This document shows, piece after piece, positions 1 through 38,227 of a stretch of 38,227 bases of DNA. Both the position numbers and the translations under genes were made by a program. The DNA comes from Flavobacteriales bacterium (GTDB lineage: Bacteria; Bacteroidota; Bacteroidia; Flavobacteriales; BACL11), in NCBI GenBank assembly GCA_018647945.1, contig JABGSE010000017.1, positions 1-38,227 of the forward strand, written 5' to 3'. The number at the start of each line of letters is the position of its first letter. The stretch's first letter is position 1. The notes under the pieces are model-generated. The model was not told where the DNA came from. It ran no database searches and was given only the letters and a program-made list of their open reading frames with translations.

Positions 1-186
1 TGTTTTTCTTAAAAATTTAAGGCTCGATTTTATAGATGGATTACTATTGAAACAATTGATTTTTATTTCATATCCCAAATCTTCCCATCCATATTCTTCC
101 ACCAAAAACTCAAGCATATCTACTAATCGTATACCATGTAAAGGATTATTTACTTGAGAATTATCACTATTCTTTTTATCGCTCAT
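1..186 (-). CDS. VF530-family DNA-binding protein (DUF2132), 3' end cut by window edge
   Basis: The first 62 codons of a small protein are present; the C-terminus lies beyond position 1. The ATG is at 186. The residues [20 protein letters not shown], then GWEDLG, INCF and [14 protein letters not shown] match the conserved body of the VF530 family (Pfam DUF2132). These are small helical proteins named after a Vibrio fischeri structure and described as DNA-binding; the cellular role is not established. The ATG lies only 6 nt after the helicase stop, with a GGTGG purine run upstream, so the two genes are very probably one transcript. The N-terminal 13 residues are polar and probably disordered. 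The family call is confident; the function is not known. Confidence 0.85.
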
Positions 187-192
187 AATAAA

Positions 193-1446
193 TTACCACC
201 TTCTATTATTGGAGTTTTTCTTTTTCTTTCTATTGGCAAAAAACTCTTGTTTCTTTCTATTTTTTTCCTTTTCAGAGGCCTTTTTTTCCTTAGCATTCAT
301 AGGTTTTTCTGTTTGTGGGAAAGGATGACCTTTAACTTCTGTAATTTTTTGCTTTATTAGTTTCTCAATATCCTTAGCATATACATTTTCTTCTGGTTCA
401 CAAATGGAAATAGAAATCCCCTCCTCACCGGCTCTACCACATCTACCAATTCGGTGTACATAAGTTTCTGGCTCATTAGGAATATCGTAATTCAACACAT
501 AACTTAGTTTATCAATATCAATTCCTCTAGCAGCAATGTCGGTAGCGACTAATACTCTAACCTCAGAATTCTTAAACGATTGTAAGGCCTTTTGTCTTTG
601 GGGTTGGGATTTATCCCCATGGATTGCAGCCGACTCAATATTCTTCTTTTTTAAATTACGAACGATTCTATCTGCACCATGTTTTGTTCTGGAAAATACC
701 AAAATTTGTGTGATGTTTTTATCTTTCAAAATATGAAATAACAAGTCTTTTTTATCACTTTTATTTGTGTAGTAAATACACTGCTGAATGGTTTCGGCAG
801 TAGTAGAAACTTGGTGTACCGCTACTTTTTTAGGGTTACGCAAAATAGTATTAGATAGATTCAGAATACTATTAGGCATAGTTGCCGAAAAGAAAAGAGA
901 TTGTCTCTCTTTTGGTAATTTTTCCAATAGCTTTTTAATATCATGGATAAAGCCCATATCTAACATTCTGTCGGCCTCATCCAACACAAAATAACCAACA
1001 TCTTTTAATGAGATATATCCTTGTCCAATAAGGTCTAACAATCTACCAGGAGTCGCTACTAATACATCCACTCCAGCTTGTAATCTTTTAACTTGTTTCA
1101 TCTGTTTCACTCCGCCAAAAATTACAGTATTTTTTATGTTATTGTATTTTGCATAATCCGTAAAATTCTCAGCAATCTGTATAGCGAGTTCTCTAGTTGG
1201 AGTAACCACTAAAGCTCTAATTTTTGTTTTACCATTATTATTACTTTTCTCTTTTTCAAGGTGATGCAAGATAGGTAAGGCAAAAGCAGCTGTTTTTCCT
1301 GTTCCTGTTTGTGCAGTACCGAGTACATCATTTCCTTGCAGAATTAATGGAATAGCTTTTTCTTGAATTGAGGTAGGGGTTGTGTATTTTTGGTCCTTAA
1401 CGGCTTTTAATAAAGCGTGGGATAGTTTTAAATCTTCAAATATCAT
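193..1446 (-). CDS. DEAD-box ATP-dependent RNA helicase, RhlE-like
   Basis: A 417-residue cytoplasmic RNA helicase that unwinds short RNA duplexes with ATP, typically in ribosome assembly or mRNA turnover. The helicase core is complete: Q motif PTSIQ (24-28), Walker A AQTGTGKT (45-52), PTRELA (83-88), DEAD (156-159), SAT (187-189), then ARGIDI and HRIGRCGR in the second RecA domain. The tail is a lysine-rich extension ending in KKKKNSNNRRW, usual for RhlE-type proteins and likely to bind RNA. The reading frame stays open to 1479, but I start at the ATG at 1446 because the protein then begins with the typical FxDLxL segment and because a TACATTTG promoter box (1477-1484) overlaps the longer version. 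It is followed at 6 nt by the VF530 gene. Confidence 0.95.
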   Translation of the reverse strand: MIFEDLKLSHALLKAVKDQKYTTPTSIQEKAIPLILQGNDVLGTAQTGTGKTAAFALPILHHLEKEKSNNNGKTKIRALVVTPTRELAIQIAENFTDYAKYNNIKNTVIFGGVKQMKQVKRLQAGVDVLVATPGRLLDLIGQGYISLKDVGYFVLDEADRMLDMGFIHDIKKLLEKLPKERQSLFFSATMPNSILNLSNTILRNPKKVAVHQVSTTAETIQQCIYYTNKSDKKDLLFHILKDKNITQILVFSRTKHGADRIVRNLKKKNIESAAIHGDKSQPQRQKALQSFKNSEVRVLVATDIAARGIDIDKLSYVLNYDIPNEPETYVHRIGRCGRAGEEGISISICEPEENVYAKDIEKLIKQKITEVKGHPFPQTEKPMNAKEKKASEKEKNRKKQEFFANRKKKKNSNNRRW

Positions 1447-1476
1447 ATAGTATTCCTTTTGTGGAATTATTTTTTG

Positions 1477-1484
1477 CAAATGTA
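1477..1484 (-). promoter_or_regulatory. -7 promoter box of the helicase gene
   Basis: TACATTTG on the minus strand is an exact match to the Bacteroidota -7 consensus TAnnTTTG, 30 nt before the chosen ATG. No convincing -33 TTTG is visible. Confidence 0.55.
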
Positions 1485-1566
1485 GGGTAATAGATTGAAT
1501 AAAACTAAAAGGTTGTAATCCTGCTCCCCCGACTTTTTTCTCTTTAAAATTCCCATAAATTTTCTG

Positions 1567-1574
1567 TATTATTG
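1567..1574 (+). promoter_or_regulatory. Candidate -7 box directly before the HupE-like gene
   Basis: TATTATTG differs from TAnnTTTG at one position and lies 4 nt before the ATG at 1579, so an mRNA from it would have almost no leader. Confidence 0.35.
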
Positions 1575-1578
1575 TAGT

Positions 1579-2475
1579 ATGAAAAAAATAACACTCCTCC
1601 TATTACTTTTTCTTCCTTTAATTGGAAGTTCTCATGGTGTTCCAGAATCAACAATTATTGATATGGCTGATGCGTCATTATTTCGTTGGTGTAGATTTGG
1701 TGCAGAACATATGGTTACAGGATACGACCATATTTTATTCTTAATTGGAGTGGTATTTTTTCTTAACAACTATTCTGATATTTTTAAATTCATTACCTCC
1801 TTTACTATTGCGCATTGTATCACTCTTATTTTTGCCACTTTCTATGGCATTACAGCAAATGCATATTTAATTGATGCCGTAATTGCATTTAGTGTTATCT
1901 ATAAAGGATTTGAAAATCTGGACGGATTCAAAAAGTGGTTTTCTGTTAATGCTCCCAATTTAGTTATAATGGTTTTTCTCTTTGGATTGATACATGGATT
2001 TGGCCTGTCTACAAAACTACAAGAAGTAGCAGTTGCTACATCTATTGATTTGTCCTTATCTCAAATATTATGTTTTAATGTAGGGGTAGAATTTGGACAA
2101 ATAGCGGTATTGATAATTCTTTTTCCAATGTTCTCATTACTTAGAGGGAATTACTTTGATAAAATATCAAATGGTATATTAGTTGTAGCGGGTATATTTT
2201 TATTAGTTTATCAACTTAATGGATATTTTACTGATCATCATGAACATCATCCTCAAAATGAATTAGGACCGCTATGTCTTATATCACAGGAAGGAAATGA
2301 TATTTTAGCGAATACCGTAGGAGGGGTTACTCCATATATTTATCTGTGGAGCACAGGTGAATCAACTAATCAAATAACACCAAAAGTTAATGGAGACTAT
2401 TGGGTTGTCATAACAGATATTGATGGTTATAATTCGGACACTTCTTTCATTACTGTTATGTGGGTAAATTTGTAA
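1579..2475 (+). CDS. HupE/UreJ-type membrane protein with C-terminal SprB-like domain
   Basis: A 298-residue membrane protein. Residues 1-20 form a signal peptide. Several membrane helices follow to about residue 212, carrying the HupE/UreJ metal-site pattern: H44 and D50-H51 in GAEHMVTGYDHILF, H79 in FTIAHC, H139 in GLIHGFG and E171 in NVGVEFGQ. This family (HupE_UreJ_2 type) is linked to Ni/Co transport, but the substrate of this branch is not established. After the last helix comes a His-rich stretch (DHHEHH, 219-224) and then residues 230-298, which read GGVTPYIYLWSTGESTNQI, GDYWVVITDIDGY: the signature of SprB-repeat/PKD-like beta-sandwich modules of surface adhesins in this phylum. The gene stands alone and converges on korB. 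The transporter call is firm; the role of the tail is inference. Confidence 0.85.
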   Translation: MKKITLLLLLFLPLIGSSHGVPESTIIDMADASLFRWCRFGAEHMVTGYDHILFLIGVVFFLNNYSDIFKFITSFTIAHCITLIFATFYGITANAYLIDAVIAFSVIYKGFENLDGFKKWFSVNAPNLVIMVFLFGLIHGFGLSTKLQEVAVATSIDLSLSQILCFNVGVEFGQIAVLIILFPMFSLLRGNYFDKISNGILVVAGIFLLVYQLNGYFTDHHEHHPQNELGPLCLISQEGNDILANTVGGVTPYIYLWSTGESTNQITPKVNGDYWVVITDIDGYNSDTSFITVMWVNL

Positions 2476-2548
2476 TAGTAGATTGATTAGCGGTGCAAAA
2501 AGCGGAACAATTTTTAGTTTAAATCCTGTAGTACAGCAATTAATATTT

Positions 2549-3559
2549 TTATCCTTCTATTGTCCAAGTATCTCCTGAGTTTAGGAGTTCATCTACAGTT
2601 TTAAACTTAGCGTTTTCCTTTTCATATTCCAATTGACTTAGTAATCCTTCATCAAAAGTAGGTCTTTCTACTGCACGAATAATTCCTAATGCTGCAGGAA
2701 ATTCTGGGGGCCTCATTCTGGCAAGCATAGCCTGTAGAGTTGGGTCCTTTTCTTTTGCGTCATGAACCAAAATATCTTCTTCTGTTATTCCATTTTCACC
2801 AACTGTTACTACCTCTAATTTAAATCCGTTTAGGATAATTCCCTTATTTTTTTCTGCTCCAAAAATCATAGCTTTACCATCTTCCAAAAAGAGTTGAGCG
2901 TCTAACTTTACATCTTTATTTGTAATATCTGTAAAAGTCTTGTCATTAAAAATTACACAGTTTTGTAAAATTTCAATTAGGGATGTGCCTTCATGTTCTT
3001 CTGCTTCTACAAATATTTTTTGCATCAATTTCGGATTGGTATCCACAACTCTTGCAAAAAATGATCCTTGAGATCCAATTGCCAAATCGCTAATAGAAAA
3101 AGGTTCGTCAGTTGTACCATGAGGATTTGATTTTGTTTTAATTCCTTTTTTTGAAGTAGGAGAAAATTGCCCTTTCGTTAATCCGTAAATTTCATTATTA
3201 AAGAGTAAAATATTGATATTGATATTTCTCCTGAGTGCGTGTATAAAATGATTTCCTCCAATTGCAAGAGCATCACCATCTCCAGTAATTTGCCAAACAC
3301 TAAGTTTAGGATTTGCCAATTTTACTCCAGTTGCAAAAGCGGGAGCTCTACCATGTATGGTATGAAAACCATAAGTATTCATGTAATATGGAAAACGAGA
3401 AGAACAGCCAATTCCAGAGATAAAAACAAAGTCTTCTTTTTTCTTCTCTAGCATTGGAAGTGCTTTTTGCATGGCTCTTAATATAGTATAATCTCCACAG
3501 CCAGGACACCACCTTACCTCTTGGTCGCTTGTGAAATCTTTATTTGTTAAATGTTCCAT
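2549..3559 (-). CDS. korB: 2-oxoacid:ferredoxin oxidoreductase, beta subunit (KorB-like)
   Basis: The 336-residue TPP-binding subunit of a cytoplasmic CoA-acylating 2-oxoacid:ferredoxin oxidoreductase, most likely 2-oxoglutarate to succinyl-CoA plus reduced ferredoxin. Visible are the N-terminal WCPGCGDY (cluster/TPP-associated cysteines), GIGCSSR, and the TPP/Mg motif GDGDALAIGGNHFIHALRRN followed by LLFNNEIYGLTKGQ. Length and motif order fit KorB rather than the single-chain pyruvate:ferredoxin enzymes. The ATG is separated from the korA stop by one nucleotide, so translation is coupled. Substrate choice between 2-oxoglutarate and other 2-oxoacids is by family resemblance only. Confidence 0.93.
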   Translation of the reverse strand: MEHLTNKDFTSDQEVRWCPGCGDYTILRAMQKALPMLEKKKEDFVFISGIGCSSRFPYYMNTYGFHTIHGRAPAFATGVKLANPKLSVWQITGDGDALAIGGNHFIHALRRNININILLFNNEIYGLTKGQFSPTSKKGIKTKSNPHGTTDEPFSISDLAIGSQGSFFARVVDTNPKLMQKIFVEAEEHEGTSLIEILQNCVIFNDKTFTDITNKDVKLDAQLFLEDGKAMIFGAEKNKGIILNGFKLEVVTVGENGITEEDILVHDAKEKDPTLQAMLARMRPPEFPAALGIIRAVERPTFDEGLLSQLEYEKENAKFKTVDELLNSGDTWTIEG

Positions 3560-3560
3560 A

Positions 3561-5402
3561 TTATTTTGATAATAAGGTTTTAAAATGATCTTCTAATTCT
3601 GAAGTTGTGAATGGAAATCCTTGTAGTTTGTTATATTGACTGAAAATAGTTCCTTGAAAATTCATTCTTAAATAATTTGCAAACTGACCTGAGTTTAATT
3701 CGCAAACAACAATTTTCTTATAGTTTTTCAAAATATCAGCAGTGTTTTTTGGTAAAGGATTTATATAGTTAAACTGACAAAGTCCAACCATAAAATCTTC
3801 TTTTAATAAATTTTCAACTGTTGAGTACAATGGACCATAAGTCCCTCCCCAACCAATTACTAATAAATCCCCTTCTTTTTCTCCTTTTATTTCTTGATGA
3901 GGGATAAGATCAGAAATCCTTTGTATTTTCTCTGCTCTAATTTCGCACATTATCTCATGATTTTCTGGTTCGTAAGATACATTTCCAGTCACATCTTCTT
4001 TTTCCAAACCACCTAATCTGTGTTCTTTTCCCTTTGTTCCTGGTAGTGCTAATTTTCTGGCAAGTGTTTTTTCATCTCTCAAATAAGGTTGGTATTCTCC
4101 CTTTTCGGTATCAACATTCGGATTGATTTCCGGCATGTCCATAGTTGATTTAATTTTCCAAGGTTCTGCTCCATTTCCAAGATGCCCATCAGATAAAAGC
4201 ACAACAGGAGTATTATGTTCTAATGTTATTTTGGCTGCCATATAGGCCCAATCGAAACAATTGGCGGGAGTGGAACTAGCAAGGACTACTGCAGGACTTT
4301 CTCCATTTCTACCATAAAGTGCTTGCATTAAATCTGATTGTTCAGTTTTTGTAGGAAGTCCTGTTGAAGGTCCTCCTCTTTGTACATTTACCAAAACTAA
4401 TGGTAGTTCGGCCATTATAGCCAATCCCAAACCTTCTCCTTTCAGTGATAACCCAGGGCCAGAGGTAGTTGTAATTGATAAGCTTCCTGCAAAACTAGCT
4501 CCAATTGCAGAGCAAATCCCTGCAATTTCATCTTCTGCCTGAAATGTTTTTACTCCTAAATTCTTGTGTTTTGCTAATTCGTGTAAAATATCAGATGCTG
4601 GAGTAATAGGATAAGAACCTAAAAATAATTCTTTATTCGCTCTTTCTGCAGCGGCTAATAGCCCCCATGCTAATGCTTGATTTCCCATTACATTTCGGTA
4701 AGTCCCATCTTTCAAATTAGCAGAAAGCACTGTGTAGGAAGAGGGTAGAGCTTCAATAGTATTTGCAAAATTATAACCATCATGCATTACTTTGATGTTA
4801 GCTGCGACAACCTCAGGTTTTTTAGCAAATTTCTTTTTCAGAAATTTTTCTGTTTGTTCCATTGGTCTGTTAAACATCCAATAGACAATCCCTAAAGCAA
4901 ACATGTTTTTTGATCGTCCTATGCTTTTCCCATCCAATCCAGAGTTCTTTAATGATTCTCTAGTAAGCTTGGTAATTGGAGCCTCAATAATATTATACCC
5001 TTCAAAACTATTGTCTTCCAAAGGAGAGTTTTCATAGCCTGCTTTTTCTAAATCCCGTTTTGTAAATGTATCAATATTTACAATGATTGTGCCTCCTTTT
5101 TTTATCCAATTTTTATTAGCTTTTAGCGCGGCAGGGTTCATAGCAACCAATACATCTGCAATATCTCCTGGGGTATTAATGTCAATTCTACCAATATGAA
5201 TTTGAAAACCGGACACTCCAGCAACAGTACCTTGTGGAGCTCTAATTTCGGCAGGGTAATCTGGGAAAGTGGCCAAATCATTTCCTAAAAGCGCAGATGT
5301 ATCGGTAAACTGAGTTCCTGTAAGTTGCATCCCATCTCCAGAATCACCAGCAAATTTTATTACAACTTTTTCTAAATCAACAACTTTAGTAGTTTTCTCC
5401 AT
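3561..5402 (-). CDS. korA: 2-oxoacid:ferredoxin oxidoreductase, fused gamma-alpha subunit (KorA-like)
   Basis: A 613-residue subunit combining the gamma domain (about 10-195, beginning VVIKFAGDSGDGMQLTG) with the alpha pyrimidine-binding domain (about 215-400, including GNQALAWGLLAAAERA, YPITPASDILHELA and TTTSGPGLSLKGEGLGLA) and a C-terminal domain with VIGWGGTYGPLY. The fused gamma-alpha arrangement is normal for two-subunit Kor enzymes. I start at the ATG at 5402 rather than the TTG-type extension to 5432, because a TATTTTTG promoter box occupies 5430-5437. It is transcribed with korB and diverges from the ferredoxin gene across 165 bp, so enzyme and acceptor are probably expressed together. 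Confidence 0.93.
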   Translation of the reverse strand: MEKTTKVVDLEKVVIKFAGDSGDGMQLTGTQFTDTSALLGNDLATFPDYPAEIRAPQGTVAGVSGFQIHIGRIDINTPGDIADVLVAMNPAALKANKNWIKKGGTIIVNIDTFTKRDLEKAGYENSPLEDNSFEGYNIIEAPITKLTRESLKNSGLDGKSIGRSKNMFALGIVYWMFNRPMEQTEKFLKKKFAKKPEVVAANIKVMHDGYNFANTIEALPSSYTVLSANLKDGTYRNVMGNQALAWGLLAAAERANKELFLGSYPITPASDILHELAKHKNLGVKTFQAEDEIAGICSAIGASFAGSLSITTTSGPGLSLKGEGLGLAIMAELPLVLVNVQRGGPSTGLPTKTEQSDLMQALYGRNGESPAVVLASSTPANCFDWAYMAAKITLEHNTPVVLLSDGHLGNGAEPWKIKSTMDMPEINPNVDTEKGEYQPYLRDEKTLARKLALPGTKGKEHRLGGLEKEDVTGNVSYEPENHEIMCEIRAEKIQRISDLIPHQEIKGEKEGDLLVIGWGGTYGPLYSTVENLLKEDFMVGLCQFNYINPLPKNTADILKNYKKIVVCELNSGQFANYLRMNFQGTIFSQYNKLQGFPFTTSELEDHFKTLLSK

Positions 5403-5429
5403 TATTAGTTTTAGTGAAATTAAGCTCCA

Positions 5430-5437
5430 CAAAAATA
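5430..5437 (-). promoter_or_regulatory. -7 promoter box of korAB
   Basis: Minus-strand TATTTTTG, an exact TAnnTTTG match, 27 nt before the korA ATG. It helps fix the start codon. Confidence 0.55.
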
Positions 5438-5538
5438 CAAAGCTTAGATAGAACTATGTTAGATTTTATCATTTTTTTATTTCTGATTTAGATTGAGAAT
5501 AAATTATGATGTTATGTAATTTCGTTTGAAAAAAGCTA

Positions 5539-5546
5539 TATTTTTG
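5539..5546 (+). promoter_or_regulatory. -7 promoter box of the ferredoxin gene
   Basis: TATTTTTG exactly matches TAnnTTTG and ends 21 nt before the ATG at 5568. A TTTG at 5525-5528 is too close (10 bp) to serve as the usual -33 element. Confidence 0.55.
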
Positions 5547-5567
5547 TAGTATTAAAAATTAAAAATT

Positions 5568-5915
5568 ATGGCGATTAAAATTACAGATGATTGTATTAAC
5601 TGTGAAGCTTGTGAGCCGGAATGCCCAAATAATGCAATTTACTCTCCAGATGAGGCATGGAAATATTCTGATGGCACAAATTTAAGTGGAAACATTAAAT
5701 TACCTAATGGAAAATCTGCAGATGCAGATAAAGATAATGATATGGTTTCGGATGAATTCTTTTATATTGCTACTGATAAATGTACTGAATGTATAGGTTT
5801 TCATGAAGAACCTCAGTGTGCTGCAGTTTGTCCGGTAGATTGTTGCGTACCTGATGAAGACAATGTAGAATCAGAAGAATCTCTTTTAAAGAAAAAAGAT
5901 TGGATGCATAATTAA
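5568..5915 (+). CDS. 2[4Fe-4S] ferredoxin (Alvin-like type)
   Basis: A 115-residue acidic cytoplasmic electron carrier. The first cluster motif is C9-x2-C12-x2-C15-x3-C19-P. The second is C72-x2-C75-x8-C84-x3-C88-P, with the longer gap between its second and third cysteines typical of Alvin-type ferredoxins, and an extra CC pair at 92-93. The two motifs are separated by an unusually long acidic linker (about 25-65, rich in Asp, Gly, Ser and Asn). Divergence from korAB makes it the likely acceptor for the oxidoreductase. It converges with the nfu gene 9 nt downstream. Confidence 0.93.
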   Translation: MAIKITDDCINCEACEPECPNNAIYSPDEAWKYSDGTNLSGNIKLPNGKSADADKDNDMVSDEFFYIATDKCTECIGFHEEPQCAAVCPVDCCVPDEDNVESEESLLKKKDWMHN

Positions 5916-5924
5916 ATCTTGTTA

Positions 5925-6518
5925 TTAAGCGTCATTCGCAATTACTTCCTGAACTTTATCTCCTAGTTTTTGTTTTAACAAGCTTTCAATTCCTTGTTTT
6001 AAAGTAATAGTAGAAGAAGGACATCCGCTACAAGCCCCACTTAAATTTACAGTTACAATTCCATTTTCAAAAGAATCAAGAGTGATTGATCCTCCATCTG
6101 ATTCAACAGCGGGTTTTATATATTCTTCAAGTATTTGTTCAATTTCTTTTGCATCACCTTCAAATTCTTTTTTTAATACTGATTTATTATTTGAAGAAGT
6201 AGAAGTTGTTGTTTCATCAATATTTTCTGTGTAGTTTATTACTGTTTTGGATTTATTTAAAAAATCCAGAATAAAGATTCTTAATTGCATGGCAATATTC
6301 TCCCATTTAATATTTTCAGTTTTTGTAATAGAAATAAAATTACTACTTAGAAAAACACTTTTTACAAATGGAAAATTAAATAATTCCCTGGCAATAGTAA
6401 TATTTTTAGCGCTTTCAGCTGATAATAACTCAACATTTTTATCAGCAATCATTCTGTTAGAAACAAATTTCATAACTTCCGGATTCGGAGTACTTTCAGC
6501 ATAAAGACTATAATTCAT
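5925..6518 (-). CDS. Nfu-type iron-sulfur cluster carrier, two-domain
   Basis: A 197-residue protein that accepts and delivers assembled Fe-S clusters. Residues 1-90 are an Nfu N-terminal domain, starting with the characteristic YAESTPNPEVMKFVSN. A Ser/Thr-rich linker (about 98-115) leads to the NifU C-terminal domain with PAVESDGGSI and the cluster-binding C163-S-G-C166. I start at the ATG at 6518; upstream in-frame codons overlap the shared promoter region with the neighbouring divergent gene. Likely clients in this window include the ferredoxin and KorAB. A second, single-domain Nfu protein is encoded at 28078. Confidence 0.93.
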   Translation of the reverse strand: MNYSLYAESTPNPEVMKFVSNRMIADKNVELLSAESAKNITIARELFNFPFVKSVFLSSNFISITKTENIKWENIAMQLRIFILDFLNKSKTVINYTENIDETTTSTSSNNKSVLKKEFEGDAKEIEQILEEYIKPAVESDGGSITLDSFENGIVTVNLSGACSGCPSSTITLKQGIESLLKQKLGDKVQEVIANDA

Positions 6519-6524
6519 AATTTG

Positions 6525-6541
6525 TATTTTTGACAAAAATA
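6525..6541. promoter_or_regulatory. Palindromic overlapping divergent -7 boxes
   Basis: TATTTTTGACAAAAATA is a perfect 17-bp palindrome made of two exact TAnnTTTG boxes: 6525-6532 on plus, for the carbonic-anhydrase-like gene (ATG 6557), and 6541-6534 on minus, for nfu (ATG 6518). With only 38 bp between the start codons, each promoter's upstream element must lie inside the other gene's coding sequence. Confidence 0.55.
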
Positions 6542-6556
6542 CTAACATAAAATAAC

Positions 6557-7078
6557 ATGGCATTAATAAAAAAGATAAAAGGAATAACTCCTCAATTTGG
6601 GAAGGGAATCTATCTGGCAGAAAACTCTACAGTTATAGGAGATGTGGTAATAGGAAATAATTGTAGTATTTGGTTTAATTCTGTAATTCGTGGGGATGTA
6701 AATTCAATACGAATTGGGAATAAAGTAAATATTCAGGATGGAGCGGTAATCCACTGTACTTATAAAACTGCTGCAACTTTTATAGGAAATAATGTTTCTG
6801 TAGGCCATAATGCGTTGGTTCATGGATGTAAAATAAAAGACAATGTTTTAATTGGAATGGGATCTATAGTAATGGATGGAGCAGTTGTTGAAAGTAATTC
6901 AATAATAGCTGCAGGCGCAGTAGTTTTGGAGGGCGCTCATGTAGAATCAGGAAGTATTTATGCCGGCATCCCTGCAAAAAAAGTAAAACAGCTAAATGAA
7001 GAACAAACCAACAGATTGATTGAAGGAATTGCGAATAATTATGTGATGTATTCTTCTTGGTTTTCTGAAGATAATTAA
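6557..7078 (+). CDS. Gamma-carbonic-anhydrase-like hexapeptide-repeat protein
   Basis: A 173-residue left-handed beta-helix protein of the gamma-CA/YrdA group, built from hexapeptide repeats such as IGDVVIGNNCSIWFNSVIRG. The metal ligands are placed as in Cam-type enzymes: H66, then H84 and H89 in VGHNALVHGC, which predicts a Zn- or Fe-binding trimer. Whether it hydrates CO2 is not known; many YrdA-type members show no measured activity. The C-terminal helix (NRLIEGIANNYVMYSSWF) is complete. Its stop overlaps the convergent murI stop by 4 bp. Confidence 0.92.
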   Translation: MALIKKIKGITPQFGKGIYLAENSTVIGDVVIGNNCSIWFNSVIRGDVNSIRIGNKVNIQDGAVIHCTYKTAATFIGNNVSVGHNALVHGCKIKDNVLIGMGSIVMDGAVVESNSIIAAGAVVLEGAHVESGSIYAGIPAKKVKQLNEEQTNRLIEGIANNYVMYSSWFSEDN

Positions 7079-7869
7079 ATATTTACTTCCTCTAATTTTA
7101 AATTTTCCTGAAAAAAGAAACGAGCAGAATTTTCAAATGATTTTGTAAAGTTAGATACATAAAATCGGTATTTTGGATTTGAAATATTATTTAACAATTT
7201 TGAATTTTTTAATTCATCATAAATTGACTGAGAAACAATATTTACAGAATCGATAACATCAATATTATTATTGTAAAAAAATTTTATTTCGTTTTGGATT
7301 AATGGATAGTGAGTACAAGCCAATATTAGTTTTTCAATTCCTTTTAACTTTGAAGATGAAAGGTAATTGTGAATTATTGTTTTACTAATTTCTTCATTGA
7401 TAAAACCTTCTTCAATCATAGGAGCAAGTAATGGAGTGGCCAAGGAAGTGACTGAATATCTTGGAGATTTCTCTAATATTTTTCTTTTATAAATCCCAGA
7501 TTGGATGGTAGCTTTTGTTCCAATAACTCCAATTTTACACTTTTTATTATTTTCAGAAATTTTATTAATTACAGGATCAATTACATTAAAAACAGGAATA
7601 TTCCCCGATAATTCTTTTACTTTTTGAAAGGCAACTGAAGAAGCCGAATTACATGCAATTACAATTGCTTTGCATTTTTTCTCTAACAGAAATTTACTAA
7701 TGTTTAAACTGAAATTTTGTATTGCGTCATCCGATTTTTCTCCATAAGGAAGGTGTTTCGTGTCTCCAAAATAGAGGATTGATTCCTTAGGTAATTTTTC
7801 TTTTAAAGCATGCGCAACGGTAAGTCCGCCAATTCCAGAATCGAATATGCCAATTGCATTATTTTGCAT
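7075..7869 (-). CDS. murI: Glutamate racemase
   Basis: A 264-residue cytoplasmic enzyme interconverting L- and D-glutamate for peptidoglycan. The two catalytic cysteines are C73 in IACNSAS and C185 in ACTHYPL. The N-terminal IGIFDSGIGGLTVA (D10) and the FGDTKHLPYGEKS segment are also conserved, and the length is usual for MurI. The gene follows the skp genes but is separated from them by a strong hairpin terminator. A one-mismatch -7 box, TACCTTTA at 7874-7881, lies 4 nt before its ATG and may drive it separately. Confidence 0.96.
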   Translation of the reverse strand: MQNNAIGIFDSGIGGLTVAHALKEKLPKESILYFGDTKHLPYGEKSDDAIQNFSLNISKFLLEKKCKAIVIACNSASSVAFQKVKELSGNIPVFNVIDPVINKISENNKKCKIGVIGTKATIQSGIYKRKILEKSPRYSVTSLATPLLAPMIEEGFINEEISKTIIHNYLSSSKLKGIEKLILACTHYPLIQNEIKFFYNNNIDVIDSVNIVSQSIYDELKNSKLLNNISNPKYRFYVSNFTKSFENSARFFFQENLKLEEVNI

Positions 7870-7884
7870 GATTTAAAGGTATAA

Positions 7885-7910
7885 AAAAAGCAGCTTGTAA
7901 GCTGCTTTTT
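7885..7910 (-). terminator. Rho-independent terminator of the envelope cluster
   Basis: A perfect inverted repeat, AAAAAGCAGCTT then AAGCTGCTTTTT, with the inner GCAGC/GCTGC stem and flanking A/T tracts. It lies 21 nt after the second skp gene on the minus strand and is symmetrical enough to work in both directions. Confidence 0.85.
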
Positions 7911-7930
7911 CTAATTTATTTTATTTAGGA

Positions 7931-8428
7931 TTATAATCCTAATTTCTTTTTTACTAGAGAAGATATGTTTTCACTTTCTTTGGAATAAAGTAACATTCCT
8001 CCTGTGTTATTGTCAAAAATATAGGTGTAATCACCATCTTCTGCAACTTCATTAATTGCGTTTTGAAGTTTTTCCAAAATAGGAGAAAGTAATTCAACTT
8101 CTTTTCTTTGTAAAGACTCCTGTGCAGATTGTTGGAATGTACCAATTCTTTGTTCTAAACCTTGAATTTCAGCAATTTTATCTTGTTTTACTAAGTCAGA
8201 GTAAGTAGCCTCATTGTCCTGATAATCTTGTATTTCTGATTGATACTCTGATTGCATAGACATCAATTGAGATTCTAATCCTTTTGCATATTCTTGGTAA
8301 TCTTCTGTTGCTTTTTCTCTTTCGGGCATTAATGCCAGAATTTCTTGAGCATCAAGATGACCTAGTTTTTGTGCAAAAGTGTTAAATGTTAATAGTCCGA
8401 ATAATGCTAATATTGCTAATTTTTTCAT
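7931..8428 (-). CDS. OmpH/Skp-family periplasmic chaperone (second of two)
   Basis: A 165-residue protein with signal peptide MKKLAILALFGLLTFNTFAQ, then KLGHLDAQEILALMPE, the usual start of mature Skp/OmpH chains. The middle (about 40-115) is a long Gln/Glu-rich coiled coil forming the chaperone's tentacle. The C-terminal strand has AINEVAEDGDYTYIFDNNTGG. Skp-type proteins hold unfolded outer-membrane proteins in the periplasm before BamA inserts them. It is the last gene of the bamA-skp-skp run, 23 nt after its paralogue, and is followed by the terminator. Confidence 0.92.
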   Translation of the reverse strand: MKKLAILALFGLLTFNTFAQKLGHLDAQEILALMPEREKATEDYQEYAKGLESQLMSMQSEYQSEIQDYQDNEATYSDLVKQDKIAEIQGLEQRIGTFQQSAQESLQRKEVELLSPILEKLQNAINEVAEDGDYTYIFDNNTGGMLLYSKESENISSLVKKKLGL

Positions 8429-8451
8429 TTTTGTATTTTTTTTTGTTTTTA

Positions 8452-8961
8452 TTAATATCCCATTAGTTCTAATACTTTATCACTTTTATCCAAATTTGGA
8501 TTTGAGTAAAGCATTATAAGTTCACTTGAGCTGTCAAAAATAACGGAATATTTGTTATTGGCCGCTAATTGTTGAACTGCATCAAAAATTCTATCTTGTA
8601 TTGGCTGAATTAACTCTTGTCTTTTTTTATACAATTCTCCTTCAGGACCAAAATATTTTTGTTGTAAGCTTTTTACCGATTTTTCTTTATTGATAATCGC
8701 CTCTTCTCTTTTTGTTTTCATCTCAGCTGTAAGTAAAATTTGTTCCGATTGATAATCTCTGTACATTTGTTCAACTTCAGCATAAACGGTTTCAATTTCT
8801 TGTTGCCATTGTGTAGAAAAATCATTTATTTTTTCTTCTGCCTGAACAAATTCAGGAACTTTAGTTAAAATATAGTCGGTATCTACATAAGCAAACTTTT
8901 GAGCACTACCGCTAAATGCTGTAATTATAATTACTGTTAATACTAATATTTTCTTCTTCAT
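8452..8961 (-). CDS. OmpH/Skp-family periplasmic chaperone (first of two)
   Basis: A 169-residue paralogue of the next gene. The signal peptide is MKKKILVLTVIIITAFSGSAQ; mature KFAYVDTDYILTKVPEF is the conserved N-terminal strand, followed by a coiled coil (about 40-125) and a C-terminal VQQLAANNKYSVIFDSSSEL. Tandem skp genes directly after bamA are common in Flavobacteriia, and both probably serve the same assembly machine. A TATATTTG box 19 nt before the ATG suggests that the chaperones can also be transcribed independently of bamA. Confidence 0.92.
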   Translation of the reverse strand: MKKKILVLTVIIITAFSGSAQKFAYVDTDYILTKVPEFVQAEEKINDFSTQWQQEIETVYAEVEQMYRDYQSEQILLTAEMKTKREEAIINKEKSVKSLQQKYFGPEGELYKKRQELIQPIQDRIFDAVQQLAANNKYSVIFDSSSELIMLYSNPNLDKSDKVLELMGY

Positions 8962-8980
8962 AATAGTTGGTTTTAATGTT

Positions 8981-8988
8981 CAAATATA
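8981..8988 (-). promoter_or_regulatory. Internal -7 box before the tandem skp genes
   Basis: Minus-strand TATATTTG, an exact TAnnTTTG match, lies in the 28-nt gap after bamA and 19 nt before the first skp ATG. Confidence 0.45.
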
Positions 8989-8989
8989 A

Positions 8990-11503
8990 TTAAAAATCTT
9001 GATTAATAGAAAAGTGGAACTGTCCTATGTTTGCATTTGGATTTCCAGGAATTTCATCAAACCCCCATCCATAATCTAATCCCATTAGTCCCATTCCAGG
9101 GATTGTAATCCTTACTCCTAATCCTCCCGATCTTTTTAAAGTAAAGGGATTAAAGTTATCAAAATTGTCCCAAGCGTTTCCGGCTTCTAAAAATCCAAGA
9201 ACATATACTGTGGACATAGGACTTAAACTGATTGCATATCTTAATTCGGAGGTGTACTTATTGTAAATTGTTCCACCAGTTTGAGGAGAAACAGAATTGT
9301 CAGCATAACCTCTTAATGCAATTAATTCTCTTCCATCAAATTGATATCCCATCCCAGAAAGTCCACTTCCTCCTAAATAAAATCTTTCAAACGGAGCTAC
9401 TCCTAAATTGTTATTATAAGCTCCCAATAATCCCATTTCTAATCTTGTTGCAAGTACTAGTTTTTCGGTAAATGATGTGTACAATTTGGATTTGAAATTC
9501 CATTTATAGAACTCCATAAATCGGTATTTTTCCTGATCAGTTTTTTCAGAATAATCATCAATTCCGTCAAACATAGAATAAGGTGGAGTAACTCTTAATG
9601 ACAAAGAAAATTCCGACCCTCTTCTTGGGTAAGTAGGCTGATCGATAGAACTTCTTTTTAGGATGGAGCTAAAATTAATATTATTTGATATTCCGTTTTT
9701 GAAACTAAAGAATGATTGTGAATTTGTAAGCTTGTATTGCTCAAAATTTAATGAATTTTGCAGGATAAAGAAATCATCCGGCACTTTTAATCGTTTTCCT
9801 AAACCAATTGTAACTCCTGTAATTTGTGTCGACTCTCTGTCATCTCCCTCCTGTCCGTTGGAAAAAACATTTCTGGATAAAGAAACACTGAAAGAAGTTG
9901 GTTTTTTACCTCCAAGCCAAGGTTCAAGAAATGAAAGACGATAAGATTGGTAATATATTCCGTTAGATTGTAAGGAAAGAGAAAGTTTTTGCCCATCTCC
10001 TGAAGGAAGTCGTACCCATTTAGATGGCTTAAGGATATCTCTGAAAGAGAAATTTTTGAATTCTAAACTCAATGTTCCAATCATTCTTCCTGCTCCCCAT
10101 CCTCCTGATAAGTTAATTCTGTCAGATGATTTTTCTTCTACATTATAAGTAATATCAACGGTATTTCTAACAGGGTCTGGCTGAATATCAATATTTTGAA
10201 GTGTTTCAGGATTAAAATAATCCATCATTGATAATTCTCTTTGAGTTCTTATAATATCTGATCGCTTAAACAAGTCTCCAGGTCTTGTACGTATTTCACG
10301 CATTATTACATGGTCGTTCGTTTTAACATTTCCATTTAAAGTAACTTTATTAATCCTTGCTTGTTGCCCTTCATACATTCGGATTTCTAAATCAATTTGA
10401 TTATCTCCTGTTGCGGTTTCAATTGGATTTGCATTGAAAAACAAATACCCATCATCCAAATATAAAGAGCTGATATCACTTCCATCCTGACTTCCAAGAA
10501 GTCTACTATTTAACACTGATTTGTCGTAAATATCCCCTTTTTCGATAGATAAGATATTGCTTAATTCTTCATTATTATACTTTGTGTTTCCTACAAATGT
10601 AATATCACGAAAAGTATAGGGATTTCCTTCATGTACAAAAATCTCTAAAGTAAGAGTATTGTCTTCATTTAAGTAAGTTGTATCTTTTATTATTCTTGCA
10701 TCTCTGAACCCTTTTTCGTTATATTTTGCAATAATACTTTCCAAATCTATCTCCAAATTTGTTTCTATAAATTTTGAAACTTTAAAAATTCGCCACCACT
10801 TTTTCTCTTTTGTTTCCTTCAATTTCTTTCTAAAAGTATAGTCAGAAATGGCGTAAGTCATGTCGACTTTGTTAAAGAAATTTTTGTTGTCATTTTTTCG
10901 GAGCTCACGACCATGAATAATAATTTCCTTTATTTTTACTTTTTCACCCCTATCAATATTAAAAGTAAGTGATGAAGAATTTAAACTTAGCGGGTCCTGT
11001 TCAATACTATAGTTTACGATAATATTATGAAATCCTTTATCCACAAAATACAATTTTATTTTGTGTAAATTATTGTTAATTAGGTTGTCGGTAAGTACTT
11101 TTCCCCTCATTAATTTTAGTTGCTCCTTCAAACTTGTGATATCGTGTTTCTTCAGATCCCCTATAAATTTAAATTTTGAAAGCCTTGCATGTTCTACCAA
11201 ATTAATAATTAGATAAACATTTTCATCTTCAACCTTGTCAATATCAATAGAGATGTCAGAAAACAATCCTTGTTCCCAAAGTTGTTTTATTGCATTTGAA
11301 ATTCTCTCCCCAGGAATTTCAATCTTATCTCCTTTCTCCAAAGCTGAAATGTTAATAAGAGTTGTATTGTCAAGGAATTTTGTTCCTTTTATTGTAATGT
11401 CTGCAATTGTATATTCTTTTGTTTGAGAATAATCAATTTCTTGTGCTGAAATTCCTCCTACAAAAAGGAGTAATATGCTAAAAAATAATAGTTTTTTCTT
11501 CAA
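8990..11503 (-). CDS. bamA: Outer membrane protein assembly factor BamA
   Basis: The 837-residue Omp85 protein that folds beta-barrel proteins into the outer membrane. A signal peptide (1-20, ending GGISAQ) is followed by about five POTRA domains to roughly residue 450, then the 16-strand barrel; conserved pieces include GGWGAGRMIGTLSLEF, the FYLGGSGLSGMG stretch, and a C-terminal strand ending in F. The start is a TTG at 11503: no ATG or GTG occurs before the signal peptide, and the TTG gives a proper lysine-rich N-terminus. It begins 2 nt after the uppS stop, so translation is likely coupled. The two skp genes downstream encode its chaperones. Confidence 0.95.
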   Translation of the reverse strand: MKKKLLFFSILLLFVGGISAQEIDYSQTKEYTIADITIKGTKFLDNTTLINISALEKGDKIEIPGERISNAIKQLWEQGLFSDISIDIDKVEDENVYLIINLVEHARLSKFKFIGDLKKHDITSLKEQLKLMRGKVLTDNLINNNLHKIKLYFVDKGFHNIIVNYSIEQDPLSLNSSSLTFNIDRGEKVKIKEIIIHGRELRKNDNKNFFNKVDMTYAISDYTFRKKLKETKEKKWWRIFKVSKFIETNLEIDLESIIAKYNEKGFRDARIIKDTTYLNEDNTLTLEIFVHEGNPYTFRDITFVGNTKYNNEELSNILSIEKGDIYDKSVLNSRLLGSQDGSDISSLYLDDGYLFFNANPIETATGDNQIDLEIRMYEGQQARINKVTLNGNVKTNDHVIMREIRTRPGDLFKRSDIIRTQRELSMMDYFNPETLQNIDIQPDPVRNTVDITYNVEEKSSDRINLSGGWGAGRMIGTLSLEFKNFSFRDILKPSKWVRLPSGDGQKLSLSLQSNGIYYQSYRLSFLEPWLGGKKPTSFSVSLSRNVFSNGQEGDDRESTQITGVTIGLGKRLKVPDDFFILQNSLNFEQYKLTNSQSFFSFKNGISNNINFSSILKRSSIDQPTYPRRGSEFSLSLRVTPPYSMFDGIDDYSEKTDQEKYRFMEFYKWNFKSKLYTSFTEKLVLATRLEMGLLGAYNNNLGVAPFERFYLGGSGLSGMGYQFDGRELIALRGYADNSVSPQTGGTIYNKYTSELRYAISLSPMSTVYVLGFLEAGNAWDNFDNFNPFTLKRSGGLGVRITIPGMGLMGLDYGWGFDEIPGNPNANIGQFHFSINQDF

Positions 11504-11505
11504 TT

Positions 11506-12237
11506 TTATTGTTTTATCTGTTCTGTTGTTTTTCCAAATCTTCTTTCTCTTTTCTGATAATCTAAAATAGATTCAAACAAATCTTCTCTTCTGAATTCTG
11601 GCCAATGTTTATCGGTAAAATACAATTCGGAATATGCAATTTGCCAAAGCAAGAAGTTACTAATTCTGAGTTCCCCGCTTGTTCTTATTAATAATTCAGG
11701 ATTAGGAACGCCTTTTGTTGTTAAATATTGTGAAAATAACTCTTCAGTTATTTCGTTTTCTGAGATTTCATTTTTTACAATTTGTTTAATTGCATTCATT
11801 ATTTCCCATCTGCTACTATAACTCAGAGCCAGAATCAATGTCATTCTGCTGTTATTTTTTGTTTCTTCAATTGCCTGTTCAAGTTCCTCTCGGCATTTTG
11901 AAGGAAGTTTTTCTATATTTCCAATGGATTGAAGTTTAATGTCATTATCCATCAGTGTTTTGGTTTCTTTATTTATTGTTGAAACGAGTAAACTCATAAG
12001 TGCGTTCACTTCTTTTTCTGGTCGGTTCCAATTCTCAGTAGAAAAAGCATAAAGTGTAAGAAATTTTATGCCGACTTCAGCGGCTCCTTCAACAGTATCT
12101 TTTACTGCCTTTACACCGCTTTGATGTCCGAAAATCCTGAATTTACCTTTTTCTTTTGCCCATCTGCCATTTCCATCCATGGTAATAGCGATATGCAATG
12201 GTAAATTTTCTTTATCAATTTTCTTTATTACAGACAT
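11506..12237 (-). CDS. uppS: Isoprenyl transferase (undecaprenyl diphosphate synthase)
   Basis: A 243-residue cytoplasmic cis-prenyltransferase making the C55 carrier lipid for peptidoglycan and O-antigen. Signature segments are HIAITMDGNGRWA, with the catalytic Asp, then FGHQSG, TLYAFSTENWNRP, ELLIRTSGELRISNFLLWQ and the YTD-like SELYFTDKHWPEF. The ORF is open to 12315, but the family starts close to NLPLHIAITMDG, so I take the ATG at 12237, 4 nt after the porG stop. It lies between porG and bamA, an arrangement typical of Flavobacteriia. Confidence 0.96.
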   Translation of the reverse strand: MSVIKKIDKENLPLHIAITMDGNGRWAKEKGKFRIFGHQSGVKAVKDTVEGAAEVGIKFLTLYAFSTENWNRPEKEVNALMSLLVSTINKETKTLMDNDIKLQSIGNIEKLPSKCREELEQAIEETKNNSRMTLILALSYSSRWEIMNAIKQIVKNEISENEITEELFSQYLTTKGVPNPELLIRTSGELRISNFLLWQIAYSELYFTDKHWPEFRREDLFESILDYQKRERRFGKTTEQIKQ

Positions 12238-12241
12238 TTTG

Positions 12242-13096
12242 TTAGTAATCGCAACCTTTTGTGTTGTTCTGTAATGTAAAAGAAAGTGTAATTCCACTAA
12301 AGGAATACCAATCATTATTTGTAGAAATCCCTCTTTCCTCTCCTTCTAATTTTGGTCCGTCCAAACTTCTGTCGGCAAGTTCAATAGTTATTGGGTCAAA
12401 CTCGGTTGGCAACCCTGCATAAGTTGTACTTACATCATCCAAATAATCGGTAAATACTTTTCTTAATCCGTATTCGAAAATAATGTTGAAATTTGGGTTA
12501 ACAGCAACTTTAATTCCTCCACCAAAAGGAATAGATAATTGTGTGAGAGAATATTTCTTTAGATGAGACTTTCCTGGTAAAGTTGTCCCCTGTCCTTCAG
12601 TACCTAATTCTTGTAATTCGTACCACTGTCCATCAGAAGCTTCTGCTTTTGGGTTATAATGAAATAATGAAACACCCGCAAAAACAAAGGGAGTCCAACT
12701 GTATAAAGGATTTCCGGTTTCGTATGGTAAAAAGTTAAATTCTACTTGTCCGGAAAGTTCCATGATATCACTTTTAAAGTGAAGATTTCTGTTTACTTTT
12801 GTTTGGTCTGAACTATTTCTGTCATCTCCTTTAATACTAGAGAATATAGCAGATGATTTAAATGTAAATCTTCTGTCAAAATTTTTACGGAAAGTTAATC
12901 CACCACCCATTTGAATATTGTTAAAATGAGTAGAGTTTAAATCTCCAATATAGTAGGAAGTTCCTCCTATAATTCCAATTTCTTGTGTTGGTTTAAACTG
13001 AGCTTTACTTTCGTGAATTGAAATAAATGTAAAGAATATAACTAAAATAGAAATTGACATTCTAGTACCAGATTTTTTTATGTTTAAGTTCTTCAT
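12242..13096 (-). CDS. porG: PorG-like outer-membrane protein (DUF6089), T9SS-associated
   Basis: A 284-residue predicted outer-membrane beta-barrel. The signal region reads MSISILVIFFTFISIHESKAQ. Mature residues begin FKPTQEIGIIGGTSYYIGDLN, the recognisable DUF6089/PorG opening, and alternate beta-strand patterns follow. In Flavobacterium, PorG is a component of the type IX secretion and gliding apparatus, and the gene directly before uppS-bamA is this one; the synteny supports the name. I place the start at the ATG at 13096, just after a TATATTTG promoter box; an internal ATG 12 codons later (MSISIL) would also give a signal peptide. The family name is good; the exact role in this organism is inferred. 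Confidence 0.8.
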   Translation of the reverse strand: MKNLNIKKSGTRMSISILVIFFTFISIHESKAQFKPTQEIGIIGGTSYYIGDLNSTHFNNIQMGGGLTFRKNFDRRFTFKSSAIFSSIKGDDRNSSDQTKVNRNLHFKSDIMELSGQVEFNFLPYETGNPLYSWTPFVFAGVSLFHYNPKAEASDGQWYELQELGTEGQGTTLPGKSHLKKYSLTQLSIPFGGGIKVAVNPNFNIIFEYGLRKVFTDYLDDVSTTYAGLPTEFDPITIELADRSLDGPKLEGEERGISTNNDWYSFSGITLSFTLQNNTKGCDY

Positions 13097-13113
13097 ATTT
13101 TTATAATATTTTG

Positions 13114-13121
13114 CAAATATA
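13114..13121 (-). promoter_or_regulatory. -7 promoter box before porG
   Basis: Minus-strand TATATTTG, an exact TAnnTTTG match, 17 nt before the porG ATG. It gives porG-uppS-bamA-skp an entry point separate from the CBS gene. Confidence 0.55.
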
Positions 13122-13150
13122 CTAATTATCAACTTTTGTAGAGTATTCGA

Positions 13151-14026
13151 TTAGTTTCTTTTATCAGAACCCCACATTAGTTTGTTCCGAATGGTAGCTA
13201 CAAATGAATGATCTTTTGGTTCTATCAGATTTATTTTAAATTTTGTTTTCCGAATTATTAGTTCTAAAGAGGAGTCAAAAGCTCTCGAACGAGAATCCAG
13301 AGATACCAATGCTAACTGATCTCTATCTTCAACCTTCAATTTAATAACACTTTTTTCGTTTACAATTATCGGACGAACATTCAAATTATGAGGGGCAATT
13401 GGAGTAATAATAATGTTTTCAGTTCCTGGCATAATAATAGGACCTCCACAACTTAAAGAATATCCTGTAGAACCTGTTGGCGTAGAAATTAAAAGTCCAT
13501 CTGCCCAATAGGAATTTAAGAATTCATCATCTACATAAGCGTCAATTCTTATCATGGAGGAAGTATCTTTTTTTACAATTGCTACTTCATTTAATGCAAA
13601 GTTTGTTGTACCAAATAAGTTGTTTTCAGTATCCAAACTAAGCATTGTTCGGCTTCTTAATTTATAATTTCCGCTCAATACATTATTTACTGCAACTTCA
13701 ATTTGATCGGTAGAAATACTTGAAATAAATCCTAATCTTCCGGTATTTATTCCCATAATTGGAATTTCACTATCGCGGACATAAGTCACTGCTCTTAGTA
13801 AAGTTCCGTCTCCACCAATACTAAATAAATAGTCGATATTGTCAGATGCGGTTATCCTTTCATAAGTTTCAATTTCGTTTTTAAATTCAATCTCCTCTTC
13901 TAGAAATGTGTAAAATTCTTGGTGGATTAAAATTTCTACATTTTCCAGTTCAAGTTTACATATCAAATGCTGTATGTATTTATTGTATTGTGTGGGAAAT
14001 GGGGTTCCGAATAATGCTATTCTCAT
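13151..14026 (-). CDS. nadK: NAD kinase
   Basis: A 291-residue cytoplasmic kinase phosphorylating NAD to NADP with ATP or polyphosphate. The diagnostic GGDGTLL motif is at about 75-81; NTGRLGFIS and the NAD-binding region TPTGSTGYSLSCGGPI follow, with ITPIAPHNLNVRPI in the C-terminal domain. Length is usual. It starts 9 nt after the Omp85-like gene and belongs to the same minus-strand run. The placement between outer-membrane genes is conserved in Flavobacteriia and need not mean a functional link. Confidence 0.96.
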   Translation of the reverse strand: MRIALFGTPFPTQYNKYIQHLICKLELENVEILIHQEFYTFLEEEIEFKNEIETYERITASDNIDYLFSIGGDGTLLRAVTYVRDSEIPIMGINTGRLGFISSISTDQIEVAVNNVLSGNYKLRSRTMLSLDTENNLFGTTNFALNEVAIVKKDTSSMIRIDAYVDDEFLNSYWADGLLISTPTGSTGYSLSCGGPIIMPGTENIIITPIAPHNLNVRPIIVNEKSVIKLKVEDRDQLALVSLDSRSRAFDSSLELIIRKTKFKINLIEPKDHSFVATIRNKLMWGSDKRN

Positions 14027-14035
14027 AATCTTTTT

Positions 14036-15424
14036 TTAAAATGGATTAGAAAAGTGTAAAAATATGCCTTTTTCTCCTAATCTGTTTACTGAATACTCAA
14101 TTCTTAATAATTTATCGTAATAAGTAACATAATCAATGCTGATTCCTTTTCCCCATAATAACTGATTTGCTAGAGGATTTATTGCAGAGTTCTGATTATC
14201 TTTTACATATCCCATATCTGAAAAAATACTAAAATAAAGTGAATAATGAGATTTTTTAAATTGATCCATTTTGAAGTAGGAAATATCAAAATCTGTTTTA
14301 TCTACTAGTTTATATTTAAGTGATGTTTTGGAAATCCAAAATTGCTGTCCGTCAATAACATAGTATTCGTAGGAACGAACATAATTTTCGAACCCTAAAG
14401 CTTGCTGCATAAAATAAGGATGATAGCTATCGGATGTTATTTTTGCCAAAAAACTAGATCCTAAATAAATTCTATCAGAAAGTTGTATGTGTTTTTCTGC
14501 TTTTCCCATTACTCCCCAATGATTTACATTTGCTTTGTTTTTGATGTGTTTTGATAGAATGAAATTAAAATAATGTCCATTTAATGGATAATCAATATCG
14601 TCTCTTTGTTCGTTTTCCATTTCGTAGGAAATCAAAAAATAATCACCAAAAGTGGAATTATTATTTAAATAATTTGGATTTAATTTTGATAAGCTATCAG
14701 TAATTTCGGAGGAATGATATCCTAATTTTACTTTGTGTTTTTTTCTGCTATCTTGTCTATAAATTAGTTCCGAAAAGGCGATAATTTCTTTGCTGCTGTA
14801 TTTTTTATCATCAATAAAATACTGAAGATGATTATTGGAAGTATTATAAAAAGTTTCTTTTCTTCTGAAATAATTTAAGTCGGTATTTATCCCTAAAGTT
14901 TTACTTTTATTGAGGTAAGGAATGTCATAATTTAATTGATAATGTTCCTTGTATCCTCTTCTGAATTTTACCACAAGAAGTTCATTTTTACCTCTAAAAT
15001 TTTCCCAATTAAAAAATACTCCATAATTTAGTTTTCTGAAATCAGAATAATTACTTTCCTTAAAGTCAGTCCACCACACATTAAAATTTCGTTCGGATAT
15101 TTCGAAAATTGGATACGGCCAAATGTACCAGCGCTCTTGTAGTTTAACTATTAAAAAGAGCTTATTTTCTTCAATTCTATAAGTTATTTCCGAAAAATTA
15201 AAGAGGTTTAAATTTTTCAAATTCTCCTCACTTTCCTTTATAGAATTTTCAATTTCAGATTTATTGATTAGATTTCCCTTTTTTAAAGCGAGTTCTTGCA
15301 GAATAACTCTTGATTTTGTTATTTTATTCCCCTGAATATTTATATCGGAAACCATAATTTCAGTTTGCTGAGAAAATAAAGTTGAGGAAAAAAGAAGAAA
15401 TATAAAAAGAATTATATTTCTCAT
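14036..15424 (-). CDS. Omp85/BamA-superfamily outer-membrane protein with one POTRA domain
   Basis: A 462-residue protein. A signal peptide ends at about residue 18 (LFSQ). Residues 24-96 form a single POTRA-like domain (SDINIQGNKITKSRVILQE, then IEENKLFLIVKLQERWY). The remainder alternates beta strands as in an Omp85 barrel, with a C-terminal phenylalanine (FLHFSNPF) like a BamA recognition strand. It is about half the size of BamA and has no patatin domain, so it is not a PlpD type. It lies between the CBS gene (1-nt gap) and nadK. A second Omp85 protein beside the bamA cluster suggests an accessory translocation or insertion function; the substrate is unknown. Confidence 0.78.
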   Translation of the reverse strand: MRNIILFIFLLFSSTLFSQQTEIMVSDINIQGNKITKSRVILQELALKKGNLINKSEIENSIKESEENLKNLNLFNFSEITYRIEENKLFLIVKLQERWYIWPYPIFEISERNFNVWWTDFKESNYSDFRKLNYGVFFNWENFRGKNELLVVKFRRGYKEHYQLNYDIPYLNKSKTLGINTDLNYFRRKETFYNTSNNHLQYFIDDKKYSSKEIIAFSELIYRQDSRKKHKVKLGYHSSEITDSLSKLNPNYLNNNSTFGDYFLISYEMENEQRDDIDYPLNGHYFNFILSKHIKNKANVNHWGVMGKAEKHIQLSDRIYLGSSFLAKITSDSYHPYFMQQALGFENYVRSYEYYVIDGQQFWISKTSLKYKLVDKTDFDISYFKMDQFKKSHYSLYFSIFSDMGYVKDNQNSAINPLANQLLWGKGISIDYVTYYDKLLRIEYSVNRLGEKGIFLHFSNPF

Positions 15425-15425
15425 A

Positions 15426-16088
15426 TTAAGGATTCAAAAATTTCATTAAGGATTCGTATCTTTCTAGGAAATCTGTGTCGGAATCTTGCTCTTTGTAGGA
15501 GGCACTTACCACATATTCATGTCTTTCGAAATCTTTAATTATGTCAGTAATATCTGTTTTGTTTAATTTTATGGTAAGTTCCATTTGTGTAGAATCCTTT
15601 CTTGAAATTACATAGGAGCTCAGAATTTTTGTGTCATTACTTTCTACAATACTTGCAATTTCTGTTAGTGAATAGTCGTTGTTATTCATTTGTAAAACAA
15701 TAACCCCGCCTACTGATTGTATGGTAGCTGATTTAGCAATTGTATATAAAAGTTTCCGGTTTGTAATAACTCCTTTATACTGATTATCCTCATCCAAAAC
15801 AGGAATAACTGACAAATTGTTTTGTTCCAATACTTCAATAATATCGAACAAATGTTGGTTGTGTAATACATGTGGAGAAGCTAAATTGGGTAAATGTTCT
15901 TCAATATATTCTTCTGTAGAGTTCCAATTCATGATTTCTTTATCGGAAATAGCCCCTAAATAGAAATCGTTTTTCACCACTGCCAAATGATTTATTCTGT
16001 ACTGATCCATCATCTGAAGTGCTCTGTTTCCATCCTCTGAAGGAAGAATACTTTCGATAGAAGAAGAAATAAGTTTGTAAGCTTGCAT
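15426..16088 (-). CDS. CBS-domain pair protein with C-terminal ACT-like domain
   Basis: A 220-residue soluble protein. Two CBS motifs span about 1-125 (NHLAVVKNDFYLGAISDKEI and VIPVLDEDNQYKGVITNRKL), the usual adenine-nucleotide-binding sensor. Residues about 135-205 (LTEIASIVESNDTKILSSYV, then MELTIKLNKTDITDIIKDFE) have the pattern of an ACT-like small-molecule-binding fold. No catalytic domain is attached, so it probably acts as a regulator of a partner. It heads the minus-strand run leading to bamA, a position conserved in Flavobacteriia. The ATG lies only 4 nt after an exact -7 box. The partner is unknown. Confidence 0.85.
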   Translation of the reverse strand: MQAYKLISSSIESILPSEDGNRALQMMDQYRINHLAVVKNDFYLGAISDKEIMNWNSTEEYIEEHLPNLASPHVLHNQHLFDIIEVLEQNNLSVIPVLDEDNQYKGVITNRKLLYTIAKSATIQSVGGVIVLQMNNNDYSLTEIASIVESNDTKILSSYVISRKDSTQMELTIKLNKTDITDIIKDFERHEYVVSASYKEQDSDTDFLERYESLMKFLNP

Positions 16089-16092
16089 AAGG

Positions 16093-16100
16093 CAAACATA
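16093..16100 (-). promoter_or_regulatory. -7 promoter box of the CBS gene, nearly leaderless
   Basis: Minus-strand TATGTTTG, an exact TAnnTTTG match, with a TTG at 16126-16124 at 23-bp spacing, within the flavobacterial -33 range. It ends 4 nt before the ATG, so transcription would begin at about the start codon. Confidence 0.55.
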
Positions 16101-16201
16101 AAGATAAGATATTAGATATTAGACAATAGACCATATAAAAATAAAATGTGAATATAAAATGAGGATTTTTTGAAAGAAAAATTATCTTTACATCCTGAAA
16201 T

Positions 16202-16912
16202 ATGACAAAACTAAGTGTAAATATAAATAAGATAGCTACTATCAGAAATGCTAGAGGAGGATTCTCTCCAAATGTGGTGGAAGCGGCTATTAATTGCCAA
16301 AAGTTTGGAGCTGATGGAGTTACTATTCATCCAAGACCAGATGAAAGGCATATTACAAGAAAGGATGTTTACGATATCAAACCAATCATAAGTACGGAGT
16401 TTAATATAGAGGGTTACCCATCTGAAGATTTTATTAATATGGTGTTGGAAATAAATCCTGAGCAAGTTACTTTGGTGCCAGACGGACCTAGTGTAATTAC
16501 TTCTTGTGCTGGTTGGGATACTATAAAATTTCAAGATTTTCTGAAAGAAATAATATCTATCTTTAAGGAAAAAGGAATCAGAACTTCCATTTTTGTAGAT
16601 CCTAATATTGAGATGATTGAAGGAGCAAAAAACTGTGGAACAGATAGGATAGAACTTTATACGGAAGATTATGCTATAAATTGCGAGTCAAATAAAGAAA
16701 AGGCAATTGCACCATATTTAGAAGCTGCAAAAAAGGCAACTGAATTAGGACTTGGGATAAATGCCGGACATGATTTAAGTTTACAAAATTTAGAATTTTT
16801 TGCTAAAGAAATTCCAAATTTAGAGGAAGTTTCTATTGGACATGCACTTATAAGTGATGCACTTTATTTAGGATTAGAAAACAGTATACAAATGTATAAA
16901 CGACTTCTGTAG
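16202..16912 (+). CDS. pdxJ: Pyridoxine 5'-phosphate synthase
   Basis: A 236-residue TIM-barrel enzyme of the deoxyxylulose-5-phosphate-dependent vitamin B6 pathway; it condenses 1-deoxyxylulose 5-phosphate with 3-amino-2-oxopropyl phosphate. Conserved landmarks are LSVNINKIATIRNARGG, DGVTIHPRPDERHI, the EGYPSEDF strand, QVTLVPDGP, IELYTEDYA, GINAGHDLSLQNL and EVSIGHALISDAL. The ATG sits 11 nt after a one-mismatch -7 box (TATCTTTA, 16183-16190). Its TAG stop is directly followed by the ATG of the hydrolase gene with no gap. Confidence 0.96.
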   Translation: MTKLSVNINKIATIRNARGGFSPNVVEAAINCQKFGADGVTIHPRPDERHITRKDVYDIKPIISTEFNIEGYPSEDFINMVLEINPEQVTLVPDGPSVITSCAGWDTIKFQDFLKEIISIFKEKGIRTSIFVDPNIEMIEGAKNCGTDRIELYTEDYAINCESNKEKAIAPYLEAAKKATELGLGINAGHDLSLQNLEFFAKEIPNLEEVSIGHALISDALYLGLENSIQMYKRLL

Positions 16913-17677
16913 ATGAAACTTTATTCAAAAATATATGGTGATAAAGCACAGGATTTAATAATAATTCATGGATTGTTTGGCATGAGTGATAATTGGAATT
17001 CCCTTGGAAAACAATTTTCAAAATATTGCAAAGTACATTTGATAGATTTAAGGAACCATGGTAGATCTCCACATGCTGAAGATTTTAATTATGAGGTAAT
17101 GTCTGAGGATGTTTTGGAATATATGGAGGGTCGTAATATTCAAAAACCAATACTATTAGGACATTCCTTAGGTGGTAAAGTGGCTATGAAATTTGCTTTT
17201 ACATATCCTAAAAAAATAGAAAAATTAATAGTTGCAGATATATCCCCTAGGGAATATAATAGTGATTTTTATAAAAAACTTTTGGCAACTTTATACAAAC
17301 TTCCTTTGGATGATTTTGATAAAAGAGAAGAAATTGACAGTGTGCTTTCTTCCACTTTTGAGGATAAAGGAATGCGCTTATTTCTTTTGAAAAACCTTTA
17401 TAGAAAGGAAAACAAGGACTTTGCTTGGCGTTTTAATATTGAAGTTCTTTTGGAGAAAGTAAGTAACATACAAGAAGCAGGCTTTATAAAAGGAGTTTGT
17501 GATGTTCCAACTCATTTTATAAGAGGAGGGAACTCAAATTATATAACAACAGAAGATGAATTAATTATAAATAAACATTTTTCTGACTTTAGTATTGCTA
17601 CTATTGAAGGAGCAGGACATTGGTTGCATGCAGATAATCCTGAACGCTTTTATGATGAGGTTATGGGGTTCTGTTAA
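16913..17677 (+). CDS. Alpha/beta-hydrolase, YbfF-like esterase
   Basis: A 254-residue cytoplasmic hydrolase. The oxyanion region is IIIHGLFGMSDNW, the nucleophile elbow is GHSLGG (about 83-88, Ser as nucleophile), an acidic residue lies in the lid/strand region, and the catalytic His is in GAGHWLHADNPERF near the C-terminus. The LRNHGRSPH segment is typical of YbfF-type esterases acting on acyl-CoA or short esters in vitro. It abuts pdxJ, a pairing common in Flavobacteriia, but a shared pathway is not established. The substrate is unknown. Confidence 0.88.
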   Translation: MKLYSKIYGDKAQDLIIIHGLFGMSDNWNSLGKQFSKYCKVHLIDLRNHGRSPHAEDFNYEVMSEDVLEYMEGRNIQKPILLGHSLGGKVAMKFAFTYPKKIEKLIVADISPREYNSDFYKKLLATLYKLPLDDFDKREEIDSVLSSTFEDKGMRLFLLKNLYRKENKDFAWRFNIEVLLEKVSNIQEAGFIKGVCDVPTHFIRGGNSNYITTEDELIINKHFSDFSIATIEGAGHWLHADNPERFYDEVMGFC

Positions 17678-17702
17678 TGTAAATCAAGCAAGAAATTTAG
17701 TA

Positions 17703-17738
17703 AAATCGGTTACGGTAGAGTAGTGGGGTATTTTAGGT
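17703..17738. repeat. 36-bp direct repeat, copy R1
   Basis: Matches R2 (18048-18083) at 34 of 36 positions; the shared core includes GTTACGGTAGAGTAGTGGGG. On the minus strand it reads KIPHYSTVTDF. The two copies are 345 bp apart, a multiple of three. Confidence 0.9.
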
Positions 17739-17773
17739 TGATCATTATATCTTTCACTACAATTTTTTTTTAG

Positions 17774-17781
17774 TAATTTTG
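17774..17781 (+). promoter_or_regulatory. Promoter of the 31-residue membrane protein
   Basis: TAATTTTG is an exact TAnnTTTG match, preceded by TTTC at 17752-17755 with 18-bp spacing, close to the TTTG -33 element. It ends 23 nt before the ATG at 17805 and is one of the better promoters in the window. Confidence 0.5.
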
Positions 17782-17804
17782 TAAATAATAAATAAGACAA
17801 TAAT

Positions 17805-17900
17805 ATGATATTTAATATTTGGTTAATTTCAACAATCATCGTCACAATCACGGTTGGAGGATTTATTTTAAAGTACCAAAAGAAAGAGAAGGTAAATTAA
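17805..17900 (+). CDS. Small single-TM protein, 31 residues
   Basis: The ORF encodes MIFNIWLISTIIVTITVGGF then ILKYQKKEKVN. Residues 2-22 form one hydrophobic helix, followed by a Lys-rich tail, predicting an N-out/C-in inner-membrane peptide. Support for a real gene is the well-placed promoter (17752-17781), an ATG start and a clear charge pattern. No family is recognised. It lies in the repeat island downstream of the hydrolase, and an unrelated 52-codon ORF runs antisense to it. Tiny membrane proteins of this kind are usually missed by gene finders. Only expression data would settle whether it is made. Confidence 0.45.
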   Translation: MIFNIWLISTIIVTITVGGFILKYQKKEKVN

Positions 17901-17941
17901 ATTGTTACTAATTTTATAGAACTAATCACCGGTTCTGTTAA
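17895..17941. repeat. Diverged 47-bp repeat, copy A
   Basis: Aligns without gaps to copy B (18347-18393) at 36 of 47 positions. On the minus strand it reads LTEPVISSIKLVTI followed by a TAA stop; copy B reads LTKPVITSIKMMSI and the same stop. Differences favour third and first codon positions and conservative substitutions. Confidence 0.6.
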
Positions 17942-18088
17942 AACCCTTTTTTGTTTAGTATAGTTATATTGATTCAATTGATTGGATGAAACTGTAATTG
18001 TGAATACTAGAATTTGTTCTGGTAAATCCAATTTTACCCTCTCCGACAAATCAGTTACGGTAGAGTAGTGGGGTATTTTAAGTAATAT
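17897..18088 (-). pseudogene. Open, protein-like frame after an amber stop; probable gene fragment
   Basis: Sixty-three codons on the minus strand continue in the same frame directly after the TAG (18089-18091) of the 80-codon ORF. They read ILLKIPHYSTVTDLSERVKL, DLPEQILVFTITVSSNQLNQ, YNYTKQKR, then VLTEPVISSIKLVTI and a TAA. The only likely start is a TTG at 18049, giving 50 residues. Composition looks like a real soluble protein, and its last 14 codons recur in diverged, conservatively substituted form at 18347-18393. It could be the 3' half of a gene broken by an amber mutation, a fused fragment, or a short gene with a TTG start. No family is recognised. Confidence 0.4.
18048..18083. repeat. 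36-bp direct repeat, copy R2
   Basis: Second copy of R1 (17703-17738), differing at two of 36 positions. On the minus strand it reads KIPHYSTVTDL, in the same frame as R1 and as the open frame that contains it. Confidence 0.9.
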
Positions 18089-18331
18089 CTATTCAGTTGG
18101 TTTGGTTACTTTGTAGTTAGTTTCTTGTAAACCACCAGGTCGATTCCACTTAACTTTCTTAATATTTTCAACTTCAGAGTGTTTAACACAGTACGTATTA
18201 ACAGATTCTTTATTTTTCAAGTTAAAGATTTCTTTATAATTCTCTTTTTCATACTTATGATGAGTAAGTTTTGTATCTATTATATTCCCACTAAATAGAA
18301 AAAATGATGTACTAAAAAGGATTTCTAACAT
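18089..18331 (-). CDS. Hypothetical 80-residue protein
   Basis: An 80-codon ORF beginning MLEILFSTSFFLFSGNIIDT, a hydrophobic segment that could be a signal peptide or anchor, followed by a polar, Lys/Glu-rich body and a C-terminal VKWNRPGGLQETNYKVTKP. No family is recognised. An exact -7 box, TAGTTTTG (18336-18343), lies 4 nt before the ATG, so transcription would be nearly leaderless. It ends in TAG, beyond which the same frame is open for 63 more codons, so it may be the front part of a longer broken gene. It follows DUF1569 on the same strand after 54 nt. Confidence 0.45.
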   Translation of the reverse strand: MLEILFSTSFFLFSGNIIDTKLTHHKYEKENYKEIFNLKNKESVNTYCVKHSEVENIKKVKWNRPGGLQETNYKVTKPTE

Positions 18332-18335
18332 ACCA

Positions 18336-18343
18336 CAAAACTA
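18336..18343 (-). promoter_or_regulatory. -7 box before the 80-residue ORF
   Basis: Minus-strand TAGTTTTG exactly matches TAnnTTTG and ends 4 nt before the ATG. No -33 element is visible. Copy B of the 47-bp repeat begins just upstream. Confidence 0.4.
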
Positions 18344-18346
18344 ATA

Positions 18347-18393
18347 AATTAAATCGACATCATTTTTATAGAAGTAATTACTGGTTTAGTTAA
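18347..18393. repeat. Diverged 47-bp repeat, copy B
   Basis: Partner of copy A (17895-17941), 36 of 47 positions identical. It overlaps the last codons and stop of the DUF1569 gene, but its minus-strand frame LTKPVITSIKMMSI-stop is a different frame, preceded by a TGA. Confidence 0.6.
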
Positions 18394-18844
18394 TCAAATC
18401 AAATTGATTAAAATGATGAGTAGTATGGTGAATAATAAGAAATTGAATTTTTTCACTTTCCATTTTACCATATATAGGATGATCTATTTCCCCTTCAAGA
18501 TCAATAAGGTTATTAAGTTTTTGAATTAGTACATCTTTTTCATAATCTAAATCTAAATTTTCATCAGATATTTTTAAAGATTTCACCATTGTCCTTAGAT
18601 TTCTTGGAGTTTTTAATGGACTTAGTTTTGATATGTATATTAGAAATAATTTCCCAATGGTAACACCAAAATATTTATACCAGAATGGGACTGTGATTTT
18701 TCCTAAATATAAATCTATAGATTTTGAACAATGTTTTACCATTTGAGATGAGTTCATCTTCCCCCATTGTCCCACAGACTCTTTTTCAAGAAAATTTAGT
18801 TTTTCAATCAGTTTTTCAATACTTAATAATGATTTATCACTCAT
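18386..18844 (-). CDS. DUF1569 protein, DinB-like fold
   Basis: A 152-residue soluble four-helix-bundle protein. The N-terminal pattern ESVGQWGKMNSSQMVKHCSK and the C-terminal HPIYGKM and HHTTHHFNQFDLI match DUF1569, a branch of the DinB/YfiT superfamily. Three histidines (in MVKHC and the HHTTHH block) are placed to bind one divalent metal. Members of the superfamily include thiol-dependent transferases, but no substrate is known for this branch. It follows the PqqB-like gene by 38 nt on the same strand and may be part of its transcript. Confidence 0.8.
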   Translation of the reverse strand: MSDKSLLSIEKLIEKLNFLEKESVGQWGKMNSSQMVKHCSKSIDLYLGKITVPFWYKYFGVTIGKLFLIYISKLSPLKTPRNLRTMVKSLKISDENLDLDYEKDVLIQKLNNLIDLEGEIDHPIYGKMESEKIQFLIIHHTTHHFNQFDLIN

Positions 18845-18882
18845 TTTACGTTTCTTGTAAATACTGAATATGTAGTTTGGTT

Positions 18883-19821
18883 TTAGAATCTTATTATTTG
18901 CCCTTCTTTCGCCAAATTAAATCCTTTTTCTAAAACTTCTTTCTGAGCAGAGCTTCCTTCTATTAATAAAGGATTAGTATGGTTAAAGTGAATAAAATGT
19001 ACCTTTTGTTTGTCGGCATCAGAGAGCGTAGAAAAAAGTTCCATACTTTCTTCTACAAAAGGATGAGTGATTTCATTCATATTTCTTTTTAATTCTCCGT
19101 TTTTATAAAAGGTAGCGTCCAGAAAAGCGTAATCTACTTTTTGTATAAGTTCACTTATATTCGTTTCCCATTTCCCCCATTTGTCAATATCCGGAATAAA
19201 AATTAAGGATTTGTTATTTATCGTAATCTCATAACCAACGGTTTCCGAAAATTCATCTCTATGCGGAACCAAAAAAGGTTTTACTTTTATGTTCTCGTTC
19301 AAACTAAAAGTAGAGTCCGATTTTAGTTTTTGTAAACTGATGTTTTCTAATTCCACCAATTGGCTCCATGGCCCATTTTCTTCCAAAAAACTTGTCATTT
19401 TTGGCATGGCAAAAACAGGAATTTTATTTGTTCCCATTACTTCTCTTCCAAAATGCATGAGTCCTGTATAATGACCCATATGGGCATGAGTCAGAAGTAC
19501 CCCATCCACCTTTTCTGTGCCCGTTTTACTTTTTAATACTTGCAATTGCTCTTTTATATTTGGAGTAGCATCTATAATCCATTGCTCATTTGTTGTTGGA
19601 TCAACTATTGCAAGGCAAGAAGTATTTCTTTGTAATGCAGGATTATTCCAAGCTGCTTTACAACAATCTTTTTTGCAATTCATCTGAGGATATCCTGCAT
19701 CTTGAGCCACTCCCAAAACCATTACAAAAGGAGAGTTTGGAAGTTCTTCCACAGTTGTAGCTTCTTCTTGAGAATTACATGCAAAAAGAAATACAACACT
19801 TATTAATAGTATATTTTTCAT
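18883..19821 (-). CDS. PqqB-like metallo-beta-lactamase-fold lipoprotein
   Basis: A 312-residue hydrolase-fold protein. The N-terminus ends in a lipobox, LFAC (C15), with NSQEEATT after it, so it is a membrane-anchored lipoprotein. Residues 36-56 (LGVAQDAGYPQMNCKKDCCK) match the PqqB opening, with cysteines C49, C53 and C54. The metal motif is THAHMGH (H112, H114, H117); a later His (VPHRDE), D in IFIPDIDKW and HFNHTN complete the fold. PqqB itself acts in pyrroloquinoline quinone synthesis and is cytoplasmic, so this exported version probably has another substrate. Its ATG overlaps the GNAT stop (ATGA). Fold confident; reaction unknown. Confidence 0.85.
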   Translation of the reverse strand: MKNILLISVVFLFACNSQEEATTVEELPNSPFVMVLGVAQDAGYPQMNCKKDCCKAAWNNPALQRNTSCLAIVDPTTNEQWIIDATPNIKEQLQVLKSKTGTEKVDGVLLTHAHMGHYTGLMHFGREVMGTNKIPVFAMPKMTSFLEENGPWSQLVELENISLQKLKSDSTFSLNENIKVKPFLVPHRDEFSETVGYEITINNKSLIFIPDIDKWGKWETNISELIQKVDYAFLDATFYKNGELKRNMNEITHPFVEESMELFSTLSDADKQKVHFIHFNHTNPLLIEGSSAQKEVLEKGFNLAKEGQIIRF

Positions 19822-20321
19822 TTGATAATTTTTTCAAAACAATAATACTCATTTTTGTTGGGTTTTAAATCGATTGTTCCCAATTCGGTATATCCTAATC
19901 TTCTGTAAAACTCCATAGCTTTTGGGTTACCACTATAAGTATCCAGTCGAATAGATTTCAGTCCTTTTTCTATCACTAATTTTTCAGTAAATAACATTAA
20001 ATCTTTTCCAATCTTCTTGTTCCAAAATTCTTGCATTACTCCCAATCGGTGTACAACTAAAAACTGATTTGTTTTGTCCTTCCAATCAATTGGCAGATAA
20101 GTTGGGTCTTGATTTTGATCTATATTTATACCACCAATAATGATTTCATTTTCAATAGCAACAAAATAAGATTGAGCAATCAAATCTTCAATAATTACCC
20201 CAGCATTTGGGTAAGTTTCATCCCATTGGTCAATGTCGTTTGCAATCATACCTTTTACACATGATTTATACATCAACATGATGTTGTCCAAATCTGATTT
20301 ATTTGCTTTTCTTATTATCAT
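19818..20321 (-). CDS. GNAT-family N-acetyltransferase
   Basis: A 167-residue cytoplasmic acyl-CoA-dependent acetyltransferase. IIRKANKSDLDNIMLMYKSC opens the fold; the acetyl-CoA loop region is VHRLGVMQEFWNKKIGKDLM, and the late strand is IRLDTYSGNPKAMEFYRRLG, all standard GNAT features. It overlaps both neighbours by 4 nt (ATGA), so LuxE-like protein, acetyltransferase and PqqB-like lipoprotein are translated as one unit. The substrate cannot be read from sequence. Confidence 0.9.
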   Translation of the reverse strand: MIIRKANKSDLDNIMLMYKSCVKGMIANDIDQWDETYPNAGVIIEDLIAQSYFVAIENEIIIGGINIDQNQDPTYLPIDWKDKTNQFLVVHRLGVMQEFWNKKIGKDLMLFTEKLVIEKGLKSIRLDTYSGNPKAMEFYRRLGYTELGTIDLKPNKNEYYCFEKIIK

Positions 20322-21295
20322 TGTACAAGTAAGTTACATCCTCTTACATCCGCATTATCAAATCTCCCTAAAACAGAAAAAGTTCCATCTTCATGTATTT
20401 TCCCTAAATCTTGCGTCGCAATAAACGGACAAGAATACATATTTGCCAAATCAATAATATTTACTCCTCCTGTTTTTCCAATTCCTAAAATAGAAAGAGG
20501 GTCGTTTACATCTCTAATGAGAATCTTTTTCCATGGGGGAGATTTAAAAATATTATCTGCTTCAGAATAAGATTGAGATAGCAGCTCCGTCATACCGTAT
20601 TCCGAGTGGATGTTATCTAATCCAAAAGCTTCTTTCAATATTTTATGCAGTTCTTCTTTTAGTAGTTCTTTTCGTTTTCCTTTACTTCCACCGGTTTCCA
20701 TTATTATGGTGTTCTTTAATTTAACAGGATAGTTTTTTGCTAAGTCTAAAAGGGCGTAACTTACTCCAATTAATAATGTTTTTTGACCTTTCTTTTCTAA
20801 TCCCAAAATAGTTTCAGATACTTCCTTGTAGTTGTTGAGGTAAAATCCACTTTTGGGATGTGTGCTGTTTTTTATTAAATCGTCTACCATATAGATAAGG
20901 GAAGAACCTTCTCTTTCTCTGTAATTTGGCAACAGAGATAAGATACAATAATCTGTTATATCTCCATAAAAAATTTGAAATGCTTTTCGGAAGCTTTTTT
21001 CATATACTGATAAATCGGAAACCAAATGTTTACTCTGATTTCCTGTAGTTCCGCTACTCAAAAATATCTCTTCAATTTTTTGGGTAAGACATATTATCTG
21101 TTCTGTTTTAAAAAACTCAATGGGTAAAAACGGAACTTCATTACTATTTTTTGGAGTTTTCCCTTTTAATATTATTTCGGAATAAGTAGAATAAATAGGG
21201 TTGTTATCCATCTGAAATTCGAAAAGTTGCATGCAGTTTTTTTCAAATCCTTCCTCTGACTTTATATTAAATATTTTTTCTGAAAATGTATTCAT
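20318..21295 (-). CDS. LuxE-like acyl-protein synthetase / acyltransferase
   Basis: A 325-residue member of the ANL-related LuxE family, which activates acyl groups with ATP. The phosphate-loop motif is LSSGTTGNQSKH (79-90), and the second conserved motif is SEYGMTELLSQSY (about 230-242), followed by the LGRFDNADVRGCNLLV tail seen in LuxE-type proteins. Flavobacterial members have no luciferase partner and their acyl substrate is unknown. I use the ATG at 21295; the longer frame would run over the divergent promoter region. It is the first gene of the overlapping run with GNAT and PqqB-like genes. Confidence 0.85.
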   Translation of the reverse strand: MNTFSEKIFNIKSEEGFEKNCMQLFEFQMDNNPIYSTYSEIILKGKTPKNSNEVPFLPIEFFKTEQIICLTQKIEEIFLSSGTTGNQSKHLVSDLSVYEKSFRKAFQIFYGDITDYCILSLLPNYREREGSSLIYMVDDLIKNSTHPKSGFYLNNYKEVSETILGLEKKGQKTLLIGVSYALLDLAKNYPVKLKNTIIMETGGSKGKRKELLKEELHKILKEAFGLDNIHSEYGMTELLSQSYSEADNIFKSPPWKKILIRDVNDPLSILGIGKTGGVNIIDLANMYSCPFIATQDLGKIHEDGTFSVLGRFDNADVRGCNLLVQ

Positions 21296-21319
21296 CTTAA
21301 TTGCTAGGGTTTCAAGTCT

Positions 21320-21336
21320 CAAAAATAGTATATTTG
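21320..21336. promoter_or_regulatory. Back-to-back divergent -7 boxes
   Basis: CAAAAATAGTATATTTG holds a minus-strand TATTTTTG (21327-21320, LuxE-like gene) and a plus-strand TATATTTG (21329-21336, DUF4399 gene) with one base between them. Both match TAnnTTTG exactly, with leaders of 24 and 18 nt. Confidence 0.55.
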
Positions 21337-21354
21337 CTATTAAAACAATCTATT

Positions 21355-21771
21355 ATGAAAAATTTAAATCTATTTGTTGCAAGCTCTTTAATGTTCACTT
21401 TAATATTGTGTTCCTGCACAGAAGTACAAAAAGAATATAATGCATCTGTTTTCTTTCAAAACTTAGAAGATGGAGATACTTTACAATCACCAATTCATGT
21501 AAAAATGGGAGTGGAAGGAATGGAAGTAGAAGCTGCAGGAGCCTTTAAAGAAGGATTTGGTCATCATCATATTATTGTAAACTGCACTCATATTACTGAA
21601 GATAGTATTGTCCCAGCAGATGAAAAACACATTCATTTCGGAAAAGGACAAACAAATACAGATTTAGAACTTGCCGCAGGAAATTATTGTTTAACACTTC
21701 AATTCGCAGATGGATTTCATAAATCTTACGGAGAGGAGTTAAGTAAAACCATAAATATTGTAGTAGAATAA
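21355..21771 (+). CDS. DUF4399 lipoprotein
   Basis: A 138-residue exported lipoprotein. The lipobox is LCSC with the acylated cysteine at 21. The mature part contains VFFQNLEDGDTLQSPIHVKM, FKEGFGHHHIIVNC, HIHFGKGQT and CLTLQFADGFHKSYG, the complete DUF4399 pattern. The conserved histidines (HHH, HIHFG, FHKSYG) suggest metal binding, but no function is established for the family. I start at the ATG at 21355, 18 nt after the plus-strand -7 box; the longer frame to 21301 would cover the promoter. Confidence 0.9.
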   Translation: MKNLNLFVASSLMFTLILCSCTEVQKEYNASVFFQNLEDGDTLQSPIHVKMGVEGMEVEAAGAFKEGFGHHHIIVNCTHITEDSIVPADEKHIHFGKGQTNTDLELAAGNYCLTLQFADGFHKSYGEELSKTINIVVE

Positions 21772-21773
21772 TA

Positions 21774-21890
21774 ATTAAACTCTCCTTTAAAAATCCGTAT
21801 ATAATAATTGTATTTGCAATTTTAGTATCGGTACTTTCTTTTGTATTGATACCTAAAATGCCAGTGAGAGCTACTTTATGTAATGTATAA
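21774..21890 (+). pseudogene. Remnant of an RND efflux pump gene (CusA/AcrB-type N-terminus)
   Basis: An open 38-codon frame reads IKLSFKNPYIIIVFAILVSV then LSFVLIPKMPV, the conserved start of RND pumps: cytoplasmic lead, KNP, first membrane helix and the xPxxPV motif. Homology stops at PV; the next eight codons (RATLCNV region) look random and end at TAA. The usual initiating ATG is absent, with ATA where it would be expected. Only about 31 of more than 1000 codons remain, so this is the stump left by a deletion. A chance hydrophobic ORF is possible but would not explain the KNP and PKMPV landmarks. Confidence 0.6.
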
Positions 21891-21905
21891 TAAAGTTTCG
21901 GAAAA

Positions 21906-23051
21906 CTAGAAATCCAATTGAACCCTCATCATTATTGCATTTTCACTAGTAATTCCTGATTCATTATCTAACTCTGATCCATTAGTCCTTTCTCCCATTA
22001 CATAATTAAACATCATTCTTGTATTCGGATTCAAATACCAATTCAATCCAAAAGTAATGTCCTCTAACGAGCCATTTTCTTTAAAGTCAATTGCTGAAAA
22101 TCGTACTGCTATTTCCAATGCTCCCCAACCATTTTCACCATAATTGTTATTTGGTTTTACCCTGCCGAAACCTGCTAAAGAGTTTTTATAAGACCTGTTT
22201 TCTCCCGTAAGGAAATATGAAACTTGTCCGTAATAAGACATTATCTGATGAGTATTAGGAGTATTCCACTGTCCAATTTCTGTATTAATAGTTGTTTGTA
22301 AAGCTTCTCCTTGTAAGGATAAAGAACCATTTACATAGGTTATTTCACTTGCAATTATATTTACATCTTTTACTTGATTAATGAATTCAATATTCATTAA
22401 TTTAGGACCTAAATGGTTTTCTGCTCTTGATGAAAACCCATAATATTTATCATTATTTTTTCTTCTACTGTTAGCAACTCCTAAGTGTAATAATTTATTT
22501 CTATCATTCATGGCTAAGTAAGTAACTCTAGTAGTAATGTTGACATTGTTATTTGCAGTTTTATCATTTCCAAAGGCATCACTTTCTCTGAAAATACCTG
22601 TTTGAAAAGATAATCTATCTCCAAATGTAGTATGATACATTGCTCCAGTATTTCTTTCAGGAGACAAAGCAATAGGTAATCCTCTTTCCATAAAGGTAAT
22701 ATATTTACTTGAAGTTAAAGCTTCTAGTCTAAAAGGCTCTTTAAAGTGTCCGATCCTTAGATTCCCTTGTATTGGCAGTTTGTTTAGTTCAATAAAAATA
22801 TCTTTAAAGGCAATATCTCCATTAGCAAAATCAAGCTGTAATTTATATTTTACATTACTATACATTGTACCCGAACTGTACAATCGGACTCTTCTGAATT
22901 CTGTACCAGCATTATCCATTGTGGAATCTCCCCAAACGGCCATGTCGTACATAATTCTTCCTCCAAATTTAATGTCTTTAACCGGGGATTGTGCACTCAC
23001 ATTTATAAATGTTAAAAGTGTAACACTAAGTGCTAAAATTGTTTTTTTCAT
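21906..23051 (-). CDS. Phosphate-selective porin OprO/OprP-like
   Basis: A 381-residue outer-membrane beta-barrel. The signal peptide is MKKTILALSVTLLTFINVSA. Mature strands alternate throughout; FGGRIMYDMAVW, EFRRVRLYSSGTMY, GNLRIGHFKEPFRLEAL and ERGLPIALSPERNTG match the OprO/OprP family, and the C-terminus ends in F. I start at the ATG at 23051; the frame to 23105 would overlap the upstream gene. It starts 7 nt after the Na+/phosphate cotransporter gene, so the outer-membrane and inner-membrane phosphate steps are co-transcribed. Anion specificity is inferred from family and context. Confidence 0.88.
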   Translation of the reverse strand: MKKTILALSVTLLTFINVSAQSPVKDIKFGGRIMYDMAVWGDSTMDNAGTEFRRVRLYSSGTMYSNVKYKLQLDFANGDIAFKDIFIELNKLPIQGNLRIGHFKEPFRLEALTSSKYITFMERGLPIALSPERNTGAMYHTTFGDRLSFQTGIFRESDAFGNDKTANNNVNITTRVTYLAMNDRNKLLHLGVANSRRKNNDKYYGFSSRAENHLGPKLMNIEFINQVKDVNIIASEITYVNGSLSLQGEALQTTINTEIGQWNTPNTHQIMSYYGQVSYFLTGENRSYKNSLAGFGRVKPNNNYGENGWGALEIAVRFSAIDFKENGSLEDITFGLNWYLNPNTRMMFNYVMGERTNGSELDNESGITSENAIMMRVQLDF

Positions 23052-23058
23052 TGTTCTT

Positions 23059-24750
23059 TTATTTATCTCCAACAATTGATTCTGATACATTAAAAACATG
23101 ATCACCTATCTTTTCTAATGAATGGATAAGATTATTATAAATCATTCCTGTTTGAATTTTCATTTCTCCTTTCTCAATTTTCTGTAAATATGATTTTCTT
23201 AATTTATTTCTCATATCATTGATATTAATTTCAGAGTTATTAGCTTCTGTTAAGGTTACTTGGGAATATTCTGAGTTTAAGTTATTATTCATAATATTTA
23301 AAGATAACTGAACTTCACTTAACATATCTTCAATGCTTTTACTTGCTTCATTAGTAAAGTCTGCTTTCTTTTCCTTTTTTCTTTCTATTGAAATTGACAT
23401 TTGATAACAGATATCACCAATTCGTTCCATGTCATTAATAATAGATATCATGGATCTAATTTTTATAGAAGCAGCATCACTCATTTCTCCTTGAGCTGAT
23501 TTTGCTAAATAATCTGCAATTTCTATTTCCATTTTATCCGTGATATCTTCATATTTCCTGATTCTTTTCATTAATTCATCAAACTTCTTATTATTAGTTT
23601 CTTTCATTAATTCCGGAATCATATTAAATAGTCTAGTAGTAATTTCTCCAAACTTTATTACTTCTTTTTGAGCTTCTAATACCGAAAGCTCTGTAGTTTG
23701 CATTAATCCTGCACCAATATGTTCTAAGTGGAATTCTTCATCTATTTCTCCCTTAGATGGCTGCATTCGAATAACAGTCCGTGATATTAGAGGAACAAAC
23801 CAAACGAGAAAAAGCACATTTAAGATATTAAAAGTAGTATGAAATATAGAAAGACCTATTGGTACTGCTACAGATTCACCTACGCTACTAACTGGAGATA
23901 AATCCATATTTGATATCATGTAATTATCAATACTATTTATAAAGAATTGGAAAGCAAATATCATCCAAATTACTCCAAAAATATTAAATATAAAGTGAGC
24001 TCTTGCTGCTCGTTTTGAATGTACATTTCCTACAAGGGCGGCTAAATTTGCAGTAATTGTAGTTCCAATGTTTTCACCTAAAACCATAGCAGCAGCTAGT
24101 TCAAAAGGAATATATCCCTCATAACACATTACTAGAGTTAAAGCCATAGCTGCTGAAGAAGATTGTACTACTAATGTAAGAATAGTTCCTACTCCAATAA
24201 AAATTAAAGTAGACATAATTCCCATATCAGCATAACTTTTAAGGAAATTTAATTCTTCAGCCCCCAAGTTCGGCACAGATCCTTTTAATGCATCTAGTCC
24301 CATAAAGAGTAAAGCAAATCCTATAAGTACTTCTGCCCATGCTTTTATGTTTGATTTTGAAGAGAACATCATTGGGAAACCAATAGCAATAATTGGCAAC
24401 GCAATAGATGCTATTTTTACTTTAAAACCAAGTAATGAAATAAGCCAAGCAGTAATTGTAGTTCCAATATTTGCTCCCATAATAACTCCAATGGATTCTA
24501 CCAAACTTAAAAGACCAGCATTAACAAAACTTACTATCATTACCGTTGTAGCTGAAGATGATTGTAAAAGTGCAGTTAATATAAATCCTGTTGTAATTCC
24601 TAAAAATCTATTTGAAGTCATTTTACTTAAAATGCTTCTCATTTTACTGCCAGCTACTTTTTGGATACCATCACTCATCACCTTCATACCATAGATAAAA
24701 AATCCAAGAGACCCAATGAGCGTTAACAATTCTATTATTCCAAATTTCAT
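23059..24750 (-). CDS. Na+/phosphate cotransporter with C-terminal PhoU-like domain
   Basis: A 563-residue inner-membrane transporter of the NptA/Na-Pi cotransporter family. The two inverted repeats carry QSSSAT (63-68) with GANIGTTITAW, and VVQSSSAA with GENIGTTITAN, the substrate- and sodium-site motifs. About ten membrane helices end near residue 330; residues about 355-560 are a helical PhoU-like regulatory domain. A TAAATTTG box (24772-24779) ends 21 nt before the ATG. The porin gene follows at 7 nt. No Pho-box-like operator was recognised. Confidence 0.93.
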   Translation of the reverse strand: MKFGIIELLTLIGSLGFFIYGMKVMSDGIQKVAGSKMRSILSKMTSNRFLGITTGFILTALLQSSSATTVMIVSFVNAGLLSLVESIGVIMGANIGTTITAWLISLLGFKVKIASIALPIIAIGFPMMFSSKSNIKAWAEVLIGFALLFMGLDALKGSVPNLGAEELNFLKSYADMGIMSTLIFIGVGTILTLVVQSSSAAMALTLVMCYEGYIPFELAAAMVLGENIGTTITANLAALVGNVHSKRAARAHFIFNIFGVIWMIFAFQFFINSIDNYMISNMDLSPVSSVGESVAVPIGLSIFHTTFNILNVLFLVWFVPLISRTVIRMQPSKGEIDEEFHLEHIGAGLMQTTELSVLEAQKEVIKFGEITTRLFNMIPELMKETNNKKFDELMKRIRKYEDITDKMEIEIADYLAKSAQGEMSDAASIKIRSMISIINDMERIGDICYQMSISIERKKEKKADFTNEASKSIEDMLSEVQLSLNIMNNNLNSEYSQVTLTEANNSEININDMRNKLRKSYLQKIEKGEMKIQTGMIYNNLIHSLEKIGDHVFNVSESIVGDK

Positions 24751-24771
24751 ATTTTTTTTTTAAAATTTTAG

Positions 24772-24779
24772 CAAATTTA
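24772..24779 (-). promoter_or_regulatory. -7 promoter box of the phosphate uptake pair
   Basis: Minus-strand TAAATTTG exactly matches TAnnTTTG and ends 21 nt before the transporter ATG. No -33 element is obvious. Confidence 0.5.
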
Positions 24780-24798
24780 TAATTTTATTTGTTGAAGA

Positions 24799-25848
24799 TT
24801 AAAAAATCTTAAATAAATTATCCCAATGTATTTGTTTTTCATCTGATGAAGAAAATCCGTTAAAGTTTTTACTGTCAATAAGTGCTTTATTTAAGTCAAA
24901 ATCATTCTGATTTTGGGAGAAACAAACTCTTTTTTTGTTAAAATAGGTTGCCAAATATTCTTGCTCTGTTTGTCCCGGAGTTGGGATAAAAACAGCTTTC
25001 CCATTTACTTTATATAAATCCATAATGGTGGAATATCCCGAGCGGCAAAATATTAAATCAGATTGAAGAAAAATAGTATTCAGTTTTTCAGCATTTAAAT
25101 GAGGGTAGATTTCACAATTTCCAATTGTTTTTATTTCTTTTTCTTCTGGTTTTCCTAAAAGTACAATGGATTTTTCTGTTCGATCTTTCAGATTATTAAT
25201 TACCATTTCTTCAAATAATGTTCTTTGCGGTTCTGGCCCAGAAATGATAAAACATAAATCGTATTTTTTTTCTGTTTCTTTTTTCTTAAATCGGGACAAA
25301 ACCCCAATGTATTTTATGTCTTTATTTTGTTTTCTGTTTTCCGATAAACTTCCTGCTAATCGGTTATCTTCAAAATCCGGAACCCAACATTCTGTATATT
25401 TATTGATGAAATAAAAGTTAATTTTCAGAATAATACTTTTAAAAAATTTACTCTGAATTTCAAGTTGATGGGTGATGAAAACGGATGGAACTTTTTTGCT
25501 CCACATCCCAAATCGGTTGTCGGAAATGATGCCGTCAATTTTATGTTTGTCAATTATTTTTTGAAGAATTTTATGTTCTTTCAAAATACCAAAAAATATT
25601 TTTGGAGCTTGTAAAATTATACTCCATGCCATATTTCCATTTTTAGGGTATTGAATATTATAGCCTTTTATGTCTATAAATTGAAGTTTCGGAAATTCGT
25701 TTTGTAACAATACTTCCGATCGTCCATTTGCAGTAATTACTACTTCAAAATCAGAATTCAACAATTCCTTAATAATAGGAATACACCTTGCCGCATGTCC
25801 GATTCCCCAATTGAGTGGAGCGACTAAAATTCTTTTTTTTGTTTTCAC
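24799..25848 (-). CDS. MurG-like glycosyltransferase (GT-B fold)
   Basis: A 349-residue cytoplasmic or membrane-associated glycosyltransferase. The N-terminal RILVAPLNWGIGHAARCIPI is the glycine-rich loop of the acceptor domain. The donor-side domain has CFIISGPEPQRTLFE and the nucleotide-binding LNTIFLQSDLIFCRSGYSTIMDL followed by FIPTPGQTEQEYLA, as in MurG. It is not MurG itself, being conserved in Flavobacteriia as a separate uncharacterised protein; donor and acceptor are unknown. The start is a GTG at 25848: an ATG overlaps it one step upstream but runs straight into TGA. Confidence 0.82.
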   Translation of the reverse strand: MKTKKRILVAPLNWGIGHAARCIPIIKELLNSDFEVVITANGRSEVLLQNEFPKLQFIDIKGYNIQYPKNGNMAWSIILQAPKIFFGILKEHKILQKIIDKHKIDGIISDNRFGMWSKKVPSVFITHQLEIQSKFFKSIILKINFYFINKYTECWVPDFEDNRLAGSLSENRKQNKDIKYIGVLSRFKKKETEKKYDLCFIISGPEPQRTLFEEMVINNLKDRTEKSIVLLGKPEEKEIKTIGNCEIYPHLNAEKLNTIFLQSDLIFCRSGYSTIMDLYKVNGKAVFIPTPGQTEQEYLATYFNKKRVCFSQNQNDFDLNKALIDSKNFNGFSSSDEKQIHWDNLFKIF

Positions 25849-25872
25849 ATGCCGAAAATAAGGAAAACAATC

Positions 25873-25880
25873 TATTTTTG
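25873..25880 (+). promoter_or_regulatory. -7 promoter box of trmB
   Basis: TATTTTTG exactly matches TAnnTTTG and ends 15 nt before the TTG start at 25896, which supports that start. Confidence 0.55.
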
Positions 25881-25895
25881 TAGAAAAATTTTACT

Positions 25896-26564
25896 TTGGC
25901 AAAAAATAAATTAAAAAAATTCTCTTACATGGAGAAACTCCCTCATGTTATTCAACCGGAAACATATGAGATGAAAGAGGATATCCCCTTAAAAGGGAAA
26001 TGGATTGGGGGATTTTTCAAAAACGATAATCCCATTGTGTTGGAATTAGGTTGTGGAAAAGGAGAATATTCCGTTGAACTTGCAGAAAGATATCCGAACA
26101 AAAATTATATTGGAGTAGATATAAAAGGAAACAGAATGTGGGTAGGCGCTCAAGATTCTTTTGAAAAGAAATTGAACAATATTGCCTTTTTAAGAATTAG
26201 GATTGAAAATATTATTAAATGTTTTGCCGAAAATGAAGTAAGTGAAATCTGGATTACTTTTCCGGACCCTCAAATAAAAAGAAAACGACAGTCCAAAAGA
26301 TTGACACACCCTGATTTTTTAAAAAGATACAGAACATTTTTATCAGAAGATGCGGTAATTAACTTGAAAACCGATAGCCAGTTTTTGTACGGTTATACTT
26401 TAGGAATAATAGAAGGTGAAGGTCATGAACTTTTAGATTGTACAAATGATTTGTATAATGTGAATCAGACAAGAGAAAACTTAGAGATAAAAACCCATTA
26501 TGAAAAAATATATTTGGAAAAAGGAACCCAAATTACTTATATTAAATTTAGGTTGAAGTATTAA
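25896..26564 (+). CDS. trmB: tRNA (guanine-N7-)-methyltransferase
   Basis: A 222-residue SAM-dependent enzyme making m7G46 in tRNA. The SAM loop is VLELGCGKGEYSVELAERYP (48-67); NYIGVDIKGNRMW, ITFPDPQIKRKRQSKRL and TD in INLKTDSQFLYGYT complete the TrmB pattern. The start is a TTG at 25896: the family begins with a conserved KNKL lead into HVIQP, which an internal ATG (25929) would cut off. A -7 box lies 15 nt upstream. The stop shares one base with the next ATG (TAATG), so the alkyltransferase-like gene is coupled to it. Confidence 0.95.
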   Translation: MAKNKLKKFSYMEKLPHVIQPETYEMKEDIPLKGKWIGGFFKNDNPIVLELGCGKGEYSVELAERYPNKNYIGVDIKGNRMWVGAQDSFEKKLNNIAFLRIRIENIIKCFAENEVSEIWITFPDPQIKRKRQSKRLTHPDFLKRYRTFLSEDAVINLKTDSQFLYGYTLGIIEGEGHELLDCTNDLYNVNQTRENLEIKTHYEKIYLEKGTQITYIKFRLKY

Positions 26565-26887
26565 TGAAAAATTCTTTTTTCTTTCAAAAAGTATATGATG
26601 TTTGCCAGTTAATTCCTGAAGGTAGAGTGAGTACTTACGGAGCAATTTCAAAATATATTTCTTCCCCACAAGCTGCCAGAATGGTGGGTTGGGCACTTAA
26701 TAAATGTCCGGAAAATATGCCAGCCCATAGAGTGGTAAGTAAGAGAGGATTGTTGACTGGAAAAATTCATTTTTCAGGAATTAACTTAATGCAACAATTA
26801 TTAGAGAATGAAGGAATTGTAGTAAAAGAAAATCAAATTCAGAATTTTAAAATTGTTTTCTGGGATCCCACAAAAGAGCTTACTTAA
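26564..26887 (+). CDS. Alkyltransferase-like protein (MGMT family without active cysteine)
   Basis: A 107-residue DNA-binding protein of the O6-methylguanine methyltransferase fold. The winged-helix features are present: IPEGRVSTYGAISKYI and QAARMVGWALNKCP. The active-site motif reads PAHRVV (53-58), with Ala54 where repair-competent MGMT has the methyl-accepting Cys of PCHRV. Alkyltransferase-like (ATL) proteins with this change bind O6-alkylguanine and hand the lesion to nucleotide excision repair. It is coupled to trmB by a 1-nt overlap, without obvious functional link. A tag gene for 3-methyladenine repair lies at the window's right edge. Confidence 0.92.
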   Translation: MKNSFFFQKVYDVCQLIPEGRVSTYGAISKYISSPQAARMVGWALNKCPENMPAHRVVSKRGLLTGKIHFSGINLMQQLLENEGIVVKENQIQNFKIVFWDPTKELT

Positions 26888-26914
26888 AACTATTCTAAAT
26901 AAGTAGAAATACTA

Positions 26915-26922
26915 TATATTTG
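26915..26922 (+). promoter_or_regulatory. -7 promoter box of mrp
   Basis: TATATTTG exactly matches TAnnTTTG and overlaps an in-frame TTG at 26920, so the mrp start is taken as the ATG at 26941, 18 nt downstream. Confidence 0.55.
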
Positions 26923-26940
26923 CTATCAGAATTATTAAAG

Positions 26941-28068
26941 ATGAAGATTGAAAAAAAACAAATAAAAAATGCACTTTCTGCAGTAAAAATGCCAGAAGGA
27001 GACAAGTCTATTTGGGAAAGTGGGGTGGTAAAAAATATTCAAATTTTTAGCACAGAAATAATCCTTGATTTGGAAATAAACAACCCAACACTTCAGTATA
27101 AAAAAAGAGTGGAAGTGGATTGCATGAAAATAATTCACGATAAAATTTATGATAAGATAGATGTAAAAGTAAATTTTACAATTGTAAAACATGAAGAAAA
27201 AGTTATCCAAATAAAAGGGAACCCAATTCCTGAAGTAAAAAATATTATTGCAATTTCCTCTGGGAAAGGAGGTGTTGGTAAATCAACCATTACTGCAAAT
27301 TTGGCAGTAGCACTTGCCGATTTAGGAAAAAAAGTTGGAGTAGTTGATGCTGATATTTATGGTCCAAGCATGCACATAATGTTCGATTTGAAAGATGCTG
27401 TTCCTCAATCGGTAAATATTGATGGGAAATCAAAAATAAAACCTTTGGAAAATTATGGAGTAAAACTACTTTCTATCGGATTTTTCGCTCAAGCCCAGCA
27501 AGCAGTTGTGTGGAGAGGTCCTATGGCTTCCAAAGCATTAAACCAATTAATTTGGGATTCTCATTGGGGAGAGTTAGATTATTTACTTATCGATTTACCT
27601 CCTGGAACAGGAGATATTCATTTGTCATTGGTGCAGTCAATTCCATTAACGGGAGCTATTGTAGTAAGTACTCCTCAAACAATCGCTCTTGCAGATGCCA
27701 GAAAAGGAGTGAATATGTTCAAAATGGAGAGTATAAATGTTCCAGTTTTAGGGATTATAGAAAACATGGCTTATTTTACTCCTGGAGAATTGCCAAATAA
27801 TAAATATTATATTTTTGGAAAAGAGGGAGCGAAAGAGTTGGCCGAGCAAATGAATTTAGAACTTTTGGCCGAAATTCCATTGGTTCAATCGATAAGAGAA
27901 GCAGCAGATATAGGAAGACCAGCAGTTTTGCAAGGATCTACAGAGGTTGCAATTGCACTTACTAATTTGGCAAAAAAAGTGATTGACAATATTGAAAAAA
28001 GAAATATAGATTTACCCGAAACAAAAGCGGTGCAAACTACACATTCAAAAGGGTGTTCAACAAATTAA
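26941..28068 (+). CDS. Mrp/NBP35-family iron-sulfur carrier ATPase (ApbC-like)
   Basis: A 375-residue P-loop ATPase involved in Fe-S cluster delivery. The N-terminal 90 residues form a MIP18/DUF59-type domain (IEKKQIKNALSAVKMPEGDK). The nucleotide part has the deviant Walker A GKGGVGKS (108-115), VVDADIYGPSMH, and the LIDLPPGTGDIHLSL switch region. The CxxC that bridges clusters in many Mrp/NBP35 proteins is missing: the equivalent loop reads ENMAYFTPGELPNNKYY; only a C-terminal cysteine (KGCSTN) remains. The nfu gene starts 9 nt later and supplies a CxxC, so the two may work as a pair. Confidence 0.93.
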   Translation: MKIEKKQIKNALSAVKMPEGDKSIWESGVVKNIQIFSTEIILDLEINNPTLQYKKRVEVDCMKIIHDKIYDKIDVKVNFTIVKHEEKVIQIKGNPIPEVKNIIAISSGKGGVGKSTITANLAVALADLGKKVGVVDADIYGPSMHIMFDLKDAVPQSVNIDGKSKIKPLENYGVKLLSIGFFAQAQQAVVWRGPMASKALNQLIWDSHWGELDYLLIDLPPGTGDIHLSLVQSIPLTGAIVVSTPQTIALADARKGVNMFKMESINVPVLGIIENMAYFTPGELPNNKYYIFGKEGAKELAEQMNLELLAEIPLVQSIREAADIGRPAVLQGSTEVAIALTNLAKKVIDNIEKRNIDLPETKAVQTTHSKGCSTN

Positions 28069-28077
28069 TAAATTATT

Positions 28078-28332
28078 ATGGGAATTATAACAGACAAAAA
28101 TATTATTGATAAAATAGAAGGAGCTCTTACTAAAATAAGACCTTATTTGGAAGCAGATGGTGGAGATATTAATTTGGTAGAAGTGACAGACAAAATGGTG
28201 GTAAAGGTAAAGATGATTGGAACTTGTAGTAATTGTAATGTAAGTATGATGACCCTAAAGAATGGTGTTGAAGTTGCAATTAAAAGAGCGGTCCCTGAAG
28301 TAATAGAAGTAATTGATGTTACTTCCTTGTAA
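28078..28332 (+). CDS. Nfu-type iron-sulfur carrier, single NifU C-terminal domain
   Basis: An 84-residue protein comprising only the NifU C-terminal domain: IEGALTKIRPYLEADGGDIN, then the cluster-binding C50-S-N-C53 in GTCSNCNVSMMTLKNGVE. It is shorter than the two-domain Nfu protein at 5925-6518. It lies 9 nt after mrp in the same transcript, which suggests cluster hand-over between Nfu and the Mrp ATPase. Confidence 0.94.
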   Translation: MGIITDKNIIDKIEGALTKIRPYLEADGGDINLVEVTDKMVVKVKMIGTCSNCNVSMMTLKNGVEVAIKRAVPEVIEVIDVTSL

Positions 28333-28343
28333 ATAATTGCAGA

Positions 28344-29609
28344 TTGAGGAGGAAATATACATACGCGATTTCTAACGAAAAATTTATTGAACAACTTTTG
28401 TTTTGGTCAGAAAAATTTCAGGAAAGTTCACTCTTAATTTCTAATAATAATTCTGAAAATTTCGATGCATTAGTTGCTGTTGGATGTGTAAAATCAATCA
28501 GTCCAACCGAAAAATCATTTTTGGAATTAAAACTTTTTCATGATGAAAACAAGGATTGGATGTTTGGATACTTGTCCTACGATTTGAAAAATGAAGTTGA
28601 GAATTTAACATCACAAAATACGGATAATCTTCATTTCCCTAAAATGATGTTTTATATTCCCGAAACAATATTTAAGATAAAAGGTCAAGAGGTTTTTGTG
28701 GAATCTATTTTGAAGAAAAATGAAATTGATACTTATTTTTCTGAAATTAATAATCAGGAAATTGAACTAAAACACTCTAAAATCACATTAAAAAGTAGAG
28801 AAACAAAAGAAGAATACCTTTCTAAAATAACAAAAATAAAAAAGCACATTCAATTAGGAGATATTTACGAAATGAATTATTGTCAGGAATTTTATTCTGA
28901 GAGGAAAGACATCAATCCAAGAGTAGTTTTTAGTAATTTAAACAAGAAAAATAACAGTCCATTTTCAGTATTTTTTCAGTGGAGAGGTTTACATTTATTG
29001 TGTAGTAGTCCGGAAAGATATCTGCAGAAGAAAGGAAATAAAATTATTTCTCAACCTATAAAAGGAACCAGAAAAAGAGGAGGAAATATTGAAGAGGATT
29101 TGTTATTGAAAAATGAACTTCTAAATAGCGAAAAAGAAAGGTCAGAAAATGTAATGATTACAGATTTGGTGAGGAACGACCTTTCTAAAACTGCAAAAAA
29201 AGGTAGTGTAAATGTAAAAGAGTTGTTTGGAATTTATACTTTTGATAATGTGCATCAGATGATTACAACAATAGAATCTGAATTAAAAGAGAATTTTCAT
29301 TTTACAGATATTTTGGCAACTACTTTTCCTATGGGATCTATGACGGGAGTACCAAAAATAAAAGCAATGGAGTTAATTGAAAAATACGAAAATCAGAAAA
29401 GATCTTTATTTTCTGGGGCATTTGGTTACATCACTCCAGAAGGAAATTTTGATTTTAATGTTGTGATTCGCTCTATACTTTATAATAAATTAAATCGTTA
29501 TGTATCGGTAATGGCGGGAGGCGCTATTACAATAAATTCGGATGAACTGGAAGAATTTGAGGAAAGTGAGTTAAAAGCAAAAGCAATGTTAGATGTGTTG
29601 AAAATATGA
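28344..29609 (+). CDS. pabB: Aminodeoxychorismate synthase component I
   Basis: A 421-residue chorismate-using enzyme for 4-amino-4-deoxychorismate, the precursor of p-aminobenzoate and folate. The motif PIKGT (238-242, K240) is the PabB form; anthranilate synthases have PIAGT. SSPERYL, ENVMITDLVRNDL, FPMGSMTGVPKIKAMELIE and SGAFGYITPEGNFDFNVVIR complete the chorismate-binding domain. The start is a TTG at 28344, since no other start precedes the conserved N-terminus; its codons 2-3 (AGGAGG) resemble a Shine-Dalgarno sequence but lie inside the gene. The stop overlaps the tilS ATG by 4 nt. Confidence 0.93.
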   Translation: MRRKYTYAISNEKFIEQLLFWSEKFQESSLLISNNNSENFDALVAVGCVKSISPTEKSFLELKLFHDENKDWMFGYLSYDLKNEVENLTSQNTDNLHFPKMMFYIPETIFKIKGQEVFVESILKKNEIDTYFSEINNQEIELKHSKITLKSRETKEEYLSKITKIKKHIQLGDIYEMNYCQEFYSERKDINPRVVFSNLNKKNNSPFSVFFQWRGLHLLCSSPERYLQKKGNKIISQPIKGTRKRGGNIEEDLLLKNELLNSEKERSENVMITDLVRNDLSKTAKKGSVNVKELFGIYTFDNVHQMITTIESELKENFHFTDILATTFPMGSMTGVPKIKAMELIEKYENQKRSLFSGAFGYITPEGNFDFNVVIRSILYNKLNRYVSVMAGGAITINSDELEEFEESELKAKAMLDVLKI

Positions 29610-30907
29610 AAAATAAGTTTGTAAAACATATTGAAAACCTTTTTACGAAAGAGGATAAATTAATTTTAGCCATTAGTGGAGGAGCGGATAGTGTCGCTTT
29701 AGCATTGCTTCTTTTTGGAAATGGATTTAATTTTTCCTTTGCACATTGTAATTTTAATTTGAGAGGAAAAGAATCGGATGGAGATGAAAAATTTGTTGTT
29801 GATTTATCTAAACAATTAAATATAAACTGTGAGATAAAACATTTTGACACAGAAAAATATGCTCTGGAAAACAGCATTTCTATTCAGATGGCAGCCAGAG
29901 ATTTGAGATACAATTGGTTCGAGAATTTAAGGAAGAAAACAAATTCTGATTATATTTTGGTAGCTCACCACAGTGATGACGATAAAGAAACTTTCTTCAT
30001 AAACCTGATAAGAGGGAGCGGAATGAGAGGTTTTTTAGGAATGAAAGAAAAGAAGAATAAAATTATCAGACCATTGTTATCCTTTAGCAGAAAGGAAATT
30101 GAAGAATATCTTCATCAGAAAAATCAAAGTTTCAGAACCGATAATAGCAATGTAGACACTAAATATTTACGGAATAATATTCGTCATCATTTACTTCCGT
30201 TAATTTATGACATGAACCCTTCTTTTGGTAAAAATATTGAGATGGAAATGAAGTATTTAAATGAAGTATTTGATGTTTTTTCTGAAGTAATTGATAAGAG
30301 AAAATCCGAAATTGTAAGTAGTTATAAAGATGGAATTTCTATTGATATTGGAAAACTTGTGAAAGATAAAAATGACAATATTTTGATGTATGAGATCCTT
30401 AGTCCTTATGGATTTTCTGAAACAGAAAAAGTCTTAAAATCTGCAAAAGGAGAATCAGGAAAAGTTTTTTATTCTGAAACACACAAACTTTTAATTGATA
30501 GAGAAAAAATATTTGTTTCCAAAAGAAAAAAATCAGAAGTAGAAAAAATATTTATCGAAAAAGAAGAGAGTAAAATCAATTTTCCATTAAAATTAGCTTT
30601 TTCAATTTCTGAAAACACAAATGTTATTCCCAATGAAAATATTGCTAAAATTGATTTTGAAAAATTAACATTTCCATTGACATTACGAAAATGGAAAGAA
30701 GGTGATTATTTTTATCCTTTAGGAATGAATGGGAAAAAGAAATTGAGTGATTTCTTTATTGACAATAAGCTTTCTTTATTCGAAAAAGAAGATATTTGGA
30801 TTTTGTGTTCTGACCAGAAGGTTGTTTGGATTGTGGGGAGCAGAATTGATGATAGATTTAAAATTACTGAAAACAGTAAAAAGGCGTATATTGCAGAACT
30901 TTTCTGA
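29606..30907 (+). CDS. tilS: tRNA(Ile)-lysidine synthase
   Basis: A 433-residue cytoplasmic enzyme that attaches lysine to C34 of the CAU-anticodon tRNA-Ile so that it reads AUA. The ATP-binding PP-loop is ISGGADSVALALLL (23-36); FAHCNFNLRG, VAHHSDDDKETFFINLIRGSG and the R-rich YLRNNIRHHLLP segment are diagnostic. The C-terminal TilS domain includes LTLRKWKEGDYFYPLGMNGKK. AUA codons are abundant in this AT-rich genome, so the enzyme is expected to be essential. The ATG overlaps the pabB stop (ATGA). Confidence 0.95.
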   Translation: MKNKFVKHIENLFTKEDKLILAISGGADSVALALLLFGNGFNFSFAHCNFNLRGKESDGDEKFVVDLSKQLNINCEIKHFDTEKYALENSISIQMAARDLRYNWFENLRKKTNSDYILVAHHSDDDKETFFINLIRGSGMRGFLGMKEKKNKIIRPLLSFSRKEIEEYLHQKNQSFRTDNSNVDTKYLRNNIRHHLLPLIYDMNPSFGKNIEMEMKYLNEVFDVFSEVIDKRKSEIVSSYKDGISIDIGKLVKDKNDNILMYEILSPYGFSETEKVLKSAKGESGKVFYSETHKLLIDREKIFVSKRKKSEVEKIFIEKEESKINFPLKLAFSISENTNVIPNENIAKIDFEKLTFPLTLRKWKEGDYFYPLGMNGKKKLSDFFIDNKLSLFEKEDIWILCSDQKVVWIVGSRIDDRFKITENSKKAYIAELF

Positions 30908-30914
30908 TAAAAAA

Positions 30915-31391
30915 ATGAATGAAAATCAATTTATAGAAAAACAATATTTAGGATTGAATAAGATGTCAATTTCTAGAAGAATAATCTTAGCAATATTTTG
31001 CTTTATTGCTTATTATTGGAAGGAAAATCATGATAAATCTGGTGATTTGTTTTTCCTGATGGGAATGACAATTTTGGTTATTTCGGTTATTTTAATCTTC
31101 ATTTTACATTTTGAAACTAAGGTAAGTAACGGCTCAATCATTTTAGATGGATTGTGGACTGCCAGAAAAGTAAAGATTGATATCAATAGTTTGATATCGG
31201 TAAAAAAAGTAAAGTACAGCAGATATTTATTGAATCGCTCAGTTTATAATTTACATATTAAAGGTTCTATCCGATTTTTTACAAGAGGAAATGATGCGGT
31301 AGAACTCACTGATAAAGATGGATTAACTTATCTGATAGGAAGTCAGAAATCGGAAGAATTAGAAAGAATAATTAATGAAAAATTACAATAA
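30915..31391 (+). CDS. Small membrane protein with PH-like cytoplasmic tail
   Basis: A 158-residue protein with two membrane helices (about 22-35 and 45-65) joined by a short polar loop, then a soluble domain of about 90 residues of alternating strands (SNGSIILDGLWTARKVKIDI, LISVKKVKYSRYLLNR, AVELTDKDGLTYLIGSQKSE). The strand pattern resembles bacterial PH-like (bPH) domains, a weak resemblance by eye. The longer frame to 30747 overlaps tilS and is not used; the ATG at 30915 lies 7 nt after the tilS stop. It is followed 3 nt later by dsbD. Function unknown. Confidence 0.8.
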   Translation: MNENQFIEKQYLGLNKMSISRRIILAIFCFIAYYWKENHDKSGDLFFLMGMTILVISVILIFILHFETKVSNGSIILDGLWTARKVKIDINSLISVKKVKYSRYLLNRSVYNLHIKGSIRFFTRGNDAVELTDKDGLTYLIGSQKSEELERIINEKLQ

Positions 31392-31394
31392 CAA

Positions 31395-33410
31395 ATGAAT
31401 AAGTTTTTAGCTGTTTTATTTACTATATTTAGTTTTACAATAAATGCACAGATATTTAATCCTGTAAGTTGGGATTTTTCCCAAAAACAGATTTCGGAAA
31501 CAGAAGTAGAGCTAACTTTTAAAGCTTCTATTGACGATCATTGGCACATGTATTCTCAATTTATAGAGGACGATATAATTGCGACTAAATTTACGTTCTT
31601 TTATGAGGGAGACACTATAGTTTCAAAGCCATCAGAAGGGAAGTCTATTGAGCAATATGAACCTCTTTGGGAAATGACTTTAAGGTATTTTGAACATGAA
31701 GCAATTTTTAAACAAAGAATTACTGTAAATTCAAAATCAAATATTGAATTGGGAGGTTATGTAGATTTTATGGTGTGTGATGAATCTCAATGTTTGCCTC
31801 CAGATTATTCAGAATTCTCATTTACTATAAAAGGAGTAGAGGATGTTGTAGAGGGAAAAGAAACACTTAATTTTATTCAAAAAAAAACCGAAAAAACAGA
31901 ATTAGAGGAATCAAATAACAAAGAGAAATCAGAAGTTAAAGACATAAAAGTAAATGATAAGAAGAATTCAGATGAATCTTCAAGTAAAGGAATGTGGGGT
32001 TTATTTTTTATTGCTTTCTTTAGTGGATTTGCAGCTTTATTGACTCCATGTGTTTTTCCAATGATTCCTATGACTGTTTCTTTCTTTACAAAACAGTCCA
32101 AAACAAAAGCTAAAGGAATTACAAACGCCATTATTTATGGAATTTCAATTATTGTAATTTATGTTGCTTTAGGAGTAGGAGTATCAGCTATTTTCGGAGC
32201 TGATTCTATGAACTTATTAGCAACAAATATTTATTTCAATATAGCATTTTTTGTTTTACTTATTGTATTTGGAGCTTCTTTCCTTGGAGCATTCGAAATA
32301 ACTCTACCTAGTTCCTGGGTAAATAAATCGGACAAGGCATCAGATAAAGGTGGATTGATCGGAATATTTTTCATGGCATTTACTTTAGCTCTAGTTTCCT
32401 TTTCTTGTACAGGTCCAATTGTAGGTACATTATTGGTTGAAGCGGCTTCAGGTGGATTTATGGGACCAATTATAGGAATGTTAGGATTTTCTTTAGCAAT
32501 TGCTCTTCCTTTTGCATTATTTGCAGCTTTCCCAGGGTGGTTAAATTCATTGCCTCAATCAGGAGGGTGGTTAAATTCTGTAAAAGTAACATTAGGATTT
32601 TTAGAAATAGCACTTGCATTTAAATTTTTATCAAACGCAGATTTAGTTATGGATACGCATCTCTTAGAAAGAGAAATATTTCTTGCTATTTGGATTGTTA
32701 TTTTTGGATTACTTACCATGTACTTACTAGGTTTTTTAAAGTTTGCTCACGATTCAGAGTTAAAATATATTTCTGTAAGTAGATTATCGGCTGCTATTCT
32801 AACAGGAACATTAACAGTATATATGATTCCAGGTTTGTGGGGAGCACCTCTAAAATTGATAGCTGCTTTTCCTCCACCTTTAGAATATAGTGAATCACCT
32901 TATGGACTAGGAAATAGATTAGGTGGTAGTGCAGATGAACATATAGAAGGACAACATTTAGGACCTCAAGGGATAATGGCTTTTAATGATTATGATAAAG
33001 GATTAGCTTATGCTAAAAAAGTTGGTAAACCAGTTGTAATTGATTTCACTGGTAAAGCTTGTGTAAATTGTAGAGAGATGGAACAAGCTGTTTGGTCGGA
33101 TCCGGTTATTAAAAATATCCTTAAAAATGATGTTGTTTTAATCTCACTTTATGTGGATTTGAAAACGAAACTTCCAAAAGAGGATCAATATGAAACTACT
33201 CTTGCTGGCAAAACTAAAAAAGTAAGAACCATTGGAGATCAATGGATGGTACTTCAAGCCAATACTTATGGCACAAATTCTCAACCTTATTATGTTTTCT
33301 TAAATCATGAAGAAGAAACCTTGGTAGAAAATGCTAATTATCAAGATTATGGTACGGTAGACCTTTTCAAAGATTGGTTAAACAGGGGACTAGCAGAGTT
33401 CTCTAAATAA
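31395..33410 (+). CDS. dsbD: Protein-disulfide reductase DsbD-like
   Basis: A 671-residue inner-membrane protein that passes electrons from cytoplasmic thioredoxin to periplasmic thiol proteins. Signal peptide 1-19 is followed by the periplasmic alpha domain with the C128/C133 pair (VCDESQC). A Lys/Glu/Ser-rich linker (about 160-198) leads to the membrane core with C219 (LLTPCVFP) and C338 (FSCTGPIVG). The C-terminal thioredoxin domain has C556-V-N-C559 in DFTGKACVNCREME. All six redox cysteines are present. The segment about 375-395 has two near-identical GWLNS pieces. It is 3 nt after the small membrane protein. Confidence 0.94.
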   Translation: MNKFLAVLFTIFSFTINAQIFNPVSWDFSQKQISETEVELTFKASIDDHWHMYSQFIEDDIIATKFTFFYEGDTIVSKPSEGKSIEQYEPLWEMTLRYFEHEAIFKQRITVNSKSNIELGGYVDFMVCDESQCLPPDYSEFSFTIKGVEDVVEGKETLNFIQKKTEKTELEESNNKEKSEVKDIKVNDKKNSDESSSKGMWGLFFIAFFSGFAALLTPCVFPMIPMTVSFFTKQSKTKAKGITNAIIYGISIIVIYVALGVGVSAIFGADSMNLLATNIYFNIAFFVLLIVFGASFLGAFEITLPSSWVNKSDKASDKGGLIGIFFMAFTLALVSFSCTGPIVGTLLVEAASGGFMGPIIGMLGFSLAIALPFALFAAFPGWLNSLPQSGGWLNSVKVTLGFLEIALAFKFLSNADLVMDTHLLEREIFLAIWIVIFGLLTMYLLGFLKFAHDSELKYISVSRLSAAILTGTLTVYMIPGLWGAPLKLIAAFPPPLEYSESPYGLGNRLGGSADEHIEGQHLGPQGIMAFNDYDKGLAYAKKVGKPVVIDFTGKACVNCREMEQAVWSDPVIKNILKNDVVLISLYVDLKTKLPKEDQYETTLAGKTKKVRTIGDQWMVLQANTYGTNSQPYYVFLNHEEETLVENANYQDYGTVDLFKDWLNRGLAEFSK

Positions 33411-33412
33411 TT

Positions 33413-34177
33413 TTGATTACTTCAATAATAAAGAAATGTCTTCTTCTTTATCACGGAAAAGAAAAGAAGAGATTAAAGATGAGAAGAGGTATTTTTAAAG
33501 GTATTCAACTTTCTGTTTTTCCTGAATTTCATTTACATCTTATATACCGAAATATTGAGCCAGATTTTCAGAAAATACTAAAAAAGAATATTTCTGAGGG
33601 TGATACTGTTTTGGATGTAGGAGCAAATATTGGTTATGTTTCAGTAGCATTAAGTAAATTAGTTGGAGATAAAGGTAAAGTTTTCTCTTTTGAAGCTATT
33701 CCTCATACATCATCAGAATTTATAGAGAATATAAGTCTTAATAATTGTTCTAACATTACTTTAATTCAGAAGGCATTATCCAATGAAAACAAAAAAGTTA
33801 CTTTCAGAATTCCGGATAAAGGAATCAATCATTCTATGGCTTCTATGGTTTGGCACAAAAAGGAAGACAACACTATTAATGTTGAAGTAGATTCTATTAT
33901 TTTAGATGAGGATAAAGATTTAAAGAATTTATCTCCTTCTTTTGTAAAGATTGATGTAGAGGGTTCGGAAGGAATGGTAATTTCTGGAATGAAAGAGTTA
34001 ATAAGTAGAGAAAAACCAATTATCTATATTGAATGTTCTGATAAAGGTAGGGAAACAGTATGGAATACTTTAAAGGATCTAAACTACTCTTGTTATTTTA
34101 CTTCAAATAATGAAGAAGAAGTGTTAGAATACGAACGATATAGACATAACGACTTTCTTTGGAGAGTCAATTCATAA
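33413..34177 (+). CDS. FkbM-family methyltransferase
   Basis: A 254-residue SAM-dependent methyltransferase. The SAM loop is TVLDVGANIGYVSVALSKLV (65-84), then VFSFEAIPHT, and the FkbM signature FVKIDVEGSEGMVISGM. FkbM-type enzymes methylate hydroxyls of polysaccharides, glycolipids or secondary metabolites; the substrate here is unknown. The start is probably TTG at 33413, 2 nt after the dsbD stop, because the extra N-terminal residues (IIKKCLLLY, KRLKMRRGIFKG) look like the normal family lead-in. The first ATG is at 33479. Confidence 0.86.
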   Translation: MITSIIKKCLLLYHGKEKKRLKMRRGIFKGIQLSVFPEFHLHLIYRNIEPDFQKILKKNISEGDTVLDVGANIGYVSVALSKLVGDKGKVFSFEAIPHTSSEFIENISLNNCSNITLIQKALSNENKKVTFRIPDKGINHSMASMVWHKKEDNTINVEVDSIILDEDKDLKNLSPSFVKIDVEGSEGMVISGMKELISREKPIIYIECSDKGRETVWNTLKDLNYSCYFTSNNEEEVLEYERYRHNDFLWRVNS

Positions 34178-34214
34178 CATTTTAGTACATTAGCTATTCT
34201 ATAAAAAAAAGAAT

Positions 34215-35753
34215 ATGCTAGTAAAAACTTACGGTTCTGCAGTAAATGGAATACACGCCGCTACCATAACTATTGAGGTAGATGTTACAGCAGGAATTAA
34301 ATTCTTTTTAGTTGGTTTGCCAGATAATGCCGTAAAAGAATCGGAACAAAGAATTAGAGCTTCATTACAAAATAATGGTTACCGTATCCCAGGAAAAAAA
34401 ATTATTATTAATATGGCTCCTGCTGATATCCGAAAGGAAGGATCTGCTTATGACTTACCTCTTGCTATTGGTATATTAGCTGCTTCCGGACAGATGAAGT
34501 CTAAAAAAATTTCTGATTATATTATAATGGGAGAACTTTCCTTAGATGGGGGATTACAACATATAAAAGGAGCTTTACCAATTGCTGTAAAAGCAAGAGA
34601 GGAAGGTTTTAAAGGAATTATCCTTCCAAAAGAGAATGCAAGAGAAGCCGCTATTGTAAGCGACTTAGAAGTGTTAGGAGTAGATAATATAAAACAACTA
34701 ATAGATTTTTTTAATGGAGATATTGAAATTGAAAAAACAGAATTAGATACACGAGCAGAATTTTATGCTGCATTAAATAATAATATCCCAGATTTTTCGG
34801 ATGTAAAAGGACAAGAAAATATAAAAAGAGCATTGGAAATTGCAGCAGCTGGTGGTCATAATGTGATAATGATTGGACCTCCTGGTGCAGGAAAAACCAT
34901 GCTTGCAAAAAGAATGTCAGGAATATTACCTCCCTTAAGTTTGCAAGAAGCATTAGAAACAACAAAAATACATTCAGTATCAGGTAATATGACTGCTAAC
35001 GATACTTTAATTACCTCTCGGCCATTTCGTTCTCCACACCATACTATTTCGGATGTAGCTTTGGTAGGAGGAGGGACTAATCCACAACCTGGAGAAATAT
35101 CTTTAGCTCATAATGGTGTATTGTTCTTAGATGAATTACCAGAATTTAAACGAACGGTTTTGGAGGTAATGAGACAACCTTTGGAAGATAGGGTGGTTAC
35201 TATTTCTCGTGCAAAATCTACAGTGGATTACCCAGCTAGTTTTATGTTAATTTCTTCAATGAATCCATGTCCTTGTGGATATTATAATCATCCAGAAAAA
35301 GATTGTATGTGCCCTCCCGGAATGGTACAGAAATATCTGAACAAAATTTCAGGACCACTATTGGATAGAATTGATTTACATGTGGAAGTAACTCCTGTAA
35401 GTTTTACTGAGTTATCTTCCAAAGAAAAAGGAGAGAGCAGTAATGGTATAAGAAAAAGAGTTATCGATTCTAGGGTCATACAAGAGAGAAGATATGCTGA
35501 AGATAAAATGGTACATGCGAATGCACAAATGAGTAGTAAACAACTTCAGAAGTTTTGTAATTTGGATAAAGAAAGTAGCGAGATGCTAAAATTGGCTATG
35601 GAAAAACTGAACCTTTCTGCTCGTGCTTACGATAGAATTCTGAAAGTATCACGGACTATTGCTGACTTATCAAATTCTGAAAATATAGAAAGTCAGCATA
35701 TTGCGGAAGCGATTCAATATCGGTCCTTAGACCGTGAGGGTTGGGCAGGATAA
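34215..35753 (+). CDS. YifB/ComM-family Mg-chelatase-like AAA+ ATPase
   Basis: A 512-residue AAA+ protein. The N-terminal Lon-protease-like domain (about 20-170; EVDVTAGIKFFLVGLPDNAV, NMAPADIRKEGSAYDLPLAI) precedes the ATPase with Walker A GPPGAGKT (221-228), Walker B GVLFLDELPEF and the cysteine cluster MNPCPCGYY, DCMCPPG. The C-terminal Mg-chelatase lid has LSARAYDRILKVSRTIADL. In naturally competent bacteria ComM is a helicase that promotes branch migration during DNA uptake; whether this organism is competent is unknown. It stands alone, 37 nt after the methyltransferase. Confidence 0.94.
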   Translation: MLVKTYGSAVNGIHAATITIEVDVTAGIKFFLVGLPDNAVKESEQRIRASLQNNGYRIPGKKIIINMAPADIRKEGSAYDLPLAIGILAASGQMKSKKISDYIIMGELSLDGGLQHIKGALPIAVKAREEGFKGIILPKENAREAAIVSDLEVLGVDNIKQLIDFFNGDIEIEKTELDTRAEFYAALNNNIPDFSDVKGQENIKRALEIAAAGGHNVIMIGPPGAGKTMLAKRMSGILPPLSLQEALETTKIHSVSGNMTANDTLITSRPFRSPHHTISDVALVGGGTNPQPGEISLAHNGVLFLDELPEFKRTVLEVMRQPLEDRVVTISRAKSTVDYPASFMLISSMNPCPCGYYNHPEKDCMCPPGMVQKYLNKISGPLLDRIDLHVEVTPVSFTELSSKEKGESSNGIRKRVIDSRVIQERRYAEDKMVHANAQMSSKQLQKFCNLDKESSEMLKLAMEKLNLSARAYDRILKVSRTIADLSNSENIESQHIAEAIQYRSLDREGWAG

Positions 35754-35788
35754 AATTAGTATATTCGCAATTGAAAATTAAAGAAAAT

Positions 35789-36877
35789 ATGGCAAAAAAG
35801 AAAATTATCACTAAAAAGTCAGAGGATTTTTTAGAGAAATACATCAACAACCCTTCTCCGACAGGATTTGAAAGTGGAGGTCAGAAAATGTGGTTAGATT
35901 ACATAAAACCCTACATTGATACTCATTTTGTAGATACTTACGGAACGGTAGTTGGGGTGATAAATCCTGATGCAAAATACAAAGTTGTAATTGAAGCACA
36001 TGCAGATGAAATTTCTTGGTTTGTGCATTACATCACAAAAGATGGATATATCTACTTAAGAAGAAATGGAGGTTCCGATCATCAGATTGCTCCATCTAAA
36101 AGAGTAAATATTCATACCAAAAAAGGAATGGTAAAAGCTGTATTTGGATGGCCAGCAATTCATACTAGAACCGCAGGAACAGAGAAATCTCCAAAACTAG
36201 ATAATATATTTTTAGATTGTGGAGCAAAAGACAAAGAGGAAGTAGAAAAGTTAGGAATTCATGTAGGTTGTGTTGTTACTTATGAGGATGAATTTATGAT
36301 TTTAAACGATAAATATTATGTTGGTAGAGCATTGGATAATCGTATTGGTGGGTTTATGATTGCTGAGGTAGCTCGTTTGTTAAAAGAAAATAAAGTAAAA
36401 TTACCTTTCGGATTATATATTACTAACTCGGTGCAAGAGGAAGTAGGATTGAGAGGAGCTCAGATGATTGTAGAAAACATAAAACCAGATGTGGCAATTG
36501 TAACGGATGTTTGTCATGATACAGGAACTCCTATGATAGATAAAATAAAACAAGGAGATACTAAATGTGGAGACGGACCTGTTTTAACTTACGGACCAGC
36601 AGTACAGAACAACTTATTAGATCTTATTATTACAGCTGCAGAAAAGAATAAGATTCCTTTCCAAAGAGCGGCAGCATCCAGATCTACAGGTACTGATACA
36701 GACGCTTTCGCTTATGCAACAGGGGGAGTAGCGTCTTCTTTAATATCACTTGCTTTAAGATACATGCACACCACTGTGGAAAGTGTACATAAAGAGGATG
36801 TGGAAAATGTCATTCGATTGATTTACGAATCTTTACAGAAGATTAAAAACAATCAAGATTTCAGATATTTAAAATAA
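35789..36877 (+). CDS. M42-family metallopeptidase (glutamyl aminopeptidase-like)
   Basis: A 362-residue cytoplasmic two-metal aminopeptidase. Metal ligands can be traced: H71 in IEAHADEISW, D in GRALDNRIGG, the catalytic EE in SVQEEVGLRG, D in TDVCHD, and the late His in MHTTVESVHKEDV. The family forms large tetrahedral dodecamers that trim peptides released by the proteasome-like proteases. I start at ATG 35789; the longer frame overlaps the ATPase gene. A one-mismatch -7 box, TATATTCG (35760-35767), lies 21 nt upstream. A terminator follows. Confidence 0.93.
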   Translation: MAKKKIITKKSEDFLEKYINNPSPTGFESGGQKMWLDYIKPYIDTHFVDTYGTVVGVINPDAKYKVVIEAHADEISWFVHYITKDGYIYLRRNGGSDHQIAPSKRVNIHTKKGMVKAVFGWPAIHTRTAGTEKSPKLDNIFLDCGAKDKEEVEKLGIHVGCVVTYEDEFMILNDKYYVGRALDNRIGGFMIAEVARLLKENKVKLPFGLYITNSVQEEVGLRGAQMIVENIKPDVAIVTDVCHDTGTPMIDKIKQGDTKCGDGPVLTYGPAVQNNLLDLIITAAEKNKIPFQRAAASRSTGTDTDAFAYATGGVASSLISLALRYMHTTVESVHKEDVENVIRLIYESLQKIKNNQDFRYLK

Positions 36878-36882
36878 AATTT

Positions 36883-36907
36883 AAGGAACTCTTATAGGCT
36901 CCTTTTT
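36883..36907 (+). terminator. Rho-independent terminator after the M42 gene
   Basis: AAGGAACT and AGGCTCCTT can pair with one mismatch around a loop of about 6 nt, followed by a T-run. It begins 5 nt after the M42 stop. Confidence 0.6.
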
Positions 36908-36922
36908 AATCAGAAGTTTTTT

Positions 36923-36930
36923 TATATTTG
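36923..36930 (+). promoter_or_regulatory. -7 promoter box of the SPFH gene
   Basis: TATATTTG exactly matches TAnnTTTG, lies just after the terminator and ends 23 nt before the ATG at 36954. Confidence 0.55.
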
Positions 36931-36953
36931 ACAACAAACAAAAATTAATTATT

Positions 36954-37880
36954 ATGGAAGAAATAGATTTCCCAATTCAAACAATATTTTATGTTATAGG
37001 ATTATTCATCTTATTAAGAGGTACATTTTATATGGTAAAACAAAAACATGCGGTAATAATTGAAAGATTGGGAAAATTCAATAAAGTTTCAAAAGCTGGT
37101 TTGCACTTGAAAATCCCTTTTATTGATGTTATTTCTGGTAATGTAAACTTGAGAGTTAGAGAGCTGCCAGTTGAGGTGGAAACGAAAACAAAGGATGATG
37201 TATTTGTAAGAATAGTAGTTTCCGTGCAATTTTTTGTGATTGATGCTGTAGAAGGTATAAAAGATTCTTTTTATGAGTTAAATAACCCTGAACAACAAAT
37301 TCAATCCTATGTATTTGATTCAATAAGATCAGAGGTTCCCTTAATGGAGTTAGATGATGTTTTTGCAGAGAAAGAGAAGATTGCTTTAGCTGTAAAAGCT
37401 GAACTTTCAGGTACAATGCGGCAATTTGGATTTGATTTTATTAAAGCATTAGTAACTGATATTGATCCTGATGCAAAGGTAAAACACTCTATGAATGAAA
37501 TAAATGCTGCAAAAAGAATGAAAGAGGCAGCCAAAGAAGAGGCTGAAGCAGCAAAGATTAGAGTAGTTGCCGCTGCAGAAGCGGATATGGAAAGTAAACG
37601 ATTGGCTGGAGAAGGAATAGCTCAGCAAAGAATTGCAATTGCAAATGGATTAAAAGAATCTGTAGAGGAAGTTAAACTTGCTATGGAGGATCATGTGACT
37701 AGCCAAGATGTTATGAATATGTTATTTATGACTCAACATTATGAAACAGTTTCAAAATTAGGAGAGAATACGAGTACTATTTTTATGCCATATTCTCCAG
37801 ATAATGTAGGAGACTTACAAATGCAGATACAAAGTAGTTTGATTGCTGTTGATGGAATAAAAAACAAGAAGGAAAAGTAA
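36954..37880 (+). CDS. SPFH/band-7 family membrane protein (stomatin-like)
   Basis: A 308-residue protein with one N-terminal membrane helix (about 8-25), the SPFH domain (about 27-195: VIIERLGKFNKVSKAGLHLK, then LPVEVETKTKDDVFVRIVVS), and a long Ala/Glu/Lys-rich coiled coil (about 180-235; EAEAAKIRVVAAAEADMESK). The C-terminal region includes MNMLFMTQHYETVSKLGENT. It lacks the usual NfeD partner in view. Such proteins form membrane rings or organise membrane domains; a specific role is not known. It converges with tag, 1 nt apart. Confidence 0.93.
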   Translation: MEEIDFPIQTIFYVIGLFILLRGTFYMVKQKHAVIIERLGKFNKVSKAGLHLKIPFIDVISGNVNLRVRELPVEVETKTKDDVFVRIVVSVQFFVIDAVEGIKDSFYELNNPEQQIQSYVFDSIRSEVPLMELDDVFAEKEKIALAVKAELSGTMRQFGFDFIKALVTDIDPDAKVKHSMNEINAAKRMKEAAKEEAEAAKIRVVAAAEADMESKRLAGEGIAQQRIAIANGLKESVEEVKLAMEDHVTSQDVMNMLFMTQHYETVSKLGENTSTIFMPYSPDNVGDLQMQIQSSLIAVDGIKNKKEK

Positions 37881-37881
37881 A

Positions 37882-38227
37882 TTACACTTCATTATATCTG
37901 AAGCAATCAGTTATATGATCATTCACCATCCCCATAGCTTGCATATGAGCATAAACAATCGTTGTTCCAACAAATTTAAATCCTCTTTTCTTTAGATCAG
38001 AACTTATTTTATCAGAAAGAGGTGTGTTTGCAGGCATTTCACTTAATGATTTAAAATTATTTTGAATTGGCTTTCCATCTACAAATCCCCAAATATACTC
38101 ACTAAAGGTTCCAAATTCTTTTTGTACTTCTATAAAAGCAATGGCATTTGTTTTGGCTGCCTTTATCTTTAATCTGTTTCTGATAATTCCTGCATCTAAT
38201 TTAAGTTCTTTAATTTTCTTCTCTGAA
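37882..38227 (-). CDS. tag: DNA-3-methyladenine glycosylase I, 5' end cut by window edge
   Basis: The C-terminal 114 codons of a base-excision-repair glycosylase that removes 3-methyladenine. Recognisable Tag segments are IIRNRLKIKAAKTNA, EFGTFSEYIWGFVDG, PLSDKISSDLKKRGFKFVGT and TIVYAHMQAMGMVNDHITDC. The final H-x3-C pair (DHITDC) corresponds to two of the four Zn ligands of Tag. The N-terminus, with the remaining ligands and the catalytic pocket, lies beyond the right edge. The stop faces the SPFH stop. Confidence 0.93.
   Translation of the reverse strand, partial: SEKKIKELKLDAGIIRNRLKIKAAKTNAIAFIEVQKEFGTFSEYIWGFVDGKPIQNNFKSLSEMPANTPLSDKISSDLKKRGFKFVGTTIVYAHMQAMGMVNDHITDCFRYNEV

Follow-up and report, generated by a model that had tools for sequence, protein, structure and literature searches.

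The open frame behind the amber stop of a small gene in a Flavobacteriales genome is most likely the leftover integrase tail of a mobile element and not the lost half of that gene. The window, that is, the whole stretch of 38,227 nucleotides analysed here (contig JABGSE010000017.1 of assembly GCA_018647945.1), contains on its minus strand an 80-codon ORF that ends in TAG. With a probability of roughly 0.84, this TAG genuinely terminates a complete 80-aa gene and is followed by an attachment core and then by a fossil C-terminal half (C-half) derived from elements with a self-splitting integrase. On inserting at the end of glmS, marine bacterial elements of this kind seem to divide their own integrase gene. 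The features of the region are:

18386 to 18844, minus strand: DUF1569 gene, a recurrent cargo of glmS arrays.
18345 to 18393, minus strand: likely remnant of another integrase tail, reading LTKPVITSIKMMSI and then a stop (78% identical to 17893-17941; frame read by eye).
18089 to 18331, minus strand: complete 80-aa gene with a TAG stop, cargo of the first array unit.
18048 to 18083, plus strand: core 1, a 36-nt direct repeat with the glmS-end sequence (KSVTVE, stop); strict core at 18051-18064.
17739 to 18083, no strand: 345-bp unit, absent at the same locus in G033:C58 and G002:C8 (empty site).
17897 to 18067, minus strand: fossil C-terminal half of a serine integrase (short-tail type), YSTVTDLSERVK...SSIKLVTI, ended by TAA.
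17805 to 17900, plus strand: 31-codon ORF inside the inserted unit, possibly a small membrane peptide (unproven).
17703 to 17738, plus strand: core 2, in which the 36-nt repeat recurs 345 bp away from core 1.
17689 to 17722, plus strand: duplicate of the final ~34 nt of glmS, separate from the glmS gene itself.
16913 to 17677, plus strand: alpha/beta hydrolase gene, with the displaced glmS end in its 3' flank.

Read from high to low coordinates, the piece runs from the tail remnant at 18345-18393 and the 80-aa cargo gene through core 1, the C-half with the small ORF, and core 2 to the glmS end.

The preliminary description had placed the 80-codon ORF at 18089-18331 with its TAG at 18089-18091, and had found the same frame open for 63 more codons (ILLKIPHYSTVTDLSERVKLDLPEQILVFTITVSSNQLNQYNYTKQKRVLTEPVISSIKLVTI) up to a TAA ending at 17897; both are confirmed. 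It was also right to call the continuation unusual and unlikely to be open by chance, since only 82 of 20,000 base-shuffled versions of it remain open over 62 codons. In the window, at least 62 open codons follow the stop in 6 of 52 ORFs (six-frame, at least 80 codons), a count that includes the continuation's ORF and shadow ORFs. The suspicion that the continuation derives from a protein holds as well: it shares 74% identity over ~57 aa with an 81-aa ORF of G057, at dS 0.47 versus dN 0.13. The open frame, its protein-like composition and the few open shuffles all speak for one of the explanations then offered, a single 144-codon gene broken by a recent nonsense mutation.

The relatives of the 80-aa gene argue against this. 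They are present in 21 of the genomes in a set of 149 relatives searched and gave 25 matches, of which two secondary ones (L035, L036) were dropped, leaving 23 loci to be read with the window included. The TAG stands at the same codon in 7 of the 23, spread over the genera g1, g6, g8 and g11 and one paralogue; 5 end within a few codons of its position, 8 extend into different C-termini (7 NCIKDNYMSK-type, ~188 aa, and 1 MORN-type), and 3 are frameshifted or run off a contig. The STVTDLSERV of the continuation follows in none of the 22 other loci. In addition, the 345-bp stretch that holds the continuation is missing from the one-core relatives G033 and G002, which tells directly against the two parts having formed one gene. 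With dN/dS of 0.05/0.33 against G002 and 0.17/0.84 against the paralogue on contig C46, the 80-aa ORF is, to judge from its sequence, a complete gene under purifying selection with TAG as its normal stop, and a recently broken 144-codon gene is almost certainly the wrong explanation.

The 80-aa protein has no match in Pfam or NCBIfam up to E 0.1. At eight loci (L018, L019, L021-L025 and L033) its first 76 residues head longer proteins with other C-termini (NCIKDNYMSK, MORN), as if an N-terminal module had been swapped. At L180 5412-5744 (G002:C8), a deletion of ~50 nt fuses the end of DUF1569 and the 80-aa ORF into one frame.

The continuation has relatives of its own: a translated search found them behind glmS-end cores elsewhere, where they are the C-terminal halves of serine integrases. 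The closest is the G057 ORF (G057:C16), which lies in an array beside glmS; the short-tail type also occurs in G070 and G117, with 9 of the 296 genomes sampled from the order having it. Longer relatives have an HTH resembling that of Recombinase (PF07508) and recur within one array between glmS and an S41 protease gene (e.g. G033:C14, G015:C1), in which the cargo consists of MORN, DUF1569 and 80-aa-type genes. The tail type in the window is short and has no HTH. We considered whether it was an HTH ORF with an internal deletion and dropped this idea, as G057 and G117 show that the short-tail type is common to several genomes. As a separate observation, the interval from glmS to the S41 protease gene is, throughout the family, a hotspot for cargo (L095-L104). 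The predicted structure of the C-half is strand, HTH, strand (mean pLDDT 68.5, HTH blocks mostly >85); a PDB fold search with this model gave no match at E <= 0.001, a C-half of the G015 type matched nothing in plasmid and phage collections, and a search with the short-tail peptide found no complete short-tail integrase in viral contigs.

The point at which the relatives begin is the core, which consists of the last glmS codons (KSVTVE, stop; antisense YSTVTD) and at which the continuation also starts. After removal of near-identical ones, 24 C-half matches, L134 among them, are at least 300 nt long and have room upstream; of these, 19 have the core motif with at most one mismatch, 15 at the first matched codons and 4 up to 40 nt upstream, although a match start at the core is partly by construction because the C-half queries begin with core residues. 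The five without the motif are L075, L078, one match in L089 (STVVNC), one of three in L114, and L135, where the core is reversed. On sequence grounds, the window appears to hold a fossil, what is left of a large serine integrase's C-terminal half. A separate gene started by the TTG at 18049, which the preliminary description had also proposed, fares poorly. The dS and dN values to G057 do indicate coding constraint in the history of the stretch, but the conserved part starts upstream of this TTG, at the core, and the copy in G051 is not open in one frame; we give such a gene very little chance.

In the window's genome (G000), glmS itself lies on contig C46 and ends at C46:22109 in PRNLAKSVTVE and a stop, tail to tail with the 80-aa paralogue. 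The sequence AAATCNGTTACNGTAGAGTA occurs without mismatch at three places in the genome, namely core 1, core 2 and glmS. Other origins of the repeat were rejected: ATCAACCTAAAATACCCC is no large repeat family, with exact copies at two places in the genome; the window is without tRNA; and there is no Rfam match up to E 1 in 17500-18900.

An intact form of the integrase was found on L134, an IMG/VR contig of 7404 bp with 77-bp identical ends, i.e. a circle of 7327 bp. Its integrase, a large serine enzyme of 733 aa, has PF00239, PF07508 and PF13408 (Zn ribbon) above cut-offs. The HTH ORF makes up the last ~130 residues of this protein. Within the gene lies the core (NYSTVTDF), surrounded by an 11-nt inverted repeat (4 of 1000 flank shuffles). 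In related serine integrases (L135 3546-3600; L231; G227) the core points the other way, and in L135 it is flanked by a 14-nt inverted repeat (0 of 1000 shuffles). Searches of viral contigs with the C-half, the full integrase and an alignment gave only 2 relatives, one of them a circle with an antisense core.

When the L134 integrase was used as the query against the 149 relatives, 24 matches in 18 genomes were split at the core. Five are N-terminal halves (query end 588-609), all of which abut glmS tail to tail, and 19 are C-halves (query start 557-638). Four of the five N-halves end in STVTD[FL]AKFLG and a stop, their last residues being antisense glmS. The fifth, in G037, leaves the core in another frame (NVGLKPTQQ), which is the frame in which a C-half of G010 continues (NVGLKPTQQSPTVFVSDN); 31 of 32 nt are identical left of the core and in it. 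There are thus at least two subtypes, each with matching halves. Five genes of the G059 element at glmS are collinear with the L134 circle as far as the core, and beyond it glmS stands where the circle has the C-half. A circle with the core inside the gene, together with N- and C-halves split at that core, suggests that integration splits the gene and swaps its tail.

An uninterrupted copy of the integrase was seen in none of the 16 genomes with matches among 395 genomes sampled from the order (at most 2 places scored per genome; the sample overlaps the first set of 149). A class-wide search yielded 14 matches in 395 genomes, 2 at glmS (G671, G346) and 12 without a glmS end. G671, of the same class and outside the order sets, has an N-half that ends within glmS in YSTVTDFAKFLG and a stop, and the N-half of G346 enters glmS in another frame. 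Altogether, N-halves lie at glmS in seven genomes besides the window's, and five of them end in STVTD[FL]AKFLG and a stop. The window's genome itself gave no N-half match at 1e-20 or at 1e-30. No single contig carries both halves of one integrated element, five of the N-half contigs ending within a few kb; upstream of the N-half, ~56 kb of G671 and ~35 kb of G346 contain nothing resembling the long-type C-half below E 0.03. G346 also has a further core-like place with 2 mismatches at C3:36796.

The locus in the window can be compared with that of close relatives. G033:C58 is 98% identical to the window across the 797 nt that lead from the DUF1569 start to the core, and then continues directly into the hydrolase gene; G002:C8 has the same gene order, and both have a single core and lack the 345 bp. 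In the alignment, the single-core site corresponds to core 2 on its glmS side and to core 1 on its 80-aa side, from which it follows that the 345 bp were inserted at the core or, less simply, lost from it. These one-core relatives and the two cores of the window, like the split integrases and the circular form, can be read directly from the assembled DNA. The hydrolase is present in 42 genomes, for which 30 loci are given and 29 flanks are readable; among these flanks, a core with at most one mismatch follows it in G000, G002, G026 and G033, and a degenerate core in G042. The 3' flank of the hydrolase gene is a secondary site.

The DUF1569 and 80-aa block (window 18084-18844 versus L108 4215-4975) is 97.6% identical to that of G033, which belongs to another genus, whereas the flanks are 83% (hydrolase) and 84% (the gene on the other side) identical. 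Against G002, of the same genus, the block is ~84% identical, like its flanks. The high identity to G033 relative to the flanks indicates that the block itself was exchanged between lineages.

These arrangements suggest the following mechanism. Small Flavobacteriales elements would carry an integrase gene with the attachment site inside its coding sequence. The internal core would recombine with the 3' end of glmS, so that glmS is restored and the integrase gene is split: the N-terminal half with the catalytic domain would then abut glmS, ending mostly in ~10 codons of the antisense glmS strand, and the C-terminal half (with the HTH domain in the longer types) would be left behind the far core. 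Repeated insertion beside glmS would stack arrays of core, C-half and cargo. The window probably holds a two-unit piece of such an array, with a second unit of 345 bp, along with ~34 bp of glmS at the secondary site behind the hydrolase. Because these ~34 bp of glmS were carried along, exit from glmS would need another step (illegitimate or homologous recombination). We infer the action of the recombinase, the order of the insertions and the way in which the piece left glmS.

Copying ~34 bp of glmS goes beyond what site-specific recombination alone does, and could mean that the cores were copied by homologous recombination or by a transposon, that no integrase made the 345-bp difference, and that the C-half hitch-hiked. 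The location away from glmS and a genome without the catalytic integrase half also favor this alternative, and the exchange of a block between genera fits homologous recombination. However, the breakpoints of the 345-bp difference fall at the core, exactly the point that splits integrase genes in other genomes, and we regard copied cores as unlikely compared with integrase-made insertion.

Readthrough of the TAG, also raised in the preliminary description, would give an extended protein whose integrase C-half tail varies by genome. All 3 loci with a C-half immediately after the 80-aa gene have it in phase past the TAG (the window, G003 and G010; 18089-18331 of the window, L106 2-583 and L102 3237-3800), with 63 open codons in the window, 80 in G010 and at least 113, to the contig end, in G003. 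In relatives, moreover, this N-terminal part is continued into different C-termini with no stop in between. A phase match between continuation and 80-aa gene at a single locus has a chance of 1 in 3, and at three loci the in-phase placing arises by chance at 1/27. Since the spacing from TAG to core and the tail type differ among the three loci, and the four remaining same-stop copies (of 7), which lack a C-half downstream, stay open for only 31, 3, 19 and 3 codons, we keep chance as the likelier cause. This particular extension is carried by none of the 22 other loci, and readthrough is very improbable, though it, or tails having fused at a later stage, could also account for the shared phase.

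Starting from the self-splitting integrase as the preferred reading, we tentatively consider a protein switch, which we think possible but doubtful. The 733-aa enzyme made from the circle, with its C-terminal HTH domain, would integrate; insertion would take this domain away and leave a differently active catalytic N-half whose tail comes from antisense glmS; and the C-half footprints would serve as a reservoir of tails, from which new integrase tails and, via readthrough or fusion, tails of cargo genes might be drawn.

Tn7 targets the 3' end of glmS, and Tn7-like transposons have tnsABC genes and terminal inverted repeats. In contrast to Tn7, the glmS codons themselves are the recombined core here and the enzyme is a serine integrase. 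Integrases with an attachment site in their own gene are already known (Mx8, rumA ICEs, archaeal SSV), and the glmS system is a further variant. In archaeal SSV-type suicidal integrases, as a review describes them, integration splits the gene into Int(N) and Int(C) (PMC8371274). These are tyrosine recombinases with the catalytic domain in Int(C), whereas the glmS integrases are bacterial serine enzymes whose catalytic N-half stays a long ORF. In the glmS system the attachment site lies inside the integrase gene, as in L134, and the forms seen at glmS have the gene split; the L134 integrase is not a tyrosine recombinase, Pfam giving serine recombinase domains.

In that review, recombinases that disrupt their own gene are called exclusively archaeal (PMC8371274), a statement that Mx8 Int and the rumA ICE serine integrases contradict (PMC6070905, PMC4701971). 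In Mx8, attP lies within the int gene; a short C-terminal part takes the place of a long one, and activity differs between the two forms (PMC6070905 and PMC4701971). Mx8 Int is a phage tyrosine integrase with a different target, and the glmS elements have a serine integrase. In the streptococcal rumA ICEs, which have a single serine integrase, the attachment site is inside the integrase gene, and integration exchanges the 3' ends and alters the C-terminus (PMC4701971). The rumA ICEs and the glmS elements are alike in an attachment site within a serine integrase gene and in an altered C-terminus. They differ in that the target of the glmS elements is glmS read antisense, ~130 residues with the HTH are replaced by ~10, and C-half footprints remain in arrays; conjugation families are absent from the 8 other L134 ORFs scanned (two 52-aa ORFs were left out). 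Given the bacterial precedents of Mx8 Int and the rumA ICE integrases, the glmS system is not new in kind. The titles and abstract starts searched, a set in which subscription papers are mostly not represented, contain no description of a self-splitting serine integrase at glmS.

The proposed system would account for the antisense glmS-end ORFs (STVTDFAKFLG) and for the copies of the glmS end in intergenic arrays of marine Flavobacteriales, and it would give a marker for a mobile system in small genomes. Few integrases that cut their own gene are known, and the glmS system would join them as a serine-integrase case whose proposed protein switch can be tested. Along with Mx8 and the rumA ICEs, it is evidence against confinement of such integrases to archaea.

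Two further places deserve mention. The integrase-tail copy in G051 (L105 3822-3975; G051:C1:206821-206974) is 83% identical over 155 columns, includes only part of the core, does not form one open frame, and lies behind an outer-membrane-type gene. At L109 2718-2952 (G000:C69:63217-63451), a 50-nt fragment of the DUF1569 3' end, a 46-aa ORF and the motif GATCAACCTAAAATACCCC occur together between two unrelated genes.
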